From NCBI RefSeq assembly GCF_000170755.1, contig NZ_ABCK01000008.1:1-64000 (forward strand): DNA of 64,000 bases, in the 5' to 3' direction. The first letter of the stretch is position 1; the number at the start of each line of letters is the position of its first letter. This stretch comes from Lentisphaera araneosa HTCC2155. GTDB taxonomy: Bacteria; Verrucomicrobiota; Lentisphaeria; Lentisphaerales; Lentisphaeraceae. This document shows positions 1-64,000 of this stretch, one piece after another. The position numbers and the translations under genes were made by a program. The notes beneath the pieces were generated by a model. It had not been told where the DNA came from. It ran no database searches and saw only the letters and a program-made list of their open reading frames with translations.

Positions 1-1225
1 ATCGTGGGTGGTGGTCACGACCGTAGTTGTCACGAGTGAGTTTACCCTGTGAATAATTTGTACGACCAAATTCACCGCCCCAAACGACGAGGGTGTCTTC
101 GAGTAAGCCACGTTGCTTGAGATCTTGAATGAGACCATAGCAAGATTGGTCAATATCTTTACATTGATTGGGGAGGTCGCCAGCGATATTAAAATGTTGG
201 TCCCAGCCGCGGTGGAAAATTTGCACCATGCGCACATCGCGTTCGACCATTCGTCGAGCTAGAAGGCAAGAAGCAGCAAAAGTGCCTTTCTTGTGAACAT
301 CAGGGCCATAGAGTTCGAGAGTTTTTTTATCTTCCTTACTGATGTCGGTAAGCTCTGGCACCGAAGTTTGCATGCGGAAAGCCATTTCGTATTGAGAAAT
401 ACGGGCATTAACTTCTGGGTCATTGACATCTTGGAAATGTTTACGGTTCATTTGTGCCAAGCTGTCGAGCATGCGACGACGAGTGCTCGAATTTACTCCT
501 TTTGGGTCAGATAAGTAGAGTACAGGGTCTCCATCCGAGCGAAAACCGATACCTTGGTGTTCAGAGGGAAGAAAACCTGAGCCCCAAAGACGTTGATAAA
601 GTGCTTGGGCATCTTTTCGGCCTGTCCAAGATGGAGTCATGGCGACATAAGTGGGTAGGTTGTCATTCATACTCCCCAAACCGTAAGAAAGCCAAGAACC
701 CATGCTGGGACGACCTGGGATTTGATTGCCAGTTTGCAGATAGGTGATCGCGGGGTCATGATTGATCTGCTCAGTATGCATGCCTCGCATGATGCACAGG
801 TCGTCAGACATTTTAGCGGTCCAAGGCAGAAGTTCACTAAACCATGCACCTGATTTACCATGTTGTTTAAATTTAAACTTTGAGGGAGCTAAAGGGAAGC
901 GTGATTGATTGGCTGTCATGCCTGTAAGACGCTGGCCATCCCGAACAGATTCAGGGAGATCTTTATCAAACATCTTTTCCAGCGTAGGCTTGTAGTCGAG
1001 CATGTCGAGGTGTGATGGAGCGCCAGCCATACAAAGCCAAATGACTTTTTTAGCCTTTGGAGCATGATGGGGAAGGCCGAAAGCATTTTGTGTAATGCCT
1101 GGAGCAGCTCCATGTTGATCTTTGGCATTGAGATCCATGAAACTAAAGGCACCGAGTCCAAGAGCTGAATTGCCTAAAAATTGGCGACGGTTTTGAAGTG
1201 TATTGAATTGGTCTGCTAAGTTCAT
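1..1225 (-). CDS. DUF1501 family protein, Tat-exported (C-terminus cut by window edge)
   Basis: About 408 codons are visible and the reading frame runs off the left edge, so the C-terminus is missing. The N-terminus carries a twin-arginine signal (R13-R14-Q-F-L-G followed by a short hydrophobic stretch), so export by Tat is likely. Recognisable DUF1501 segments are [20 protein letters not shown] near residue 60, the [21 protein letters not shown] region near 150, and GWDQHFN followed by [10 protein letters not shown] near the cut end; the family belongs to the alkaline phosphatase/sulfatase-like superfamily. The start is an ATG preceded by AAGGAG eight bases upstream, and that Shine-Dalgarno overlaps the end of the PSD1 gene, only 4 bp away, so the two are co-transcribed. 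DUF1501/PSD1 pairs are a hallmark of Planctomycetes and Lentisphaerae; the substrate is unknown. Confidence 0.93.
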
Positions 1226-1229
1226 GATT

Positions 1230-4200
1230 CTACTCCTTAGTAATGGCTTCGTCTAAATTGTATAGTTGGCTGCAGAGCATCGTCCAAGCCGCGAGTTCAT
1301 TTGAGTCGATATCCTTTGGGACCTTTGACTCACCATGAGCAATCAGTTCTTTGGCTTCATTGGCATTTACTTCGAAATGCTTGTGGTGTGCCTGCAAAAC
1401 TTCTGACATGATGATTAGCTCCTCTTTATTAGGGAAGCGTGAAGTCACTTTTCGGAAAGCCTTTTTAATCTTGTCATTATTATCGCCTTGAGTCTGTAAA
1501 GCTTTTGTGGCTAGATGGCGAGAAGCTTCAAGGTATTGTACATCGTTCATGAGTTGTAAAGCTTGAAGAGGGGTGTTGGTCCGTTCTCTGCGAACTGTGC
1601 AAGTTTCTCTGTTCGGCGCATCAAAATTACTCATCATGGGAGCGGGAGCGGTACGTTTCAGGAAGGTATACAGGCTGCGACGATAGAGCTTCTCTCCAGA
1701 TTCTTGTTTGAAATGTCGTGTATTGGAACCGGAGTAGGCCACGGCATTCCATATACCCTCAGGTTGATAGGGCTTCACAGATTTGCCACCAATTTTCTCG
1801 ACTAATAGGCCCGAGGATTTGAGGGCGTTATCGCGGATCATTTCAGCATCTAACCTAAAGCGAGGGCCGCGAGAGATGAGTCGATTATAGGGGTCGATCT
1901 CAAGTTTTTTGTCGCTGACGAAGCTGTCTTGGCGGTAGGATGCGGACATGAGCATATATTTCATCAGTTTTTTGACGTCCCAGCCTTCGTTCATGAACTT
2001 ATAGGCTAGATGATCTAAAAGTTGTGGGTGTGAGGGGAACTCACTTTGGGAACCAAAGTCATCCGATGTTTTACAAATGCCTGTTCCAAAAAGTTGTTGC
2101 CAAAAGCGGTTAACTGTGACTCGCGAAGTAAGCGGATGGTCCGGTAAAAAGAGCCACTTTGCAAAAGTGAGGCGATTGCCAGGACCTTTTGGGAGGTCAG
2201 GAAGAAATGCTGGGACGGCAGGTTCAACTTTATCTTTACGTTGATCATATTGACCGCGATCTAAAACGTAGGCACCACGCGGTGTTGGACGTTCCTGCAT
2301 GATCATGGTCGTGGGGATAGTTTTTAAGAAATTATTACGTTTATTTTCAGCAACACGAAGCTGTTTATCAGCTAGTAGAGAAGCTTCATCGACGTGACTG
2401 CGGTAATAGCTGTAGAGCTCTTTGACTCTTTTGTTTTCAGCATTCTTATCTTTTTTAGGGCTCAACAGATGTTTAATGGGGTACTCACCATAGGCGCTTG
2501 TGACTTGTATAGGGCTGAGTTTTTTTTCGAAGAATTGTAAGTCACTGATCTTACCCTTGAAGCCTGGCTGCGATTCTCGCCCACCGAGGTAAAGTGGTTT
2601 TTTGTTTTTTATAGTTTTGCTGAGATTGTTGTTGTTTGTACGAAAATCCTGAGTTCTGCCATTGAGATAAATTTTAATGCCATGGGCGCGGCCACTGCCA
2701 TCAGATGTTATAAATAGATGGTTCCACTTTTTTGGTTTTAATGGTGCTTTTTTGGTTTCAACCTTTAAAGCATTGCCTGGCCACTCATTAATCACATGAA
2801 GGACAATTCTCCCGCTTGTTGACCAAATATCCCAGCCGCGAGTGTATTGGGCATTGTCCATGTTGGAAACGATTGCGCCGCTAAATTCTTCTCCATATAC
2901 CCAAAGGCCAATGGAGAAGGGCTTATTAAACTCAAAATCTGGTTTAGTCGTCGTTTCTAAAACGGCTTTTTTATCGAGGACTAGAGAGTTTTTTCCCTTA
3001 TCAATCGTAAATACGGGTTTCCCTTTAATATCCACAGTTTGTTCAGTGAAATTGAGAGCTAGCTTGGCATTTGGAGCAGGCGCAGGTTTTGTAGTTTTCG
3101 CTTTTTGGGCCCAGGTTAGAAAGTTGGGGTCTTTTGGATTGTGAGGAACGACTTTCTTGGCTTCCGCAATTTTAGCTTCTAGTGCAAGGTCTTTCTTTTT
3201 TTGTTGATCATTCATGACGTGAATGATAGGGGGAGTGTCTTTGCGATTGCCGTCCATAGCATTTTCAGTTATGTTGTTAAAGAATGCTGTCATCTCATAA
3301 AATTCTTTTTGTGAAACGGGATCAAATTTATGATCGTGGCAAGCTGCGCAGCCAGTTGTTAAACCAAGCCATACAGTGGAAGTCGTTGATGTTCTATCAA
3401 CTGCGTAGCGAACGTAGTATTCTTCGGCAATAGAACCTCCTTCACTCGTAGTGACGTTACAGCGGTTGAACCCTGAAGCGATTTTTTGCTGAAGAGAAGG
3501 TTTTGGTAGTAGGTCGCCGGCTAATTGTTCAGTTGAGAATTGATCAAAAGGCATGTTTTTGTTGAAGGCTTCAATAACCCAGTCACGGTAGGGCCACATT
3601 TCACGGTAGTTATCCAGGTGAAGCCCATGGGTGTCACCATAGCGAGCGGCATCTAGCCAAAATCTTCCCATATGCTCGCCGTAGGCAGCTTGTGCTAGGT
3701 AATGATCCACCATTTTTTCGTAGGCATCAGCGGAGTTATCTTTTAGGAAACGATCTAATTCTTCTAGGCTTGGTGGGAGACCTGTGGTATCAAAACTAAG
3801 GCGACGAAGAAGTTTTTCTTTTGTAGCCTCTTTATTAGGTTTTAAGTTTTTATCTTCTAGTTTATTTAAGACATAGCGGTCAATATCATTATTAAGCCAC
3901 TGTTCCTTGTTTACTTCAGGTGGAGTTTGATCTGCAATTTTGGTGAATGACCAATGTTCTTGGAATTCGGCACCTTGTTCAATCCATTTGGCCAAGAGAT
4001 CTTTTTCATATTGACTTAAAGTTTTATGAGACTCAGGAGGTGGCATGATGTCGTCTTCGTCGTCAGTATTGATGCGTTCGACAAGAGATGATTTTTCAGG
4101 ATGTCCAGGGATGACAGCGTATTTTTCACGGCGCTTACTTAGATTTTTGGTAGCGGCTTCAAAACTATTGAGGAGTAGTCCTGCTTCGGCAGTTTCTGGA

Positions 4201-4364
4201 TCGTTGCCATGACAATGGAAACATTTATCAGAAAGAATAGGGCGAATGTGTTCATTGAATTCTACTCGTTCGGGTAATTTATTTTCATCTTCATTGTTGA
4301 AAAGAGCACAGCCACTTCCGATTAGAGTTGCGCTTATGAGTGCTGTGTAAGCTAGTTTGTTCAT
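1230..4364 (-). CDS. PSD1 / planctomycete cytochrome c (PSCyt1-DUF1549-LamG-DUF1553) lipoprotein
   Basis: 1044 aa. A signal peptide ends in a lipobox (IGSG before Cys19), so it is probably a lipid-anchored envelope protein. Domain order: PSCyt1 with haem motif CFHCH at 48-52; DUF1549 from about 155 to 370, containing a second CxxCH (GCAACH near 340); a LamG/concanavalin-like domain from about 435 to 610 ([21 protein letters not shown]); and DUF1553 from about 725 to 960 ([33 protein letters not shown]). The two CxxCH sites suggest covalent haem and redox or electron-transfer chemistry at the envelope, possibly tied to polysaccharide use; this is inferred from the family, not proven. It is first in a two-gene operon with DUF1501 and divergent from a ROK sugar-type regulator, a plausible controller. 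Confidence 0.93.
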
Positions 4365-4780
4365 ATTTGATTACCCTTTATTAAAAGTTGCCCTGTGTAC
4401 TAATGTATCGTTAGAAAAGTAATAGATCAGCCTTGCTGTTTACAAGAAAAATTGAGTTATTTCACAAAAAACGCTATGTTTACAATATTGATTTTCAATT
4501 TATTTCATAAAAACACTATATTTATAATATATATTTCTAATTTTCATTCAAAATAATACTATTTAATTGAGTGGAGTAAAAAGACCATAAAAACATCGTT
4601 TGTCTAACCTTCCTTAAATAAAAATTCAATGAATGAATATATCTTAAGATTTAATACGCTCTAAATCTTAACTTTGTGACTGTTTATGAGTAAAAACTCT
4701 TGAGTTTCTTCATTGAATGAATTTTAATCATTTTAGAGAGTCTTTAGAGAAAAAAAAGGGCATGGGATTATTATCTGAAC
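4365..4780. other. 416-bp AT-rich divergent intergenic region
   Basis: This lies between the divergently transcribed PSD1 and ROK genes and contains no convincing gene. It holds a 43-bp imperfect tandem repeat on the PSD1 side and two short palindromes on the ROK side: 4624-4634 (ATTCA-A-TGAAT) and 4709-4721 (TTCATT-G-AATGAA). It presumably contains both promoters and the regulator's operators, but no promoter could be assigned with confidence. Confidence 0.6.
4457..4542. repeat. 43-bp imperfect tandem direct repeat upstream of PSD1 gene
   Basis: Two adjacent copies (4457-4499 and 4500-4542) share the pattern TTATTTCA-n-AAAAA-n-CTAT-n-TTTA-n-AATAT, with about 35 of 43 positions matching. A weaker third copy may follow. 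The repeat sits 90-180 bp upstream of the PSD1 start, a position consistent with operator or UP-element sites. Protein binding is an inference. Confidence 0.55.
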
Positions 4781-5893
4781 ATGAATCAATCAAAAAACAG
4801 TATGAATCAGCAGAGCGCGGCTCATTATAATCGTCAACAAGTATTAAAATTGTTGCGCGTACATCAAGGTTTGAGTCGTGTACAGCTTTCTGATTTGACA
4901 CAGCTACAGAATTCAACGATGTCTTATATCATTCGTGATTTTATTAATCGTGGTGTAGTTGTTGAAGGCGCGAAATTAGAAGGTGGTGCAGGGTATAAGA
5001 AGCAAACTTCACTTAGAGTCAACCCCGAACTTGGTTGGGTTATCGGTATTGTCGTACAAAATGTTTATGCGGAATTAGTAAAAGTAGATTACGCTGGAGA
5101 AGTGATTGACTCTTGTAACTTTGAGGTTGATCCCGATATTTCTACCTTGCCGATGTACTTAAAAAATCGTTTAGAAAACTGGTTTAAAGAAAGAGGCTGT
5201 CCTCCCGGTCCGCTGAAAGGAATTTGCTTGGGTTTACCAGCGATTGTTGATCATAATAGCGGGATGATAAAGAGTTCCTCATTCTTTAATATTCAAAATT
5301 ACCCTTTAGCGGCAGAAATGCAGGCTTTGTTTCCCGAAACAGAAATTATGATTGATAATGACGCAAGGCAGGCTTCCATGGCTGAGCTTGTTCATAAAGA
5401 TACAATTTCAGGAGACTTTTTGTTTTATTACATGAACTACCAAAAAGTTAGCAAAGGTGTGAAGCCTTGTAGTTTTAGTTCCGTTATGTTTGTCAATGGA
5501 CAGATGATTAATGGTATGAATTCCTCTGCAGGTGAGTTGAGCGGCGTTTTAAAACCCCATGATCCACCTTTTTTATCTAATGAAGATTGGAAAAACCTTC
5601 AAGATCCCGAAGGCGATTTGAGTCCGGCTATGATGAATTTGGGGCTTTGGGTTCTGCCTTGGTTGGAAGCTTTGACTTGTTACTCAGATCCAGAGTGTGT
5701 CGTCATGGGCGGTGCCTTGAATTGGCAGAATAAAAAATTGTTTGCGATGATTAATGAGTACCTCAGTAATCGTTTAAGCGCAATTGGCAAAGAGAGTGTA
5801 CTCGTTCGGCGTGCTAATTCTCCAGTACAAAGTGTGGCCTACGGGGCAGCGAGTTCGCTATTAGAGCATTTAGCCCAAGATCTAATCAAATAA
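4781..5893 (+). CDS. ROK family transcriptional regulator
   Basis: 370 aa. Residues about 15-75 form a winged helix-turn-helix (RQQVLKLLRVHQGLSRVQLS then NSTMSYIIRDFINRGVV), followed by a ROK sugar-kinase-like domain. Visible ROK landmarks are the DNDARQASMAEL segment (the usual ENDAN region) and NGMNSSAGELSG. The cysteine cluster (CxCGxxGCxE) that binds zinc in most ROK repressors is absent; the corresponding region reads LKPHDPPFLSNEDWKNLQD. It is therefore a NagC/XylR-like DNA-binding regulator that may not bind zinc or phosphorylate sugar. It is divergent from the PSD1-DUF1501 operon, which it may control. Start at the first ATG; a second ATG seven codons later is possible, and neither has a strong Shine-Dalgarno. 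It ends in a bidirectional terminator. Confidence 0.87.
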   Translation: MNQSKNSMNQQSAAHYNRQQVLKLLRVHQGLSRVQLSDLTQLQNSTMSYIIRDFINRGVVVEGAKLEGGAGYKKQTSLRVNPELGWVIGIVVQNVYAELVKVDYAGEVIDSCNFEVDPDISTLPMYLKNRLENWFKERGCPPGPLKGICLGLPAIVDHNSGMIKSSSFFNIQNYPLAAEMQALFPETEIMIDNDARQASMAELVHKDTISGDFLFYYMNYQKVSKGVKPCSFSSVMFVNGQMINGMNSSAGELSGVLKPHDPPFLSNEDWKNLQDPEGDLSPAMMNLGLWVLPWLEALTCYSDPECVVMGGALNWQNKKLFAMINEYLSNRLSAIGKESVLVRRANSPVQSVAYGAASSLLEHLAQDLIK

Positions 5894-5920
5894 AAAAGGC
5901 CGCGGTTAAGCGGCCTTTTT
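5893..5920. terminator. bidirectional intrinsic terminator
   Basis: An 11-bp stem, AAAAAGGCCGC / GCGGCCTTTTT, with a GGTTAA loop. The A and T tracts let it act for the ROK gene on the plus strand and for the small gene ending at 5941 on the minus strand. Confidence 0.9.
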
Positions 5921-5940
5921 AATATTCTAAGAAAGGTTTC

Positions 5941-6231
5941 TTAGAATTGTGCAATCACGTTGTTGATTTGACCAACGAGCTTGTCAGAAGCTTTCTGTTC
6001 GAGAAGATTATCTTCACCAACACGAATGTTCTTTTTGAAAACTGTAGTGATTTGATCACCATCGAAGTTTTGGACAAATAATCTCCAAAGCTTTCTGCTT
6101 TCTGTTTCGCCATTATTACGAAGGCTTTTTTTAGCACGACGATTTACGTAGTTGAGCGTGATAGAAAGGTTGCTATCAGCAAACTTTTCTTTAATTTCAG
6201 CCCAAGTTAGTCCTGAGGGAAGTTGTTCCAT
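5941..6231 (-). CDS. small conserved hypothetical protein (96 aa)
   Basis: A soluble, basic, 96-aa protein with no recognised motif: no signal peptide, membrane span or cysteines. It begins MEQLPSGLTWAEIKEKF and has a charged middle (NYVNRRAKKSLRNN). The frame opens further upstream at a TTG, but GGAGA sits just before two consecutive ATGs. The second ATG (6231) has a 6-base spacing from GGAG and is preferred; 6234 is the alternative. It is convergent with the ROK gene and shares its terminator. Helical, possibly nucleic-acid or protein binding; function unknown. Confidence 0.6.
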   Translation of the reverse strand: MEQLPSGLTWAEIKEKFADSNLSITLNYVNRRAKKSLRNNGETESRKLWRLFVQNFDGDQITTVFKKNIRVGEDNLLEQKASDKLVGQINNVIAQF

Positions 6232-6304
6232 CATTCTCTCCAACTTTGTTAGTTAATAATATTTGGGAGGTGCTAGTATAAGGAGTTTTTCCTTGTTGGC
6301 AAGC

Positions 6305-7336
6305 TTAATCCGTTTCTTTTTTCGTGCTGGTCAATAATTTATGTATGTTGTAGGCACTCGAGAAGTTGGGTTCAAGTGTCGTGTCATGCTTACGGATAGC
6401 GTTGATGAAGCTTCTCCAAATATTAGGGACAAGCGGGCATTCAATTTCTGACCATAGACCATTTTGTCGATCCGGACCCGTACAGAGTCGCAAGCTTGGT
6501 ATGCCATCTTTTATTTTTAGTGAGAGCCCGCCTTTGTCTCCATAAACTCTTAATCTAAGAGAATTAATTTCTCCCGTGGCCCAGCGACTGAGGTGGAAAG
6601 AGCCTAGAGCGCCACCTTTCATTTCTGCCATAATGACTGCTGAATCGCTTGCGTCGAGTTGAGTGTCGCCTAAGCGATTGCCTGGGACGTCTTTGCGAAA
6701 GGATCTTTTGGAGACATCAATCGTATTGATTTCACCAGCTATAAAATCAACACAATCCAATAGGGTGAGGCCTAGGTCATCAATAACACCATGGCCACCA
6801 AATTTTTGAGTCATTCGCCATAAAAGGGATTCTGAGGTTTTCCAATTACCTAAAGTGTGCGTGCTCAGCCAAGATTGTAGGTAACTAGCTTCAATATGCA
6901 TGATTTTTCCTAAGCGACCCGCTTTTACGAGGTTGGCAGCTTTGTGTACTTCGGGGATGCCGCGTGTTTCGTAGGATACTATGTTCACGAGTTCGGCTTC
7001 GTTGGCGAGTCTAGCGAGTTTAGCGGCGTCACGTGAATTGTTGGTGAGAGGACGTTCACAGAGAATGTGAACTTTGTGTTCGATGGCGATGAGACAGGCC
7101 TTCAGTTGAGCGTAAGGCGGTACTGCAATGATGATAGCGTCGGGTTTTTCGCGTTGCAGCATATCTTCAATATTTAGGTAGAGATTTTTGATTTTATGTC
7201 GCAGAGCAAAATCTCTTGCTTTTGAGTGGGATACGTCACAGCACGCACAGAGTTCAACCCCTCTAATTGCATCTAATTCTTGAGCGTGTAAATCTGCAAT
7301 GGCTCCAGTGCCAGTTATTGCGATACGAAGGCTCAT
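6305..7336 (-). CDS. Gfo/Idh/MocA family oxidoreductase (CERP variant)
   Basis: 343 aa, normal for the family. An N-terminal Rossmann fold with GTGAIA at 9-14 binds NAD(P). The C-terminal half is the alpha/beta substrate domain, and GGHGVIDDLGLTLLDC holds the usual catalytic-region residues. The family EKP motif, whose lysine normally contacts cofactor and substrate, reads CERP at 93-96, so lysine is replaced by arginine. These enzymes oxidise or reduce sugars, inositols or similar polyols; the substrate cannot be named here. The start ATG is preceded by AGGA. It is a single gene, divergent from the secreted-protein gene at 7425, with no operon partner. Confidence 0.88.
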   Translation of the reverse strand: MSLRIAITGTGAIADLHAQELDAIRGVELCACCDVSHSKARDFALRHKIKNLYLNIEDMLQREKPDAIIIAVPPYAQLKACLIAIEHKVHILCERPLTNNSRDAAKLARLANEAELVNIVSYETRGIPEVHKAANLVKAGRLGKIMHIEASYLQSWLSTHTLGNWKTSESLLWRMTQKFGGHGVIDDLGLTLLDCVDFIAGEINTIDVSKRSFRKDVPGNRLGDTQLDASDSAVIMAEMKGGALGSFHLSRWATGEINSLRLRVYGDKGGLSLKIKDGIPSLRLCTGPDRQNGLWSEIECPLVPNIWRSFINAIRKHDTTLEPNFSSAYNIHKLLTSTKKETD

Positions 7337-7424
7337 GCTAGGTCCTGCTTAGTCTTGACAAAGGGGGTGGTCCAGTTAAATTGGGCGAGTTTTAAAATCA
7401 TAATTTATAATTGGGATCAATGTG

Positions 7425-8312
7425 ATGAAAATTTTAAGGAAAATAGTCCTTGTGTTTATATTGTCTGTGAGCTTTTTTGAGCTTCAGGCGCAGGTTCAGT
7501 ATGGTTTGTCATTTGATCGTGAAAGATACCTTCAATATGAGAAAATCCAAGTGACCTTTACGGTAGTTAATAACTCGGGTACACGTTTGACTTTCGGAGC
7601 AAATGAGAGGAGTGGCAAGTTAAAGATACTTGTTGTTGACCCTGAAAATCGCTTAGTTCCAGCATATGATAAGAAGTTTAATCCAGTGAATGGTTTAGTT
7701 TTAGCGGCGGGTGAAACTAAATCTTTGGTGTTTAACATAAATGAACATTTTTCAATGACGCGGCTGGGACGTTTTAGTGTTTCGGCATCGATGACTCACC
7801 CAGCTTTGACTGGTTTAGCTTTTGAGACTAAACCTAAGATCCTCAATGTTGAATCGGGGACCGTCTTAAGGAAGAAGACTTTTGGTGTGGTTGACTTAGA
7901 GGATAGTAATGTAATTCACCCGAGGAGTTATGAGATTATCTCGTTCAAGGAAAAAGAGGGGGATATCGTCTGTTTAAAAGTTTATGATAAGCAGTGGGTT
8001 TACGCTTTACTGCGTTTGGGGCCTTATGTAACGGGGGTGAAAGTGAATCATGACGTGGACACTTTCTCAAATATTCATACGATGATTCAGGTTAAACCAC
8101 GCGTATTTATTCATATGGTTTTCTCTGATACTGGGTCTATTAAGCAGTTTATTGTCTATCGTGCGACTTTTGAAAATGTTCCAGTTATGGTGCGTGACTC
8201 AAAATTGGGAACCGTGAGAATTTTTGGTGGGGAAAAGCTCACAGAAGGTGAAGACTATATCCGTATCGGTAATACACTCGAACTACGTAACGTAGATCCT
8301 GATCTTAATTAG
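7425..8312 (+). CDS. secreted hypothetical protein
   Basis: 295 aa from ATG at 7425 (a GTG at 7422 directly before it is the alternative; GGGA lies eight bases upstream of the ATG). The N-terminus is a clear signal peptide (KILRKIVLVFILSVSFFELQAQ, cleaved after about QAQ). The next ~120 residues are beta-rich (YLQYEKIQVTFTVVNNSG, GETKSLVFNINEHF) and resemble an Ig-like or BsuPI-type fold; the rest is also beta-rich with no motif I recognise. Probably periplasmic. Only 3 bp separate it from mnmE and no Shine-Dalgarno is visible for mnmE, so mnmE may be translated by coupling. Function unknown. Confidence 0.7.
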   Translation: MKILRKIVLVFILSVSFFELQAQVQYGLSFDRERYLQYEKIQVTFTVVNNSGTRLTFGANERSGKLKILVVDPENRLVPAYDKKFNPVNGLVLAAGETKSLVFNINEHFSMTRLGRFSVSASMTHPALTGLAFETKPKILNVESGTVLRKKTFGVVDLEDSNVIHPRSYEIISFKEKEGDIVCLKVYDKQWVYALLRLGPYVTGVKVNHDVDTFSNIHTMIQVKPRVFIHMVFSDTGSIKQFIVYRATFENVPVMVRDSKLGTVRIFGGEKLTEGEDYIRIGNTLELRNVDPDLN

Positions 8313-8315
8313 ATC

Positions 8316-9674
8316 ATGGATCATGATACAATTGCGGCATTAGCAACTGCGCCTGGTGGAAGTATAGCCATTATTAGAGTTTCAGGGTTAGATGCCTTGA
8401 GTGTAGCTAAAAAAGTTTGGCGTGGAAAGACGAATCTAGAAAATAATGAAAGACGTTTGGTTCTTGGTCAAATGATCGACCCTGAAACTCAAGAACCTGG
8501 TGACCAGGCGATGGCAGTTTATATGAAAGGGCCTCAAACTTACACGGGTGAGGATGTTGTTGAGTTTCAATGTCATGGCGGTAATTTCACAGCAAAGCAC
8601 ACCTTAATGTGCACTCTGAAAGCTGGAGCTCGTGCCGCAGAAGCGGGAGAATTCACGAAAAGAGCTTTTGTGAATGGTAAGCTTGATTTGACTCAAGCTG
8701 AAGCTGTCATGGATGTTATTAGTGCGGGTTCTGAGAAAGCGATGCAAATTGCAGTTAATCAATTAAATGGTCGTTTTGGTAATGAAATTCGTTCTATGTA
8801 TGATGGCCTCTCTGATTTGTTAGCGGAATGCGAGGTTCGCATGGACTTCGTTGATGAAGATTTAAATTGGACTCCGCCTGAAACAATGAATAAAACCTTA
8901 AATGACGCAAGTACGCTCATGGCTAAGCTTTTAGAGGGACGTAAGGATGGGGAAGTTCTTCGCGATGGAGTCAAAGTTATTATTGGTGGTCCACCAAATG
9001 CAGGTAAATCCAGTTTGATGAATCATGTGCTGGGGCGCGATCGCGCGATTGTCACAGATATTGCAGGTACCACTCGCGATACTTTGGAAGAATATACAAG
9101 AATTCGTGGGATTCCTCTTAAAATCACCGATACAGCCGGGATTCGTGAAGCAGAAGATATTGTTGAGCGCACAGGTATTGAGCGCAGCAAGCAGGCGTTG
9201 AAAGAAGCACAGCTCATTTTGTGGTTAATGGATCTATCGCGTCCACTTGAAGATCAATTGCCGCCGGAAGATTTCAAATCAGATGCACCTTTGATCGTTA
9301 TTCTCAATAAAAGTGATATTGCTCTCGAGCAAGAATTGCCGAGTTATTTCAATCAAAGTCATGTGTCACATGTCAGGGTTTCAGTTAAATCCGAAGATAA
9401 CCTCAACCGTTTGTATGACCTCATTGAAGAGGCGGTTTGGCAAGAGGATCACCATCATATCCCTGATGTCGCCGTTAATGCGCGTCACGGTGTGCTTCTA
9501 GAGCAAGCAGTCCAGCAAATTGATGATTGCCAAGCCTGTATTGATGGAGAGGCTTGGGAGTTAGTTTCCGTGCATTTACGCGGAGCCTTGGATCCCTTAG
9601 GTGAAATTCTGGGTTTAACACTGATGCCTGATATTTTACACACAATTTTTGGCCGTTATTGCATAGGTAAATAA
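8316..9674 (+). CDS. mnmE: tRNA uridine-5-carboxymethylaminomethyl(34) synthesis GTPase MnmE
   Basis: 452 aa, the family's standard length. With MnmG this GTPase makes the cmnm5 modification of wobble U34 in tRNAs. Order: N-terminal tetrahydrofolate-binding domain (starting DTIAALATAPGGSIAIIRVS), a helical domain interrupted by a G domain with G1 GGPPNAGKSS near 223-232, G2 IAGTTRDT, G3 DTAGIRE and G4 NKSD, and the conserved C-terminal GRYCIGK containing the catalytic cysteine. The neighbours are unrelated. Its stop codon directly abuts the stop codon of convergent avtA, with no terminator between them. Confidence 0.98.
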   Translation: MDHDTIAALATAPGGSIAIIRVSGLDALSVAKKVWRGKTNLENNERRLVLGQMIDPETQEPGDQAMAVYMKGPQTYTGEDVVEFQCHGGNFTAKHTLMCTLKAGARAAEAGEFTKRAFVNGKLDLTQAEAVMDVISAGSEKAMQIAVNQLNGRFGNEIRSMYDGLSDLLAECEVRMDFVDEDLNWTPPETMNKTLNDASTLMAKLLEGRKDGEVLRDGVKVIIGGPPNAGKSSLMNHVLGRDRAIVTDIAGTTRDTLEEYTRIRGIPLKITDTAGIREAEDIVERTGIERSKQALKEAQLILWLMDLSRPLEDQLPPEDFKSDAPLIVILNKSDIALEQELPSYFNQSHVSHVRVSVKSEDNLNRLYDLIEEAVWQEDHHHIPDVAVNARHGVLLEQAVQQIDDCQACIDGEAWELVSVHLRGALDPLGEILGLTLMPDILHTIFGRYCIGK

Positions 9675-10931
9675 TTAATCGTAAAGATTGTTTATTTCTT
9701 CAGCAATAATTTTAATCCCTTGTTCCACCTGTGAGCTTTCGCTTGAGTAAGTCATCCTAATACATTCGTGTTGATGGGGCCAGTTATCTTCTGCTAATCC
9801 GGGGAAGAAATGATGGCCAGAGACAACTAAAACATTTTTATCTTTTAAGCGCTCATAAAGTTCTTGTGAAGTGATAGGCAGCTTGTCGAACCACAGCCAC
9901 AGGAACATGGCGCCTTCAGCTTTATGGATATGCCATGGGATATCTGCACGTAAGTGTTTGTGGAGAAGTTTTATGGCTGTGCGTGCTTTTTTGTGGTAGT
10001 AAGGCTTAATAACGTCTTCACTTAATTTAGCGATGTTCTTACTTTCAACTAAATCTAAAGCTAGTTCTGCGCCAAAGCTACCAGGTGCAAGACTCATGAC
10101 TGAATTCATGGAAGCTAAGGTTGAGATGACAGATTTATTTGCAATGACAATGCCTGTTCGAGCGCCGGGCATCCCCAATTTGGATAAACTTAAACACATG
10201 ATAAGTGACTCGTTCCATTTGGATTCAATGTCGGTAAAAATGATGCCCGGAAAGGGGGCTCCATAGGCATTATCAATAATGAGTGGAATGTCGTGTTTGC
10301 GAGCTAGGTCTTCTAATTGTTTAATTTCCTTGTCAGTGATGACATTGCCGGTAGGGTTAGTGGGACGTGAAACGCATATAGCCGCAATAGTATCATCAAT
10401 ATTTAAGGCTTCAAAGTCGACATGGTACTTAAATGTATGTTGATCGATGTGTTCAATTTTTGCTTTCCGTGACGTGAAGACGCCATCTTCAATGGACGAA
10501 TCTCCATAGCCAATGTATTCAGGAGTTAAAGGGAAAAGGATTTTTTTGATATTTCCATCATCATCACGTCCGCCAAAAATGTTGAATAGGGAAAAGAAAG
10601 CACTTTGGCTTCCTGAGGTGAGGGCAATGTTATCCTCAGTTACATCCCAGTTGTATTCTTGCTTGAGGAGCTCTGCAAGTGCTTTGCGAAAGCTGAGGTT
10701 GCCTTTTGGCCCATCGTAATCACCTAGCATTTCTTCGAATTTTCTATCTGAATCGAGGAGTGATTTCATGCTTTGGCGTAAATAATCTTGGACTGCAGGT
10801 ATATGGCTCGGATTACCACCGCCCATCATGATCATGTCTTTGTTTTCTCTTAGGGCTTTGCCTAGTTCATTCATTAATTCGACTATGCCAATATTGGAGG
10901 AGAATTTATTGCCTATACGTGAAAATTTCAT
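9675..10931 (-). CDS. avtA: valine-pyruvate transaminase-like PLP aminotransferase
   Basis: 418 aa, matching the length of E. coli AvtA. It is a fold-type I class I/II aminotransferase that interconverts valine and pyruvate with 2-oxoisovalerate and alanine. Visible AvtA features are the start region KFSRIGNKFSSNIGIVELM, MGGGNPSHIPAVQ, LTSGSQSAFFSLFNIFGG, SRPTNPTGNVITD, IIDNAYGAPFPGI, and the PLP lysine in SLSKLGMPGARTGI near residue 248. Specificity is inferred from these family-specific segments. It stands alone on the minus strand; upstream sequence shows only a weak Shine-Dalgarno. Confidence 0.9.
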   Translation of the reverse strand: MKFSRIGNKFSSNIGIVELMNELGKALRENKDMIMMGGGNPSHIPAVQDYLRQSMKSLLDSDRKFEEMLGDYDGPKGNLSFRKALAELLKQEYNWDVTEDNIALTSGSQSAFFSLFNIFGGRDDDGNIKKILFPLTPEYIGYGDSSIEDGVFTSRKAKIEHIDQHTFKYHVDFEALNIDDTIAAICVSRPTNPTGNVITDKEIKQLEDLARKHDIPLIIDNAYGAPFPGIIFTDIESKWNESLIMCLSLSKLGMPGARTGIVIANKSVISTLASMNSVMSLAPGSFGAELALDLVESKNIAKLSEDVIKPYYHKKARTAIKLLHKHLRADIPWHIHKAEGAMFLWLWFDKLPITSQELYERLKDKNVLVVSGHHFFPGLAEDNWPHQHECIRMTYSSESSQVEQGIKIIAEEINNLYD

Positions 10932-11011
10932 ATACTCTGTGTTCTTGATTGATAAAACTATACTTTAGGAGGCTTATGCACTTGATCAAATAAGTGTCAT
11001 AAGTAAAATCT

Positions 11012-11043
11012 AAAAAAAAGGCCGATCATGAGGATCGGCCTTT
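11012..11043 (-). terminator. intrinsic terminator of DUF4380 lipoprotein gene
   Basis: Stem GGCCGATC / GATCGGCC with a 5-base loop. Read on the minus strand it is followed by a run of eight T, and it lies 20 bp after the stop codon at 11064. Confidence 0.88.
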
Positions 11044-11063
11044 AAAGTTAGAGGGAGTTGCTT

Positions 11064-13487
11064 TTACTTTTTATTAAAAGTCCAAGTAACCGTGCTTATT
11101 TTCGCTTGATTCAGCTGGGTCATGCTACCGATGTGAGAAATCTCGAGGTAATCGATGCTCTCTTCAGGAGATGTAACCTGGAAGTTAGTGTTTTGTTCGC
11201 AAACTTCTTCGCCAGGAGTTACCAATGCGTTAGCAGTGATTGAGTATCCTGGGTAGTCCATGTGAAGTTCGGCTGCGTGTGTACCAACTTTCCAGCCTTC
11301 ATCACTTGGCTTTGGAACTGCAAAAGTTACTGAATTTTCTTGTTCAGCAGGCTCAGCCAGTTCGCCGTTGAAAACAACATAGCCAGTGGGGTGCATTTCT
11401 TCGAAAATACTTTTTCCGAGTGTTACACTTGTGGGGCGTTGGAATTCAGTGAAAGTAGCTGGGCCGACACTGAAGTTGTGGCCGATTTTACCTTCTTGTG
11501 CAAGGAGTTTAGAAGATACAATGAGTTGATTGTGCTTCACTTCAAAAGTTCTTTCAATCGCACAGCCAAAGTCTGCATTAGAGCGGCTGGTAAGAATTAC
11601 TTTACCTAATGATGCAGTAAGTTCTGCAGCAGGAGCGCCATCAAATTCATAGGCAGGTGGGAATTCTCTTTTCAAGAGCATGTGATTGAGTTCAACTGGA
11701 GCTACCCAAACGCGTGAGCCACCAACGTCATTCCATTGATTGAGTGCTTCGCCTCGTGAAAAACTTTGACCTGCAAGATCTTCGTTGAGCCAAAGAGTAT
11801 TTTCTTTGCCACCAGGAGTGCCCATGTAGATAACTCTTCCGACGTCAGGAGAAATGATGATTTCGAGTTCTTTGCTCGCCATGCGGATGCAGTTTTTCCA
11901 TCCCATGTACTCAGTGAAGTCAATTTTAGCATGTCCTTTTTCGAGCATGTCTGGCGCTTCAATGTGAGTTAGAGCTAGTTTATCATGTTCTTGGATTTGT
12001 TCTTTGAGTGGAGCTACGTCTAAGACATTACGTTCAGCAGGACTATTGTAGATAGTGCCAGGAATATTGTTCTTGGCTTTTTGGTGAGAGTAATATTCGT
12101 TTTTAGATTCAGAAACTACTTCGCCTTCGTTACTCTTGATTGTAAGAGTGTTTGGCTTGGGGTTAAAGTCAGCAATTACAGTCTTCGGCTTATCGGCAAC
12201 GATGTCTACTTCGCTGTCTTCAACGTTGGCTGTTTGAATATCACCAGCCCAAAAGAAGCTTTCGCCATCTTTAACTGGAACAGTGATGTTATCGACAGAG
12301 TCACCTTTGTTGAGCCAGTAAGTACCAAGAAGTTCTTGACCATCGCCAGATTTTTTGATAACTTTAACGAGGACTTGTTCAACCCAGTTGACATTAACTT
12401 CTTTGTCGCTGTCAATAGTTACTGTGCCAGTCGCAGGGACAGCAATGAAGCGTGTGCCTTTGATGTCTTCGGTAGGAGAGCTGACAGCCCAAGTAACTTC
12501 GCTACCACGAGCATGAGCACCAGCGCCAGTGATTTCACCATGTTCACTATTGACATTTAAGTTAAATTCTTTCTTTAAGAAAATAGCTTTGGCATTAACA
12601 GCGCCATCAACAGTAATTGTCACAGGGTTTGTTTGAGCAAGCTCCTCTGTGATACCTTCCCATTTTACAAACTCGAATTGATCATCTTTTGGAGTGGCCA
12701 TGAGTGTGATTTCTTCGCCATGAGCTAACCAGCCTGCAGGTGATTCAACACTACCATTTCCATTTGAAGTACTCTGAACGAGAAATTCATGTTCCCATTC
12801 GAGTGTGATATTGTGATTGTCGTTAAGGACTGCAGAGCCACTTTTTTCACGTGCAACCATGCGCTCGTTTTCGCTGAGTGCTACAGGTGAAGCAACTGAC
12901 CATGCAACTTTAGATCCGCGTTCGTAGGTACCAGAACCTTCTGGTTTTCCGAACTTACTGTCGATATTAAATTTAACATTATTAGAGAGGAAAGCTGCAG
13001 CAATATTTCTTGGGCGATCCATTTTAATCGATATAGTATCACCAGTTACTTCAGCACCTTCAATGTCGCCAACCCATTCGTGGAAAGTGGCATTGTCATC
13101 ATTATTTGCTTTAATTGTAACTGTGTCTCCAACTTTGACCCATTTATTTTTGATTGATACGGAACCGTATCCTTCTGGGTTGTCGGCTTTAACGTGAAGG
13201 GCAAATTGCTTTTCGTACTGAAGGCTAATTTCACGACTATTTGTCATGTCTACTTCTACGGCAACGTCAGGTTTGATGTGACGGACAATAGCGGGGTTCT
13301 TTTCCCATCCTTCACCATAACGTGCGGTTCTTTGTTCCGGAGTTAAGAAATTTACATCTCTTACATCATAGACTTTAGTTTTTGGTATAGCAGCATTTTC
13401 AGCTTCTTTATCTTTTTCAGCATTATTACTTTGGCATGAGCTTAGCGCTACAGCCACTAAAGCAGAAGTAAATGTACGTTTTATCAT
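11064..13487 (-). CDS. lipoprotein with divergent InlB-type repeats and C-terminal DUF4380
   Basis: 807 aa. The signal peptide ends in lipobox ALSSC (Cys18), giving a lipid-anchored envelope protein. Residues about 90-450 hold about five divergent repeats of roughly 75 residues with the pattern G-x-V/G-S...W...GD/E-x-V-T-I-x-A...F-x-x-W-x-G-D-I...I-T-V-D...A-x-F, the divergent InlB B-repeat style. From about 525 to 800 is a DUF4380-like region (GWKNCIRMASKELEIIISPD, GRVIYMGTPGGKENTLW, VGGSRVWVAPVE), a beta-rich fold related to carbohydrate-binding galactose-mutarotase-like domains. A role in surface glycan binding is inferred. Start ATG with GGAG upstream; single gene with its own terminator. 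Confidence 0.82.
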   Translation of the reverse strand: MIKRTFTSALVAVALSSCQSNNAEKDKEAENAAIPKTKVYDVRDVNFLTPEQRTARYGEGWEKNPAIVRHIKPDVAVEVDMTNSREISLQYEKQFALHVKADNPEGYGSVSIKNKWVKVGDTVTIKANNDDNATFHEWVGDIEGAEVTGDTISIKMDRPRNIAAAFLSNNVKFNIDSKFGKPEGSGTYERGSKVAWSVASPVALSENERMVAREKSGSAVLNDNHNITLEWEHEFLVQSTSNGNGSVESPAGWLAHGEEITLMATPKDDQFEFVKWEGITEELAQTNPVTITVDGAVNAKAIFLKKEFNLNVNSEHGEITGAGAHARGSEVTWAVSSPTEDIKGTRFIAVPATGTVTIDSDKEVNVNWVEQVLVKVIKKSGDGQELLGTYWLNKGDSVDNITVPVKDGESFFWAGDIQTANVEDSEVDIVADKPKTVIADFNPKPNTLTIKSNEGEVVSESKNEYYSHQKAKNNIPGTIYNSPAERNVLDVAPLKEQIQEHDKLALTHIEAPDMLEKGHAKIDFTEYMGWKNCIRMASKELEIIISPDVGRVIYMGTPGGKENTLWLNEDLAGQSFSRGEALNQWNDVGGSRVWVAPVELNHMLLKREFPPAYEFDGAPAAELTASLGKVILTSRSNADFGCAIERTFEVKHNQLIVSSKLLAQEGKIGHNFSVGPATFTEFQRPTSVTLGKSIFEEMHPTGYVVFNGELAEPAEQENSVTFAVPKPSDEGWKVGTHAAELHMDYPGYSITANALVTPGEEVCEQNTNFQVTSPEESIDYLEISHIGSMTQLNQAKISTVTWTFNKK

Positions 13488-13647
13488 CGAGTTACTACTC
13501 CACAGAGTTCTTTGTTGACACGTTTGTTTTATAAAAATTTTATTTCATATGACTAAAAATTTACCAGTGTGAGTTTAAAATGCTATCTCTTTGTAAAAAA
13601 ATCACCTGCAGTATTATCATTTTTTTCACTTAGATGTATGATTTTGC

Positions 13648-14394
13648 ATGAATAGTTCCCTTCCACGTAAAATTAAGCAAGAGTTTATAAAATTAAAAAC
13701 TCGTGGTGGTCGTCGTAAATCCAATTACTTTCTATGTGAAGGAAAGCGTTGTTGTGACGAGGCCTTAAAGTACGCAGCTAATTCAATAGAATGTTGTGTT
13801 GTGGCTCAAGAGAAGGCAGACTTAGATTTCTTGGATATGAAGTTTGTCTTATCCGAAAAAGAAATGTCTGAATTGAGTTTAACAGAAAATCCTCAGGGAA
13901 TTTTGATGTTGATGAAGAAACCGGATAAAGTTGAATGCCCATCCAGTTTGAAACCCTTTGTCTTAGTTTTAGATGGTGTGGCGGAGCCTGGTAACATGGG
14001 GACGATTTTAAGAACCGCTCTTGCTGTTGGTTTGGAGCGCGTCATTTTAACCTCTGGTACAGTTGACCCTTATAATGCAAAAGCCGTACGAGCTGGCATG
14101 GGGGCCCAATTTCGCTTAGAATTTATTTATGTGGAATCATTGGAGTCCCTTTCTCAGGACTTTCCTGAAGCTAAGTTTTGGCTTACGAGTCCAAGAGCTG
14201 ATATATCCTTATATAATAAGGGCTTCGATTTATCGGGAAGTTTTTTAGTCTTTGGTGAAGAAGGTGATGGTATTAAAGATTTCTCAGTGGGAGAGCGTGT
14301 AACTATTCCGATGCCAGGCGATACAGAATCTTTAAATGTGGCTCAAGCAGCAACATTATTCCTGTTCGAAGGTGTCCGCCGCAATTTGTTATAA
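13648..14394 (+). CDS. TrmH/SpoU family RNA 2'-O-methyltransferase
   Basis: 248 aa. An N-terminal substrate-binding domain (about 1-95; RKSNYFLCEGKRCCDEAL) is followed by the trefoil-knot SpoU methyltransferase domain with motif 1 EPGNMGTILRTA, motif 2 VFGEEGDGI and motif 3 IPMPGDTESLNVAQA. It uses SAM to methylate ribose in 23S rRNA or tRNA. Among family members it looks closest to RlmB/TsnR-type enzymes, but the target nucleotide cannot be read from sequence. No clear Shine-Dalgarno precedes the ATG. It is convergent with the lipoprotein at 14403, 8 bp apart. Confidence 0.92.
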   Translation: MNSSLPRKIKQEFIKLKTRGGRRKSNYFLCEGKRCCDEALKYAANSIECCVVAQEKADLDFLDMKFVLSEKEMSELSLTENPQGILMLMKKPDKVECPSSLKPFVLVLDGVAEPGNMGTILRTALAVGLERVILTSGTVDPYNAKAVRAGMGAQFRLEFIYVESLESLSQDFPEAKFWLTSPRADISLYNKGFDLSGSFLVFGEEGDGIKDFSVGERVTIPMPGDTESLNVAQAATLFLFEGVRRNLL

Positions 14395-14402
14395 TTTGGT
14401 TT

Positions 14403-15257
14403 TTACTTATCCTTTTTCATTTCTTCTTTTAGTAGCTCTGCAATCTCTTGGTCGCTAACTTGGGCTGATATTTTTAGCTCTGTTGAGTTTTGTTCAAACT
14501 TTAAACTCTTTCTCATTTGGTCAGGTAGGGGTGTGAAGCCAATGAGAGTTCGCAGCATATTCTGCGCACCACTAGTGGCCTGTTCATTGTTGAATTGCCC
14601 TTCAAAATTAATATCAAGTGTGTCTTTGTACTGTGCTTGACCTGAGAGCTCCTTGATGTCTTTGAGTTGTGGAGGGAGAAGTTCGCTTTGCTTAATGAGT
14701 AAAGAGAAAGGTAAAGCGAAGTCGATCTTGTCGACGATAGGATTGCTACTTACAGCTTTGGAGCTAAGAGAATTGAGAAGGTCGTTTTGTTGACCAATAA
14801 GGATTATCTTAGGTGAGACTTGGGCACAGAAACGACTTTCATCTTTGCGTGTTAGTCGATAAACGTTTTTGTCTTCAAATAAGAGTCGCTCACCATTGTA
14901 TTTAGGCGATTTAGCTTTAAGAAACTTCTCAAAGAGGCGGTCGAGTTCTAAAGGTGCCTTCAATGTAAGGATGTAGAATTCATGTTGACTCAGGCAAGTT
15001 GTGATGTTGCTGAAATCAGAGAATGGGATTTGTAACTCATTTAAAATTTTAAACTCTTTATTTTTCCCTAGTTTATCGTGAAGAAATTGCTTTGCCCCGG
15101 TAGTTGAGTCTATACTTTTGAGGTTAAAGTTAATGATGCCAAAAGCTTTTGGAGAAATAAAGTCCGTTGCTTGAGCTGGCTTGGTGGCTTCTTTAGGTTT
15201 ACAAGCACAGAAAGTCAATGCGATTAAGATAAGTGTGGTAGCAGGTTTTATTTTCAT
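14403..15257 (-). CDS. hypothetical lipoprotein (284 aa)
   Basis: The N-terminal hydrophobic stretch ends in LTFCAC, a likely lipobox, followed by KPKEATKPAQ, so a lipoprotein is expected. The remainder is a mixed alpha/beta protein without catalytic motifs I recognise (segments SPKAFGIINFNLKSI, FDLALPFSLLI-type beta strands). It resembles the broad class of PVC lipoproteins that hold two copies of a beta-alpha domain, but no family can be named. It is convergent with the SpoU gene and divergent from the rhomboid-like gene. No Shine-Dalgarno is visible. Confidence 0.65.
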   Translation of the reverse strand: MKIKPATTLILIALTFCACKPKEATKPAQATDFISPKAFGIINFNLKSIDSTTGAKQFLHDKLGKNKEFKILNELQIPFSDFSNITTCLSQHEFYILTLKAPLELDRLFEKFLKAKSPKYNGERLLFEDKNVYRLTRKDESRFCAQVSPKIILIGQQNDLLNSLSSKAVSSNPIVDKIDFALPFSLLIKQSELLPPQLKDIKELSGQAQYKDTLDINFEGQFNNEQATSGAQNMLRTLIGFTPLPDQMRKSLKFEQNSTELKISAQVSDQEIAELLKEEMKKDK

Positions 15258-15367
15258 TTTAATGAGTTTTTTTGTTTAAATCCTCGCCAAGCTAACCTGT
15301 GTTTCGCCTAGCTACAAGAGATTTTGCCTTTACTTTAAACTGAATTTTTGAAGAGGAATAATAGAAA

Positions 15368-16192
15368 ATGCTAAGTGATAGAGAATATATCAAAACTAAA
15401 GGGCCTGAAAAGTGGCCTTTGTTAAAGGTGATTCTTGGTGTTGCAGTGCTTATTAATGTTGCGGTTTTTTTAACTGCGGGGCGTTTATGGGATTCCTTTG
15501 CGCTGAGTTTAGTCGGTCTAAAATCAGGTTGGATTTGGCAGCTTTTCACCAGCTTTTTCTTAGCGTCTTCCGATCAGCTTTTTTCATTTGTCTTTGATCT
15601 ACTCATTTTTTATTTTGCTGCACAGCGCTTAGAAGAAGCTTATGGTGAATCACGTTTGCGGCTCTTGTACAAAAAGCTTTTTGCGGCCATCGCCATTGCG
15701 ATGCCTGTTTTATTACTTTTATTTTTTTATCAATCCTTTGCGTTTTTATCTGCTTTGATGTTAGGGACAGTGTGTGCCTATGGATGGACTTATTATTCAG
15801 TGAAAGCGAGGTTTTACATATTTTTTGTTTTGCCTTTGGATCTTAGTGGAAAGAATATTTTGACACTTATTGCTTTGTATGCAGTTTTGGTGGCAGCAAC
15901 CCATCAATGGTCCATTTTAATTGTTTATTCCTTGGTAGCGTATGTGGCTTATGATCATTGTAAAAAGAAAAAAAAGAAGCGTAAGAACAAGCAGAAAGGT
16001 CAAAAGCAAGAGAAGAAGCCTGTAAAACGCAATGAAATGCAAAGAGGATTTAAGCGGATTGTTAAAGAAGATCTTGCTGACCCCGAAATAGATGCGATTT
16101 TAGACAAGATTTTAGCTCAGGGTATGGATAGTCTGACTGCTAAAGAAAAAGAAATATTAGAATCAAGGAGCTCGTCGAGTGAAAAGCCTTAA
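15368..16192 (+). CDS. rhomboid-like membrane protein lacking a visible catalytic serine motif
   Basis: 274 aa with about six hydrophobic spans between residues 20 and 200, then a very basic stretch (KKKKKKRKNKQKGQKQEKK) and a small C-terminal domain (EIDAILDKILAQGMDSLTAKE), the tail found on many bacterial rhomboids. The segment SGWIWQLFTSFFLASSDQLF and the following FAAQRLEEAYGE match the rhomboid WxxxT/F and E-x-x-x-G/Y-G topology. The GxSG serine motif is replaced by SALMLGTV; a histidine near 179 in the last span may remain. It is probably a pseudo-rhomboid. Start ATG with GAGG upstream. It overlaps the next gene by 14 bp. Confidence 0.75.
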   Translation: MLSDREYIKTKGPEKWPLLKVILGVAVLINVAVFLTAGRLWDSFALSLVGLKSGWIWQLFTSFFLASSDQLFSFVFDLLIFYFAAQRLEEAYGESRLRLLYKKLFAAIAIAMPVLLLLFFYQSFAFLSALMLGTVCAYGWTYYSVKARFYIFFVLPLDLSGKNILTLIALYAVLVAATHQWSILIVYSLVAYVAYDHCKKKKKKRKNKQKGQKQEKKPVKRNEMQRGFKRIVKEDLADPEIDAILDKILAQGMDSLTAKEKEILESRSSSSEKP

Positions 16193-16871
16193 ATTAATGT
16201 ACTTATCGGCCTTAACTTGTTTTGTCGGTTGTGCTGATCTACAAGATGTAATGCCTGGGATGAGTTATAGTGATCGAACTTTGCTCGAGGGCATACAAGC
16301 TTGTGCAAGTTACTCGATGGAGAAAGCTGTTGCGGATTTAGATGGGCAAAAATTGGGGGATAAGTTTTGGGGCTCAAAGGCGGAAGAATTAGATGAGTTT
16401 GAAACGATTTTAACAAAACTTAAAAAAGAAGAAGAACTAAAAGAAGTTCGAGCTCTTTTAAATGAAACTATATCCACTGTTTTGAAGCAGGAAGCAGTTT
16501 CATTTAACAAGCAAATTGTGACTTTACATGTTGTGGAAGACCCTGAGGTTTTAATGGAGTCAAGTAATCGAGCCATTACTGATTATTATATGGGGAACTT
16601 AAAAGTCCAAGGTCAGGTGGGTGATGTGATTTTAAAAGTTATGCAAGCAAATGGCGCACAAGAAAAGTTCCTCAAGCTTAAACAAATTTACAACGATATT
16701 CCCTACTTAGAGGATCAGTTTGATTTAGCTTTACATAGTCAGTTGAGTTCATTTCTTCTGGCTGAAATAACTGAGCGTATGGCTCACCATGAGCAAGAGT
16801 TAAGAAGAAATCCCCTGTTAAGGAAAACTAAAATCTTAAAGAAAACTTTTGCTGACTACGACCCCGTCTAA
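16179..16871 (+). CDS. DUF4197 family lipoprotein
   Basis: 230 aa from a GTG start preceded by AAGGAG eight bases upstream, inside the end of the rhomboid-like gene (14-bp overlap), so the two are translationally linked. A signal peptide ends in lipobox FVGC (Cys18). The C-terminal half matches DUF4197: AITDYYMG, the VMQANGAQEKFLKLKQIYND segment, and the closing RRNPLLRKTKILKKTF. The family is periplasmic or lipid-anchored and of unknown function. The coupling to a rhomboid-like protein may hint at a shared envelope role, which is inference. Confidence 0.82.
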   Translation: MKSLKLMYLSALTCFVGCADLQDVMPGMSYSDRTLLEGIQACASYSMEKAVADLDGQKLGDKFWGSKAEELDEFETILTKLKKEEELKEVRALLNETISTVLKQEAVSFNKQIVTLHVVEDPEVLMESSNRAITDYYMGNLKVQGQVGDVILKVMQANGAQEKFLKLKQIYNDIPYLEDQFDLALHSQLSSFLLAEITERMAHHEQELRRNPLLRKTKILKKTFADYDPV

Positions 16872-16914
16872 TCCTCGAGGTTGATCGGTGCAGGTGGTGG
16901 TCTTTGAGGATTAG
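16868..16914. terminator. possible weak hairpin between convergent genes
   Basis: CTAATCCTC (16868-16876) pairs with GAGGATTAG (16906-16914) across a 29-base loop and includes both stop codons. The T-rich tail (TTTTCTTCG) on the plus side is poor, so terminator function is uncertain. Confidence 0.35.
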
Positions 16915-17867
16915 TTTTCTTCGTCTTCTATATCTAAGTTGATCTTTGCGTCTGGCCAAAGGATTTTAACATCTCCAGGAGCTTGGAAATCAGGGGGAGT
17001 ATCCAAGGTCATCTTTCCGAATTTACCGTCTGTGTAAGAGCGTAAGATGAATTCTTCGGTTTTGCGAATGTCGGGTTCATCACCAGGAAGTTTATAGCCC
17101 ATTTTTGCCGCAATCGTGGTAAGGATGTCATCGTAATCCTTTACTGGAAATGCGACGCCTAGGCTTTTGAGGTAGGCATAGTTTTCATGTTTAAATGCCT
17201 GAGACATGAGGTAAGTGACGAGTAAACTTTTACCGATGAGGTCTTGTTTAACGGCATTGATGAGGCCAAGGCGTAAGCCGCATTCTACTAAAGGATTGCC
17301 TGGGGGCATGATGCCCGGAGTGTCGAGTAATTCCATATCATCAGCTAAGGTGATCCATTGCTGCGAACGTGTGACACCAGGGCGTGGACCCGTGCGAGCT
17401 GATTTCTTGCGATTGAGTGCATTGATTAAAGATGATTTACCAACATTGGGGACGCCGGCAATCATCAGGCGGATGGGACGGAAAAGAGGGCGAGTGGCGC
17501 CTTTTTTCTTGCGATCTTCTTTGATGAGTTGGCGTGCCGTGTTTGTGATTTGCTTCAGGCCACGTCGATTAATAGTTTCTGTGATGACGTAATCACAGTT
17601 TTCGTACTTGGATTTTAGGTGTTCAGCCCAGTCAAGAGTTTTTTCATCTTCGGCTAAATCCGCTTTGTTAAGGACGATGAGCGTCGGCTTCGTTGAAGTT
17701 ATTTTGATTAAACCTTCATTGAGAGCTGACACGGGAGTTCTTGCGTCAGTGAGAATCATAACCACGTCAACCAGTTTGAGCTGTTTGCGAATATCGCGGG
17801 TTGCTTTTAGCATGTGACCAGGATACCAGCCGACGCCTTTTACGAATGAGAAGTCAAAATTAATCAC
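16911..17867 (-). CDS. rbgA: ribosome biogenesis GTPase YlqF/RbgA
   Basis: 318 aa. A circularly permuted GTPase that assists late 50S assembly. It starts close to the family hallmark GWYPGHMLKA, then has G4 NKAD (near 60) before G1 AGVPNVGKSS (near 140), G2 PGVTR and G3 DTPGI, the permuted order. A C-terminal helical domain follows (ending in an acidic tail). Start is a GTG whose bases overlap the TGA stop of the upstream gene (GTGA), giving translational coupling to the unknown 416-aa protein. The hydrophobic catalytic residue replacing Gln is typical of the HAS-GTPases. Confidence 0.95.
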   Translation of the reverse strand: MINFDFSFVKGVGWYPGHMLKATRDIRKQLKLVDVVMILTDARTPVSALNEGLIKITSTKPTLIVLNKADLAEDEKTLDWAEHLKSKYENCDYVITETINRRGLKQITNTARQLIKEDRKKKGATRPLFRPIRLMIAGVPNVGKSSLINALNRKKSARTGPRPGVTRSQQWITLADDMELLDTPGIMPPGNPLVECGLRLGLINAVKQDLIGKSLLVTYLMSQAFKHENYAYLKSLGVAFPVKDYDDILTTIAAKMGYKLPGDEPDIRKTEEFILRSYTDGKFGKMTLDTPPDFQAPGDVKILWPDAKINLDIEDEEN

Positions 17868-19114
17868 TTGAAGAAGCCTTCTAAGCTGGGTAAAGCTAGT
17901 CTTTCTTCTTCATCTGGTTTTAGGAAGATTTTAAACTTGTCTTTGGCGTGGTTGTCGATCCAGCTAAGAAAGTCAAAAATAGGGTTGATGTCCCAGTGAG
18001 CTAAGCCCATGACATTTTTTCTTTCAATGTGTGAGGGGTGGTAGCAGATTCCTGGATGAATACCTTCTAGGATAAGTCCGTTAAAGCCATCCATTTCACT
18101 AACGCGGCGCATGATTTTTTTGAGGCGACGAATGATGACTGGTGATTGCCAGCAGAGTTCATCGCTCACTAAGCCGCAGCAAAAGGCTTGTGAACTGGGG
18201 ACGGCTAAGGCATTATCTGGCCAGCTGAGACCTCGATGAATGTTGAAGTATAAGTAAGTGTTTTCTTCTGATGATTCAGCAAGTGATTTTTTTAAACGCT
18301 CAAAATCGACTTCTTGTCCAGCATTTTTAAACGGAATGTAGAGTTTCTTGTGTTGCGGTACAGTGAGTTTCTTCTTATCGTTATTCCAAGCAATGTGCCA
18401 AGTGAAGCGGTAGTTTCTCTGTTCTGGGGTGAAATCTTCGCAGCAGGCTAAGGGCTCACGAGTGAACTCAAGGCTTTTTTCTTTTAATTTGATTTTGTAG
18501 GAACCACTTTCTGGATGGTAGCCTAGGTTTTCTTCCCAACGCCAGATATCAAATCCAGTACCAACTTCAATATCGATGCCATCTTTTCTGTGGAAGATGA
18601 TCGCGAGTGGTGGGCGGTGCCAATGACCGATCATGATTTCTTTGCCTTTCCAGTCAGGGATCTCCCTAGTGTATGGCTCGCTGCCTTCGGTTTGGTGTTG
18701 GGCAGGCGGGATAACTGTGAAAGCTTCGTATTTGCCCTTTAAATTTAAGGATCCTACGGAAAAATGTCGATTAACCGTTGTGCCATGACGGAAATTTATA
18801 TCTTGCGTAACACGCAAAAGGTTCTTGTGGTAGCGAGAAGTTTGTTTGAATTCACTTTCGCCACCGAAAGGTAAGTAGCCTTCGCTCTCAACAACCGATT
18901 GCCCAGCTTTGTGGTACTCTTTAACTTTGCGAGTGATGCACTGAGTATCTTCAATTCCACTAATAGAACTGCGAATGTCAGTGATGATAGATTTGTTATC
19001 AATTTTAATTTCACAAGGACCCCCACAGCTTTCGACGGGGTGAAAGGCTTGCCAGTTATTTTCAATGACGTAAATATTTTTGTCTTCGTCTTTTTCGATC
19101 ATATTTGTATCCAT
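17864..19114 (-). CDS. hypothetical protein coupled to rbgA (416 aa)
   Basis: A soluble protein without signal peptide. Notable features are CGGPC near 30, a beta-rich N-terminal half (lipocalin- or mutarotase-like strands such as RHFSVGSLNLKGKYEAF), a central FDIWRWEENLGYHPESGSYK, and a C-terminal part with GLILEGIHPGICYHPSH and LAHWDINPIFDF that look like a TIM-barrel or metal-site region, with many His, Trp and Cys. I do not recognise the family. It overlaps rbgA by 4 bp and is upstream in the same unit, but glycan-related chemistry would fit its composition better than ribosome work. That reading is weak. Confidence 0.7.
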   Translation of the reverse strand: MDTNMIEKDEDKNIYVIENNWQAFHPVESCGGPCEIKIDNKSIITDIRSSISGIEDTQCITRKVKEYHKAGQSVVESEGYLPFGGESEFKQTSRYHKNLLRVTQDINFRHGTTVNRHFSVGSLNLKGKYEAFTVIPPAQHQTEGSEPYTREIPDWKGKEIMIGHWHRPPLAIIFHRKDGIDIEVGTGFDIWRWEENLGYHPESGSYKIKLKEKSLEFTREPLACCEDFTPEQRNYRFTWHIAWNNDKKKLTVPQHKKLYIPFKNAGQEVDFERLKKSLAESSEENTYLYFNIHRGLSWPDNALAVPSSQAFCCGLVSDELCWQSPVIIRRLKKIMRRVSEMDGFNGLILEGIHPGICYHPSHIERKNVMGLAHWDINPIFDFLSWIDNHAKDKFKIFLKPDEEERLALPSLEGFFK

Positions 19115-19315
19115 TGCAACTCAATGAGTTGACTTAATTAAGCATTATAATTTTTCGAATCTAAACCTTATTGCTTATAGATGAAACTGGTTTTAAGATT
19201 TTTTACCTATTTAGCCATGGATTTGAAAAAGCGAAAAGAAAGTGCTTGCAATATGGGTCTTGTACTTGTTTAGGTGGAGCAAGAAGTTAATTTAAGAGTA
19301 TATAGGGAATGTTAC

Positions 19316-20794
19316 ATGAGAACAATATTAATATTTTTACTAGCTCTTATTAAGCTTTCAGCGCAAGAGATCGAATCAATAGAAACTGAAGTTGATAAAA
19401 GTGTAGAACGCTCGAAGCTTTTGCTTGACCTAAAAAATAAAGGTCCTGAAGCACTTATTTTACATGTACGACTCGACGGCGATACAGGGCAAGAGTTGAC
19501 TGGGCGTCTGGGGCGAGCGCTTGAGAGAGCTGATGACGAGTTTGTCGATGCTTTGGTATTAGATCTGCATAATTTAGAGACCGATATATCTCGAAGTCTT
19601 TTGGTGAATCAGAAACTACTCAAATTTGCGGTCCCCATTTTTGTCTATGCAGAGGGTAAGGTGAGTGGCGCAGCTAACTTATTCCTTTTAAGTGGAGATA
19701 AAATCATTTTGCATGATCAGCTTGAACTCGCTTACTCAGAACCCAAAATGTTTAATGATGAAGAGCCATCTTTAGAACAGAAAAAAGAACTTCGATCCAT
19801 GCGGATTGACGCTTTTGCTAAAAACGCAAAGATGAGGAATCATAACGTGAGCTTAGCCAAAACCTTGGCGGATTGGAGGATCCCCTTCAGCAAAGCAGGT
19901 GTCGAACATCTAGGTACTGAGGGGGCTTTCAAAATTTCTGCTCAAGAATGTCGCTTGGATGAGCAGGGAGAAGTTATTTTAACAAAAGATATAGTGACTT
20001 CCTTTGATGAGTTTAAGAAAGGTTTTTTGGGAGAAGCAGAGATTATAACTTTTAAAGAAAGTTCCTCTTATCTCTTGGCTAAAAGGCTCATGCCTTTCCT
20101 GCCAGCCATTTGGATTGCCGTTATGATTGCTTTATTTATGGAGATGAATACGCCAGGTTTTGGCGTTGGCGGAAGTGTGGGTTCAGTAGGCTTGGTTTTT
20201 TGTTTGTTTCTTCAATATCAACTGGGGACTGCTGGGGCATTAGATATTAGTCTTATAATAATTGGTTTAGCGTTGCTGGCGGTAGAAGTGGTCGTACTTC
20301 CGGGCTTTGGCATAGCGGGCATATTAGGTATACCTGCATTCGGTGCCGGTGTTGTGATGAGCTTTATTGATTTGGAGGCCTTGCCCGAAAACGAAGTAAT
20401 TCGAAGCTCTTATTTAGTTGATTCCTCTATGTACGCCATGTTCAATTTATCGGTTATTATCATAGGTACTTTTGTGGGGACTTTAGCTGTCATGTATTAT
20501 TTGCCAAAAATGAAACTGAGCAACAGTGTGGTGTTACTAGATGAAGGTGATAATCGAGAGAATACGGCAGGAGAAAATATTGTCCCTGAACTCGTTCAAG
20601 GACAAATAAGTGCGGGTGTCTTACTGCATAGTAAAGGTGTGGCATTGACGGATTTGAGACCAGTGGGTTCGGCTAAAATCTGTAATGTTCACTTAGATGT
20701 AATTAGTCATGGCGAGATGCTGGATATGGGTACTAAACTTATAGTTGTTGAAGTGGAAGGAAGTCGAGTCGTGGTGGAGCAAGTCAGTGAATAA
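19316..20794 (+). CDS. NfeD family protein (membrane-bound ClpP-class protease-like)
   Basis: 492 aa. The frame opens earlier, but the ATG at 19316 has AGGGAA about 7 bases upstream and starts a clean signal peptide (MRTILIFLLALIKLSAQ), so it is chosen. The N-terminal half is a ClpP/SppA-like domain (ALVLDLHNLETDISRSL, then VPIFVYAEGKVSGAANLFLL), where the serine of VSGAAN may be the nucleophile but its spacing is off by about one residue from the family. Residues about 250-420 hold several membrane spans, and the end is an NfeD OB-fold (GAGVVMS..., GVALTDLRPVGSAKI, VEGSRVVVEQV). First gene of an operon with the lipoate ligase-like and phosphatase genes; probable role in membrane-protein quality control. 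Confidence 0.87.
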   Translation: MRTILIFLLALIKLSAQEIESIETEVDKSVERSKLLLDLKNKGPEALILHVRLDGDTGQELTGRLGRALERADDEFVDALVLDLHNLETDISRSLLVNQKLLKFAVPIFVYAEGKVSGAANLFLLSGDKIILHDQLELAYSEPKMFNDEEPSLEQKKELRSMRIDAFAKNAKMRNHNVSLAKTLADWRIPFSKAGVEHLGTEGAFKISAQECRLDEQGEVILTKDIVTSFDEFKKGFLGEAEIITFKESSSYLLAKRLMPFLPAIWIAVMIALFMEMNTPGFGVGGSVGSVGLVFCLFLQYQLGTAGALDISLIIIGLALLAVEVVVLPGFGIAGILGIPAFGAGVVMSFIDLEALPENEVIRSSYLVDSSMYAMFNLSVIIIGTFVGTLAVMYYLPKMKLSNSVVLLDEGDNRENTAGENIVPELVQGQISAGVLLHSKGVALTDLRPVGSAKICNVHLDVISHGEMLDMGTKLIVVEVEGSRVVVEQVSE

Positions 20795-21488
20795 AGAAGA
20801 GTGGTTTCTTTGGCAAGATGAGGAGCATTCTGCCGCTGAAAACATGGCCATAGATGAGGCTCTCATGGAGCTAGCCATGGATTTACCTGGTCCGCTTTTG
20901 CGTTTATATGAATGGCAGGAGGAAGCTGTTTCCTTTGGTTATACGCAGAAATTTGACAGAGTTCCTCAAGGTATTAAAGATTTAGTTCGTCGCCCAACGG
21001 GTGGGGGGATAGTTTATCATAAGCATCACTTTACCTATACAGTTATTTTACCTCCAAATCATTGGATTGTGAAAGATACAAAGCCCGTAGAAAGCTATGC
21101 TTGGCTTAACCGTTGTGTACAAAATGCTTTGAAAGTTTTTAGTTTAGATTCGTCTCTTGCCGAACAAGAGATTCCTAGATCAGTTGACCGTGCTGGGATG
21201 GTTTGTTTTGTGACCCCAACTCGCTATGATTTACTTTTGGAAGACAAAAAAATTGCAGGCTCCGCACAAAGAAGAACGAAGTTGGGGATGCTGCATCAAG
21301 GTTCTATTGAATGTGAAGGCTATGATTTTTTAAATGCGAAAAGCTTGCGCGAAGCTTTGCCAAAGGGTTTTGAGAAAGTAATTCCCTGTAATTTTATAGC
21401 TTACTCTCCAATGACTTTGATAGAAGGTCGCGTGATTGAACTGCAAGAAGAGAAATACAATAATAAAGTATGGAATCAAAAACGCTGA
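20787..21488 (+). CDS. lipoate-protein ligase A-like / octanoyltransferase family protein
   Basis: 233 aa from a GTG at 20787, with GGAG eight bases upstream; this start overlaps nfeD by 8 bp. It is a BPL/LplA-fold enzyme acting on lipoyl domains. Motifs: NMAIDEALMELA, YEWQEEAVSFGYTQ, RRPTGGGIVYH (substrate-binding loop) and DKKIAGSAQRRT with the conserved lysine. The small C-terminal domain of classic LplA is absent, so it could be a LipM/LipL-type octanoyl or amidotransferase; the chemistry cannot be fixed from sequence. It is part of the nfeD operon and overlaps the next gene by one base (TGATG). Confidence 0.88.
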   Translation: MNKEEWFLWQDEEHSAAENMAIDEALMELAMDLPGPLLRLYEWQEEAVSFGYTQKFDRVPQGIKDLVRRPTGGGIVYHKHHFTYTVILPPNHWIVKDTKPVESYAWLNRCVQNALKVFSLDSSLAEQEIPRSVDRAGMVCFVTPTRYDLLLEDKKIAGSAQRRTKLGMLHQGSIECEGYDFLNAKSLREALPKGFEKVIPCNFIAYSPMTLIEGRVIELQEEKYNNKVWNQKR

Positions 21489-21964
21489 TGAAAAAAATTC
21501 TATTTGTTTGTCTTGGAAATATATGTCGATCTCCCGCTGCCGAAGGAGTCTTTAAAGCTAAACTTACTGAACAAGGTTTGGAGTCTGATTATGTGGTAGA
21601 TTCTGCAGGAACTAGCGGTTGGCATATTGGAGAAAGAGCTGATGGCCGTATGATAAAATCTGCTGCTCAGCGAAATTATGATCTTCAGTCACGTTCACGT
21701 AAAGTTTTAGATAGCGACTTTGATGAATTTGAACTGATTATTGCTATGGATAGAAGCAATGTCCGCAACCTGCAAAAAATGGGCGGTGGGCGCAAACATC
21801 GTGCGAATTGTTTTTTAATGACGGATTTTTGCCAGAAATATAAGGGAGTCGAAGAGGTGCCAGATCCTTATTATGATGGTGAAGAGGGCTTTAGTCATGT
21901 TCTCGACCTTCTTGAAGATGCCTGTGATGAACTTATCAAAAGATTAGAAGCCAAAGAGCTTTAG
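21488..21964 (+). CDS. low molecular weight protein-tyrosine phosphatase
   Basis: 158 aa, the usual length. Start ATG at 21488 shares a base with the upstream TGA stop. The P-loop CLGNICRSP begins at Cys8 with Arg14, the nucleophile and phosphate-binding residues, and the general-acid loop is VPDPYYDG. It dephosphorylates tyrosine (or arginine) on proteins; in Gram-negatives such enzymes often control exopolysaccharide kinases, but none is encoded nearby. Last gene of the nfeD operon; convergent with the MATE gene with only 4 bp between stop codons. Confidence 0.95.
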   Translation: MKKILFVCLGNICRSPAAEGVFKAKLTEQGLESDYVVDSAGTSGWHIGERADGRMIKSAAQRNYDLQSRSRKVLDSDFDEFELIIAMDRSNVRNLQKMGGGRKHRANCFLMTDFCQKYKGVEEVPDPYYDGEEGFSHVLDLLEDACDELIKRLEAKEL

Positions 21965-21968
21965 TTGA

Positions 21969-23351
21969 TTAGATGATTTTCTTCGTCTTCCAAATGCCAG
22001 TACGAAATCTTTGGTAGTATAAAATGCCTATGGCGATGATGAGGATGGTGAAACTCCACCAAACTTTTATAGGGCTTAGCTCCAAGATATTTATTTCTAT
22101 GTAAGCGAGTATGCACGCACCCCAGAAAATAAAAAAAGTCAGACAAGTCGGGTAAATCAGATCACCAGCACCTTTGAGGATACCTGCATAAACGAGGTGA
22201 ATGGCATCAAAAGTCATATATACACAGGCAATTCTCAGCATTGTACTAGCCATTTGACTCGTTTCATTGAGCTCGCCATTAGTGAAGGCGCTGGCAAGGT
22301 TAGGAGCAAAGATGAAAAAAATGATGGCGAGTGTACCCGAATATAACATGGCGATTTTTAGAGCGTTATAACTCGTGCGTTCAGCTAATTCAGTTTTTCC
22401 CATGCCTATATATTTTGCGCTCAGCGCAATTACGGCAATTTGTATGCCTGTCATCGGTAAATAAGAGAGGAGTTCCCAACTAAAGGTGATAGTTATGGCC
22501 GCCGCTGCTGTGGGCCCGGCCGATGCAAAGATAAGAATGAAAAAATTAAACCCCGATAGTTGAAGTAAGAATTCCAATCCTGCTGGGAGGCCTAGTTTAA
22601 GCAGTGCTCGCATGATATCAGGATTGTAGCGAATACTGAGGTGAGTTTTATGGCTTTCGCGGTAGTGGTGGCTGAAGTAATAATAAATCAAGATACACAG
22701 GACTATGAAAGAGGAAATGACTGTAGCCCACGCAGCACCGACTATGCCGAGTTCGGGCAGATTCCATTTCCCAAATATCAAAGCATAGGTAAGTGGGATG
22801 TTAATGACGACACCTATAAGGGCGCTCTGCATAATGATCATAGGCTTACCAATTCCAGAGAAGAAGCTGGCTAAAACACATCTTAGCAAAGTGATGATGT
22901 GAGCCGAAACGAGTATTTGGTAATATTGAGTTTCTAAATGAAGTAGGCGGCCTTCGTGACCACAAAATGAAAAGAAGTTTTTGGCGAAAGGTAAAGTAAG
23001 ATATAAACAGGGGGCAAAGAGGCAGGCGAGCATGATGCCTTGTCCTGCGGCTAGCGAGGCTTCAATAGGTGATTTCTTCCCAGTGAATTGTCCTGAGAGT
23101 GCGTTGACTTGGGAGAGTAAGCCGAAGAAGAGAGTTACGGTGAGAAAGGAAGTGAGCCCCCCAGAAAGTGCGGCCGCCATATCGATCGGGGATTTTCCTG
23201 CGAGTAGATAGCGGTCGGTAAACATGAGGATGGTATCACTGGATTGAGTGATAATAATGGGAGTGGCTTGAATTAATAAGACTTTAATCCCGCCAGGGCC
23301 ACGCCAAGATTTTTTTTGAGCTTCTACAAAGTTGCGATAAATCATGGTCAT
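21969..23351 (-). CDS. MATE family efflux transporter
   Basis: 460 aa with about twelve hydrophobic segments arranged as two similar halves, typical of Na+- or H+-coupled multidrug/organic-cation exporters in the inner membrane. Family segments include IKVLLIQATPIIITQSSDTI (first helix with the conserved P), NIPLTYALIFGKW and GAAWATVISSF, and in the second half LPAGLEFLLQLSGFNFF. The start could be the first Met or the third residue. It is a stand-alone gene; the substrate is unknown. Confidence 0.92.
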   Translation of the reverse strand: MTMIYRNFVEAQKKSWRGPGGIKVLLIQATPIIITQSSDTILMFTDRYLLAGKSPIDMAAALSGGLTSFLTVTLFFGLLSQVNALSGQFTGKKSPIEASLAAGQGIMLACLFAPCLYLTLPFAKNFFSFCGHEGRLLHLETQYYQILVSAHIITLLRCVLASFFSGIGKPMIIMQSALIGVVINIPLTYALIFGKWNLPELGIVGAAWATVISSFIVLCILIYYYFSHHYRESHKTHLSIRYNPDIMRALLKLGLPAGLEFLLQLSGFNFFILIFASAGPTAAAAITITFSWELLSYLPMTGIQIAVIALSAKYIGMGKTELAERTSYNALKIAMLYSGTLAIIFFIFAPNLASAFTNGELNETSQMASTMLRIACVYMTFDAIHLVYAGILKGAGDLIYPTCLTFFIFWGACILAYIEINILELSPIKVWWSFTILIIAIGILYYQRFRTGIWKTKKII

Positions 23352-23486
23352 AAAGATGCTTTGGCTTTATCAAATTAAAAAGCTTGCGATGGAAATTGGC
23401 GAAAGTTTTTTTCTAGGTTCTTTCAATTAAAGTAAACTCAATTAGTTTATTTTATGCAGGTTTAATTTTTATTTGGTGAGCTCAAG

Positions 23487-24614
23487 ATGAGATTAGTTTT
23501 TGCTTTTGATTCGTTTAAAGGGACGATTGATGCCCGAGATTTGTGTGAGATTGCAGTGAAGAAATTTGCTGAATGGGAACCGACTTGGGAATGTATACCT
23601 ATGCCATTGGCAGATGGTGGAGAAAATACTGCTGAAATTATCGCAGGAAATTTACAAGGTAAGATTTCCTCGATGGGGCAAGTGCAAGGACCAGTTAAGG
23701 CGATGTCATGCGAAGGGCATTATGTAGAGTTGCCCGGAAAACGAGCAGTTGTGGAGATGGCACATTGTTCGGGTTTAGCGCAATTGGGCTTAGAGGGTAA
23801 AGAGCCGCTGAATAGTAATACATTTGGAACGGGACAAGTTTTACGCTATCTAATTGATCAAGGATTTGAAGAGATTTTATTGACTCTGGGTGGTAGTGCG
23901 ACAAATGATGGTGGAACTGGCGCAGCAGCGGCCATGGGCTGGAAGTTTATCAATAATCATGGTGATGAGTTTGTTCCGAATGGTGGAACCCTTTTGAATA
24001 TAGTTGATATAATAGCGCCTCAAGATTTTGATTCTTGGCCGAAAATATCCGCTCTTTGTGATGTGCAAAATCCCATGACAGGTGCGCAAGGGGCAGCCTA
24101 TATTTTTGGACCTCAAAAAGGCGCGAATAAAGATCAGATTTTACTAATCGATGAAGGTTTAAAACATCTGGCAAAGTTGTTTAGTGCTCAGTTGTCGAAA
24201 GATGTCGAAGATCTGCCTGGCACAGGTGCCGCTGGAGCTTTTGGCGGAGGGGCGATGGCCATGATGAATGCTGACTTGGTTCCTGGTATCGAGACTATTT
24301 TGGATTGGTTTAAAGCCGATGAAGTTTTGCAAGCAGCGGATTATTTGATAACTGGAGAGGGCTGTTTAGATATGACCTCTTTTGGTGGAAAAGTTGTGGG
24401 AGGTGTGAGTCAACGTTATGGCGCTAAGTCTGAATTGGGGCTAGCTGCGATTGCGGGTGCAGTAAAAATTAATGCGGACTTCGCAAAGCAAAAGGGCTTA
24501 TCTTATGTGGGTGAATGTCGAAAAGCGGATCAGTCGGAAGTAGATGCATTTTCTAATGCTAAGCAAAACTACATCGATGCCTTAGAAGAATTTTATCGTT
24601 TTCTCAAGTCTTAA
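23487..24614 (+). CDS. glycerate kinase (GlxK/GarK family)
   Basis: 375 aa, matching family length. It phosphorylates D-glycerate, usually to 2-phosphoglycerate in this family. Visible hallmarks: start FAFDSFKGTIDA, IPMPLADGGENTAEII, GTGQVLRYLIDQGFEEILL, LGGSATNDGGTGAAAAMG, LPGTGAAGAFGGGAMAM, DYLITGEGCLDMTSFGGK. A GGTGAG lies upstream of the ATG. It is a single gene whose end overlaps the end of convergent rodA by 11 bp, leaving no room for a terminator between them. Confidence 0.95.
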   Translation: MRLVFAFDSFKGTIDARDLCEIAVKKFAEWEPTWECIPMPLADGGENTAEIIAGNLQGKISSMGQVQGPVKAMSCEGHYVELPGKRAVVEMAHCSGLAQLGLEGKEPLNSNTFGTGQVLRYLIDQGFEEILLTLGGSATNDGGTGAAAAMGWKFINNHGDEFVPNGGTLLNIVDIIAPQDFDSWPKISALCDVQNPMTGAQGAAYIFGPQKGANKDQILLIDEGLKHLAKLFSAQLSKDVEDLPGTGAAGAFGGGAMAMMNADLVPGIETILDWFKADEVLQAADYLITGEGCLDMTSFGGKVVGGVSQRYGAKSELGLAAIAGAVKINADFAKQKGLSYVGECRKADQSEVDAFSNAKQNYIDALEEFYRFLKS

Positions 24615-26052
24615 GTTCTTTAAGTTTTTCAGCAGATTCAATTCCCTTCCTATGTATGTAAATGCTCTGAAGGATACCAATACATATTAAAGAAGACACA
24701 ATTGAAGAGCCGCCATAGCTAATGAAGGGGAGTGGGATCCCGATTAAAGGTGCAACCCCCATTGCCATGCCTACATTTATATATGTGTGGTATAAGAATA
24801 AGACGGCAATAGAGATGGCCATGTACTTGCCGAAAGCATTTTGCGCATAGCAGGCAATTCGAAAAGCGCTTATGAAAAGGCCTAATTCAAGTAGGATAAC
24901 TAGTGTGCCCATGCGGAATCCACCTTCTTCGGCAATGACCGCGTAAAGTGAGTCTGTGGTGGAAACTGTTTGAGGAAGGAATCCGAGTCGCACTTGTGTA
25001 CTGTTTCCTATGCCTTTACCATTGAGGCCCCCGCTGCCTATGCTTAATAATGATTGGCGCGCATGCCAGCCTTCGGCTAGGTAAAATTGTTTTAAGCTTG
25101 TGAAGACATCAGGTTTTTCGTTATAGAGATCTTTGGAGATTGTGATATTCTTATTTTTGAACTCTTGTAGGAGAGTTTTATCGGGGCGTCTTGATGTGAG
25201 AATCGGCGTTATTTTTTTGTGCTCCATACCATGCGCTAAAGCTAGTTTTTTGATAGTAATTAGTTCATTGATGTATTTGTAAGGGCTACGCATTAGTTCC
25301 ATGCGTTCCATGCATTTGATAGGAAGCTCATTTTTTTCAGCGAGTTTCTTACCTCTCGCAATTGCTACGGGGTGGGATACGGGGTGTACAAACACATCAA
25401 TACGTTTCTTTTGGTGATCCTGTAGCAAGAAGTAGAGAATGGGGGTCATGATAGCGATGGCTAAAATTGGGTAGATGATGTAGCGCTTTCGAATGCCAGC
25501 AACAAATAGTACGGCAACAGTGACTGGAATGAAAGTACTGGCAGACCCAAAGTCAGGTTGGAGACCCACGAGAAATGCGGGCAAAAACCCAATGCAAATT
25601 ACGGGGATGACGTGCCAGAATTCACTTAACTTTCTGTGAGCTTGCGAAGCAAACCAAGAGAGGGCAACAATGGTGCAGGGTTTTGCGATCTCCGCAGTTT
25701 GAAGTGTGATCGGACCCAGTTTGATCCAGCTTTTTGCACCGTTGATGGTTTGGCCGAATAATAGGACACTTACCAGCATGATTAAGCCGAAAACATAGAT
25801 CTGCCACCAAAAATGACCGTAGTAATTGTAATCGATTACGGCTACCACTGTGCAAGCGACTCCGCCAACAATAATCCATTGGATTTGCTTAGTTCCATAA
25901 TTAGCTAGAAAGCCCTGTACTTGTTCTCCGATTCCATTTATATAGGTCACGCTGATAATAAGCAGGCAAACCGTGCATAAAGTCAAACTTAAGTCAAAGC
26001 GACTAAGGCGTTTCACCCAATCAGGTAAAGACTGGAATTTTTGTCCTCTCAT
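24604..26052 (-). CDS. rodA: RodA-type SEDS peptidoglycan glycosyltransferase with large extra loop
   Basis: 482 aa, about 100 longer than typical RodA. It polymerises peptidoglycan for cell elongation together with a class B PBP. SEDS features: GAKSWIKLGPITLQTAEIAK, LPAFLVGLQPDFGSAS, LLSIGSGGLNGKGIGNSTQ, the catalytic-loop region LPQTVSTTDSLYAVIAEE with its Asp, and the C-terminal GIPLPFISYGGSS. The oddity is an insertion at about residues 225-325, between FVHPVSHP and GWHARQSLLS, where other RodA proteins have a short link; it lies in the large periplasmic loop just before the catalytic segment. It abuts waaF (stop of waaF directly precedes its ATG). Confidence 0.93.
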   Translation of the reverse strand: MRGQKFQSLPDWVKRLSRFDLSLTLCTVCLLIISVTYINGIGEQVQGFLANYGTKQIQWIIVGGVACTVVAVIDYNYYGHFWWQIYVFGLIMLVSVLLFGQTINGAKSWIKLGPITLQTAEIAKPCTIVALSWFASQAHRKLSEFWHVIPVICIGFLPAFLVGLQPDFGSASTFIPVTVAVLFVAGIRKRYIIYPILAIAIMTPILYFLLQDHQKKRIDVFVHPVSHPVAIARGKKLAEKNELPIKCMERMELMRSPYKYINELITIKKLALAHGMEHKKITPILTSRRPDKTLLQEFKNKNITISKDLYNEKPDVFTSLKQFYLAEGWHARQSLLSIGSGGLNGKGIGNSTQVRLGFLPQTVSTTDSLYAVIAEEGGFRMGTLVILLELGLFISAFRIACYAQNAFGKYMAISIAVLFLYHTYINVGMAMGVAPLIGIPLPFISYGGSSIVSSLICIGILQSIYIHRKGIESAEKLKELKT

Positions 26053-27135
26053 TTATCCCAAACTTTCGAGTAATTCAATGACCATATTAGGGCTTACGGT
26101 CGAAAGACATTTGTATTGATCTTCATTAAGAGGACAGGTTTTTTGAAGGCAGGGTGAGCACTCTGGATTTGTGGAAGCAATTTTCCAGCGACCGCCTAGT
26201 GGGCCAGTGGCAAATGAATCTGTTGAGCCAAAGATGGCGACACCTTGAGCGCGAACACTCGCAGCCAAATGCATGGCTCCGCTATCGTTGACGACGCAAA
26301 ACTTTGAGCCAGCTAAGATGTGCATGAGTTCAGGGATAGATGTTTTGCCAACCAGATTAAGAGCTTTAGGGCATAGGGATTCGACTTCAGCTCCAACTTG
26401 TTCTTCCCCAGGGGCGCCCAATATGGCGACTTTGCCGCCTTTAGAAATCCACCAATTAGCGAGTTCCGCATAATGCTTTGCGGGCCATTGTTTAGCGGGG
26501 CCAAAAGCGGCTCCTGGAGCAATATTCAGCCATATGTCTCTTTGCTCGGTATAAGCAATTTTCGCGAGTTTATCTTTGTCGATATTTGGTGTAGCGGCCT
26601 CGAATTGGTCGTTCCATCCTTGTCCTCCAGCGATGTAAGCGAGTTCAAGGTACTCTTTGAGTTGATGGTTTTTGTCTTCTCCGGGAGTACGATAAAAGCC
26701 AGGGAGAGAGCGGTTTAGCATCAAGCCACGCCCGCGACCTGAACGACCAATTTTCAGTGGTATTCCCTTAAGGAAAAGATCCATGGCGGACCCAAAGGAA
26801 TTTGGGAAAATTACAGCAAAGCCAGGGTTGGCTTTTCTAATGAGTTCAGTTTCTCTTCTCTTTGTATGTTTTTCTTCCATAGCAATGACCTCGCTAACCC
26901 AGGGGAAGCTCTGCCACAATGAAGCGAGGTTTTTTTTACATAGAATAATGAAAGGAGCGCCGTTTGGTAGACTCTGTTGAATTTTATAAACTGCTGGTAA
27001 AGTCATGACTGCGTCGCCTAGCCAATTGACAGATCGGATGATAGCACCGCGTGCTTGGAGGTTTTGTGGGATTTGTTGACGCTGGATATTGTCTGGCTCG
27101 CTACCAATCTCAGCTTGGTAATAATTTGGTATCAT
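26053..27135 (-). CDS. waaF: lipopolysaccharide heptosyltransferase II-like (GT9)
   Basis: 360 aa. A GT-B glycosyltransferase of family 9 that adds heptose to the LPS inner core at the cytoplasmic face. Features: IIRSVNWLGDAVMTLPAV near 33, KIGRSGRGRGLMLNR, IAPGAAFGPAKQWPAKHYA, VVNDSGAMHLAASV, VAIFGSTDSFATGPLG, and the C-terminal cysteine-rich segment NPECSPCLQKTCPLNEDQYK typical of WaaF. There are about 28 extra residues before the usual start, but no internal Met is available; AGGA precedes the ATG. It implies a Gram-negative envelope. First gene of the waaF-rodA pair. Confidence 0.92.
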   Translation of the reverse strand: MIPNYYQAEIGSEPDNIQRQQIPQNLQARGAIIRSVNWLGDAVMTLPAVYKIQQSLPNGAPFIILCKKNLASLWQSFPWVSEVIAMEEKHTKRRETELIRKANPGFAVIFPNSFGSAMDLFLKGIPLKIGRSGRGRGLMLNRSLPGFYRTPGEDKNHQLKEYLELAYIAGGQGWNDQFEAATPNIDKDKLAKIAYTEQRDIWLNIAPGAAFGPAKQWPAKHYAELANWWISKGGKVAILGAPGEEQVGAEVESLCPKALNLVGKTSIPELMHILAGSKFCVVNDSGAMHLAASVRAQGVAIFGSTDSFATGPLGGRWKIASTNPECSPCLQKTCPLNEDQYKCLSTVSPNMVIELLESLG

Positions 27136-27298
27136 AAAATCCTGTGTAATTTTGTCAAAATATAGCGGAAGAGAGCTATTTAACTACAGAAAAGGATAAA
27201 AATCTGTTTAATTTGTACAATATTTTTTTTAGAGTCTTGAACAGCTGAGTAGAATGTTTTACCTTGGATTAGAGAGTTAAATAAATTTGCAATAGCGT

Positions 27299-27565
27299 AT
27301 GAGAAAAGTATTGGGAACATATGAAAAGCCACTGGCTTTCAAGCTACAAGATGGATTTGCAAGATATCTGTTTAGTATTGCTTCCGCGATTATCGCGGTG
27401 TTCTTGATCTATGTACTTGTAAATAATGCCGTTGATATGTTAAACTTTATTGACGTTAATTCTGCTGGAGAAGGTGGAATGACTCATGATGATGAAGCCG
27501 TAGTATGGATTCGTCGAGGTTTATCTATTATTGCAGCAATATATTGTTTTAAAAGAACCAGTTAG
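27299..27565 (+). CDS. small membrane protein (88 aa)
   Basis: An 88-residue protein with a strong transmembrane helix at about 28-48 (FSIASAIIAVFLIYVLVNNA) and a second, shorter hydrophobic stretch near 72-84 (GLSIIAAIYCF). The linker is acidic (GEGGMTHDDEAVVW). I do not recognise the family. It lies 8 bp upstream of the next membrane-anchored gene and is probably co-transcribed and a partner of it. No strong Shine-Dalgarno. Confidence 0.65.
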   Translation: MRKVLGTYEKPLAFKLQDGFARYLFSIASAIIAVFLIYVLVNNAVDMLNFIDVNSAGEGGMTHDDEAVVWIRRGLSIIAAIYCFKRTS

Positions 27566-27573
27566 GAGAACAC

Positions 27574-28437
27574 ATGGCCACACTATTAGTACTATATCTC
27601 ATATTCGGCTCAGGCATGATATGGGGTTACACAAAATCGAAGAAAGATCCAAGAAAACCAATCCCCAAACTCATGTCAATCATCTGTGCAGTTGCTGTCG
27701 TGATGGTGGCTATTCTTTCTCCTCTGATTAATGCGGGCCCAGATCGTGTTGCCATTGAAGATCAATACAGAAATTCTCGTTTGCAAAAACTAGCAGCAGA
27801 TCTCGCTAGCCAAGTGACAGGCCCAGGTAAAGTTTTGGTTATTCATAGCTATGATGTAAATAATGAAAGAAGTAATCAGCACCTACAAAGGTCACTGGCC
27901 TATCTTCAAAAGGGGTTTGCAGGCAAAGCTAATATCGAAAAACTTATTAATCCCGCGCCTCCTTCAAAAAATCCAGATGAAATGGAAATGATGGAAGAAG
28001 TTACTGGAGAACAGTTACAGGCCGTTCTTGAGAGTAATGCAGATTGTGATGTAGTCGTTTTTCTTTCTTCTTTGCCTTATGGTAGAGAACAGTTAAAAGC
28101 TATGGAAATTTTTCACATGCCACCGAAAGAGGCTGATAAAGGTTATGTAGAAGATTCATACCCTGAGTTCGATGAAGCAAAACTTCCAGTAGTTGGTTTG
28201 TCAGTAAGTTCGAGCGTACGTGAATTAAAAAGCTTTATTAAAATGGGTAGAATTGATTCGGCCATTTCATGGAACCCATCAAAAGACTTTACACAAGTAA
28301 CTAATCCCCCAGCTTCTGAAGATTTGAATGAATGGTTTGATCAGCGTTACTTATTAATCAATGCTTCCAATGTTGATGCCTTAGATGGTCAGCATGGCAA
28401 TTTGTTCGTCGAGCCTAAGCCTCCGAAGAAGAAATAA
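27574..28437 (+). CDS. membrane-anchored hypothetical protein with Rossmann-like periplasmic domain
   Basis: 287 aa. Two membrane spans at about 2-18 and 33-53, then a soluble domain. AGGAG precedes the ATG at the end of the upstream gene. The soluble part has alternating beta/alpha segments: GKVLVIHSYDVNN, SNADCDVVVFLSSLPYG, LPVVGLSVSSSVRELKS, RIDSAISWNP. This recalls periplasmic substrate-binding folds of the KVLVIHSYD type, but similarity is only by eye. The tail is PKPPKKK. With the 88-aa gene it forms a two-gene unit closed by a strong terminator. Function unknown. Confidence 0.65.
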   Translation: MATLLVLYLIFGSGMIWGYTKSKKDPRKPIPKLMSIICAVAVVMVAILSPLINAGPDRVAIEDQYRNSRLQKLAADLASQVTGPGKVLVIHSYDVNNERSNQHLQRSLAYLQKGFAGKANIEKLINPAPPSKNPDEMEMMEEVTGEQLQAVLESNADCDVVVFLSSLPYGREQLKAMEIFHMPPKEADKGYVEDSYPEFDEAKLPVVGLSVSSSVRELKSFIKMGRIDSAISWNPSKDFTQVTNPPASEDLNEWFDQRYLLINASNVDALDGQHGNLFVEPKPPKKK

Positions 28438-28454
28438 AACAATACAACTTTTCA

Positions 28455-28485
28455 AAACCGCAGGTGCATACCTGCGGTTTTTTTG
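28455..28485 (+). terminator. intrinsic terminator
   Basis: Perfect 11-bp stem AAACCGCAGGT / ACCTGCGGTTT with a GCAT loop, followed by T residues; 17 bp after the stop at 28437. It also precedes the FadL-like gene. Confidence 0.93.
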
Positions 28486-28504
28486 ATTAATTTTGGGGTA
28501 TTCA

Positions 28505-29674
28505 ATGAAAAAATATTATTTTGCCTTTGCGGCTTTTTTGGGTAGTGCACTGCACGCAACCGTAGCTTTATCAACAGGAACTAATCAGGCGGCCTTAGCT
28601 GGTGGTGGTGTGGCTGCACCTCAAGACTCTACGTGGGTAAAGTTAAACCCTGCATCCATTGTGGGTATGGGTAACCGAGTTGATTTGAGTTTAGAGTACT
28701 TAAGACCTCAGAATGAAATTGAAATGGGCTCTGGAGGTTTACCTAATGCCTTTGAGAGCAGTGTCGATGATACGGGAAACTTATTTTTCCCACATTTCTC
28801 GATGGTGGAGCAATTGGATGATCAATCAGCGTATGGTGTCGCGCTCTTTGTTAACAGTGGTTATTCCTCAGATTATTCGGGTGCACGGTCTACGCCAGGG
28901 CATTTAGGTGATTATGATAGACGCCTTGAGTATAGTTCATACAAATTGTCATTAGTCTATGCGCATGAATTTAATAATGGTTGGCGCGTTGGTTTTGGTC
29001 CTAACTTGAGCTATGCACGAGTTAAAACTGATATGTTGACATTGACAACAGGGCAGCAGACGAGAGGCAATAATGAATGGGATGATAGTTTTGGAGTAGG
29101 CTTTCAATTAGCCGTTCATCGTGAATGGGATCGCTTTGCCTTTGGTATGTCCTACACATCTCGAGTGTGGTTTTCGGAATTTGGTAAATACGAGGATGTG
29201 ACAACGCATCCACTGGATATGCCCAACATATTACAGACAGGTATAGCCTATAAATTAAGAGACAATTTAACTTGGACTTTTGATTGGCAGTACCTTAATT
29301 GGAGCTCTGTAAAGGCTTCAGGCAATGATGTGACTGACGGCGGTTTTGGTTGGAGTAATCACAATATTTTTAAAACTGGGCTTATCTGGGCAGTTGATGA
29401 GCAGTGGACTTTACGCGGTGGTTATTCTTGGGGCGAGGCTCCGATTGATAGTGAAGCACTATTTGCCAATGCCTTTGCACCAATTATTATTGAGCATTAT
29501 TTATCCGCAGGTTTTTCCTATAGAGTTAACGAAAAATGGGAAATCGCGGGTGCCTATATACATGGCTTTGAAAATAGTGTGACAGATAATGGAGGGCAGA
29601 TTCCCTTGGCAGAAGGCACCGAAGTGACTTCCTCGGTGGATATCGTAAATATCGGCTTAACTTATTACTTTTAA
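28505..29674 (+). CDS. OMPP1/FadL family outer membrane channel
   Basis: 389 aa from ATG at 28505; TTGGGG seven bases upstream serves as Shine-Dalgarno, so the upstream TTG in frame is rejected. A signal peptide (KKYYFAFAAFLGSALHA) precedes the FadL N-terminal hatch region: TNQAALAGGGVAAPQDS then KLNPASIVGMGNRVDLSLEY. The rest is alternating aromatic beta strands of a 14-strand barrel, ending in an aromatic C-terminus (NIGLTYYF) recognised by the Bam machinery. Transports long-chain fatty acids or other hydrophobic compounds across the outer membrane. Separate transcription unit downstream of a terminator. Confidence 0.9.
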   Translation: MKKYYFAFAAFLGSALHATVALSTGTNQAALAGGGVAAPQDSTWVKLNPASIVGMGNRVDLSLEYLRPQNEIEMGSGGLPNAFESSVDDTGNLFFPHFSMVEQLDDQSAYGVALFVNSGYSSDYSGARSTPGHLGDYDRRLEYSSYKLSLVYAHEFNNGWRVGFGPNLSYARVKTDMLTLTTGQQTRGNNEWDDSFGVGFQLAVHREWDRFAFGMSYTSRVWFSEFGKYEDVTTHPLDMPNILQTGIAYKLRDNLTWTFDWQYLNWSSVKASGNDVTDGGFGWSNHNIFKTGLIWAVDEQWTLRGGYSWGEAPIDSEALFANAFAPIIIEHYLSAGFSYRVNEKWEIAGAYIHGFENSVTDNGGQIPLAEGTEVTSSVDIVNIGLTYYF

Positions 29675-29761
29675 GACTTTCTAATTTATGTTCAGAGCTT
29701 TGTAGATTTTCTAATCATGCGAGCTAAGTTCCCGAAACGTTTTAATTAATAAGGAAAAACA

Positions 29762-31186
29762 ATGTCTAAAGATAGATATGAGAATCCCTTAGTAGCTCGT
29801 TACGCTAGTAAGGAAATGAGTTATATTTGGTCTCCGCAAAAGAAATTTTCAACTTGGCGTAAACTTTGGCTTGCTTTAGCTAAAGCTGAACAAGAATTAG
29901 ACCTTCCTATTTCAGATGAGCAATTGAAGGCAATGGAAGGCAATCTAGAAAATATCGATTTCGATTTAGCGGCTAAGTACGAGCGCGATTTGCGTCATGA
30001 TGTAATGGCTCACGTACATGCTTGGGGTGATCAGATTCCTGTAGCAAAACCAATTATTCACTTGGGCGCAACAAGTTGTTACGTTGGAGACAATACGGAC
30101 CTAATTCAGATTCGTGAGTCTCTTGATTTAGTCGAGAAAAAAGTTGTTAAACTTATCAATGTTTTAGCTAAGCAAGCTAAAAACTATAAAGATTTAGCAA
30201 CACTTGGTTTTACTCACTTTCAACCAGCTCAGCTCACAACAGTAGGTAAGCGTTGTACTTTGTGGCTTCAAGACTTTTTAATTGATTTAGAAGATCTTCG
30301 TCACCGTATAGATACACTGCCTTTCCGCGGCGTAAAAGGAACCACGGGTACACAAGCAAGTTTCCTTGAACTCTTCGAGGGTGATCATGATAAAGTGAAG
30401 ACTTTAAATTTACGTGTTGCTGAGCTTATGGATTTTGAGAAAGTCATTCCTGTTTCCGGTCAGACTTACACACGTAAAATTGACTACTTAGTACTTAGTC
30501 AACTATCTGCGATTGCTCAATCTACGGCTAAGATGGCTGTTGATATTCGTTTACTTTCTAATCTTCAAGAAATTGAAGAGCCCTTTGAATCTAAACAAAT
30601 TGGTTCAAGTGCGATGCCTTATAAACGTAACCCTATGCGCTCTGAGCGTATTTGTTCAATTGCGCGTTATGTAATGAGTTTAGCAGATAATGGTGCTCAT
30701 ACTCACGCCAACCAATGGTTTGAAAGAACGCTTGATGACTCTGCAAATCGCAGGCTTTCTTTGCCTGAAGCTTTCTTGGGCGTCGATGTAGTTCTTACAC
30801 TTGCAACAAATGTGATTGAAGGTATGGCAGTTTGGCCTCATGTCATCAATAAGAGAGTGATGACTTACCTTCCCTTTATGGCGACAGAAAACATCATTAT
30901 GGCTTGTGTAAAAGCTGGTGGTGATCGTCAAGATCTCCATGAGGCAGTTCGTATTCATTCAGTAGCAGCGGCAAAAGTGATGAAAGAAGGTGGTGAAAAT
31001 GATCTTCTCGAGCGCATTGCAAATGATGAGATTTTTGCCGCAGTCAAAGATAAGCTTGATACTTTGACTAACCCAGCAGACTATATAGGTCGTTCTTCGC
31101 AGCAAGTTGATGAGTTCATTGACGAAGTTGTACTCGCTGAAGTAGGCGACGTCGAAGATGTTGAGATGGATGACATTATCAACTAA
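29762..31186 (+). CDS. purB: adenylosuccinate lyase
   Basis: 474 aa. It cleaves SAICAR to AICAR and adenylosuccinate to AMP in purine synthesis. Fumarase/aspartase-superfamily motifs: HDVMAHVHAWG, IIHLGATSCYVGDNTDL, LGFTHFQPAQLTTVGKR, TTGTQASFLELFEGD, and the signature GSSAMPYKRNPMRSE (flexible catalytic loop, near 280-295). AAGGAA lies just upstream of the ATG. It is a single gene; purA, the partner enzyme in AMP synthesis, lies at the far right of the window. Confidence 0.97.
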   Translation: MSKDRYENPLVARYASKEMSYIWSPQKKFSTWRKLWLALAKAEQELDLPISDEQLKAMEGNLENIDFDLAAKYERDLRHDVMAHVHAWGDQIPVAKPIIHLGATSCYVGDNTDLIQIRESLDLVEKKVVKLINVLAKQAKNYKDLATLGFTHFQPAQLTTVGKRCTLWLQDFLIDLEDLRHRIDTLPFRGVKGTTGTQASFLELFEGDHDKVKTLNLRVAELMDFEKVIPVSGQTYTRKIDYLVLSQLSAIAQSTAKMAVDIRLLSNLQEIEEPFESKQIGSSAMPYKRNPMRSERICSIARYVMSLADNGAHTHANQWFERTLDDSANRRLSLPEAFLGVDVVLTLATNVIEGMAVWPHVINKRVMTYLPFMATENIIMACVKAGGDRQDLHEAVRIHSVAAAKVMKEGGENDLLERIANDEIFAAVKDKLDTLTNPADYIGRSSQQVDEFIDEVVLAEVGDVEDVEMDDIIN

Positions 31187-31196
31187 ATTTATTATC

Positions 31197-31227
31197 CACC
31201 TGCTTTGTAGAAACTATAAAGCAGGTG
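31197..31227 (+). promoter_or_regulatory. hairpin upstream of CNNM/CBS gene (terminator or attenuator-like)
   Basis: CACCTGCTTT (31197-31206) pairs with AAAGCAGGTG (31218-31227); the interior GTAG-AAA-CTAT can pair further with one G:U. It ends two bases before the GGAG that serves the TTG start at 31238. There is only a short T run, so it may not be a plain purB terminator. Confidence 0.5.
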
Positions 31228-31237
31228 TGGAGACCTT

Positions 31238-32263
31238 TTGTTAAGTTTAATTTTATTATCTTTGTTAGTGGTGTGTTTCTCTGCTCTTTCTTCGATGTCG
31301 GAAGCAGCATTTTTATCTATTACTGAAGTTGAAGTAGAAAAGAGTCAGCTAGATAATCATAACAAAGGTTCATGCTTTGCCCTGAAAAAGCTACATGAGG
31401 ACTTAACTCATACTATATCAGTTTTAGTTATCCTTAATAATATAGCCAATATCGCTGGTTCATTAGCAGTAGGAGCTATTGCGACTAAAGTGCTCGATGA
31501 TGTGTGGCAAGGTTTTTTCTCTGCAATCCTCACTTTGGTAATTATCATATGGGCAGAAATTATTCCTAAAACTATTGGTGAGCGCTACGAGACTAAGGTT
31601 TGTCTTGCAGTCGCTAGGCCCCTTTATTTTACTTCAAAGTTAATTGGCTGGCTTGCGGATATTTTGAACTTTATTGCTAAGTTCTTTGTACCCGCACAAC
31701 AATTATCTCACACAACTGATGAAGCAGAAATTTTGATGTTGGCAAAAATTGGTGGTGAGGAAGGTGTCATTGACGAAGATGAATCAGAGATGATTGCCAA
31801 TGTCTTTAAATTGGATGACACGAAAGCTTCTCACATCATGACTCCACGTGTTAAAATGTTTTATTATTCGATTGATCAGACGCTTAATGAAATTAAAGAA
31901 AGTCTCATTGATTGTTCCTACAGTCGCATTGTACTTGTGGGTGAAGGCCCAGATGATATTAAAGGGGTGGCGCACAAAAATGAGTTGCTTGTGGCGATCA
32001 TCAATTCACAAGGCGATGAGAAATTAGAAAACTATATCCACAAAGTTCGCTTTGTGCCTGAACAAGCCCCAGCAGATAAGCTATTAAAAGACTTCCAAGA
32101 TAACCGCCGACACCTTGCGGTAGTAGTAGATGAATTTGGCGGTGTGGAAGGGGTGGTTACCTTAGAAGATGTGTTAGAGGTGCTCACAGGTGAAATCGTA
32201 GATGAATACGATGCTGTCGTTGATTTACAGCAATCAGCACGATTAGAAAACAGCGATAAGTAG
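31238..32263 (+). CDS. CNNM (DUF21) and CBS-domain membrane protein, hemolysin/CorC-like
   Basis: 341 aa. The start is TTG at 31238 with GGAG six bases upstream; no ATG fits better. The N-terminal DUF21/CNNM transmembrane domain has four hydrophobic helices (SMSEAAFLSITEVEVEKS, VLVILNNIANIAGSLAVG, IIIWAEIIPKTIGERY), then a tandem CBS pair (KASHIMTPRVKMFYYSID, HLAVVVDEFGGVEGVVTLED). The long N-terminal and C-terminal CorC domain of some members is missing after the CBS pair. CNNM proteins transport or regulate Mg2+ and related ions; the hemolysin name is historical. A hairpin sits just upstream of the start. Confidence 0.9.
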   Translation: MLSLILLSLLVVCFSALSSMSEAAFLSITEVEVEKSQLDNHNKGSCFALKKLHEDLTHTISVLVILNNIANIAGSLAVGAIATKVLDDVWQGFFSAILTLVIIIWAEIIPKTIGERYETKVCLAVARPLYFTSKLIGWLADILNFIAKFFVPAQQLSHTTDEAEILMLAKIGGEEGVIDEDESEMIANVFKLDDTKASHIMTPRVKMFYYSIDQTLNEIKESLIDCSYSRIVLVGEGPDDIKGVAHKNELLVAIINSQGDEKLENYIHKVRFVPEQAPADKLLKDFQDNRRHLAVVVDEFGGVEGVVTLEDVLEVLTGEIVDEYDAVVDLQQSARLENSDK

Positions 32264-32401
32264 TATTTCGGGAGCAAATTTATAGCCCTTTATGCTGATG
32301 GTGGAGGAGCTATTAGATATATTTATTCACTTATACAAGAGTAGGTATGTCTCATTTACTTAATTGGAGTAAGCAGAAAAATCGAGAAAAACACCACAAA
32401 A

Positions 32402-32418
32402 TGACAAAAGTGACACTT
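32402..32418. promoter_or_regulatory. TGACA direct-repeat motif upstream of toroid gene 1
   Basis: TGACAAAAGTGACACTT, two TGACA elements nine bases apart, 84 bp upstream of the ATG at 32486. The same motif with two changes occurs 83 bp upstream of the second paralogue (34208-34224). Conservation in non-coding sequence suggests a shared operator or promoter element; the binding protein is unknown. Confidence 0.55.
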
Positions 32419-32485
32419 GTCGACTTGATAGCTTGTTAATCATGACTTAGATTAAGAAAAACTAATATAAATTAATGAGGATGTT

Positions 32486-34126
32486 ATGTCTGAAGAAGAA
32501 ATGCCGGAAGATCCGTTTGGAATCTTAAGTCCGGAAGAATTGATGGAGATTCAGGAGAACTATCGTAAGCAAAAGCTTAAAGAGTCTTTAGTTGGTCCTG
32601 TTATCTCTACCTGTATGCACGTTCTACTTATTTTTGCCGCTTCATTCTTTAAAGGTGAAAGCAAAGAGGCCAATGCACAAGTAGAAATTACTCAGCAAGT
32701 AGAAGAAGTGATTGAAGAGCCACCACCGCCACCGCCGCCACCACCACCACCGGATGAGCCTGATATGGAAACTGAAGTTGATACAGTTAATCCAGAGATT
32801 ACTGAAACAGTAGATGTGGAAGATGTGGCAACTGAAGTAGAAGAGGTGAGTGATGAGCCACCAGCAGCTGAAATCATGGATGATGTTGAACTCATGTCAG
32901 ATGTTAAGCCGTCGACTTCTCCTATGCAATCTGCTAAAATGTTTAGTGCACGTTCGCCGAATGCAAAATCAGCAGCTCTCCGTAAATATGGTGGTTCAAA
33001 GGCCGCTCAACAAAGCTTACTTAAAGCACTCGACTGGTTAGCTAAAAACCAGAAACCTGATGGATCTTGGGGTAATAGTGGTACAACTGGTTTAGCACTT
33101 CTCGCGTACCTTGCCCATGGTGAAACTCCTAAATCACAGCGCTATGGTAAAACAGTCAGTAAAGCCATTCAGTGGCTCGCAAGTTCAAGCCCAGGTGCCA
33201 ATCTAGTATATACGCCAAACTTCGACAAAGTAGAACGCGTAGTAGGAATTCAGGAAGTGATCCAAGAGGAACTTGGTTTCTTTGCAGCTGGTCCTGCTCA
33301 AGGTACAGGTGATGTAAGAGTTGCGCACGGATACCCGCACGCTATTAAAGTTTATGCATTAGCGGAAGCTTACACAATGACGGGTAACTATAGTATTGAA
33401 CGTCCTTTGAAAGCCTTTGCGGCATTACTCATTAATGGGATGAAGCCTGAGGGTGACTTTGACTATAACTATAAAAAAGGCCCTCGTTGGGATAACTCCA
33501 TTTCATTTTGGAACTATCAGGCACTCAAAGCACTTAAATCTACGGGCTTGGATTTCGAAGGTCTTGACGCAGCTATAGAAAAAGCTATTCCTCGCATGAA
33601 GTTAATGGCGAAGTATCATTTTCCGTACTCAGGTACTTCTAAGCCTACTAAAGGTAGAGGTAATGCAGGTCTCGCAGCAGCAGGTGCTTTATGTCTCCAG
33701 CTCTTAGGCGCAGCAAAGGGCGATGGCAATGTTGATAATATTATGGACCGTCTTGAAAAAGAATCTATTCCTAAGATGGACTGGGAGAACTCCCCAAAGA
33801 AATGGACGATGTACGCTTGGTACTACCAAACTTTTGCAATGTTCCAACACGGTGGTAATCATTGGAAAGGCTGGAATAAAATATTCCAAAATGTTCTCAT
33901 GAAAAACCAACACCCAGAAGGTTACTGGTCACATGAATTAGCATGGGGTGCAGGTAAAAACCTTGAATCAAAGGCATACCAAACTTCTTTGGCGGCTTTG
34001 ATGCTTACAGTTTATTATCGCTACTTGCCTTCTACTTCGGTTAAGAAAACTAAGCCAAAGTCAGCGACTCAGAAAAAGAAAGAGAAAGAAGCTGCTGGTG
34101 GAGAAGAAACTATAGATATCTTCTAA
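32486..34126 (+). CDS. membrane-anchored, proline-linker alpha/alpha-toroid protein, copy 1
   Basis: 546 aa. A cytoplasmic N-terminal helix (DPFGILSPEELMEIQENYRK) is followed by one membrane span (about 36-55), a linker with eleven consecutive prolines (79-89), an acidic Val/Glu-rich region to about 165, and a C-terminal prenyltransferase/squalene-oxidase-type alpha/alpha-toroid (about 170-515) with QW-like repeats such as LDWLAKNQKPDGSWGNSG. The tail is lysine-rich and ends ETIDIF. The layout resembles TonB, TolA or ExbD: short cytoplasmic end, single span, extended periplasmic linker. No terpene-cyclase DxDD motif was seen, so enzymatic activity is doubtful. GAGG precedes the ATG. It has its own terminator and a tandem paralogue. 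Function unknown. Confidence 0.88.
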   Translation: MSEEEMPEDPFGILSPEELMEIQENYRKQKLKESLVGPVISTCMHVLLIFAASFFKGESKEANAQVEITQQVEEVIEEPPPPPPPPPPPDEPDMETEVDTVNPEITETVDVEDVATEVEEVSDEPPAAEIMDDVELMSDVKPSTSPMQSAKMFSARSPNAKSAALRKYGGSKAAQQSLLKALDWLAKNQKPDGSWGNSGTTGLALLAYLAHGETPKSQRYGKTVSKAIQWLASSSPGANLVYTPNFDKVERVVGIQEVIQEELGFFAAGPAQGTGDVRVAHGYPHAIKVYALAEAYTMTGNYSIERPLKAFAALLINGMKPEGDFDYNYKKGPRWDNSISFWNYQALKALKSTGLDFEGLDAAIEKAIPRMKLMAKYHFPYSGTSKPTKGRGNAGLAAAGALCLQLLGAAKGDGNVDNIMDRLEKESIPKMDWENSPKKWTMYAWYYQTFAMFQHGGNHWKGWNKIFQNVLMKNQHPEGYWSHELAWGAGKNLESKAYQTSLAALMLTVYYRYLPSTSVKKTKPKSATQKKKEKEAAGGEETIDIF

Positions 34127-34147
34127 GCTAGAGTTTATAGAGATTTT

Positions 34148-34180
34148 AAAAGCCTTTGCGATTGTCGCAAAGGCTTTTTT
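34148..34180 (+). terminator. intrinsic terminator of toroid gene 1
   Basis: 14-bp stem AAAAGCCTTTGCGA / TCGCAAAGGCTTTT with a TTG loop and T run. Its core stem is nearly identical to the terminator of the second copy. Confidence 0.93.
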
Positions 34181-34207
34181 GTGTATAAACGATAAATATG
34201 AAAAAAG

Positions 34208-34230
34208 TGACAAAAATGACACATTGACAC
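34208..34230. promoter_or_regulatory. TGACA direct-repeat motif upstream of toroid gene 2
   Basis: TGACAAAAATGACACAT followed at once by a third TGACAC. The first 17 bases match the motif at 32402-32418 in 15 positions, and the distance to the start codon is the same to within one base. Confidence 0.55.
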
Positions 34231-34290
34231 TTGCTATCTACTTTTCCTCACATTAGAGTGAATCATTAAGTTAATAAAAGTGAGGTGCTT

Positions 34291-35907
34291 ATGTCAGATC
34301 AAGATCATTTAGAAGACCCATTTGGGCTCTTAAGTTCAGAAGAATTAATTCACATTCAGCAAGAGTATCGCAAGAAGAAACTGAAGGAAACTTTACTGGG
34401 ACCTCTTATTTCTACAGGCTTTCACGTGCTTTTAGTTTTTGCTGTTAGCTTTTATAAAGCAGAGCCCAAAACTGAAAACCCCCAAGTAGAAGTGACTCGT
34501 TCTGTTGATGAAGTCCCTCCCGTGCCTAAGCCAGAACCACCACAAGTTCCTCAAGTAGAACCTACTGTATGTGATCTTCCAATAGTTGATGAAAATAAAC
34601 AAGTGGATAAGCTGTCTATTGATGAGTTGGAGCCGACTGTTGAAGAGTTTTCTATTGATCCTCCTGCGGTAGACATGAGTAATGATATGAGCTCATTAGA
34701 TATTTTAAAACCATCTACATCCACAGGCTTATCATCTTCCATGTTTATCGGTCGCACACCTGAGTCTAAACAAAGATTACGAAGCAAACATAATGCCGAT
34801 CAAACTGAAGAGAGTTTATTAAAAGCCTTGGATTGGCTAGCGAAAAATCAAAGACCGGATGGTTCTTGGGGCAATAGCGGCGTGACGGGTTTAGCTCTCT
34901 TAGCTTATTTAGCTAATGGAGATACACCGCAATCTAAGCGTTATGGTAAAACGGTGAGTAAAGCCATTCAATGGTTGGCCAGTTCAAGTCCAGGAGTTGA
35001 TCTTGTGAGTGCTGTAGGTATTAATTCAAATGATAGAGTTGTGGGTCTACGCAATGTGACCCAAGAAGATCTCACCTATTTTGCTGGTGGCCCGAGTGTG
35101 GGAACTGGTGATGTGCGTGTATTACACGGCTATCCTCACGCCATAAAAGTCTATGCTTTGGCAGAAGCTTACCTGATGACCGGCAATTATAGTTTGGAAA
35201 GGCCTTTGAAAGCGTTTGCGGCTACACTAATCAAGGGGCAAAAAGCAGAAGGGGATTTTGACTATAATTATAAAAAGGGGCCGCGCTGGGATAATTCGAT
35301 TTCCTTTTGGAATTATCAAGCCCTAAAAGCTTTGGATGCGATTGATTTAGAATTTGATGGTCTTGATGAAGCGATTACTCGATCAATTCCTCGCATGAAG
35401 CTCATGGCAAAATATCACTTTCCCTATTCGGGAACATCAAAGCCAAGTGCTGGTCGAGGAAATGCGGGCTTAGCGGCAGCAGGAGCTTTGTGCTTGCAAT
35501 TATTGGGGGCGGCAAAAGGTGACAGTTATGTGGATAATATTATGGATCGCCTTCGCAAAGAAGCTGTGCCTCAAATGAATTGGAATCATTCACCTAAAAA
35601 ATGGGTCATGTATGCTTGGTATTATCAAACCTTTGCGATGTTTCAGCATGGAGGCAAGCATTGGAAAGAATGGAACTCAGCATTTCAAAAAGTTCTCATT
35701 AAAAATCAACATCCCGAGGGTTACTGGTCGCATGAATTAGCTTGGGGAGCAGGGAAGAATGTTGAAGCGAAGGCCTATCAAACTGCGATGTCGGCTTTGA
35801 TGTTTACGGTTTACTTCCGTTATGGTATAGAAGCTGATAGAGCCACAATGAAAAAGAACAGAAAAGAAAAAGCTTTAAATGAAGATGAGACCATCGACAT
35901 ATTTTAG
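34291..35907 (+). CDS. membrane-anchored, proline-linker alpha/alpha-toroid protein, copy 2
   Basis: 538 aa from ATG at 34291 (GAGG six bases upstream; the GTG two codons earlier overlaps that Shine-Dalgarno). Same architecture as copy 1: N-terminal DPFGLLSSEELIHIQQEYRK, one membrane span, a linker and a C-terminal toroid that is almost identical over long stretches (for example KKGPRWDNSISFWNYQALKA). The linker is strongly diverged: no poly-proline run, but scattered PxP (VPPVPKPEPPQVPQVEP). The lysine-rich tail again ends ETIDIF. It arose by tandem duplication of a whole transcription unit. The different linkers suggest different partners, reach or location. No catalytic motif recognised. 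Confidence 0.87.
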   Translation: MSDQDHLEDPFGLLSSEELIHIQQEYRKKKLKETLLGPLISTGFHVLLVFAVSFYKAEPKTENPQVEVTRSVDEVPPVPKPEPPQVPQVEPTVCDLPIVDENKQVDKLSIDELEPTVEEFSIDPPAVDMSNDMSSLDILKPSTSTGLSSSMFIGRTPESKQRLRSKHNADQTEESLLKALDWLAKNQRPDGSWGNSGVTGLALLAYLANGDTPQSKRYGKTVSKAIQWLASSSPGVDLVSAVGINSNDRVVGLRNVTQEDLTYFAGGPSVGTGDVRVLHGYPHAIKVYALAEAYLMTGNYSLERPLKAFAATLIKGQKAEGDFDYNYKKGPRWDNSISFWNYQALKALDAIDLEFDGLDEAITRSIPRMKLMAKYHFPYSGTSKPSAGRGNAGLAAAGALCLQLLGAAKGDSYVDNIMDRLRKEAVPQMNWNHSPKKWVMYAWYYQTFAMFQHGGKHWKEWNSAFQKVLIKNQHPEGYWSHELAWGAGKNVEAKAYQTAMSALMFTVYFRYGIEADRATMKKNRKEKALNEDETIDIF

Positions 35908-35921
35908 TTTCGGCACATAAA

Positions 35922-35952
35922 AAAGGCCTTTGCGAGATTCGCAAAGGCCTTT
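35922..35952. terminator. bidirectional intrinsic terminator (toroid gene 2 and sodN)
   Basis: 14-bp stem AAAGGCCTTTGCGA / TCGCAAAGGCCTTT with a GAT loop; A tract on the left, short T tract on the right. It serves toroid copy 2 on the plus strand and, more strongly, the Ni-SOD gene on the minus strand. Confidence 0.9.
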
Positions 35953-35970
35953 CTAAGATCTAAAAAATTC

Positions 35971-36435
35971 TTAGTGGCTGTGCTCGAGGTGCACGTGGTA
36001 GTAGGGCACAATAGCCATGATAGCTTTTGTGAGTTCCTCAGAGTACTTGCCATCGGCATTTTGTTTGACCTTCATAGCGGCAACCATAATGGCATGGTGC
36101 TTAGCTAAGCGGTCTTTGTAATCTTTTTGAGAAGCTTTCACACGTTGAGTCAAGAAGTAATGACTTATTGTTTCAATAACATTTTGTGCGTGAGTTTCTT
36201 TGTTTGTGACCCAACGGCTGAGTTGATTAGCTGACTGAGCATCAGTTTTTCCTGCGAGTTCCGCAATCATTTTACTAGCTTTGGCAGTGGTTTTTGTGTC
36301 TTCAAGCATTTGAATGACACGTGCGCCATCATCGTAAATTCCACAAGGCACTTCACAGTGAGCTTGAGCCGTTTGATTTGTCGTAATAGCTGTTAGGCCG
36401 ATAATTCCGGCTGTAAGTAATTTTTTCATTAACAT
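35971..36435 (-). CDS. sodN: nickel superoxide dismutase with Sec signal peptide
   Basis: 154 aa. The N-terminus is a classic Sec signal (n-region MLMKK, hydrophobic core to about 19, c-region ending AQA at 23-25). Cleavage after Ala25 yields HCEVPCGIY, the Ni-hook of Ni-SOD, in which His1, Cys2 and Cys6 bind nickel. The body is the expected four-helix bundle (RVIQMLEDTK, YFLTQRVKASQKDYKDRL, AIMAIVPYYHVH). It dismutates superoxide, here predicted to act outside the cytoplasm. No SodX-type maturation peptidase is encoded next to it. The mature chain would be 129 aa, slightly longer than known Ni-SODs, with a His-rich end. ATG preceded by AGGAG. Confidence 0.93.
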   Translation of the reverse strand: MLMKKLLTAGIIGLTAITTNQTAQAHCEVPCGIYDDGARVIQMLEDTKTTAKASKMIAELAGKTDAQSANQLSRWVTNKETHAQNVIETISHYFLTQRVKASQKDYKDRLAKHHAIMVAAMKVKQNADGKYSEELTKAIMAIVPYYHVHLEHSH

Positions 36436-36526
36436 CGTAGGTCTCCTATTTAAATGCGTTCATATAATAAAAGCCAGTTTTCATTTTTGAAAACTTTATT
36501 TAAGCAAGACAGCATTTAGAAATGTG

Positions 36527-37525
36527 TTAATTAAGTCGTTTTTGAGCCGTTTTCTTAGAAAGTGACTTGGGTATTTTAAGTTTGCGTCCGATTTGTTGGC
36601 CCTGTTTATAGAGGGCAGGGTCAATTTTGTATTTATAAGAAATAGATCGCGTTCGAGGATTGAGGCTTGTGAAGAAATCTAATAAGGCGGGATTTCTTAG
36701 GTGAATGAGTGAGTTCTGGCTGGCATGTTTATTATGCTTCAAGCTTGATTCAAACCCCTCATATAAGCCTAGGAGGAATTGTTCTCGCCTCTGTCCAGCT
36801 TTCTTATATTCTTTCCAAAGGCTCTGACCTTGGGAGTAGAGAAAATTATAAATGTATTCCGCAGTGGCTATGTTTTGCAGTTCGCCATAAAACTCGAAGA
36901 AATATTTTTCTTCTCGATTCGAGTAATTTTTTAGAACTTTCACGTAAAAATATCGACTGCAAATATTGATAATTTGACTATGCCACATAGGGCAACGCTT
37001 GAAGGCTGTGCCAATTGAGCGAAAGGAGAAATTGTGCTCGTGCAAGTTATGATTATACTTATCCATCAGTGCTTGTGCTTTTATCGCGGCGTTAGTGGCC
37101 TCGTGTTGATTGCTTGATTTGGATAAAGCTAAGAGTTTATTGATTTTGTTGTTCAGTGAGGAGTGTTTTTGCGGGTTTCGCAAGCTGGCTTCGGATGAAA
37201 TGCCGAGCTCAGAACAGGCTTTTTTAAAAGAGGGGCCATGGGAAGTCTCGTTGCTACCTTGGTAGGCGAGGTCGGCTATCATATGAGCCAGTTCATGTTT
37301 AAAAACATGTAAAACTTGATCCCAAGGGAATTCATAGAAGATAGTTTCTGCTAAGCAAATTTCATTTTTTGATTTAGACCAATGACCTAAAGTTTTGTTG
37401 AGCTTATTTGATATGCTCAAAGTTGGGCATGAAAGAGCGTAGTTTTTTAAGATGCCTTCGGCATGTTCTTGTAGACGCATGTACCAGGCTCGGTAGATAT
37501 TTGTGTGGTCATCTTGCTTTGGCAT
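36527..37525 (-). CDS. SprT-like zinc metallopeptidase-like protein with DUF2786 domain
   Basis: 332 aa. The N-terminal part has a SprT-like metal site: HELAH at 77-81 and a downstream His in SHGPSF near 96. A DUF2786 segment follows at about 127-165 (NKLLALSKSSNQHEATNAAI), then a helical region (FYGELQNIATAEYIYNFLYS, QRREQFLLGLYEGFESSL) common behind DUF2786. The tail is basic (IPKSLSKKTAQKRLN). SprT-like proteins are related to SPRTN proteases that act on DNA-bound proteins; activity here is not shown. The start has no clear Shine-Dalgarno. It could be co-transcribed with sodN (91 bp gap). Confidence 0.83.
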   Translation of the reverse strand: MPKQDDHTNIYRAWYMRLQEHAEGILKNYALSCPTLSISNKLNKTLGHWSKSKNEICLAETIFYEFPWDQVLHVFKHELAHMIADLAYQGSNETSHGPSFKKACSELGISSEASLRNPQKHSSLNNKINKLLALSKSSNQHEATNAAIKAQALMDKYNHNLHEHNFSFRSIGTAFKRCPMWHSQIINICSRYFYVKVLKNYSNREEKYFFEFYGELQNIATAEYIYNFLYSQGQSLWKEYKKAGQRREQFLLGLYEGFESSLKHNKHASQNSLIHLRNPALLDFFTSLNPRTRSISYKYKIDPALYKQGQQIGRKLKIPKSLSKKTAQKRLN

Positions 37526-37611
37526 AAAGAAAAAGTTTTTTTGTGATTGTTCAAAAGTAAAGCTCCGCTAATTTAGGCGGAATTAAAAATAATTGTCAAT
37601 AGGAAGATACA

Positions 37612-38115
37612 ATGTTAAAGAAAGTTGAAAATGCTTTTGAAAAGTTTTTGTTTACGAGTCGTTGGTTATTAGCTCCGTTCTACGTAGGTTTAGTTGTAGG
37701 TTTAGCGCTTCTCCTCGTTAAATTTTCGAAGGAAGTTTTTCATTTAGTGACGGTTATAGGGACAATTACCAAGTCAGAACTTATCATTTCTGTGCTGACA
37801 CTCATAGATATTTCTCTCATTGCCAATTTGCTCGTCATCATCACTTTCAGTGCGTACGAAAGTTTTGTTTCTAAAATTGATGTGGTGATTGATGAAGATA
37901 AGCCGGGTTGGATGGGTAAAGTCGGCTTTGGTCAATTAAAGATTAAATTGATCGGCTCAATTGTGGCGATTTCTTCTATTGAATTGCTCAAAGTTTTTAT
38001 GCGCGAAGGTGAATTGAATCCCCAAGAAGTGAAGTTAAAAATAGCGATGCATATTACCTTTGTCTTTTCAGGCTTATTGATGGCCTTAATGGATTGGTTA
38101 TCGAATAAGAAATAG
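37612..38115 (+). CDS. UPF0114 / YqhA family membrane protein
   Basis: 167 aa with four membrane spans. The start MLKKVENAFEKFLFTSRWLL, APFYVGLVVGLALLLVKF, LTLIDISLIANLLVIITFS and the C-terminal KIAMHITFVFSGLLMALMDW all match YqhA. Inner membrane, function unknown. AGGAAG precedes the ATG. First of a probable three-gene unit with an unknown protein and tmk (10-bp and overlapping spacings). Confidence 0.92.
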   Translation: MLKKVENAFEKFLFTSRWLLAPFYVGLVVGLALLLVKFSKEVFHLVTVIGTITKSELIISVLTLIDISLIANLLVIITFSAYESFVSKIDVVIDEDKPGWMGKVGFGQLKIKLIGSIVAISSIELLKVFMREGELNPQEVKLKIAMHITFVFSGLLMALMDWLSNKK

Positions 38116-38125
38116 AGGGGGCAGT

Positions 38126-38641
38126 ATGATTCAAACATTAGATAAATTTGTTAAAGACCTTAAAGATCCCGCAATTACCGAAACTTTTGATCAGGCGCCA
38201 TTTAGTAAGCGTTTGGACTTGAGCCCCGCAAAAGCGGATTTGGTCAAAAAAGCTGAAGCGGTGATGGCAAAGTCACCTAAATTTAAAAGTTTAAGCGGTA
38301 AAAAGAAAGAGATGCTTGAATCGGCTTTTTATCTGGCTTGGGATTGTTTGGATGAAGGTCATGAAATCATTAGTAATATCGGTGATTTAGAAGCGAGTTA
38401 TCTGCATTGCGTGATGCACCGAGTTGAAGGTGATTTACCAAATGCAAGTTATTGGTACCGCCGTTCAATTGCCTGTGACTTACATGACGAATTACCAAAT
38501 CTCGTGTCCAACTTAGTTCCTACTGCTGCAGTTTTTAATGATCCTGTGGAGTATGGAAAGATGGAAGCTAAGATGGGGGCTGAATACAAAAAAGTTCGTC
38601 AATACGAATTCGCTTTGTATCTCAAGGAGATTTTTAAGTAA
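38126..38641 (+). CDS. conserved hypothetical protein (171 aa)
   Basis: A soluble, all-helical protein with no signal peptide (MIQTLDKFVKDLKDPAITET...). The central part, FYLAWDCLDEGHEIISNIGD then ASYLHCVMHRVEGDLPNASY and WYRRSIACD, carries conserved-looking His, Glu and Cys residues and could be a small-molecule or TPR-like helical fold. I do not recognise the family with certainty. AGGGGG precedes the ATG. It shares one base with the tmk start (TAATG), so the two are translationally coupled. Confidence 0.72.
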   Translation: MIQTLDKFVKDLKDPAITETFDQAPFSKRLDLSPAKADLVKKAEAVMAKSPKFKSLSGKKKEMLESAFYLAWDCLDEGHEIISNIGDLEASYLHCVMHRVEGDLPNASYWYRRSIACDLHDELPNLVSNLVPTAAVFNDPVEYGKMEAKMGAEYKKVRQYEFALYLKEIFK

Positions 38642-39270
38642 TGGATTGCTCACGTTTTATTGTGGTCGAAGGAAGTGAAGGCGCAGGTAAAAGTACGGCC
38701 ATTAAACTCATTAAAAATTTATTAGAAGAGCAGGGGCAAACGGTAACTTTAGCCAGAGAGCCAGGCGGAACACCCATGGCCGAAGATTTACGCACGGTGA
38801 TTAAGTCAGCTTCGGTGGATGAGAAAGTTGACGCACGTACAGAGCTATTGATTATGTATGCCGCTCGGGTGCAATTAGTCGAGAATGTGATTCGTCCCGC
38901 ACTTGAGCGAGGTGAATGGCTAGTTTGTGATCGCTTCTTTTATTCGACTTGGGCTTACCAAGGTGGAGGTCGTGAGTTAGGCTTAGATTTAATTCGTCCC
39001 ATTCACGATATTTGCTTGGCAGATATGACTCCTGGTTTAACGATTTTTATGGATTTAGATCCAGAATTAGGGCTTGAGCGTGCGCGTGGTCGTGGAGCTC
39101 TCGATCGTTTTGAGCTTGAGCAAATTGACTTTTTTCATCGCACGCGAGCCATGTATACACAACTTTGCGATGAGCGCAAAGAAATGCAAAAGCTTGATGC
39201 ATCTCAATCGCTGGAAGAAGTTCATGCCCACTTGCTCAATTTGATCCGTCCTTATATTGAGCAAAACTAA
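38641..39270 (+). CDS. tmk: thymidylate kinase
   Basis: 209 aa, normal length. It phosphorylates dTMP to dTDP. P-loop EGSEGAGKST near 8-17, the DR(F/Y) motif in VCDRFFYSTWAYQGGGRELG, REPGGTPMAEDLR substrate loop, and TIFMDLDPELGLERARGR in the LID region. Start ATG overlaps the previous stop by one base. Last gene of its unit. Confidence 0.97.
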   Translation: MDCSRFIVVEGSEGAGKSTAIKLIKNLLEEQGQTVTLAREPGGTPMAEDLRTVIKSASVDEKVDARTELLIMYAARVQLVENVIRPALERGEWLVCDRFFYSTWAYQGGGRELGLDLIRPIHDICLADMTPGLTIFMDLDPELGLERARGRGALDRFELEQIDFFHRTRAMYTQLCDERKEMQKLDASQSLEEVHAHLLNLIRPYIEQN

Positions 39271-39371
39271 GATTTATGACACAAAGTCGCGAGTTCTTAA
39301 GGAAATGAATTTGCTTTTTAGGTAGATGAGTCAAGAATCATTTTAAGTTAATTAATTCTTCGGAGAACAAA

Positions 39372-39809
39372 GTGAAAATTTCGATTGCATCAGATCATGC
39401 AGGTTTTGAATTCAATAAAAAATTAAAAGATTACTTAGAATCTCAAGGCCATGAAGTTCAGAGCTTTGGTTGTGAAGGTTTAGATAGCTGTGACTACCCA
39501 GATTTTGGTATTCCTGCAGCAAAAACTGTTTCTACTGGCGAAGCCGATCGTGCCATTTTAGTATGTAATAATGGTATTGGTATGAGTATGCTCGCCAATA
39601 AGTTGGATGGTATTTTAGCTGCACTTGTTTACTCTGAAGAAACGGCACGCATGACGCGTCAGCATCACGGATCAAACGTGTTGTGTTTAGGTGCAGCGCA
39701 ATTTAGCGAAGATGAACTCCTTGCATTTATTAAAGCATGGATGGAAACTGAATTTGAAGGTGGACGTCACGGTCGCCGCATTGGAAAAGTTCAAGATTTA
39801 GATGCTTAA
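39372..39809 (+). CDS. rpiB: ribose-5-phosphate isomerase B / sugar-phosphate isomerase RpiB
   Basis: 145 aa from a GTG start, with GGAG eight bases upstream. LacAB/RpiB fold: SDHAGFEFNKKLKDYL, CDYPDFGIPAAKTV, the active-site VCNNGIGMSMLANK (Cys is the general base; most family members read CGTGIG), and ARMTRQHHGSNVLCLGA. It interconverts ribose-5-P and ribulose-5-P, or a related sugar phosphate such as allose-6-P. Overlaps the following DUF218 gene by one base (TAATG). Confidence 0.93.
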   Translation: MKISIASDHAGFEFNKKLKDYLESQGHEVQSFGCEGLDSCDYPDFGIPAAKTVSTGEADRAILVCNNGIGMSMLANKLDGILAALVYSEETARMTRQHHGSNVLCLGAAQFSEDELLAFIKAWMETEFEGGRHGRRIGKVQDLDA

Positions 39810-40552
39810 TGTTTTTTATTAAAAAAGCAGTTGTCTTTTTTATTAATCCCCTCGTGTTATTTTGTATAGCACTAGGGGTTTCTTTTTATCTATGGAAAAA
39901 GAAAGATGATAAGAAGCGAGCGTATAAAGTTGCGATGATCGCAAGTTTGTCAATTTTGCTGTTGAGTTTCCCCCCAGTGAGTCATTTGATTGCACGCCCT
40001 CTGGAGTATCAATACCCGCCCTCATCAAATCATTTAGATGCAAAATATATTGCAGTTTTGGGTTCGGGTCATAGTTCTCAGAAGCATTGGCCAGATAGTT
40101 TGAAGTTGAGTCGAACAGCACGATCGCGCTTGATGGAGGGTTTGAGGCAAAAGCAGTTGAATCCAGAGGCGAAATTTATATTTTTTGGTTTTGGCGTTAA
40201 TGGCAAGCAGCCTCATGGAGAAATTATGACTCAGGCGGCTATTAGTTTGGGAGTGAATCCGGAAGATATTAGTTTTTCTGTTCAACCTCGAGACACGAAT
40301 GAAGAGGCTCAATTCGCTAAAGAGGTTTGTGGAACTGAAAAGCTGCTCTTAGTGACGGATGCGACTCATACTCCTCGTGCGATGAAATTATTTAAAAGTT
40401 ATGGCCTCAATGTTTTTGCGACTCCCGCAAATTATGAATCATATGGCGATGCTTGGTTTGTCCCCATGCCAAGTGCAGAAGCACTAGAGTTGACAAGAAA
40501 ATCAATCTATGAATATGTGGGTTTGATTTGGGTTAACTTAAAGACTAAATGA
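39809..40552 (+). CDS. DUF218 / YdcF-ElyC-SanA family membrane protein
   Basis: 247 aa. Two membrane spans at about 10-28 and 40-60, then a DUF218 domain: YIAVLGSGHSS, TARSRLMEGLRQKQLNPEAK, FFGFGVNGKQPHGEIM, PRDTNEEAQFAKEV, LLVTDATHTPRAMKLFKSYG. Relatives (ElyC, SanA) act in envelope integrity and lipid-II-linked polymer balance. Coupled to rpiB by a one-base overlap; functional link not evident. Confidence 0.9.
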   Translation: MFFIKKAVVFFINPLVLFCIALGVSFYLWKKKDDKKRAYKVAMIASLSILLLSFPPVSHLIARPLEYQYPPSSNHLDAKYIAVLGSGHSSQKHWPDSLKLSRTARSRLMEGLRQKQLNPEAKFIFFGFGVNGKQPHGEIMTQAAISLGVNPEDISFSVQPRDTNEEAQFAKEVCGTEKLLLVTDATHTPRAMKLFKSYGLNVFATPANYESYGDAWFVPMPSAEALELTRKSIYEYVGLIWVNLKTK

Positions 40553-40617
40553 TTTTTTTGAGTTTGATTCTAGAAATTATGGCATAAGTTTGGCTTGATT
40601 AAATTTCAGGAGTAAAC

Positions 40618-41391
40618 ATGATTAGCAAGTTTTGGCAGGAAATTTTGACTCAGGCGGAGGCTGTGAAGCAGGATGAGCACCGTCTCGCAAAACTGATTGA
40701 TGAAGCCATTTTATCCAAGTCCAGTATTGAGCAAGTTTTGACTTCTCGCCTCGCGGAAAGTTTAGGTGAAAAATATGTCAGTGCTGAAGATCTTGAACAT
40801 ATTTTTACGGAACTCTACGCTGAAGACCCGTTTTTAGCGAAGGCCGCAAAGAAAGATTTGAAGGCGATTTGTGATCGTGACCCCGCTTGCAACTGCTATG
40901 TCATTCCTATGCTGTACTACAAAGGTTTTCAGGCTTTACAAGCGTCTCGTTTAGCTCATATCTTATGGAATAAAGGTCGAGCCCATTTAGCTAGCCATAT
41001 TCAATCTCGCAATGCTGAGATTTTTGGTGTGGATATTCACCCAGGTGCTCGCTTTGGTACAGGTATTCTCCTCGACCACGCTTCTTCATTTGTCGCAGGA
41101 GAAACGGCTGTTGTGGGTGATGATGTCTCGATCTTACACGAAGTTACCCTCGGGGGTTCAGGTAAGGAATGTGGAGATCGTCACCCGAAAGTGGGTAATG
41201 GCGTTCTCATTGGTGCAGGAGCTAAACTGCTAGGTAATATCTGTATTGGTGCAGGAGCTAAAATTGGTGCAGGAAGTGTTGTCCTTGATGATGTGGAAGG
41301 GCATACGACAGTTGTTGGCGTGCCGGCAAGACCCGTTGGTAAGCCCCTACATCAGAGCCCATCCAAGTATATGGATCATCATGTGGAGTAA
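40618..41391 (+). CDS. cysE: serine O-acetyltransferase
   Basis: 257 aa. Makes O-acetylserine from serine and acetyl-CoA, first step of cysteine synthesis. An N-terminal helical SATase domain (FWQEILTQAEAVKQDEH; ELYAEDPFLAKAAKKDL, RDPACNCY) precedes left-handed beta-helix hexapeptide repeats (GVDIHPGARFGTGILLDHAS, VLIGAGAKLLGNICIGAGAK). His residues in DHAS and ILHEVTLGG match the catalytic pair. AGGAG lies six bases before the ATG. Stand-alone; no cysK nearby. Confidence 0.95.
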   Translation: MISKFWQEILTQAEAVKQDEHRLAKLIDEAILSKSSIEQVLTSRLAESLGEKYVSAEDLEHIFTELYAEDPFLAKAAKKDLKAICDRDPACNCYVIPMLYYKGFQALQASRLAHILWNKGRAHLASHIQSRNAEIFGVDIHPGARFGTGILLDHASSFVAGETAVVGDDVSILHEVTLGGSGKECGDRHPKVGNGVLIGAGAKLLGNICIGAGAKIGAGSVVLDDVEGHTTVVGVPARPVGKPLHQSPSKYMDHHVE

Positions 41392-41471
41392 TCTGAGTCA
41401 TAAAGATAGGCAAAAAAAGATTTACGCTTATAGTACGCACTCATAAAAATTTCTAAACAAAAACAAAATAA

Positions 41472-42482
<1,011 letters not shown>

Positions 42483-42508
42483 GCTTTAGATTTAGTATTG
42501 AAATTTCG

Positions 42509-42539
42509 AACGCAGCTCATATTTTGAGCTGCGTTTTTT
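42509..42539 (+). terminator. intrinsic terminator of gapA
   Basis: 11-bp stem AACGCAGCTCA / TGAGCTGCGTT, loop TATTT, followed by TTTTT. Located 27 bp after the stop codon. Confidence 0.93.
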
Positions 42540-42558
42540 ATTTAATTCAGGATATATA

Positions 42559-42822
42559 ATGAAAACTTTCGAAGAACTCTTTGAAGAGCTCAGTAAAAAA
42601 GCTGCAGCTGGAGATCCAAATTCAGGAACTGTTAAGGAACTCAATAAAGGTACTCACTTCATCGGGAAAAAAATTGTGGAAGAGGCAGCCGAAGTTTGGA
42701 TGGCTGCAAAATTTGAGACTGACGACGATACAGCTCTAGAAATCTCTCAGTTGCTTTATCACCTTCAAGTCATGATGATTGATCAAAAGTTGACTCTCGA
42801 AGATATTTACAAAAAGCTTTAG
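42559..42822 (+). CDS. hisE: phosphoribosyl-ATP pyrophosphatase
   Basis: 87 aa, an all-alpha NTP-pyrophosphohydrolase that makes phosphoribosyl-AMP in histidine synthesis. Features: [35 protein letters not shown] with the metal-binding Glu residues, and [20 protein letters not shown]. It stands apart from any other his gene; bounded by terminators on both sides. AGGATATATA upstream of the ATG. Confidence 0.94.
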
Positions 42823-42828
42823 TTTGAT

Positions 42829-42851
42829 GCCGGTTTAAACCGGCTTTTTTT
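42829..42851 (+). terminator. palindromic terminator abutting the CobW start codon
   Basis: GCCGGTTTAAACCGGC (42829-42844) is a perfect 16-bp palindrome followed by seven T. The T run ends at the ATG of the next gene, so that gene has no room for a Shine-Dalgarno. Confidence 0.88.
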
Positions 42852-43841
42852 ATGCGTAAACAAGATTATAAGATTCCAGTAACGATTCTCACCGGTTTTT
42901 TGGGAGCAGGCAAAACCACTTTGTTAAATAATTTAGTTGAACAGGGCGATAAACGTCTAGCACTAATTATAAATGAATTTGGCGAAGTAGGTCTAGATGG
43001 TGATTTAGTAACCAATGCAGAAGACCAAGTGCTTGAACTGAATAATGGTTGTCTTTGTTGTACAGTTAAGGGTGATTTGACCAAGATATTGTTAAACTTA
43101 TTAAGTTGTGAAAAAGAATTTGATCAAATTGTTATTGAGACCACCGGTTTAGCAGATCCCGCTCCGGTTGCTGAGTTGATTTATTTTGACTCTCATGTGA
43201 ATAAAAGGTTTTATCTGGATGGCATCGTTACGGTATTTGATTGTGCTAATGTGGATTCAGTTTTAGAGACGCCGGAAGGGCTTAAACAGTTGATATATGC
43301 GGATAAAGTTTTACTCAATAAGATGGATCTAGTTGAGGGATTTGATTTAGCAAGATTGAAAATTTTAAATCCTTTAGCAGACTATGAGGAAACAGTTAAG
43401 GGTGAAGTCAGTGATTTAGCAGCTTTGTTGGAGCAGGGCGGTTTTCGAGTAGATCTGAAAGCTTTGCAAGGAGAGACACATCACAATCGCGACCATTCTC
43501 ACGATCACGACCATTCTCACAATCACGACCATTCTCATAGCCATGAACATAGTGACATGGCATCTTTATCAATATGTAAGAAAGGCAGTTTGAACAATGG
43601 AGCATTTCGTCAATGGATTGGAGCATCGCTTTTTGATACATCTCAAGTAATTTATCGAATGAAGGGGATAGTGAACCTTTCGGGGGTTAAAGGAAGTACG
43701 GTTTTTCAGTCTGTGCATCGTTTGTTTGAGGACGAAGTGGCAGAAAAAGATTACAAGGATGAAAACCGAATCGTTTTTATCGGGAAAAAATTAAATGAAG
43801 AGAAGTTGAGAAAAGGTTTTTTTGCGTGTTTCGAGCCGTAA
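42852..43841 (+). CDS. CobW/G3E family GTP-binding metallochaperone with His-rich loop
   Basis: 329 aa. P-loop [11 protein letters not shown] at 15-25, the metal motif CLCC at 67-70 (within [13 protein letters not shown]), [24 protein letters not shown] and NKMD. A histidine-rich segment (about 207-237, [10 protein letters not shown]... to HEHSD) made of three 18-bp DNA repeats sits between the G domain and the C-terminal CobW_C domain. Such proteins move Zn2+, Co2+ or Ni2+ to client enzymes; zinc transfer is most likely for CxCC plus His-rich members. A Ni-SOD lies 6 kb away, but no link is shown. The ATG directly follows a terminator T run. Confidence 0.9.
43491..43544 (+). repeat. three 18-bp tandem repeats in the CobW His-rich loop
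   Basis: Units start at 43491, 43509 and 43527, each GACCATTCTCA followed by a variable CGATCAC, CAATCAC or TAGCCAT. They encode [12 protein letters not shown] and DHSHSH. Such in-frame repeats can expand or contract without frameshift. Confidence 0.85.
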
Positions 43842-43926
43842 GTTCTAGTGAAAATGTGATTGAGTTTTATTGTTATTTTATATATATTTTTTTGTAAGTA
43901 TTATTATATGTCACCGGAGAGTTAAA

Positions 43927-45324
43927 ATGAGTAAAATGACAGAGTCTTTGAGCACGATGGAAAAGGCGCTTGAAGTCAATTTGGATAATAGGATCTATGG
44001 GACTTTTGCTGAGATTGGAGCTGGACAAGAAGTTGTGCGCTGGTTTTTCCAAGCAGGTGGTTCTGCAGGAACAATTGCGAAAAGTATTTCAGCTTACGAT
44101 ATGGTGGTTAGTGACTCCATTTACGGTAAGTGTCAGCGTTATGTAGGGCAACAACGCTTGCAAGACATGTTGGATTATGAATATGATCTAAATATAAAAA
44201 GACTTGAGTATGGTCGTGGCGACAGCACCTGTTTCTTCTCTTTTGCAGACACTGTTTCAGCGCGTAATTTTTCTGGTACGAATAAATGCCATGGCTGGTT
44301 AGGTGTTAAATTTCAGTCGCGTCCAGGGGATGATTTCAGCCAAATTATCATTCACGTTAACTTAAAAGATAAAACTAATTCCTTGCAACAAGAAGCCCTG
44401 GGTATTGTGGGTGTAAATTTGATTCACTCGGCTTTTAATTTAGCTCATCGTCCTGAAAACTTACTCGAATCACTTTTAGATAATTTAAGTCGCGACCGTA
44501 TTGAGATAGATATGGTTGAATTCAAAGGTATTGAATTCCGCAGAGTGGATAACCGTTTAATGCTTCTCAACTTAGTGAAACTAGGTTTAAGTGATGCGGC
44601 AATGTTTGGCCCCGATAAATCAGTCCTCCTTCCCTCATCAGTCTTCTATAAAAAATCTGTAATTGTTGAACGCGGTAGTTTCCGACCCGTATGTAATGTA
44701 AATATCGATATCATGGAAACCGCACTTGAGCAGTTCTCAGAAGAAATTGGCGTTGGAACAGAAGAAATTGTGCCGATCATGGAAATTACTATGAATAACC
44801 TCATGCAGGGTTCTGGAAGTATCGACCTTCATGATTTCTTAGCTCGTGCAGATATGTTGGCGGCTTCGGGTTATAAAGTTCTGATTTCTAACTATAAAGA
44901 ATACTACCGTTTAGGTCACTACCTCCGTATGAACACCAATCGACCCGTAGCAGTAGCTATGGGAGCGGCTAGTTTGATGGAGCTCTTTAATGTGGAATAC
45001 TACAATGATCTTGAAGGCGGCATCCTCGAAGCTATGGGACGCCTGTTTAAAAATCAAGTAGGTCTTTATGTGTATCCTTGGCAGTACAAAGATGAGTTGA
45101 TAACGGTTGAAAACTTTAAAGTGGATTCTGACTTACAGATGCTTTTTGATTTCGTGAAAGTACATGGGAAAGTGAAGGATATTAAAAATTATAACCCCGA
45201 GTACTTGAGTGTTTATTCACGAAAAGTTTTGAAGAAAATTGCAGATGGTAAGCCTGGCTGGGAGAAAGATGTTCCAGAGGCTGTTGCAGAAGTCATTAAG
45301 GAACGAAAGTATTTTATTAAATAA
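43927..45324 (+). CDS. conserved protein of uncertain function (465 aa)
   Basis: 465 aa from ATG at 43927, with GGAGAG seven bases upstream; the earlier in-frame Met is in an AT-rich leader and is rejected. It begins with a conserved-looking block: DNRIYGTFAEIGAGQEVVRW, FFQAGGSAGTIAKSISAYDM, VVSDSIYG. Later segments include GVNLIHSAFNLAHRPENLLE, VERGSFRPVCNVNIDIMETA and SGYKVLISNYKEYYRLGHYL. Related proteins in Bacteroidetes and relatives are, as I recall, loosely labelled nicotinate-nucleotide adenylyltransferase, but no HxGH-type nucleotidyltransferase motif is visible. Soluble, single gene; treat the function as unknown. Confidence 0.78.
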   Translation: MSKMTESLSTMEKALEVNLDNRIYGTFAEIGAGQEVVRWFFQAGGSAGTIAKSISAYDMVVSDSIYGKCQRYVGQQRLQDMLDYEYDLNIKRLEYGRGDSTCFFSFADTVSARNFSGTNKCHGWLGVKFQSRPGDDFSQIIIHVNLKDKTNSLQQEALGIVGVNLIHSAFNLAHRPENLLESLLDNLSRDRIEIDMVEFKGIEFRRVDNRLMLLNLVKLGLSDAAMFGPDKSVLLPSSVFYKKSVIVERGSFRPVCNVNIDIMETALEQFSEEIGVGTEEIVPIMEITMNNLMQGSGSIDLHDFLARADMLAASGYKVLISNYKEYYRLGHYLRMNTNRPVAVAMGAASLMELFNVEYYNDLEGGILEAMGRLFKNQVGLYVYPWQYKDELITVENFKVDSDLQMLFDFVKVHGKVKDIKNYNPEYLSVYSRKVLKKIADGKPGWEKDVPEAVAEVIKERKYFIK

Positions 45325-45415
45325 TTCACAAAAAATTTAAATATAAGCATGACTTAATTAGGATTAGTAAATTTGAAGTATAAATTTTAATAATTTGGAA
45401 AACAGGGATATACAC

Positions 45416-46810
45416 ATGAAGTATTACTTATGCGCGGTGCTGATGGGCTTGCTATTTAGCTCATGTAGTTCATGGGATGCGCTTAAAAAAGAGCCAATGC
45501 AGGATGCGCCAGTCGATGAAAATGTAGAAGCGCGTTGGCTCGGGGAAGGCAAAGAGCAGACTGAAATTGGTGAAGATTGGTGGCGTTCATTTGGAGATCC
45601 AGAACTCGATCGTTTGATTCAAAAAGCCGCCAAAGAAGGCTTCGATCTGACTTTGGCGCGTAATCGTGTTCTATTAGCGCAAAAAGAACTGTCTTTAGCT
45701 CAATCTGAAGGACAAATTTCTGGTGAATTAAATTTGTCACAAGATTTTAATCGTGTTAATCGCGATAGTAGTACCAATAAAGAAGCTATTGCGGGAGGCT
45801 CACTAAGTTGGCAAGCGGATATTTGGGGGAGAATCTCGAGTCTATCAGCAGGAGCTTTAGCGGAGTACCAAGCGACTCAAGCCGATTATGATGCAGTCGC
45901 ACTCCAGATTGTTTATCAAGTTGGGGTAGCTTATTTTTCTCTTCGTGAATATGACGAATTACTTGTCCTTCACCAAGATGCTTTAGAGATATCAGATAAA
46001 CTTTATCAATACTATAAAGATCGCCATGAGCTCGGCTTAGAAAGTGATGAACTCTTTTTAGCGCAGGAAGCTGAGAACCTTCGTTTAAGAGCTAATGTTA
46101 AAGATCTAGAACGTTTACGTCATTTGCAACAAAATACTTTGGCGACACTGATGGGAGAAATCCCTGGGCAATTTAAGCTAGAACCAAAAAATTTAACTGA
46201 CGCAGTTTCTTTCGTGGACAAACCAGATGTCTTAAACGCGAACTTACTTGAACGTCGTCCTGATTTAGTTGCGGCTGAACTTCGTATAAAAAGCGCTTGG
46301 AATTACAAAGAAGCAGCTCGTGCGGCTCACCTTCCAGATGTTTCAGTAACTTTGTCAGGTGCAACAGATTCAAGCTCAATTTCGGGCCTGTTTAGTGACT
46401 GGGCTGTGGGGATCATGCCAAGCATTAATTTCCCTATTTTAGATCCCACTCTTGATGCACAAGAAGAAATTGCACGTGTGAAACTCAAAAATGCCGAAGA
46501 CGTTTATCGAAAAACAGTTTCTACTGCCATTGGTGAAGTGGAAAATGCGATTATTAATTTACAAAAATATGAAGAACGTCGAGTCTTGGAACTGCAAAGA
46601 CTTGAGCGCTTATTAAAAGCTCAGGAAAAATCTCAGGTCCGTTTAGAAAACGGCCTAATTACTCAACTGGAATTACTTCAGTACCAAAGAGAAGTTCTCG
46701 CTTCTCGAGAAGATGTACTTAACTTAAATATGCTATTACTTAGCGAAACAATAACCCTTTATAACGCCCTTGGAGGACCATGGAAACCATCGAAAAATCA
46801 AGAAAAATAA
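45416..46810 (+). CDS. RND efflux outer membrane lipoprotein (OprM/NodT family)
   Basis: 464 aa from ATG at 45416 (AGGGATA upstream; the frame opens 21 bp earlier). Signal peptide with lipobox LFSSC, so lipid-anchored. Two OEP repeats form the TolC-like channel: DPELDRLIQKAAKEGFDLTL, ISGELNLSQDFNR, then LERRPDLVAAELRIKSAWNY and NFPILDPTLDAQEEIARVKL. First gene of a complete tripartite efflux operon; the order outer membrane factor, adaptor, pump is less common than adaptor first. Overlaps the next gene by 31 bp. Confidence 0.95.
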   Translation: MKYYLCAVLMGLLFSSCSSWDALKKEPMQDAPVDENVEARWLGEGKEQTEIGEDWWRSFGDPELDRLIQKAAKEGFDLTLARNRVLLAQKELSLAQSEGQISGELNLSQDFNRVNRDSSTNKEAIAGGSLSWQADIWGRISSLSAGALAEYQATQADYDAVALQIVYQVGVAYFSLREYDELLVLHQDALEISDKLYQYYKDRHELGLESDELFLAQEAENLRLRANVKDLERLRHLQQNTLATLMGEIPGQFKLEPKNLTDAVSFVDKPDVLNANLLERRPDLVAAELRIKSAWNYKEAARAAHLPDVSVTLSGATDSSSISGLFSDWAVGIMPSINFPILDPTLDAQEEIARVKLKNAEDVYRKTVSTAIGEVENAIINLQKYEERRVLELQRLERLLKAQEKSQVRLENGLITQLELLQYQREVLASREDVLNLNMLLLSETITLYNALGGPWKPSKNQEK

Positions 46811-47997
46811 TTTTTCTAAGTTTAAGCTTATTATTATTTTCTTGCGGAGAGAAAAAAGTTGTTAAAGAAGCGCCTGTTCCTCAGGTCGTTTATGAAGAAG
46901 CCTTGTCAATGTCAGTTCAACCCACGACTGAGTTAGTTGGGCGAGTGCGTTCGTTTTCATCGGTAGATTTGCGTGCCCGAGTGGAAGGCATATTAGAGAA
47001 GCGTCACTTTCAAACTGGAACTTCTGTTAACAAAGGAGATCTGTTGTACACGATTGAAAAAGATCAGTACGCAATCAATCTCAAGCGTGCTCAAGCTGAG
47101 TTAGAGAGCTCGAAAGCTCGTTTAACTTTAAGTGAAAGTATTTTTGAACGTATGAAAAAGCTCGACGAGAAAAAAGCTATTGCTAAACAGGATTACGATA
47201 AAGCTATTGGCGATCGCGATGAAGCTTTGGCGGCACTTAATTTAGCTTTGGCGAAAAGAGATGAAGCAAAGTTGCACCTTGATTGGTGTGAAATTCGTTC
47301 ACCCATTACCGGAATACCTGGTGCGAGACAATACGATACAGGTAATCTCATTTCCCCATCTTCAGGAGTTTTGGTGAATGTGACTTCTACTGAGAAGATG
47401 GAAGTGGATTTTGATATTCCAGAACGTCAACTTGTGGATTTCCAAAGGAAATTTGTGACGAAAGAATTGAGACGTACAATAACTGATCGTATTCAATGTA
47501 GATTATCACTTCCAGATGGGACACAATATAGTCATGAAGGTAATATTGCTTTCTTTGATAACCGCATCAATAAATCAACAGGTACGGTTAAAGCAACAAC
47601 TCATTTTGACAACCCAGAGGGACTCCTTCGTGATGGTATGTTCGTCAAGGTTTTGTTGACTTATATACCGCCAGAAGATGATTCTGAGCGAGTCAATGGT
47701 GAAGAAGAAAGAAAGCCTAAAATCGTCGTTCAGCAATCAGCTGTTATGCAGGATCAGGCAGGCCATTATGTAATTATTGTCAACAAAGAAAGCAAAGCCG
47801 AAATTAAGCGTGTAGAATTCAAGGAAAGCTTTGAGGAATACTTTGTTATAGAAGAGGGGCTCGAAGAAGGTGAAAAAGTCATTACACTTGGCCTTCAAAC
47901 AGTTATTCCTGGTCGTCCAGTCAAAGGGATTCCTGCTCGAGTAGAAGTGGATGAAACCGAGCATATGAAAGAAGCTCCAGAGTCTTCTAAGGAATAA
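46780..47997 (+). CDS. RND efflux periplasmic adaptor (membrane fusion protein)
   Basis: 405 aa. A hydrophobic N-terminus with lipobox LLFSC makes it a lipid-anchored adaptor. Features: [19 protein letters not shown] (biotinyl-lipoyl strand), long coiled-coil hairpin (about 95-165, [15 protein letters not shown]), [20 protein letters not shown] and a beta-barrel/membrane-proximal C-terminus. GGAGG stands three bases before the ATG, inside the preceding gene, so translation is coupled. Connects the inner-membrane pump to the outer-membrane factor. Confidence 0.95.
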
Positions 47998-48002
47998 TTC
48001 AG

Positions 48003-51000
48003 ATGTCTTCCGAAAACTTTTTTATTAGGCGACCAAGGTTTGCCTTTGTCATCTCAATTATTATCCTGATTGCGGGCAGTATTGCGATGGTGAATTTACC
48101 CGTCGCGCAGTATCCAGAAATCACACCACCTCAAGTGTCCGTTACGGCGTCTTACCCTGGTGCTGATTCAAAAACACTGATTGACACGGTTATTACTCCA
48201 CTAGAGTCTGAAATTAACGGTGTGGAAGATATGCTTTATGTATCATCCAAGGCCAGTAATGATGGCAATGTTACAATCACAGTGACATTTGATGTCTCTT
48301 CTGATCCAAATATTAATACAGTTAATGTCCAAAACCGGGTTTCTGCGGCTACGGCAAAACTACCTGCGGAAGTAACTCGTCAAGGGGTAATAGTACGTCA
48401 AAAAAGTACTTCTATGCTTTTGGTTGTGAATCTCCTTTCACCCGAGAAAACTTACGATGGCCTCTTCTTGTCTAATTATGCGACGATTAATGTAAAGGAT
48501 CGTTTACTTCGTCTTCCTGGTGTGGGTGATATTACTCTGTTTGGTGGTCAAGATTACTCGATGCGTGTGTGGTTGGATCCAGATAAAATGACAGCGCTCA
48601 ATCTTTCTCCCCAAGAAGTGGTTTCTGCTATTGAAGAGCAGAATGTCCAAGTGGCAGCAGGTATTGTTGGTGGCGCACCGAGTAAGGCTAGCCAGAAGTT
48701 TCAGTACACTGTTCAGACCCAAGGACGTTTAAGTGAGCCAGAAGAGTTCGGACGTATCATTGTGCGTGCCAACCAAGACGGTTCCTTTGTACGCGTAAAT
48801 GATGTGGCATCTGTAGAACTTGGAGCGGTGAATTATGATTCAACTTCTAAGTTAAATGGTCAGCCTGGACTTGTGATGCCTATTTATCAGTTGCCATCAG
48901 CAAATGGTATTGCCGTTGCCGATGCTGTGAGAGCTGAAATGGATTTAATTGCGGAGAGTTTTCCTGATGATATTGAGTACGATATTCTTTATGATACGAC
49001 TAAATTTATTGAAGCCTCAATCGACGAGGTTATAAGTACTCTCTTCGTAGCGGTCTTATTGGTGATTCTCGTAGTTTATATCTTCCTGCAAGATGTTCGT
49101 TCAACAATTATCCCTTCCTTGACTATCCCCGTTTCGCTTATTGGGACTTTCGCTTTTCTCCTCGCTTTGGGTTACACCTTGAATACAGTGACTCTTTTTG
49201 GTTTGATTTTGGCGATTGGGATTGTGGTGGATGATGCCATTGTTGTTTTAGAGAATGTCCAACGACTTATGGACGAAGAAGGCTTGTCTCCACGTGCAGC
49301 GACTCAGAAAGCTATGGAAGAGGTGTCGGGTCCCATCGTTGCGACAACATTAGTTCTTTTAGCCGTATTTGTGCCCGTGGCTTTCTTGCCAGGCATTACA
49401 GGAACTCTGTATCGTCAGTTTGCGGTAACGATTTCTGTGGCGGTGTGCATTTCTTCATTAAATGCTTTGACACTGAGCCCAGCGCTTTGTTCTTGTTTTT
49501 TGCGACCTCAAGATAAAACAAAGAAGAAGTTCTTCTTATTTGAAAAATTCAATAAACTTGTTTCTTGGAGTACGGATAAGTATGCGGGCTTTGTTAAGCT
49601 TTCTATAAGAAAGATTATTATCACCATGCTCTGCTTTGGTGGCATGCTCTTTTTGACTTTTCAATTTTACACTTCAACGCCTACGGGCTTTCTCCCTGAT
49701 GAAGACCAAGGGAACTTCTTAGTTGACGTTCAATTACCCCCGGGTGCTTCTTTAGAGCGTACGGGTGCAGTTATTGATGAAATGGAACATATGATTTCTC
49801 AGATCCCTGGAGTGAGTGCCGTAATGACAGTTAATGGTTATGGTATGATTAATGGTGCGAATTCATCCAATGCTGGTTTTATGATTGTACCTTTGGATGA
49901 CTGGGGTCAACGAGCGGAGGCTGAAAAGCAAGTGAAGGCAATCATTGCACAGGCCTACCGTAAAATGCTTGGCATGCCCGAAGCCCGCTCATTTCCATTC
50001 GAGCTCCCCGCAATTCCTGGCTTGGGTGCCAGTAATGGTTTTGAGTTTATTTTACAGGATACTCTAGGGCGTGACCCAAAAGATATGGCGGAGATTTCTC
50101 GCGCTTTGATTATGGCGGCAAATCTACGTCCAGAAATTGCTCGAGTGAGTACCTTCTTTACGGCTAATACACCCCAAATTTTTGTTGATCTTGATCGTGA
50201 AAAAGCCCATGATCTTAATGTTCCAATGAACGAGATTTTCAGTGCTTTACAAGTCTATTTAGGCGGGGCTTATGTCAATGATTTTAATAAATTTGGTAAA
50301 AGTTATCAGGTTAAGTTACAGGCCCAGACTGATTTTAGGTCAGAGCCCGAAGACATTGAAAAAATCTATGTGAAATCACGTAGTGGAGATATGGTGCCTT
50401 TAGGTGTTTTGGTTAATTTAGAATCAATGGTTGGCCCAGATGTTATTAACCGTTATAATCTATTTAATTCCATTACCTTTAATGGCGGTGCTGCCCCTGG
50501 TTATAGTTCAGGTCAAGCAATGGATGCAATGGAAGAGGTGGCACGTTCCGTGCTTCCTCCGGGGTATTCTTATGACTGGACGGGTATGTCCTATCAAGAG
50601 AAAATTTCATCTGGTAATGTGGGGCTCATTTTTGCTCTAGCGATTGTCTTCATTTTCCTTTTTCTAGTGGCTCAATACGAAAGTTGGTTTACTCCAATTT
50701 CAGTACTGATGTCGGTCCCTGTGGCGATGTTTGGTGCCCTAGGCTTTAACTGGTTGATGAAAATGGATAATAATATTTACTCGCAAGTCGGTATCGTTTT
50801 ACTATTTGGCTTAGCTTCGAAGACAGCGATTCTTATTGTGGAGTTCGCAAAAGAAAAACGTGAATCCGGTGAGACGATTCTCGATGCTGCAGTCATTGCG
50901 GCACGTTTGCGTTTCCGGGCTGTGTTGATGACGGCCATTTCTTTTATCCTAGGCGTAATTCCTTTAGTAATCGCAACGGGGGCGGGTTCAGCAAGCCGTC

Positions 51001-51131
51001 GTTCGCTTGGTGTGATCGTATTCGGTGGTATGATGGTCGCAGCCATCTTAGGGACATTATTGATCCCGGGCTTCTACTACACGATTCAAAGTATACGTGA
51101 ATGGCTTAAAGCGAAGATTTCGTCAAAGTAA
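48003..51131 (+). CDS. RND multidrug efflux permease (HAE1/AcrB family)
   Basis: 1042 aa, full length with twelve membrane spans and two large periplasmic loops. Start region [40 protein letters not shown] (AcrB-type), the TM4 proton-relay segment [16 protein letters not shown] containing two Asp, and [19 protein letters not shown]; the C-terminal half has [20 protein letters not shown]. It exports hydrophobic or amphiphilic compounds by proton antiport. AAGGAA precedes the ATG. Last gene of the operon, followed by a strong terminator. No adjacent regulator is visible. Confidence 0.97.
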
Positions 51132-51147
51132 ATTCTTCTTAGCCAAT

Positions 51148-51183
51148 AAAAAAGCTCGAGTTAAAAACTCGAGCTTTTTTTTT
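51148..51183. terminator. bidirectional intrinsic terminator
   Basis: 15-bp stem AAAAAAGCTCGAGTT / AACTCGAGCTTTTTT with AAA loop and further T. Shared by the RND pump (plus) and dapA (minus), which ends at 51206. Confidence 0.93.
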
Positions 51184-51205
51184 GTGGAGAAATTTGATAC
51201 GCGGA

Positions 51206-52081
51206 CTAAAACTTTAATCCAGCTTCGCGTGCAGACTTATAAAGAACTTCGCGTCCTGCTTCACTAATCGGGCAGAGTGGCAAGCGGAATGTCTCTGTAC
51301 CATAACCGATGACTGCCATCATTGTTTTGACTGGGATGGGATTGGACTCGACGAACATATCATTCATGAGTTGGTAGTATTTTTGATGGAGCTTAAGTGC
51401 TTCAGAAAAGTTGCCTTCGTTAGCTAGCTTACAGAGTTGGGTCATTTCCGCAGGCAGAATGTTTGAGAGGACACTAATGACGCCTGTGGCACCAACAGAA
51501 ATCATCGGAAGAGTGAGTGAGTCATCTCCTGAGACAATTTGGATATCGCAGGCTTGTTTAATTTGGCTAATGCGATCGACACAACCACCGGCTTCTTTGA
51601 CGGCTACAACTTGAGGGACCTCGTTCATACGAGCGATTGTATCAATTGTGAGCGAGATAGCCGAACGTCCAGGGACGTTATATAGGATGATGGGCATATC
51701 TGCGCTATCCGCAATGGCTTTGATATGCTGGTATAAACCTTCTTGTGTGGGCTTGTTATAATAAGGGGTTACCTGAAGGCTAGCATCAGCACCATCGATG
51801 TGGGCTTGCTTAGTGAGTTCAATAGCTTCTTTCGTGCAGTTAGCGCCTGTTCCAGCAATAACTTGGCAGCGACCTGCAGCTATCTTTACGGCAAAGCGAA
51901 TAACTTCGCTATGGTCTTTCATTCCTAAAGTGGGCGATTCGCCAGTTGTGCCTACAGCGACAATGCCGTCAATGCCGGCTGAAATTTGATCATTGATAAT
52001 GCGTTCAAAAGCTTCGTAGTCTACATTACCATTAGAATCAAAGGGGGTTATGAGTGCTGTGTAGCATCCTTTGATAGTCAT
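51206..52081 (-). CDS. dapA: 4-hydroxy-tetrahydrodipicolinate synthase
   Basis: 291 aa. TIM-barrel Schiff-base aldolase that condenses pyruvate with aspartate semialdehyde, the first committed step to lysine and meso-diaminopimelate. Features: GCYTALITPFDSNGNVDY, VGTTGESPTL, the Tyr in ILYNVPGRSA (near 133), and the catalytic Lys in VVAVKEAGG (near 161). The upstream region has AGTAAGACT only. It is downstream of the polyprenyl synthetase gene, 35 bp apart, and may be in the glgC unit. Confidence 0.97.
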   Translation of the reverse strand: MTIKGCYTALITPFDSNGNVDYEAFERIINDQISAGIDGIVAVGTTGESPTLGMKDHSEVIRFAVKIAAGRCQVIAGTGANCTKEAIELTKQAHIDGADASLQVTPYYNKPTQEGLYQHIKAIADSADMPIILYNVPGRSAISLTIDTIARMNEVPQVVAVKEAGGCVDRISQIKQACDIQIVSGDDSLTLPMISVGATGVISVLSNILPAEMTQLCKLANEGNFSEALKLHQKYYQLMNDMFVESNPIPVKTMMAVIGYGTETFRLPLCPISEAGREVLYKSAREAGLKF

Positions 52082-52116
52082 AGTCTTACTCCATAATGGA
52101 TTTTTAAAATTAGTGC

Positions 52117-53199
52117 CTAAAAGTTTCTCTTAATCATGAAATGTGCAAGCTCTTTTAAGCGTTCTTTTGCAGGAGAATTAGGGAGTTTGGCTAAATGTTC
52201 CTCAGCAGCCTGTACATATTGATCCATCATGGCTTGGATTTTGCTGAGTGCACCACAAGTTTTTATGATTTCGGCCGCCTGTTGAAGCTGTTCGGAGCTG
52301 ATCTGATTGGAGCCGAGTAGGTCCAAAATGAATTTTTTATCATCTGCTTTCGTCATCTTGATCGTTTCGACAATAAGCAAAGTGACTTTTCGTGCTGCAA
52401 TATCACTACCAACGGGTTTGCCTAATTCCTTTTCATCAGCAAAAACGCCAAGGATATCGTCTTGAAGCTGGAAAGCTAGGCCTGCGTTGTAGGCAAATTG
52501 GCCCGCATGATGAACTAAGTCGTGATCGAAGCTATCGAGTTCAAGTCCAACTACCACACCCGCTTGGGCTGAAAATTCGAGTAAGCAAGCCGTTTTCATC
52601 TCAAGCATTTTGAGGATTTCTTCAGGGCTAATTGAGTCGATTTCGCGATGTTCAAATTCCACATCAATCGCTTCGCCACCGAGTAGGACGGGATAGACGT
52701 GGGAAAGGAGACGGTCCATGACTGCGAGTGCCGTGCCGCTCGTGAGGTCTTTGTTGGCTTGTTCGCTAACGAGGCGCAGGGCCCAAGCTTGTTGGAGGTC
52801 TCCCGTAAGAATGGCCATAGATAGACCAAAATGATCAGCGTTGTCGCCTTCGCTACCGTGTTCCTTCCGAGCGAAGTCTGCAAGAGCCGTATGGCTTGTG
52901 GGCAGGCCGCGGCGAGTCGCATCACGGTCAATAATATCATCGTGAACTAAAGTCCATGTATGGAATATTTCAGCTGCGGATGCAACAGAAGTTGCAAGCT
53001 CGGGACAATCTGAGACTAAAGCAGCAGACCAAAGACAAAGGGCGGGGCGCAAGCGCTTGCCGCCGTTTTTGGTATAAGAAGACATTTCATTGCCGAGCCA
53101 TGAAGGACTGACAGTGTTAGGGAAGGGGTGTTCTAATAAATAAGAATCAATCTGACTTGCTATCGAAGATAAGTCAGATTTAAAATCTTTATATTCCAT
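52117..53199 (-). CDS. polyprenyl synthetase (isoprenyl diphosphate synthase)
   Basis: 360 aa. A helical trans-prenyltransferase: GGKRLRPALCLWSA, first Asp-rich motif LVHDDIIDRDATRRGLP (near 88-104), and second Asp-rich motif LQDDILGVFADEKELGKP (near 245), with KVTLLIVE. Chain length cannot be told reliably; the residues before the first motif (IFHTWTLVH) would matter. About 30-40 residues longer than short-chain enzymes. Likely supplies farnesyl or geranylgeranyl diphosphate, useful for the ctaB product nearby. 12 bp downstream of glgC. Confidence 0.93.
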   Translation of the reverse strand: MEYKDFKSDLSSIASQIDSYLLEHPFPNTVSPSWLGNEMSSYTKNGGKRLRPALCLWSAALVSDCPELATSVASAAEIFHTWTLVHDDIIDRDATRRGLPTSHTALADFARKEHGSEGDNADHFGLSMAILTGDLQQAWALRLVSEQANKDLTSGTALAVMDRLLSHVYPVLLGGEAIDVEFEHREIDSISPEEILKMLEMKTACLLEFSAQAGVVVGLELDSFDHDLVHHAGQFAYNAGLAFQLQDDILGVFADEKELGKPVGSDIAARKVTLLIVETIKMTKADDKKFILDLLGSNQISSEQLQQAAEIIKTCGALSKIQAMMDQYVQAAEEHLAKLPNSPAKERLKELAHFMIKRNF

Positions 53200-53211
53200 T
53201 AAATATTTGGC

Positions 53212-54510
53212 CTAAATTGTTAATACGGTAGTTTTTGTATCCTTACTAACACGGGAGTGATTTTTTTCAATTACAGTTAGCCAAGTTCCTTGTTCTTCGC
53301 AGAGGTCGACAACGTGATAACGACTTTCATCCGCTTGACGATCGTAGCCAATAACTGTGCCAGGAGGGAGGATGACGTGTTTGTCAATGATAGCATTTTT
53401 GATTTTGCAGTTCTCAAAAATTTCGACAGAGTTTAAGATGATGCAGCTATCGATGCTAGAGAATGAGTGAACGTGGACTTCAGATGACAAAATGGATTCT
53501 TTTACAGAACTACCAGAGACAATACAGCCATCGCAAACAATTGAATTTGTCGCATGACCAATTCGTGTTCTACCGTCGGGGTGATGTTCATCGTGGACAA
53601 ATTTTGCTGGTGGTAATGGTGAGTTATAAGTGTGGATCGGCCAACCTGAGCCGTAGAGGTCGAGCTGGGGGTCGGCTTCTTTTAAGTCCATGTTTGAATC
53701 ATAATATGATTTGAGCGTGCCGACATCTCTCCAGTAATTGTCTTTACTTACATCAGAGCCTGGGATCTTATTTTCAAAGAAATTGTAAGCATAAAGACGG
53801 CCACTCTCTACTGCCGGAGGTAAAATATCATGACCAAAGTCGTGGTGCGAGTCGGGGTTTTGTGAATCGGCTTTTAATGATTTGTATAACCATTTTGAAT
53901 CAAATACGTAGTTCCCCATAGAAGCTAAGCAGTAGCCAGGCATGCCTGGGATCTCTGTTGGATGATCAGGTTTCTCTTGGAAACCAGTAATGCGCCAGTC
54001 TTCGTCTACTTGAATGATACCAAAACGTGAGCCTTCATCAATGGGAATGGGGAGAGCTGCGATGGTCGCAAGTGCATCGCGCTTGGCGTGGAACTTAGCC
54101 ATTTGCGAGATATCCATTTTGTAGATATGATCACCACCAAAAACGGCGACTAAGTCAGGAGTGAAATCCTGTAGTAAGTGAATGTTTTGCCAGATGGCAT
54201 CGGCAGTTCCTTCGTACCAACGCTTGTCTCCACCTTGCATTTGCGCTGGAACGGGAACGACAAACTGACCTTTCATTAGGGAGGACATATTCCAACCATT
54301 AATAATATGCTCACTCATACTTTGAGAACGGAATTGAGTCAGAACAAATAGTGAGTGAATACCACTATTTACAAAGTTGGACAAAACAAAGTCAATGATG
54401 CGATATTTACCGCCAAATGGTACGGCTGGTTTAGCTCGTTTTGTAGTTAAAGGTGATAGACGCGTGCCTTCGCCGCCTGCTAAAATCATACCAAGAATTG
54501 ACTTGCGCAT
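53212..54510 (-). CDS. glgC: glucose-1-phosphate adenylyltransferase
   Basis: 432 aa from ATG at 54510; GGGAG lies seven bases upstream, so the earlier in-frame TTG is rejected. It makes ADP-glucose for glycogen. N-terminal nucleotidyltransferase domain (MILAGGEGTRLSPLTTKRAK, VPFGGKYRIIDFVLSNFVNS, VFGGDHIYKMD, FQEKPDHP) and C-terminal left-handed beta-helix (VHSFSSIDSCIILNSVEI, CKIKNAIIDKHVILP). No other glycogen genes are in the window. First gene of a minus-strand cluster with the prenyl synthase and dapA; upstream DNA is very AT-rich. Confidence 0.97.
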   Translation of the reverse strand: MRKSILGMILAGGEGTRLSPLTTKRAKPAVPFGGKYRIIDFVLSNFVNSGIHSLFVLTQFRSQSMSEHIINGWNMSSLMKGQFVVPVPAQMQGGDKRWYEGTADAIWQNIHLLQDFTPDLVAVFGGDHIYKMDISQMAKFHAKRDALATIAALPIPIDEGSRFGIIQVDEDWRITGFQEKPDHPTEIPGMPGYCLASMGNYVFDSKWLYKSLKADSQNPDSHHDFGHDILPPAVESGRLYAYNFFENKIPGSDVSKDNYWRDVGTLKSYYDSNMDLKEADPQLDLYGSGWPIHTYNSPLPPAKFVHDEHHPDGRTRIGHATNSIVCDGCIVSGSSVKESILSSEVHVHSFSSIDSCIILNSVEIFENCKIKNAIIDKHVILPPGTVIGYDRQADESRYHVVDLCEEQGTWLTVIEKNHSRVSKDTKTTVLTI

Positions 54511-54664
54511 TATTGCTCCCAATTAGTTTAATTAATTTAATTAATAATATATATTATCGTAGCAAAATGAATATAAAATCTTTTTCATGTACCTAAACTG
54601 GGTCAAACAGGTCATAAAAAACAATATTAAAGATATTTTAACATTATATTGATATGCTTTAAAA

Positions 54665-55114
54665 TTAATTAACCAAAACTTTAATGACCAACTTGGTCAA
54701 TTCTTCGTCGGCAATTAGTGGTGCGTGAGCATCTTCCGGAAAGAATATGGCTGCTTTGTCATCGTAGATCTGTATACTTTGTACGGATTTGTCCATGTAA
54801 AATATGATGTCTTTTTCTTCGCAGTAATCCTGCAAGACGGTTTGGCATTCTGAATTGGCTTTCCACCTGATGTTATCACGCCCTTGGAGACAGATTTGTA
54901 TATCAATGTATTTTTTGTGTGCTTCCAAGTTGGCTTTGTCTTCTTTTCTTCCTGCTAGAGTTTCTTTGATGGCAAAAATCTCATCACCATCAATAATAGT
55001 TTTGCCAAAAGCAAGCTTATCGAGATCCTGGTCTAATAACCATTTTGCGGCAGTCGCAAAACGAGGGTTGAGGCAAGCGTAGTTTTCAATTTCTTCAAAA
55101 GTGCAGAGAATCAT
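54665..55114 (-). CDS. YhcH/YjgK/YiaL (DUF386) family protein
   Basis: 149 aa. A cupin-like beta barrel with conserved metal ligands: LEAHKKYIDIQICLQGRDNI (His and Glu/Asp), FPEDAHAPLI. Family members (NanQ, YiaL) handle sugar anomers in sialic-acid or pentose catabolism. Start MILCTFEEIENYACLNPRFA. No Shine-Dalgarno is obvious and no sugar-catabolic operon is adjacent, so its substrate is open. Separated from glgC by 154 bp of AT-rich DNA. Confidence 0.92.
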   Translation of the reverse strand: MILCTFEEIENYACLNPRFATAAKWLLDQDLDKLAFGKTIIDGDEIFAIKETLAGRKEDKANLEAHKKYIDIQICLQGRDNIRWKANSECQTVLQDYCEEKDIIFYMDKSVQSIQIYDDKAAIFFPEDAHAPLIADEELTKLVIKVLVN

Positions 55115-55397
55115 AAAGTTTATCCATTTTGTTTTTGTGAATTTAGAGAGTTTTTAAGCATAATCAATCACGAGTCATTCTATAGTATCCGTTTGAATGG
55201 TTTTTTGTGTAAAATACACTTATATCATGGCTTGTGAAAATCCACGGAAATCCTTGTGCGCAATGAAATTATAATTCTTGAGTATTAGTTTGAAACGCAC
55301 TTGGTTTTTTTATGTTTAGGCTTTGTTTGTAAAAAGTAAAAATTCTTTTACTTTCCACCGGTTAAATTTTTAACAGCTAGAGTTTCTTGACAAAATA

Positions 55398-56426
55398 ATG
55401 CGCCAGTTTGAAATCGTTCTATTTACACTATTTATAGCCCTCTTATTTGCGGCTAATGCTTTTCTCAAATCAAGAAGTGAAGAGAGTAAGGCAAAAATTT
55501 TCAAAAGCTTACTATGGACTTTTCTAGTCTCCACAGTAGGTCTTATCTACATGGGGGCGATGACGGTGTCGACTCGCTCGGGAATGGCCTTCCCAGATTG
55601 GCCGACTTCTGATGGAGTTCTTTGGCCTTCTTGGAATTATTTTACGGCTCAGCAAGATCGCTTTTATGAGCATGGTCATAGGTTGATGGGGCAATTTGTC
55701 GGCTACCTAGCCATACTCGTTTTAATTTTTTCACGTTACTTCCATAAAGAAAGAAATTTTAAATTAGCACTCATTGTATTTATTATGGTTGTGATACAGG
55801 GCTGCTTAGGTGGTTTGACAGTCGCTAAAAATACACTTTGGCTGACGACGGTTTTGCATGGCGTTTTTGCTCAACTTTGTTTGGCGGCCATGTGTTATTT
55901 ACTTTTGAAAAACACCAAGCTCTATATCGAGCAGATCCCGGAAGAAGGTTTCGCCCCTAAGCTGAAAGGCTTAGCTAAATTTACTCTCGGTGCGGTGGTG
56001 ATTCAGTTATTGCTCGGTGCAATTTTTAGGAACAAAGCAAAAGTATTTGAATACAGCGAAACGGGTAAAGTGATTTACAAAGAAATTGTTGAGGGCAATG
56101 CGGGGTGGCTTTTTTCTCACATGACTTTTGCTCTGCCTGTAGCAATCTTACTTTTTGCTTTAGGCGTTGTTTTGATGAAATTTAAAAACCTCAGTAAAAG
56201 TTATAAACTGTTTGGAATGTCATTTCACATGATGGTGACAGCTCAGATTTTATTAGGCGTGGTGGCTTTCTTCACAGTGTACAATCGCCAAGATGGTAAG
56301 TTTGGCTTTGCTGAGACAGTTTTAACTTCCGCACACGTGGTGAATGGAGCTTTAATTTTAGCCTTTACTTTTACGGCATTTAAACTCTTATCAGTAGAGA
56401 TCAAAAAGGATGTGCAAAATGGGTAG
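55398..56426 (+). CDS. ctaA: heme A synthase (COX15/CtaA)
   Basis: 342 aa with eight predicted spans in two halves. It oxidises the C8 methyl of heme O to make heme A for cytochrome oxidase. Features: VSTRSGMAFPDWPTSDG, the first His pair region RFYEHGHRLMGQFVGYL and VLHGVFAQL, and the second-half His in LFSHMTFALPVA and AHVVNGALI. First gene of an operon: its TAG stop overlaps the ctaB start region. Upstream is an AT-rich leader with a 9-bp hairpin (55333-55354); no Shine-Dalgarno. No cytochrome oxidase subunit genes are in the window. Confidence 0.95.
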   Translation: MRQFEIVLFTLFIALLFAANAFLKSRSEESKAKIFKSLLWTFLVSTVGLIYMGAMTVSTRSGMAFPDWPTSDGVLWPSWNYFTAQQDRFYEHGHRLMGQFVGYLAILVLIFSRYFHKERNFKLALIVFIMVVIQGCLGGLTVAKNTLWLTTVLHGVFAQLCLAAMCYLLLKNTKLYIEQIPEEGFAPKLKGLAKFTLGAVVIQLLLGAIFRNKAKVFEYSETGKVIYKEIVEGNAGWLFSHMTFALPVAILLFALGVVLMKFKNLSKSYKLFGMSFHMMVTAQILLGVVAFFTVYNRQDGKFGFAETVLTSAHVVNGALILAFTFTAFKLLSVEIKKDVQNG

Positions 56427-57318
56427 AGTCAAATCCTTTATTGAACTTACCAAGCCTCGTTTGAGTGCTATGGCAGTCTTTTCGGGTAGTGCGGGTTACG
56501 TGATGGCGCGTGATCCTAATATGAGTTTTTCTATGCAGAACTACCTTGGGTTGCTGTGGTTGACGCTGGGTTTGAGCTTTGTTGGGGCCGCTTCGAATAT
56601 TGTGAACCAGGCAGTTGAACATAAGCTTGATAAGAAGATGGATAGAACCGCTGATCGCCCGATTCCTTCTGGACGCGTTCAGATGGGTGAGGCGCTGTTT
56701 TTTGGTCATATTTGTTTAGCGATAGGCCTTTATATTTTGTTTCACTTCTTCAGGCCAGAAGTCGGCTACTTAGCTTTATTTACTTATGTAACTTATGTTT
56801 TCATGTATACGCCCATGAAAACAAAGACCGCACTCAATACGATTGCAGGTGCATTCCCTGGAGCATTTCCCATTTTGACGGGTTGGGTAGCTAATAGTAA
56901 TAATGACTTTCATACTCTGCCACAGACTGAATGGTGGGGCTTCTTTCCATTCGCAATCGTCTTTGTATGGCAGTTACCACATTTCTTTTCAATAGCTTGG
57001 ATTTACAAAGAGGATTATCAGCGTGCGGGTTACAAAATGATGTCACTTTACGATGAGACAGGTAAGCAAGCGGTGATCTTAATTTTTGTAGGGACCTTGG
57101 GCTTGATGGCTGTTTCGCTCATGCCTTACATGTATAAAATGAGTAATGGTTGGTACTTCCTTTCAGCGTGTATACTGAATGCGGGCTTCTTGTGTTCTTC
57201 GGTTTTACTACTGATTAATCGTGAACGTTTTATGAAGCAATACTTTTATGCATCGATAATTTATTTGCCCTTAATTGTTTTGGCACTTATCTTTTTCCCT
57301 CTAACTACGACCCCCTGA
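56419..57318 (+). CDS. ctaB: protoheme IX farnesyltransferase (heme O synthase)
   Basis: 299 aa from ATG at 56419 with AAGGA eight bases upstream; the ATG at 56410 lies within that Shine-Dalgarno and is rejected. UbiA superfamily, seven to nine spans. Features: ELTKPRLSAMAVFSGSAGYV, the first metal-binding motif NQAVEHKLDKKMDRTADRPI (Glu stands where Asp is usual), MYTPMKTKTALNTIAGAFPG, QLPHFFSIAWIYKEDYQRAG. It attaches farnesyl to heme B. It overlaps ctaA by 8 bp, so the two are coupled. Confidence 0.95.
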   Translation: MGRVKSFIELTKPRLSAMAVFSGSAGYVMARDPNMSFSMQNYLGLLWLTLGLSFVGAASNIVNQAVEHKLDKKMDRTADRPIPSGRVQMGEALFFGHICLAIGLYILFHFFRPEVGYLALFTYVTYVFMYTPMKTKTALNTIAGAFPGAFPILTGWVANSNNDFHTLPQTEWWGFFPFAIVFVWQLPHFFSIAWIYKEDYQRAGYKMMSLYDETGKQAVILIFVGTLGLMAVSLMPYMYKMSNGWYFLSACILNAGFLCSSVLLLINRERFMKQYFYASIIYLPLIVLALIFFPLTTTP

Positions 57319-57331
57319 TTAGGAGATTACT

Positions 57332-57799
57332 TTGGATTTACCTTTACTTAATGCTTGTTTAAATTTCATAAGCGCCACCTTATTGGTCTGCGGTTTTGTG
57401 GCGATTAAAAAGAAAAATAAAGACCTGCACAAAAAGCTCATGATTGCAGCTTTTTGTACTTCTGCCATATTTTTAACTTCTTACCTTTACTATCACTTTA
57501 CGGCTGGTCATCTTTTGTTTCAGGGGCAAGGTACAGTGAAAACTATATATTTTATCATTCTGATTCCTCATATAATTTTGGCGATGGTGATGCTGCCAAT
57601 GATCTTGATGACTTTCTTCTTTATCTTCCGTGGTCAGGTTATTAGTCACAAAAAAATTGCACGATGGACCTTCCCCATTTGGTTATATGTTTCAGTGACG
57701 GGTGTGGTGCTCTATATCTATATGTACCAGATGTACCCACAGCACTTAAAGAAAGTCGATAAACAGCCAGCTCCAATTGAGGAGCCAGTCGCTCAATGA
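57332..57799 (+). CDS. DUF420 (CtaM-like) membrane protein
   Basis: 155 aa from a TTG start with AGGAG seven bases upstream. Four membrane spans: NFISATLLVCGFVAIKKKNK, MIAAFCTSAIFLTSYLYYHF, IILIPHIILAMVMLPMILM, WTFPIWLYVSVTGVVLYIYM, matching DUF420 with its conserved histidines. In Firmicutes the DUF420 protein CtaM is needed for cytochrome aa3/heme A oxidase activity, and the position after ctaA-ctaB fits that. Its end overlaps the following methyltransferase by 4 bp (ATGA). Confidence 0.92.
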   Translation: MDLPLLNACLNFISATLLVCGFVAIKKKNKDLHKKLMIAAFCTSAIFLTSYLYYHFTAGHLLFQGQGTVKTIYFIILIPHIILAMVMLPMILMTFFFIFRGQVISHKKIARWTFPIWLYVSVTGVVLYIYMYQMYPQHLKKVDKQPAPIEEPVAQ

Positions 57800-58932
57800 G
57801 TGAGATTAGTTTATTGGGACGCGGTAGCAGTCACCAGATTAAAGTAGGGCCCAAACAAAAAGTTAAAGTTCATGCACTGCGTTATGTTCGCCCTGGTGAG
57901 CGTGACTTTTTGAAATACCTTCCCAATCCCCTTCCAGAGAAAACTTTATTTCTTTATGGTGCGGATGCCCCACTTATGCCGGCAGTTTTACGTGCCTTAT
58001 CTCCCGAAATGCACATTGATGTCTTTACCAATGAATTGCACGATAAGCGTGTGGCTGAAAAGAAGTACGCTCCTGAACATAAGATAAATGTTCTCAGTGG
58101 CTCTGATTTACAGGGCGATGAAAATTACGATATGCTGGTTTTTGCGCCAACTAAATACTTTGACCGCATGCTGTTTTTTGATACGCTCGAGCGCTTGAAT
58201 CTCATTTATCCAAAAGGAACCGCACTTTACGTGGTTGTTCCTCAAGAACGTTTGAAAGATTTTAGAAAAAAAATCGACCAAGAGTTGAAGGGAGTAAAAA
58301 TCATTTCGAGCACTCGTTCCAATACAGTCTTTAAGACAGTGACTCGCGGCAGCGATGTGAAGAAGAAGTGGTCCGACCGCATTGCGAATGTCGCAGTTTC
58401 GACGATGAATGCTGAGTTCACTATGCAGACTCGCCCGGGCGTGTTTAGTCACGGTCGTGCAGATACGGGTGGAGTTGCCTTGTCAGAAGCGATTGACGTT
58501 ATTCCTGGTGAAAATATTTTAGATCTAGGTTGTGGTGCTGGTTTGATTGGCTTGGCATTAGCTAAGCGTCAAAATGATGCGAAACCTGATCATGGTGGTT
58601 CAGTTGTTCTAGTCGATTCTAATATCCGTTCTATTGAATGCTGTAAGAAAAATATTGAGATCAATGGTTTTGAAAATTGTGAAGCGATTGCCAGTGATCT
58701 GTATGAGACCGAAAAAACTTTTGATTTGATTGTGGGTAACCCTCCATATTTTGCAGGGCAAAGAATTGGTGAATACTTTATTGAAACGGCAATGAAGTAC
58801 TTAAATAAAACGGGTCGCCTCGCGATTGTTTCTAAGCACGGTGAACAGCTTGCGGAAGTCGCAAAAGACTTTGGTTTTAAAACGACGACGATTAAGCGTA
58901 AGGGTTATGATATTAGTCTTTGTAAGCGTTAG
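57796..58932 (+). CDS. class I SAM methyltransferase, RsmC/RlmG-like
   Basis: 378 aa. A two-domain layout: a degenerate N-terminal half (ALSPEMHIDVFTNELHDKRV) and a C-terminal methyltransferase with ENILDLGCGAGLIGLALAK (SAM site), VVLVDSNIRSIECCKKNIE and catalytic VGNPPYF, characteristic of RsmC/RlmG-type guanine-N2 rRNA methyltransferases. Target base not identifiable. ATG overlaps the DUF420 stop (ATGA), so it is translated with the heme A operon, an unexpected partnership. Confidence 0.92.
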   Translation: MSEISLLGRGSSHQIKVGPKQKVKVHALRYVRPGERDFLKYLPNPLPEKTLFLYGADAPLMPAVLRALSPEMHIDVFTNELHDKRVAEKKYAPEHKINVLSGSDLQGDENYDMLVFAPTKYFDRMLFFDTLERLNLIYPKGTALYVVVPQERLKDFRKKIDQELKGVKIISSTRSNTVFKTVTRGSDVKKKWSDRIANVAVSTMNAEFTMQTRPGVFSHGRADTGGVALSEAIDVIPGENILDLGCGAGLIGLALAKRQNDAKPDHGGSVVLVDSNIRSIECCKKNIEINGFENCEAIASDLYETEKTFDLIVGNPPYFAGQRIGEYFIETAMKYLNKTGRLAIVSKHGEQLAEVAKDFGFKTTTIKRKGYDISLCKR

Positions 58933-59064
58933 CCTTCATCTTAGTTGAAGTTTGACTTGTAAGCTTATTGTAAAACTCTGTCACAGGAAGTTTTAATTGA
59001 GTGACTTTTTCTTATTTTATGGTATCTGTCTTTTGGGATAGCTTATAAACATAGGAGATTAAGC

Positions 59065-59300
59065 ATGGAAACAGAAAATAAACCTCAAAAACAAAATTAG
59101 TCGCAGCCTTATTAGCCTTTTTCTTTGGCGTGTTCGGTGTGCATAACTTTTATTTAGGTCATAGCAAAAAAGGTGTTATTCAATTAGTTCTAACTTTGTT
59201 GGTCGTCACATCACTAATTAGCTGGATCTGGGCAATTGTTGACTTGATTAACATTCTTTTAGATAAAGCAGAAGATCCTAAAGGTCTGTCTTTGGCTTAA
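59065..59300 (+). pseudogene. TM2-domain protein with N-terminal frameshift
   Basis: ATG at 59065 has AGGAG ten bases upstream and starts METENKPQKQN, then meets TAG at 59098. A different frame (one base deleted relative to continuity) runs from about 59093 to TAA at 59300 and encodes KLVAALLAFFFGVFGVHNFY, LGHSKKGVIQLVLTLLVV and WIWAIVDLINILL, a normal TM2 domain. No start codon occurs in that frame before the first helix. One extra A in the A5 run at 59087-59091 would restore a 79-aa protein. Either a sequencing error, a recent mutation or slippage; the body is intact. Confidence 0.8.
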
Positions 59301-59322
59301 TATATAGAGTTCTGATTATATC

Positions 59323-59354
59323 GGCTCTCCATTTGTTTGGAGAGCCTTTTTTTT
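59323..59354 (+). terminator. intrinsic terminator after TM2 gene
   Basis: 9-bp stem GGCTCTCCA / TGGAGAGCC, 6-base loop, then eight T. The T run overlaps the end of the convergent hydrolase gene. Confidence 0.9.
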
Positions 59355-59994
59355 AGACAATTTTCAAGATAATTTCTTCTCCTAAAGACGCACCAAGCAG
59401 TAAGTCGAGCTTGCCCTTATCAGAAAAATCTTTGGGGGTGAATTCGTTAGAGATTTTTCCACCATCTTCATTTTTTTGTAATAAGCCCATGCGCTGGTAG
59501 GCTTCTGCAATGAGTTCACTACAGAAGAGGCTAGAGAGATCCTCTTCTTGGTTGGATCCAAAGGGGCCGTCGTAGGCGGCGCGAATAATTTCCCAAGTGT
59601 CTTCTTCAAAAGGACGCCCTTGGATTTCCTTTCGGAAGGCGCTGAGGCCATTGAGGACTTGCTGACTTCGCTTAACAGCCAGTTTTCTAAAGGCGACATC
59701 TCCTGGGTAGGTATCGATAACATGGCTTAAGACATTGATTTGTACGCCGGGATTTTCTTTTTTGAGAAAGAAGTCTTTGACTGCGGTGGAGGGAGTAGCC
59801 TGATAGATGAGGGCGATATCAGGATCTTTGACACGAACAACCATCCCCACGTGTGACCATTTACAGAGGCTTCCTAGTTTAATTCCCGCACTCAGTTTGC
59901 CGGGGCCAGAAAATAAAATAATGTCTCCCGTTTCCAATGAATTACGGTATTTCTGATATTCGCTGATTATCATTTTCTCCACTATAACTTTCAT
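59353..59994 (-). CDS. YiiX-like permuted papain-fold (NlpC/P60 superfamily) cysteine hydrolase
   Basis: 213 aa. The order is circularly permuted: catalytic His first in GDIILFSGPGKLSAGIKLGS then CKWSHVGMVV, and the Cys near the C-terminal third in SSLFCSELIAEAYQRMG. This is the LRAT/YiiX/YaeF-type layout. Neither a signal peptide nor a membrane span is visible, so it may act in the cytoplasm. Substrate unknown: amide, lipid ester or peptide. It starts at an ATG without a clear Shine-Dalgarno. Confidence 0.82.
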   Translation of the reverse strand: MKVIVEKMIISEYQKYRNSLETGDIILFSGPGKLSAGIKLGSLCKWSHVGMVVRVKDPDIALIYQATPSTAVKDFFLKKENPGVQINVLSHVIDTYPGDVAFRKLAVKRSQQVLNGLSAFRKEIQGRPFEEDTWEIIRAAYDGPFGSNQEEDLSSLFCSELIAEAYQRMGLLQKNEDGGKISNEFTPKDFSDKGKLDLLLGASLGEEIILKIV

Positions 59995-60205
59995 AATGTG
60001 ATTTTTTTTAAAAATTATCCTAGTTATACTTTAAAGAAAAATGCCTATCTAGTCAATAGGCTTCTATCAATTTCCCACTTATTTGAGAGTATAAGTTCAA
60101 GCTGATCAATGAGATGTGTTATGGGCTATGGTTTACTTTATTTTGACTTCAAAACATGCTTTTTCGAGAGAAATAAAAAAAATTGTTTTTTCTTAAAAAA
60201 ACTAG

Positions 60206-60233
60206 TTGCAGAAGGTCGATAGGGCTGTATTAT
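60206..60233 (+). promoter_or_regulatory. sigma-70-type promoter of tRNA-Phe
   Basis: -35 TTGCAG at 60206-60211 and -10 TATTAT at 60228-60233, 16-base spacer. The tRNA starts 17 bases after the -10 element, suitable for a short leader. Confidence 0.7.
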
Positions 60234-60249
60234 CAATGCCATACAACAC

Positions 60250-60322
60250 GGCGAGATAGCTCAGTTGGTAGAGCAGGGGACTGAAAATCCCTGTGTCCCG
60301 GGTTCGACCCCCGGTCTTGCCA
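60250..60322 (+). tRNA. tRNA-Phe (anticodon GAA)
   Basis: 73 nt. Acceptor GGCGAGA pairs with TCTTGCC; D arm AGCTCAGTTGGTAGAGC; anticodon loop CTGAAAA within GGGGA...TCCCT reads GAA; T arm GGGTTCGACCC-type loop with TTCGA. Discriminator A; the CCA end is not encoded (ACTC follows), so it is added enzymatically. It has its own promoter and terminator. Confidence 0.98.
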
Positions 60323-60326
60323 CTCG

Positions 60327-60360
60327 AAAGGATTCAGTGAAAACTGAATCCTTTTTTTTT
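60327..60360 (+). terminator. intrinsic terminator of tRNA-Phe
   Basis: 12-bp stem AAAGGATTCAGT / ACTGAATCCTTT with a GAAA tetraloop, then T tract. Confidence 0.93.
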
Positions 60361-60364
60361 GTGC

Positions 60365-60396
60365 AAAAAAAAATGCCTGCGACATGCAGGCATTTT
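60365..60396 (-). terminator. intrinsic terminator of cyclophilin gene
   Basis: 11-bp stem AAAATGCCTGC / GCAGGCATTTT, 5-base loop. Read on the minus strand, it is followed by a T tract. It lies next to the tRNA terminator, facing the other way. Confidence 0.9.
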
Positions 60397-60415
60397 CAAG
60401 TAGATGTTTGGAGGC

Positions 60416-61213
60416 TTATTTCTTGACGCGGATCGAAAGGATGGTGATATCACTTTCTGGTTTACTACCTTGTCCAACTTTGACGGCGCCAATTTTTTCA
60501 ATGATGTCATCACCAGCAATCACTTTGCCAAATACCGTGTGCTTGCCATCGAGGTGAGGGGTGTCGCCAAGATTGATGAAGAATTGTGAGCCGTTGGTAT
60601 TCGGGCCTGAATTAGCCATAGCTAGGCAACCTTTGGTCGCTTTGATGCTTTCGAGTTTGTCGTCGTATTTATAGCCGATGTTTTCGTAAGCGTCTTTGAG
60701 GCTCATTTTTTCAATGATGGCTAAAAATTCTTTTTGTTTGGCTTCGAAGGTCTCTTTGGAGTTGATGCCGAGTTTTTCGTAGACGGGCATGATGGCGCCT
60801 TGCATTGAGCGCTGTGGGCCAAGTTTTTGATTGGGTTGACCTTTAGGGAAGGCGAGTTCTTTATCGAGGCCGAGCTTATTGGCGTTGATTTCATCTTTGA
60901 ATTTGTAGCCAGGACTACCCATGCCATTGCCTTGGGGGCATCCGCCTTGAATCATGAAGCCGCTGATAACTCTGTGAAAGATAAGTCCATCGTAATAGGC
61001 TCTTGTTACCATCTCGCCAGATTTTGGATCTTTGAACTCTTTTTTTCCTTCCGCCAAGTCAATGAAGTTTTTGACGGTTTCGGGTGCGGCTTTGGGGTAG
61101 AGCTCAATATCAAAGTTTCCGAGACTCGTTTTGAATTCTACGGTGGGGTTTGCGGAGTCCGCAAAGAGAGTGAGGCTTAAAAAGAGGGTGATGAGGAGGT
61201 TGATCTTTTTCAT
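60416..61213 (-). CDS. secreted cyclophilin-type peptidyl-prolyl isomerase with insertion
   Basis: 265 aa. Signal peptide KKINLLITLFLSLTLFADS precedes a cyclophilin: VEFKTSLGNFDIELYPKAAP, YYDGLIFHRVISGFMIQGG (Arg and Phe of the active site), CLAMANSGPNTNGSQFFINL, HLDGKHTVFGKVIAGDD. About 80 residues are inserted between DEIN and KGCLAMAN (near 110-195). It catalyses proline cis/trans isomerisation in the periplasm. Single gene with its own terminator. Confidence 0.94.
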   Translation of the reverse strand: MKKINLLITLFLSLTLFADSANPTVEFKTSLGNFDIELYPKAAPETVKNFIDLAEGKKEFKDPKSGEMVTRAYYDGLIFHRVISGFMIQGGCPQGNGMGSPGYKFKDEINANKLGLDKELAFPKGQPNQKLGPQRSMQGAIMPVYEKLGINSKETFEAKQKEFLAIIEKMSLKDAYENIGYKYDDKLESIKATKGCLAMANSGPNTNGSQFFINLGDTPHLDGKHTVFGKVIAGDDIIEKIGAVKVGQGSKPESDITILSIRVKK

Positions 61214-61251
61214 AGGGTTCGCTTTATTTTGTTTTTAAGATGAGTAGAAAA

Positions 61252-61626
61252 TTACAGCTTTTTAAGAAGATTCAAGATTTTTTCAGGAGAGCTACAGGCT
61301 TTTGGGGAAAGTAGGGCGCGAAGACCATTTTGCGTTTTGAGTCCAACATAAGCTTCTGCTTTAACATAAATGAGGCCCCGATCTTTTGGGTATTGTGAAA
61401 TCACATTGTCAGTAATACATAGACTTCCCAATTGTAAAACATCCTTGCAAGGAGCAATTTCTGGGGTGTAAGTGAAGGTCATGTAACGATCGTCTTTAAG
61501 GTAATAGAGTTGGGCGAAGAGCTCCTGCTTGTCTCCTCCAGTGAGTTGCGCCTCATGGTAGCAATCGAAATCAGCGTTTGCATTTTTGAGAACTTCTTTG
61601 GCTTTGTTGATAAAATCTTCTTTCAT
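61252..61626 (-). CDS. hypothetical protein (124 aa)
   Basis: A soluble protein without a signal peptide. Sequence starts KEDFINKAKEVLKNANADFD; contains DDRYMTFTYTPEIAPCKDVL, GLIYVKAEAYVGLKTQ and a C-terminal CSSPEKILNLLKKL. No family recognised. Overlaps the M20 peptidase gene by 4 bp (ATGA) and is the last gene of a three-gene minus-strand unit, so it may be an accessory to that enzyme. Confidence 0.7.
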   Translation of the reverse strand: MKEDFINKAKEVLKNANADFDCYHEAQLTGGDKQELFAQLYYLKDDRYMTFTYTPEIAPCKDVLQLGSLCITDNVISQYPKDRGLIYVKAEAYVGLKTQNGLRALLSPKACSSPEKILNLLKKL

Positions 61627-62747
61627 GAGCAGAGTAAGCTTTTGATGATGTTATAAGCTTTTTCTAGTTCACTAAGTGGAACGAATTCATCTTTGGAATG
61701 GGCTTTGTTAATTGAGCCAGGTCCGAAAACGAGTGAGGGGATCGAGCTCTCGCTATAAAATGGGGCGTGGGTGCCAAAAGCTGCGTTGGTGAAAAGCAAT
61801 TGATGGTTATGGCAGGTGCAGGCTTCTTGGAGTTTGTGGGCAACCGAGCTGTCTTGTTCAATGTGAAAGCCTTTTGAGCATACGTGAGGAATGGAGAGTT
61901 GGCTGCCTGGGATGGTGGAGACTAGATCTTTGATTTCTTGAATGATTTCATCGGGGTTCTCCCCAGGGATAAGACGTCGATCGATTTCGATGGATGCGGA
62001 TGGGGGCACCGTGTTGACTGTTGTGCCGCCCTTGATGAGTCCAACGCTCAAGCTAGGTGATCCAAGTATGGGGTGCTGCTTATTTTTTAAAGTCTGGTGA
62101 TAATCTTCAAGAAGTAAAGAAATCCTCGAGATATCGTATATAGCATTTCTTCCCAGTTCTGGTGTGGATGAATGGCAAGCTAGCCCTTCGGTAGAGATAT
62201 TGAATCGAAGTACGCCTTTATGGGCGTGAAGAGCATTGAGCTCAGTTGGCTCACCAATAATTGCGAAGTCCGCAGTGATGCCATCTTTTGCGACTTCCGC
62301 AATGCCGCCAAATGAAAATTCTTCATCGCTACATCCGATGATGAGGATGTTTTTAGTGATCTGGCTTTTTTGCTTCAATAAATCTTCGACCGCAGCAATG
62401 TAAATCGCCATGTTTGATTTTGTGTCGCAGGAACCACGTCCAAAGAGACGCCCATCTTTAATTTCGGGGTCAAAAGGCTTGATGCTCATTTCTAAATGCG
62501 AGACGGTGTCGAGGTGAGCGTCTAAGGCGACAGTTTCGTCTTTGCCTAAATCTAAAAATGCTGCAAAAGATGGGTGTTTAGGATCTTTAGCGTATTGCTG
62601 AATTGAAAAACCGAGTTTGCTGAGCTTGTTGCAGAGAAACTCGACTATTTGAGCTTCGCTATAAGTGGGGTCGTCAGTCGTTTGGCCAAAAGAGTTGACC
62701 GAGGGGATTGCTACGAGATCTCGTAGCAGGGAGCTTGCTGGGTGCAT
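61623..62747 (-). CDS. M20 family metallopeptidase, ArgE/DapE/CPG2-like
   Basis: 374 aa. A di-zinc amidohydrolase. First metal site VALDAHLDTVSHLEMS; next GRLFGRGSCDTKSNMAIYIA with the bridging Asp; GCSDEEFSFGG with the catalytic Glu pair; ALHAHKGVLRFNIS; and FGPGSINKAHSKDEFVPLSE with the last metal His. The dimerisation domain lies between about 185 and 290. Acetylornithine deacetylase is a natural reading, but the substrate is not fixed by these motifs. It starts 1 bp after the response regulator stop and overlaps the next gene by 4 bp. Confidence 0.9.
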   Translation of the reverse strand: MHPASSLLRDLVAIPSVNSFGQTTDDPTYSEAQIVEFLCNKLSKLGFSIQQYAKDPKHPSFAAFLDLGKDETVALDAHLDTVSHLEMSIKPFDPEIKDGRLFGRGSCDTKSNMAIYIAAVEDLLKQKSQITKNILIIGCSDEEFSFGGIAEVAKDGITADFAIIGEPTELNALHAHKGVLRFNISTEGLACHSSTPELGRNAIYDISRISLLLEDYHQTLKNKQHPILGSPSLSVGLIKGGTTVNTVPPSASIEIDRRLIPGENPDEIIQEIKDLVSTIPGSQLSIPHVCSKGFHIEQDSSVAHKLQEACTCHNHQLLFTNAAFGTHAPFYSESSIPSLVFGPGSINKAHSKDEFVPLSELEKAYNIIKSLLCS

Positions 62748-62748
62748 A

Positions 62749-63102
62749 TTATTCTAAAACGGAATTGATTAAATCTACGAGTTCGTCAAATTTAAAGGGT
62801 TTACTGAGGTATTGAGTATCAGTTTCATCGGTCTCTTGGAGTCGAGCGATATCTGCTGAAGCAGAAATGATGATTGCTTTACTGTCTGGAGCTTGATTAC
62901 GAATTTCTTTAAGAAATTTCAGGCCATTCAGTTTGGGCATGACCAAATCTGATATGATTAAATCATAGTCATTGGGATCGGTAGCTTCCAAGGCCTTGAG
63001 GGGTGAGTCAAAGGAGGTGATTTCAAAGTTTTGTCTTTCGAGAATCATTGTGGTGAGCTTTAAAACTGTTGGTTCATCATCAACTAATAAAATTTTACGC
63101 AA
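62749..63102 (-). CDS. single-domain response regulator (CheY-like)
   Basis: 117 aa from a TTG at 63102, with AAGGAG six bases upstream; the ORF extends further to an in-frame ATG, but that extra sequence does not resemble a receiver domain. Features: KILLVDDEP (acidic pair), the phosphorylation Asp in DYDLIISDLVMPKLNG, KAIIISASAD, and the conserved Lys in YLSKPFKFDELVDL. There is no output domain; it acts by protein contact. No histidine kinase is nearby. First gene of a unit with the M20 peptidase. Confidence 0.88.
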   Translation of the reverse strand: MRKILLVDDEPTVLKLTTMILERQNFEITSFDSPLKALEATDPNDYDLIISDLVMPKLNGLKFLKEIRNQAPDSKAIIISASADIARLQETDETDTQYLSKPFKFDELVDLINSVLE

Positions 63103-63369
63103 AACAAACTCCTTAATGTTAGTGTTAAAATAGTTCTTAAAGCTCAATATGGAAAAGCTTTCACGGTAGCAATGGTTTAAAAACCATAAAAACTCAGCTG
63201 TAAAGGCTGCGTTCACATATTTGTACAGTTTTGTTTGCCAATTTAGGTCGGATTAGGGCTGCTTTAAGAAAAGTCTATCTAAGAAAAGTTATTGGTTTGT
63301 CAGTCTTGAATAAGCGATGTATGTTTGCGGGTTTGTAATATTTTTAAGATAAATAACTAGGAAAATTAA

Positions 63370-64000
<631 letters not shown>

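Follow-up and report, generated by a model that had tools for sequence, protein, structure and literature searches.

Tandem toroid-ended proteins of Lentisphaera araneosa as probable TonB/TolA-class energy transducers

Introduction

TonB and TolA are regarded as the standard means by which proton energy of the inner membrane is passed on to the outer membrane. Within the window analysed here, the whole 64,000-nucleotide stretch at positions 1 to 64,000 of contig NZ_ABCK01000008.1 of Lentisphaera araneosa HTCC2155, two adjacent genes (hereafter P1 and P2) raise the question of what a protein does that is anchored and extended in the manner of those carriers and ends in an alpha/alpha toroid. 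A first-pass annotation, made from the letters alone, had likened this layout to motor partners of the TonB, TolA and ExbD type. We consider it likely that P1 and P2 are TonB/TolA-class energy transducers in which the toroid serves as the outer-membrane-facing domain, their coupling to a motor being inferred. What is new here is the proposed toroid-ended transducer and its unusual multiplication in the Lentisphaeraceae; transducers of the TonB/TolA type and transducers ending in a vWA domain are already known.

Results

Both reading frames are uninterrupted over the span that the first-pass annotation had assigned to them, their products are 66-68% identical overall, and each protein displays every element of the architecture proposed there, namely the (D)PFG-(I/L)-LS-x-EEL...YRK motif, one membrane span (hydrophobic, at residues about 37-56), a proline-rich acidic linker and a toroid (Table 1). 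For P2, the ATG at 34291, which is preceded by GAGGTG, is a better start than the GTG at 34285. The direct repeat that lies upstream of each gene, written as the pattern (R)TGACAAAARTGACA, occurs no more than twice in the genome of 6.02 Mb, precisely at P1 and P2, and a reversed-control version has no match. Synteny of the pair extends to two further genomes of Lentisphaera, one of which carries three copies, and the pair is ancient within the genus. The tandem arrangement is thus real, but as a description of these genes it is incomplete, the pair being part of a dispersed, phylum-wide family.

Table 1. Coordinates of the features of P1 and P2 within the window.
Feature	Position	Strand	Details and basis
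Direct repeat ATGACAAAAGTGACA 5' of P1	32401..32415	+	genome pattern search; kept in orthologues
P1, TonB-like anchored toroid protein	32486..34126	+	546 aa; ORF, model, family profile, paralogues
P1 N-terminal helix including membrane span	32531..32656	+	residues 16-57; model and alignment
P1 S41 and H45	32606-32608 and 32618-32620	+	Ser-x3-His of the SHLS motor-binding motif
P1 Pro/acidic linker	32666..32956	+	residues 61-157; ends in PSTSPxxSAKMFSxRS motif; disordered in model
P1 candidate D-box/motor-box strand VEIT	32681..32692	+	residues 66-69, directly after membrane span; no binding data
P1 poly-Pro	32720-32752	+	residues 79-89; within linker
P1 (alpha/alpha)6 toroid	32957..34030	+	residues 158-515; AlphaFold2, Foldseek
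P1 C-terminal acidic/beta-prone tail EETIDIF	34103..34123	+	family tail pattern
Terminator-like hairpin 3' of P1 (AAGCCTTTGCGA..TCGCAAAGGCTTTTTT)	34148..34181	+	sequence
Direct repeat GTGACAAAAATGACA 5' of P2	34207..34221	+	genome pattern search
P2, tandem paralogue	34291..35907	+	538 aa from ATG 34291; listed ORF begins GTG 34285
P2 N-terminal helix/membrane span with S41-x3-H45	34336..34461	+	sequence, paralogue comparison
P2 toroid	34756..35829	+	approximate limits; 81% identical to P1 toroid
P2 C-terminal tail DETIDIF	35884..35904	+	family tail pattern
Terminator-like hairpin 3' of P2	35923..35952	+	sequence

The toroid anticipated by the first-pass annotation was borne out by structure prediction: the AlphaFold2 model of P1, built on a 67-sequence alignment, consists of a long N-terminal helix (residues 16-55, the membrane span included), a disordered linker and then a toroid of 12 helices within residues 172-507 (pLDDT about 95), and the predicted structure of an operon-type orthologue has the same architecture. 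In Foldseek searches with the toroid the closest structures were AprG and squalene-hopene cyclases, with target TM-scores of about 0.55-0.66 for single-toroid structures, followed by the GH76 and GH105 sugar enzymes. Neither Pfam nor NCBIfam profiles score the toroid above their cut-offs, profiles for TonB_C, TolA, FHA and the TonB domain find no match in P1/P2, and domain profiles, model and Foldseek gave no sign of a vWA fold at the C-terminus.

Since complement C3, like squalene-hopene cyclase, was among the Foldseek matches and QW motifs occur twice in complete form (Q189..W195 and Q475..W481), a thioester-like trap of the alpha-2-macroglobulin/complement kind or a true terpenoid cyclase, both of the same superfamily fold, had to be weighed; we find either barely credible. 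A motif search of both proteins confirmed that DxDD is absent, as had been noted before, and found no GCGEQ thioester motif; the TIGR cyclase profiles score 16-23 bits against cut-offs of 322-431 (20.6 and 22.6 bits against 322.7 for squalene/oxidosqualene cyclases). Terpene cyclase was accordingly ruled out by the missing DxDD and the low profile scores, and a complement-like trap by the missing GCGEQ. A viral origin, for which no fold match below E 1e-3 was obtained, and spread by plasmid, for which no plasmid match was obtained, were likewise rejected.

Six toroid residues (Y283, Y290, E294, S338, Q345 and Y446) are invariant or nearly so across the family, which suggests a conserved ligand pocket; the pocket remains an inference because the residues were taken to lie on inner-ring helices without inspection of coordinates. 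Their resemblance to a pocket, made up of invariant polar and aromatic residues on several toroid helices, is also what speaks, together with the Foldseek matches to sugar enzymes (AprG, GH76, GH105), for the main rival reading, namely that P1 and P2 are membrane-tethered periplasmic enzymes, carbohydrate-active or other, whose anchor merely keeps the toroid attached to the inner membrane and transmits no force. We regard a tethered enzyme as unlikely; none of the catalytic motifs of known toroid enzymes could be recognised, and the anchor itself bears on the matter.

The membrane helices of TonB and TolA share the motif Ser-x3-His-x6-Leu-x3-Ser ("SHLS"), whose Ser and His touch a Ser, a Trp and a Pro of ExbB/TolQ (PMC12215075). 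Because a PDB sequence search with the anchor returned no TonB or TolA match, the link to these proteins was assessed by means of this motif. In the 67-sequence alignment S41 is conserved at 84% and H45 at 82%, alongside P38 (96%) and G37 (85%), with most of the remaining membrane-helix columns at or below ~64%. Among 127 family members Ser-x3-His occurs in 88 and Ser-x3-Asn in 5, and 34, found among the divergent relatives, lack Ser-x3-His. P1 departs from SHLS at the Leu and the second Ser, where it has A52 and K56, Leu being the family consensus at position 52. An alternating stretch resembling the D-box follows the membrane helix in 77 of 109 family members, as compared with 37.7 in shuffled sequences, and E67/V68 of the VEIT stretch reach a conservation of about 0.78; P1 does not match the full D-box pattern of PMC10907165.

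Genes encoding ExbB or ExbD are not found beside P1 and P2, and it is the orthologues that reveal the linkage. Where the gene is single-copy it usually closes an operon of the order TPR - TPR-like - ExbB - ExbD - ExbD - toroid (ExbB, ExbD and TPR identities assigned by Pfam), whose first gene encodes a large TPR protein and whose second encodes a secreted TPR-like protein. ExbB/ExbD accompany the toroid gene at 15 of the 20 Lentisphaeria loci that were fetched. A set of 80 named loci was drawn from Lentisphaeria, Kiritimatiellae, Opitutia and further Verrucomicrobiota; 53 of them have at least 3.5 kb of upstream sequence, and 27 of these 53 show ExbD upstream on the same strand, in 25 cases at a distance of 10-143 nt; many of the loci without it are dispersed Lentisphaeraceae copies, and Akkermansia-type copies also lie away from ExbB. 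The operon-type ExbB has an invariant W55 in TM1 and P211 in TM3, the latter aligning with the TM3 Pro of TolQ; W55 is taken as equivalent to the contacted Trp by its position only.

Co-occurrence was surveyed in 289 genomes, of which 112 hold both an operon-type ExbB and a toroid protein, 132 neither, 34 the toroid only and 11 the ExbB only, counts that are not corrected for phylogeny. The toroid-only genomes come mostly (28/34) from two families, and one that was inspected (L245) does have the operon, its ExbB being low-scoring; at two "ExbB-only" loci (L254, L255) the toroid position is held by a protein that is comparable in size and has a membrane-helix region at its N-terminus, so that part of the discordance may reflect low sensitivity. 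The motor-partner reading is therefore well supported by the position of the orthologues behind ExbB-ExbD-ExbD, by the conserved Ser-x3-His and by the co-occurrence of ExbB and toroid. The comparison drawn by the first-pass annotation holds as far as a TonB/TolA-like transducer is concerned but not for ExbD, whose homologues are separate genes. A plain anchor, such as a tethered enzyme would have, would need neither Ser-x3-His, nor a place behind ExbB-ExbD-ExbD, nor matching residues in ExbB.

The Lentisphaera genomes with scattered toroid copies retain an orthologous motor operon, PilT-PilC-TPR-s242-ExbB-ExbD-ExbD-ExbD (at about 85 kb of G000:C16), which contains no toroid gene. Several other Lentisphaeria motor operons also come after PilT-PilC, and a distant genome, G213, again has a third ExbD, its three toroid genes lying about 110 kb from the motor.

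A search with a family profile uncovered a phylum-wide family, matched in 146 of 289 sampled Verrucomicrobiota genomes; of 60 Lentisphaeria genomes 33 have it, mostly with few copies each. A genome search found about nine dispersed copies in this Lentisphaera genome; besides P1 and P2, the intact ones are on C21, C25, C2 and C4, and three (C44, C13 and C4:109.6 kb) are degenerate, carrying frameshifts or lacking an internal segment. A relative, G005, yields 26 matches, most of them full-length (up to about 25 copies). In the tree the copies from Lentisphaeraceae fall into a single clade (100/100), within which each of the two sampled genera has its own expansion; the P1/P2 group (100/100) is common to three species. 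Some copies sit in sulfatase clusters, with 27 sulfatases in 26 copy regions against 3 in 18 ExbB regions; this proximity would suit a tethered enzyme, but it has not been shown to exceed the genome's own sulfatase density.

In the linker, P1 is 75-84% identical to the dispersed copies (dN 0.10-0.17) and in the toroid only 38-44%, that is, the toroids have diverged while the linker was conserved. P2 displays the reverse pattern, its linker being 40% identical to that of P1. Synonymous sites have reached or approached saturation in each region (pS roughly 0.5-1.0), and for this reason only conservation of the linker at the protein level can be claimed; recent gene conversion as its cause is not visible given this saturation, and older conversion is not excluded.

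These data also bear on the possibility that only the operon lineages are motor-coupled and that the dispersed Lentisphaera copies, P1 and P2 included, are now free receptors or decaying duplicates. The copies are indeed unlinked from ExbBD, three are broken and the linker of P2 has diverged; against this, all copies of this genome, even the broken ones, keep Ser-x3-His, orthologues have dN far below dS, and the motor operon is still present in the same genomes, so that we judge a loss of coupling quite improbable.

In the family tails, acidic residues in a row precede a beta-prone segment in which hydrophobic residues alternate (e.g. EETIDIF, DDDLGLDL, DDVKIEIL). The corresponding pattern is found in 83 of 127 members, as compared with 7.2 in shuffled sequences, an excess that is indicative only, because the pattern was defined after the tails had been inspected.

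Discussion

If P1 and P2 are energy transducers, their membrane helix would use Ser41 and His45 to dock at the rim of an ExbB pentamer dedicated to them, for which no complex model exists, and the strand just behind it would probably be gripped by ExbD, again without binding data. Proton flow through ExbB/ExbD could then be converted into a pull along the proline-rich linker that acts on whatever the toroid and the acidic, beta-prone tail hold. In many lineages of the phylum a single toroid protein would be co-expressed with its motor from one operon, whereas in the Lentisphaeraceae several toroid effectors probably share one motor, a suggestion based on the separation of the C16 motor operon from the toroid genes and on the multiplication of the latter. 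The analysis itself establishes the order of the domains, the predicted fold, the gene linkage, the motor-binding motif, the spread of the family and its expansion within a single clade. Physical coupling, force and ligand are inferred throughout, and so is the periplasmic binding or force-transmitting role that the first-pass annotation had itself put forward as inference. The ligand is most likely a glycan, a peptide or a lipoprotein of the envelope that is handled at the outer membrane, an assignment in which we have low confidence; an uptake process linked to glycans or pili is conceivable but rather doubtful.

For the toroid version the earlier statement that no function has been described still stands, as the literature searched contains no description of it and no paper joining ExbD, these organisms and a toroid; it does not stand for a sister class, namely the motor-driven force transducers of PVC bacteria with a vWA end that were published in 2025 (PMC12204202). 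Those proteins likewise have a transmembrane helix with the SHLS His, a motor box, for which P1 offers only the candidate strand VEIT, a proline-rich linker and a C-terminal domain other than that of TonB, and the toroid orthologue operons match their gene order, TPR - tolQ - tolR - tolR - transducer; the effector, however, is a vWA fold in the former and an (alpha/alpha)6 toroid in P1/P2, and the words "toroid", "squalene" and "Lentisphaer" do not occur in that text. With TonB and TolA of E. coli, P1 and P2 share the Ser-x3-His of the membrane helix, the linker and, by inference, an ExbB/ExbD-type motor partner; in contrast, the C-terminal domain by which these bind their targets through beta-strand addition is replaced by toroid and acidic tail, and the toroid-type motors have two or three ExbD genes each. 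The AglRQS-GltG gliding motor of Myxococcus offers a comparable set of one ExbB-like and two ExbD-like proteins, together with TPR proteins and a transmembrane partner resembling TonB, for which binding to AglR has been shown (PMC3169522), but GltG has FHA and TonB (PF03544) domains and no toroid, and no gliding function has been shown for P1/P2. Squalene-hopene cyclase and AprG share the fold and QW motifs with P1/P2, which differ in lacking DxDD, in having no demonstrated active-site identity and in being tethered through a TonB-like helix.

These findings point to force-transmitting machines of a kind that is little known. With a toroid version in about half of the sampled Verrucomicrobiota, the motor would, if the transducer reading is true, supply power quite generally to effectors that can be exchanged, and genes now labelled just by weak squalene-cyclase similarity would be assigned a function class. 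The same reading predicts that a single histidine, H45, is essential, and it renders the handling of large substrates across the envelope of these polysaccharide-specialist bacteria testable. More tentatively, and with somewhat less than even confidence, we propose modular proton-driven trans-envelope machines in which interchangeable effectors, all mounted on the same kind of TonB-like anchor and linker, are driven by one ExbB/ExbD motor; in the Lentisphaeraceae a single motor would run as many as about 25 toroid effectors, each specialised for its own ligand in the envelope or outside the cell.

It looks as if effector domains have been swapped on a common linker, an inference drawn from the vWA-ended transducers known from the same PVC operon layout (PMC12204202) and from the linker and tail of one further protein. 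This zf-HC2/YfbK-type vWA protein (L031, with an orthologue in L102) has the same poly-Pro linker, a SKMYSARS/KKYGGS motif and a GDEDVDIF tail, with no toroid between the shared linker motif and that tail.

Upstream DNA and surroundings of the toroid genes

The tandem toroid genes P1 and P2 are each preceded by TGACAAAAR direct repeats of 2-4 units, which also stand upstream of their orthologues; exact matches to this upstream pattern number only two in the whole genome, and the question arises whether the repeats may be the site of a private regulator. A different block, TTTAAATAAAxACTGAAGGATTC...CAGACTTG...TTTTTAGGATAA, lies in the upstream regions of loci L025, L028, L084 and L085, and is common to the dispersed Lentisphaera copies C25 (intact) and C44 (broken) and two L. 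marina copies, so the genes of this group were amplified along with their promoters. The superoxide dismutase gene following P1/P2 is kept in synteny in both relatives. Sulfatases surround several dispersed copies (L024, L026, L029, L085), some of which also lie near pseudopilin-type (FTLIELLVVVAIIG) proteins.

Recurrent and unusual arrangements

In other lineages two toroid genes lie close together 3' of ExbB-ExbD-ExbD (L161, L169, L173, L180, L201, L204), indicating that tandem duplication recurs. Both motor operons with detached toroid genes, L116 (G000:C16, this Lentisphaera) and L256 (genome G213), carry three ExbD genes, not two. The L242 pair is not near ExbB/ExbD and lacks the acidic C-terminal tail; the anchorless toroid protein (L032) is encoded in a gene cluster for large membrane proteins, judged BatA-like by eye. 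A zf-HC2, transmembrane and YfbK-type vWA protein has the family's poly-Pro linker, its S-K-M-(F/Y)-S-A-R-S motif and its tail (GDEDVDIF), but no toroid.

Coordinates of features associated with the toroid family
Feature	Location	Strand	Remark
TGACAAAAR direct repeats	window 32401-32415		upstream of P1
TGACAAAAR direct repeats	window 34207-34221		upstream of P2
Nickel superoxide dismutase (PF09055)	window 35971-36435	(-)	directly downstream of P1/P2
Tandem toroid pair	L242:8213-11388		G145, genome 2,664,102 bases
Toroid protein without TonB-like anchor	L032:8968-10092		G000:C11
zf-HC2/YfbK-type vWA protein	L031:8827-12063		G000:C9
zf-HC2/YfbK-type vWA protein	L102:4158-6788		conserved in second Lentisphaera
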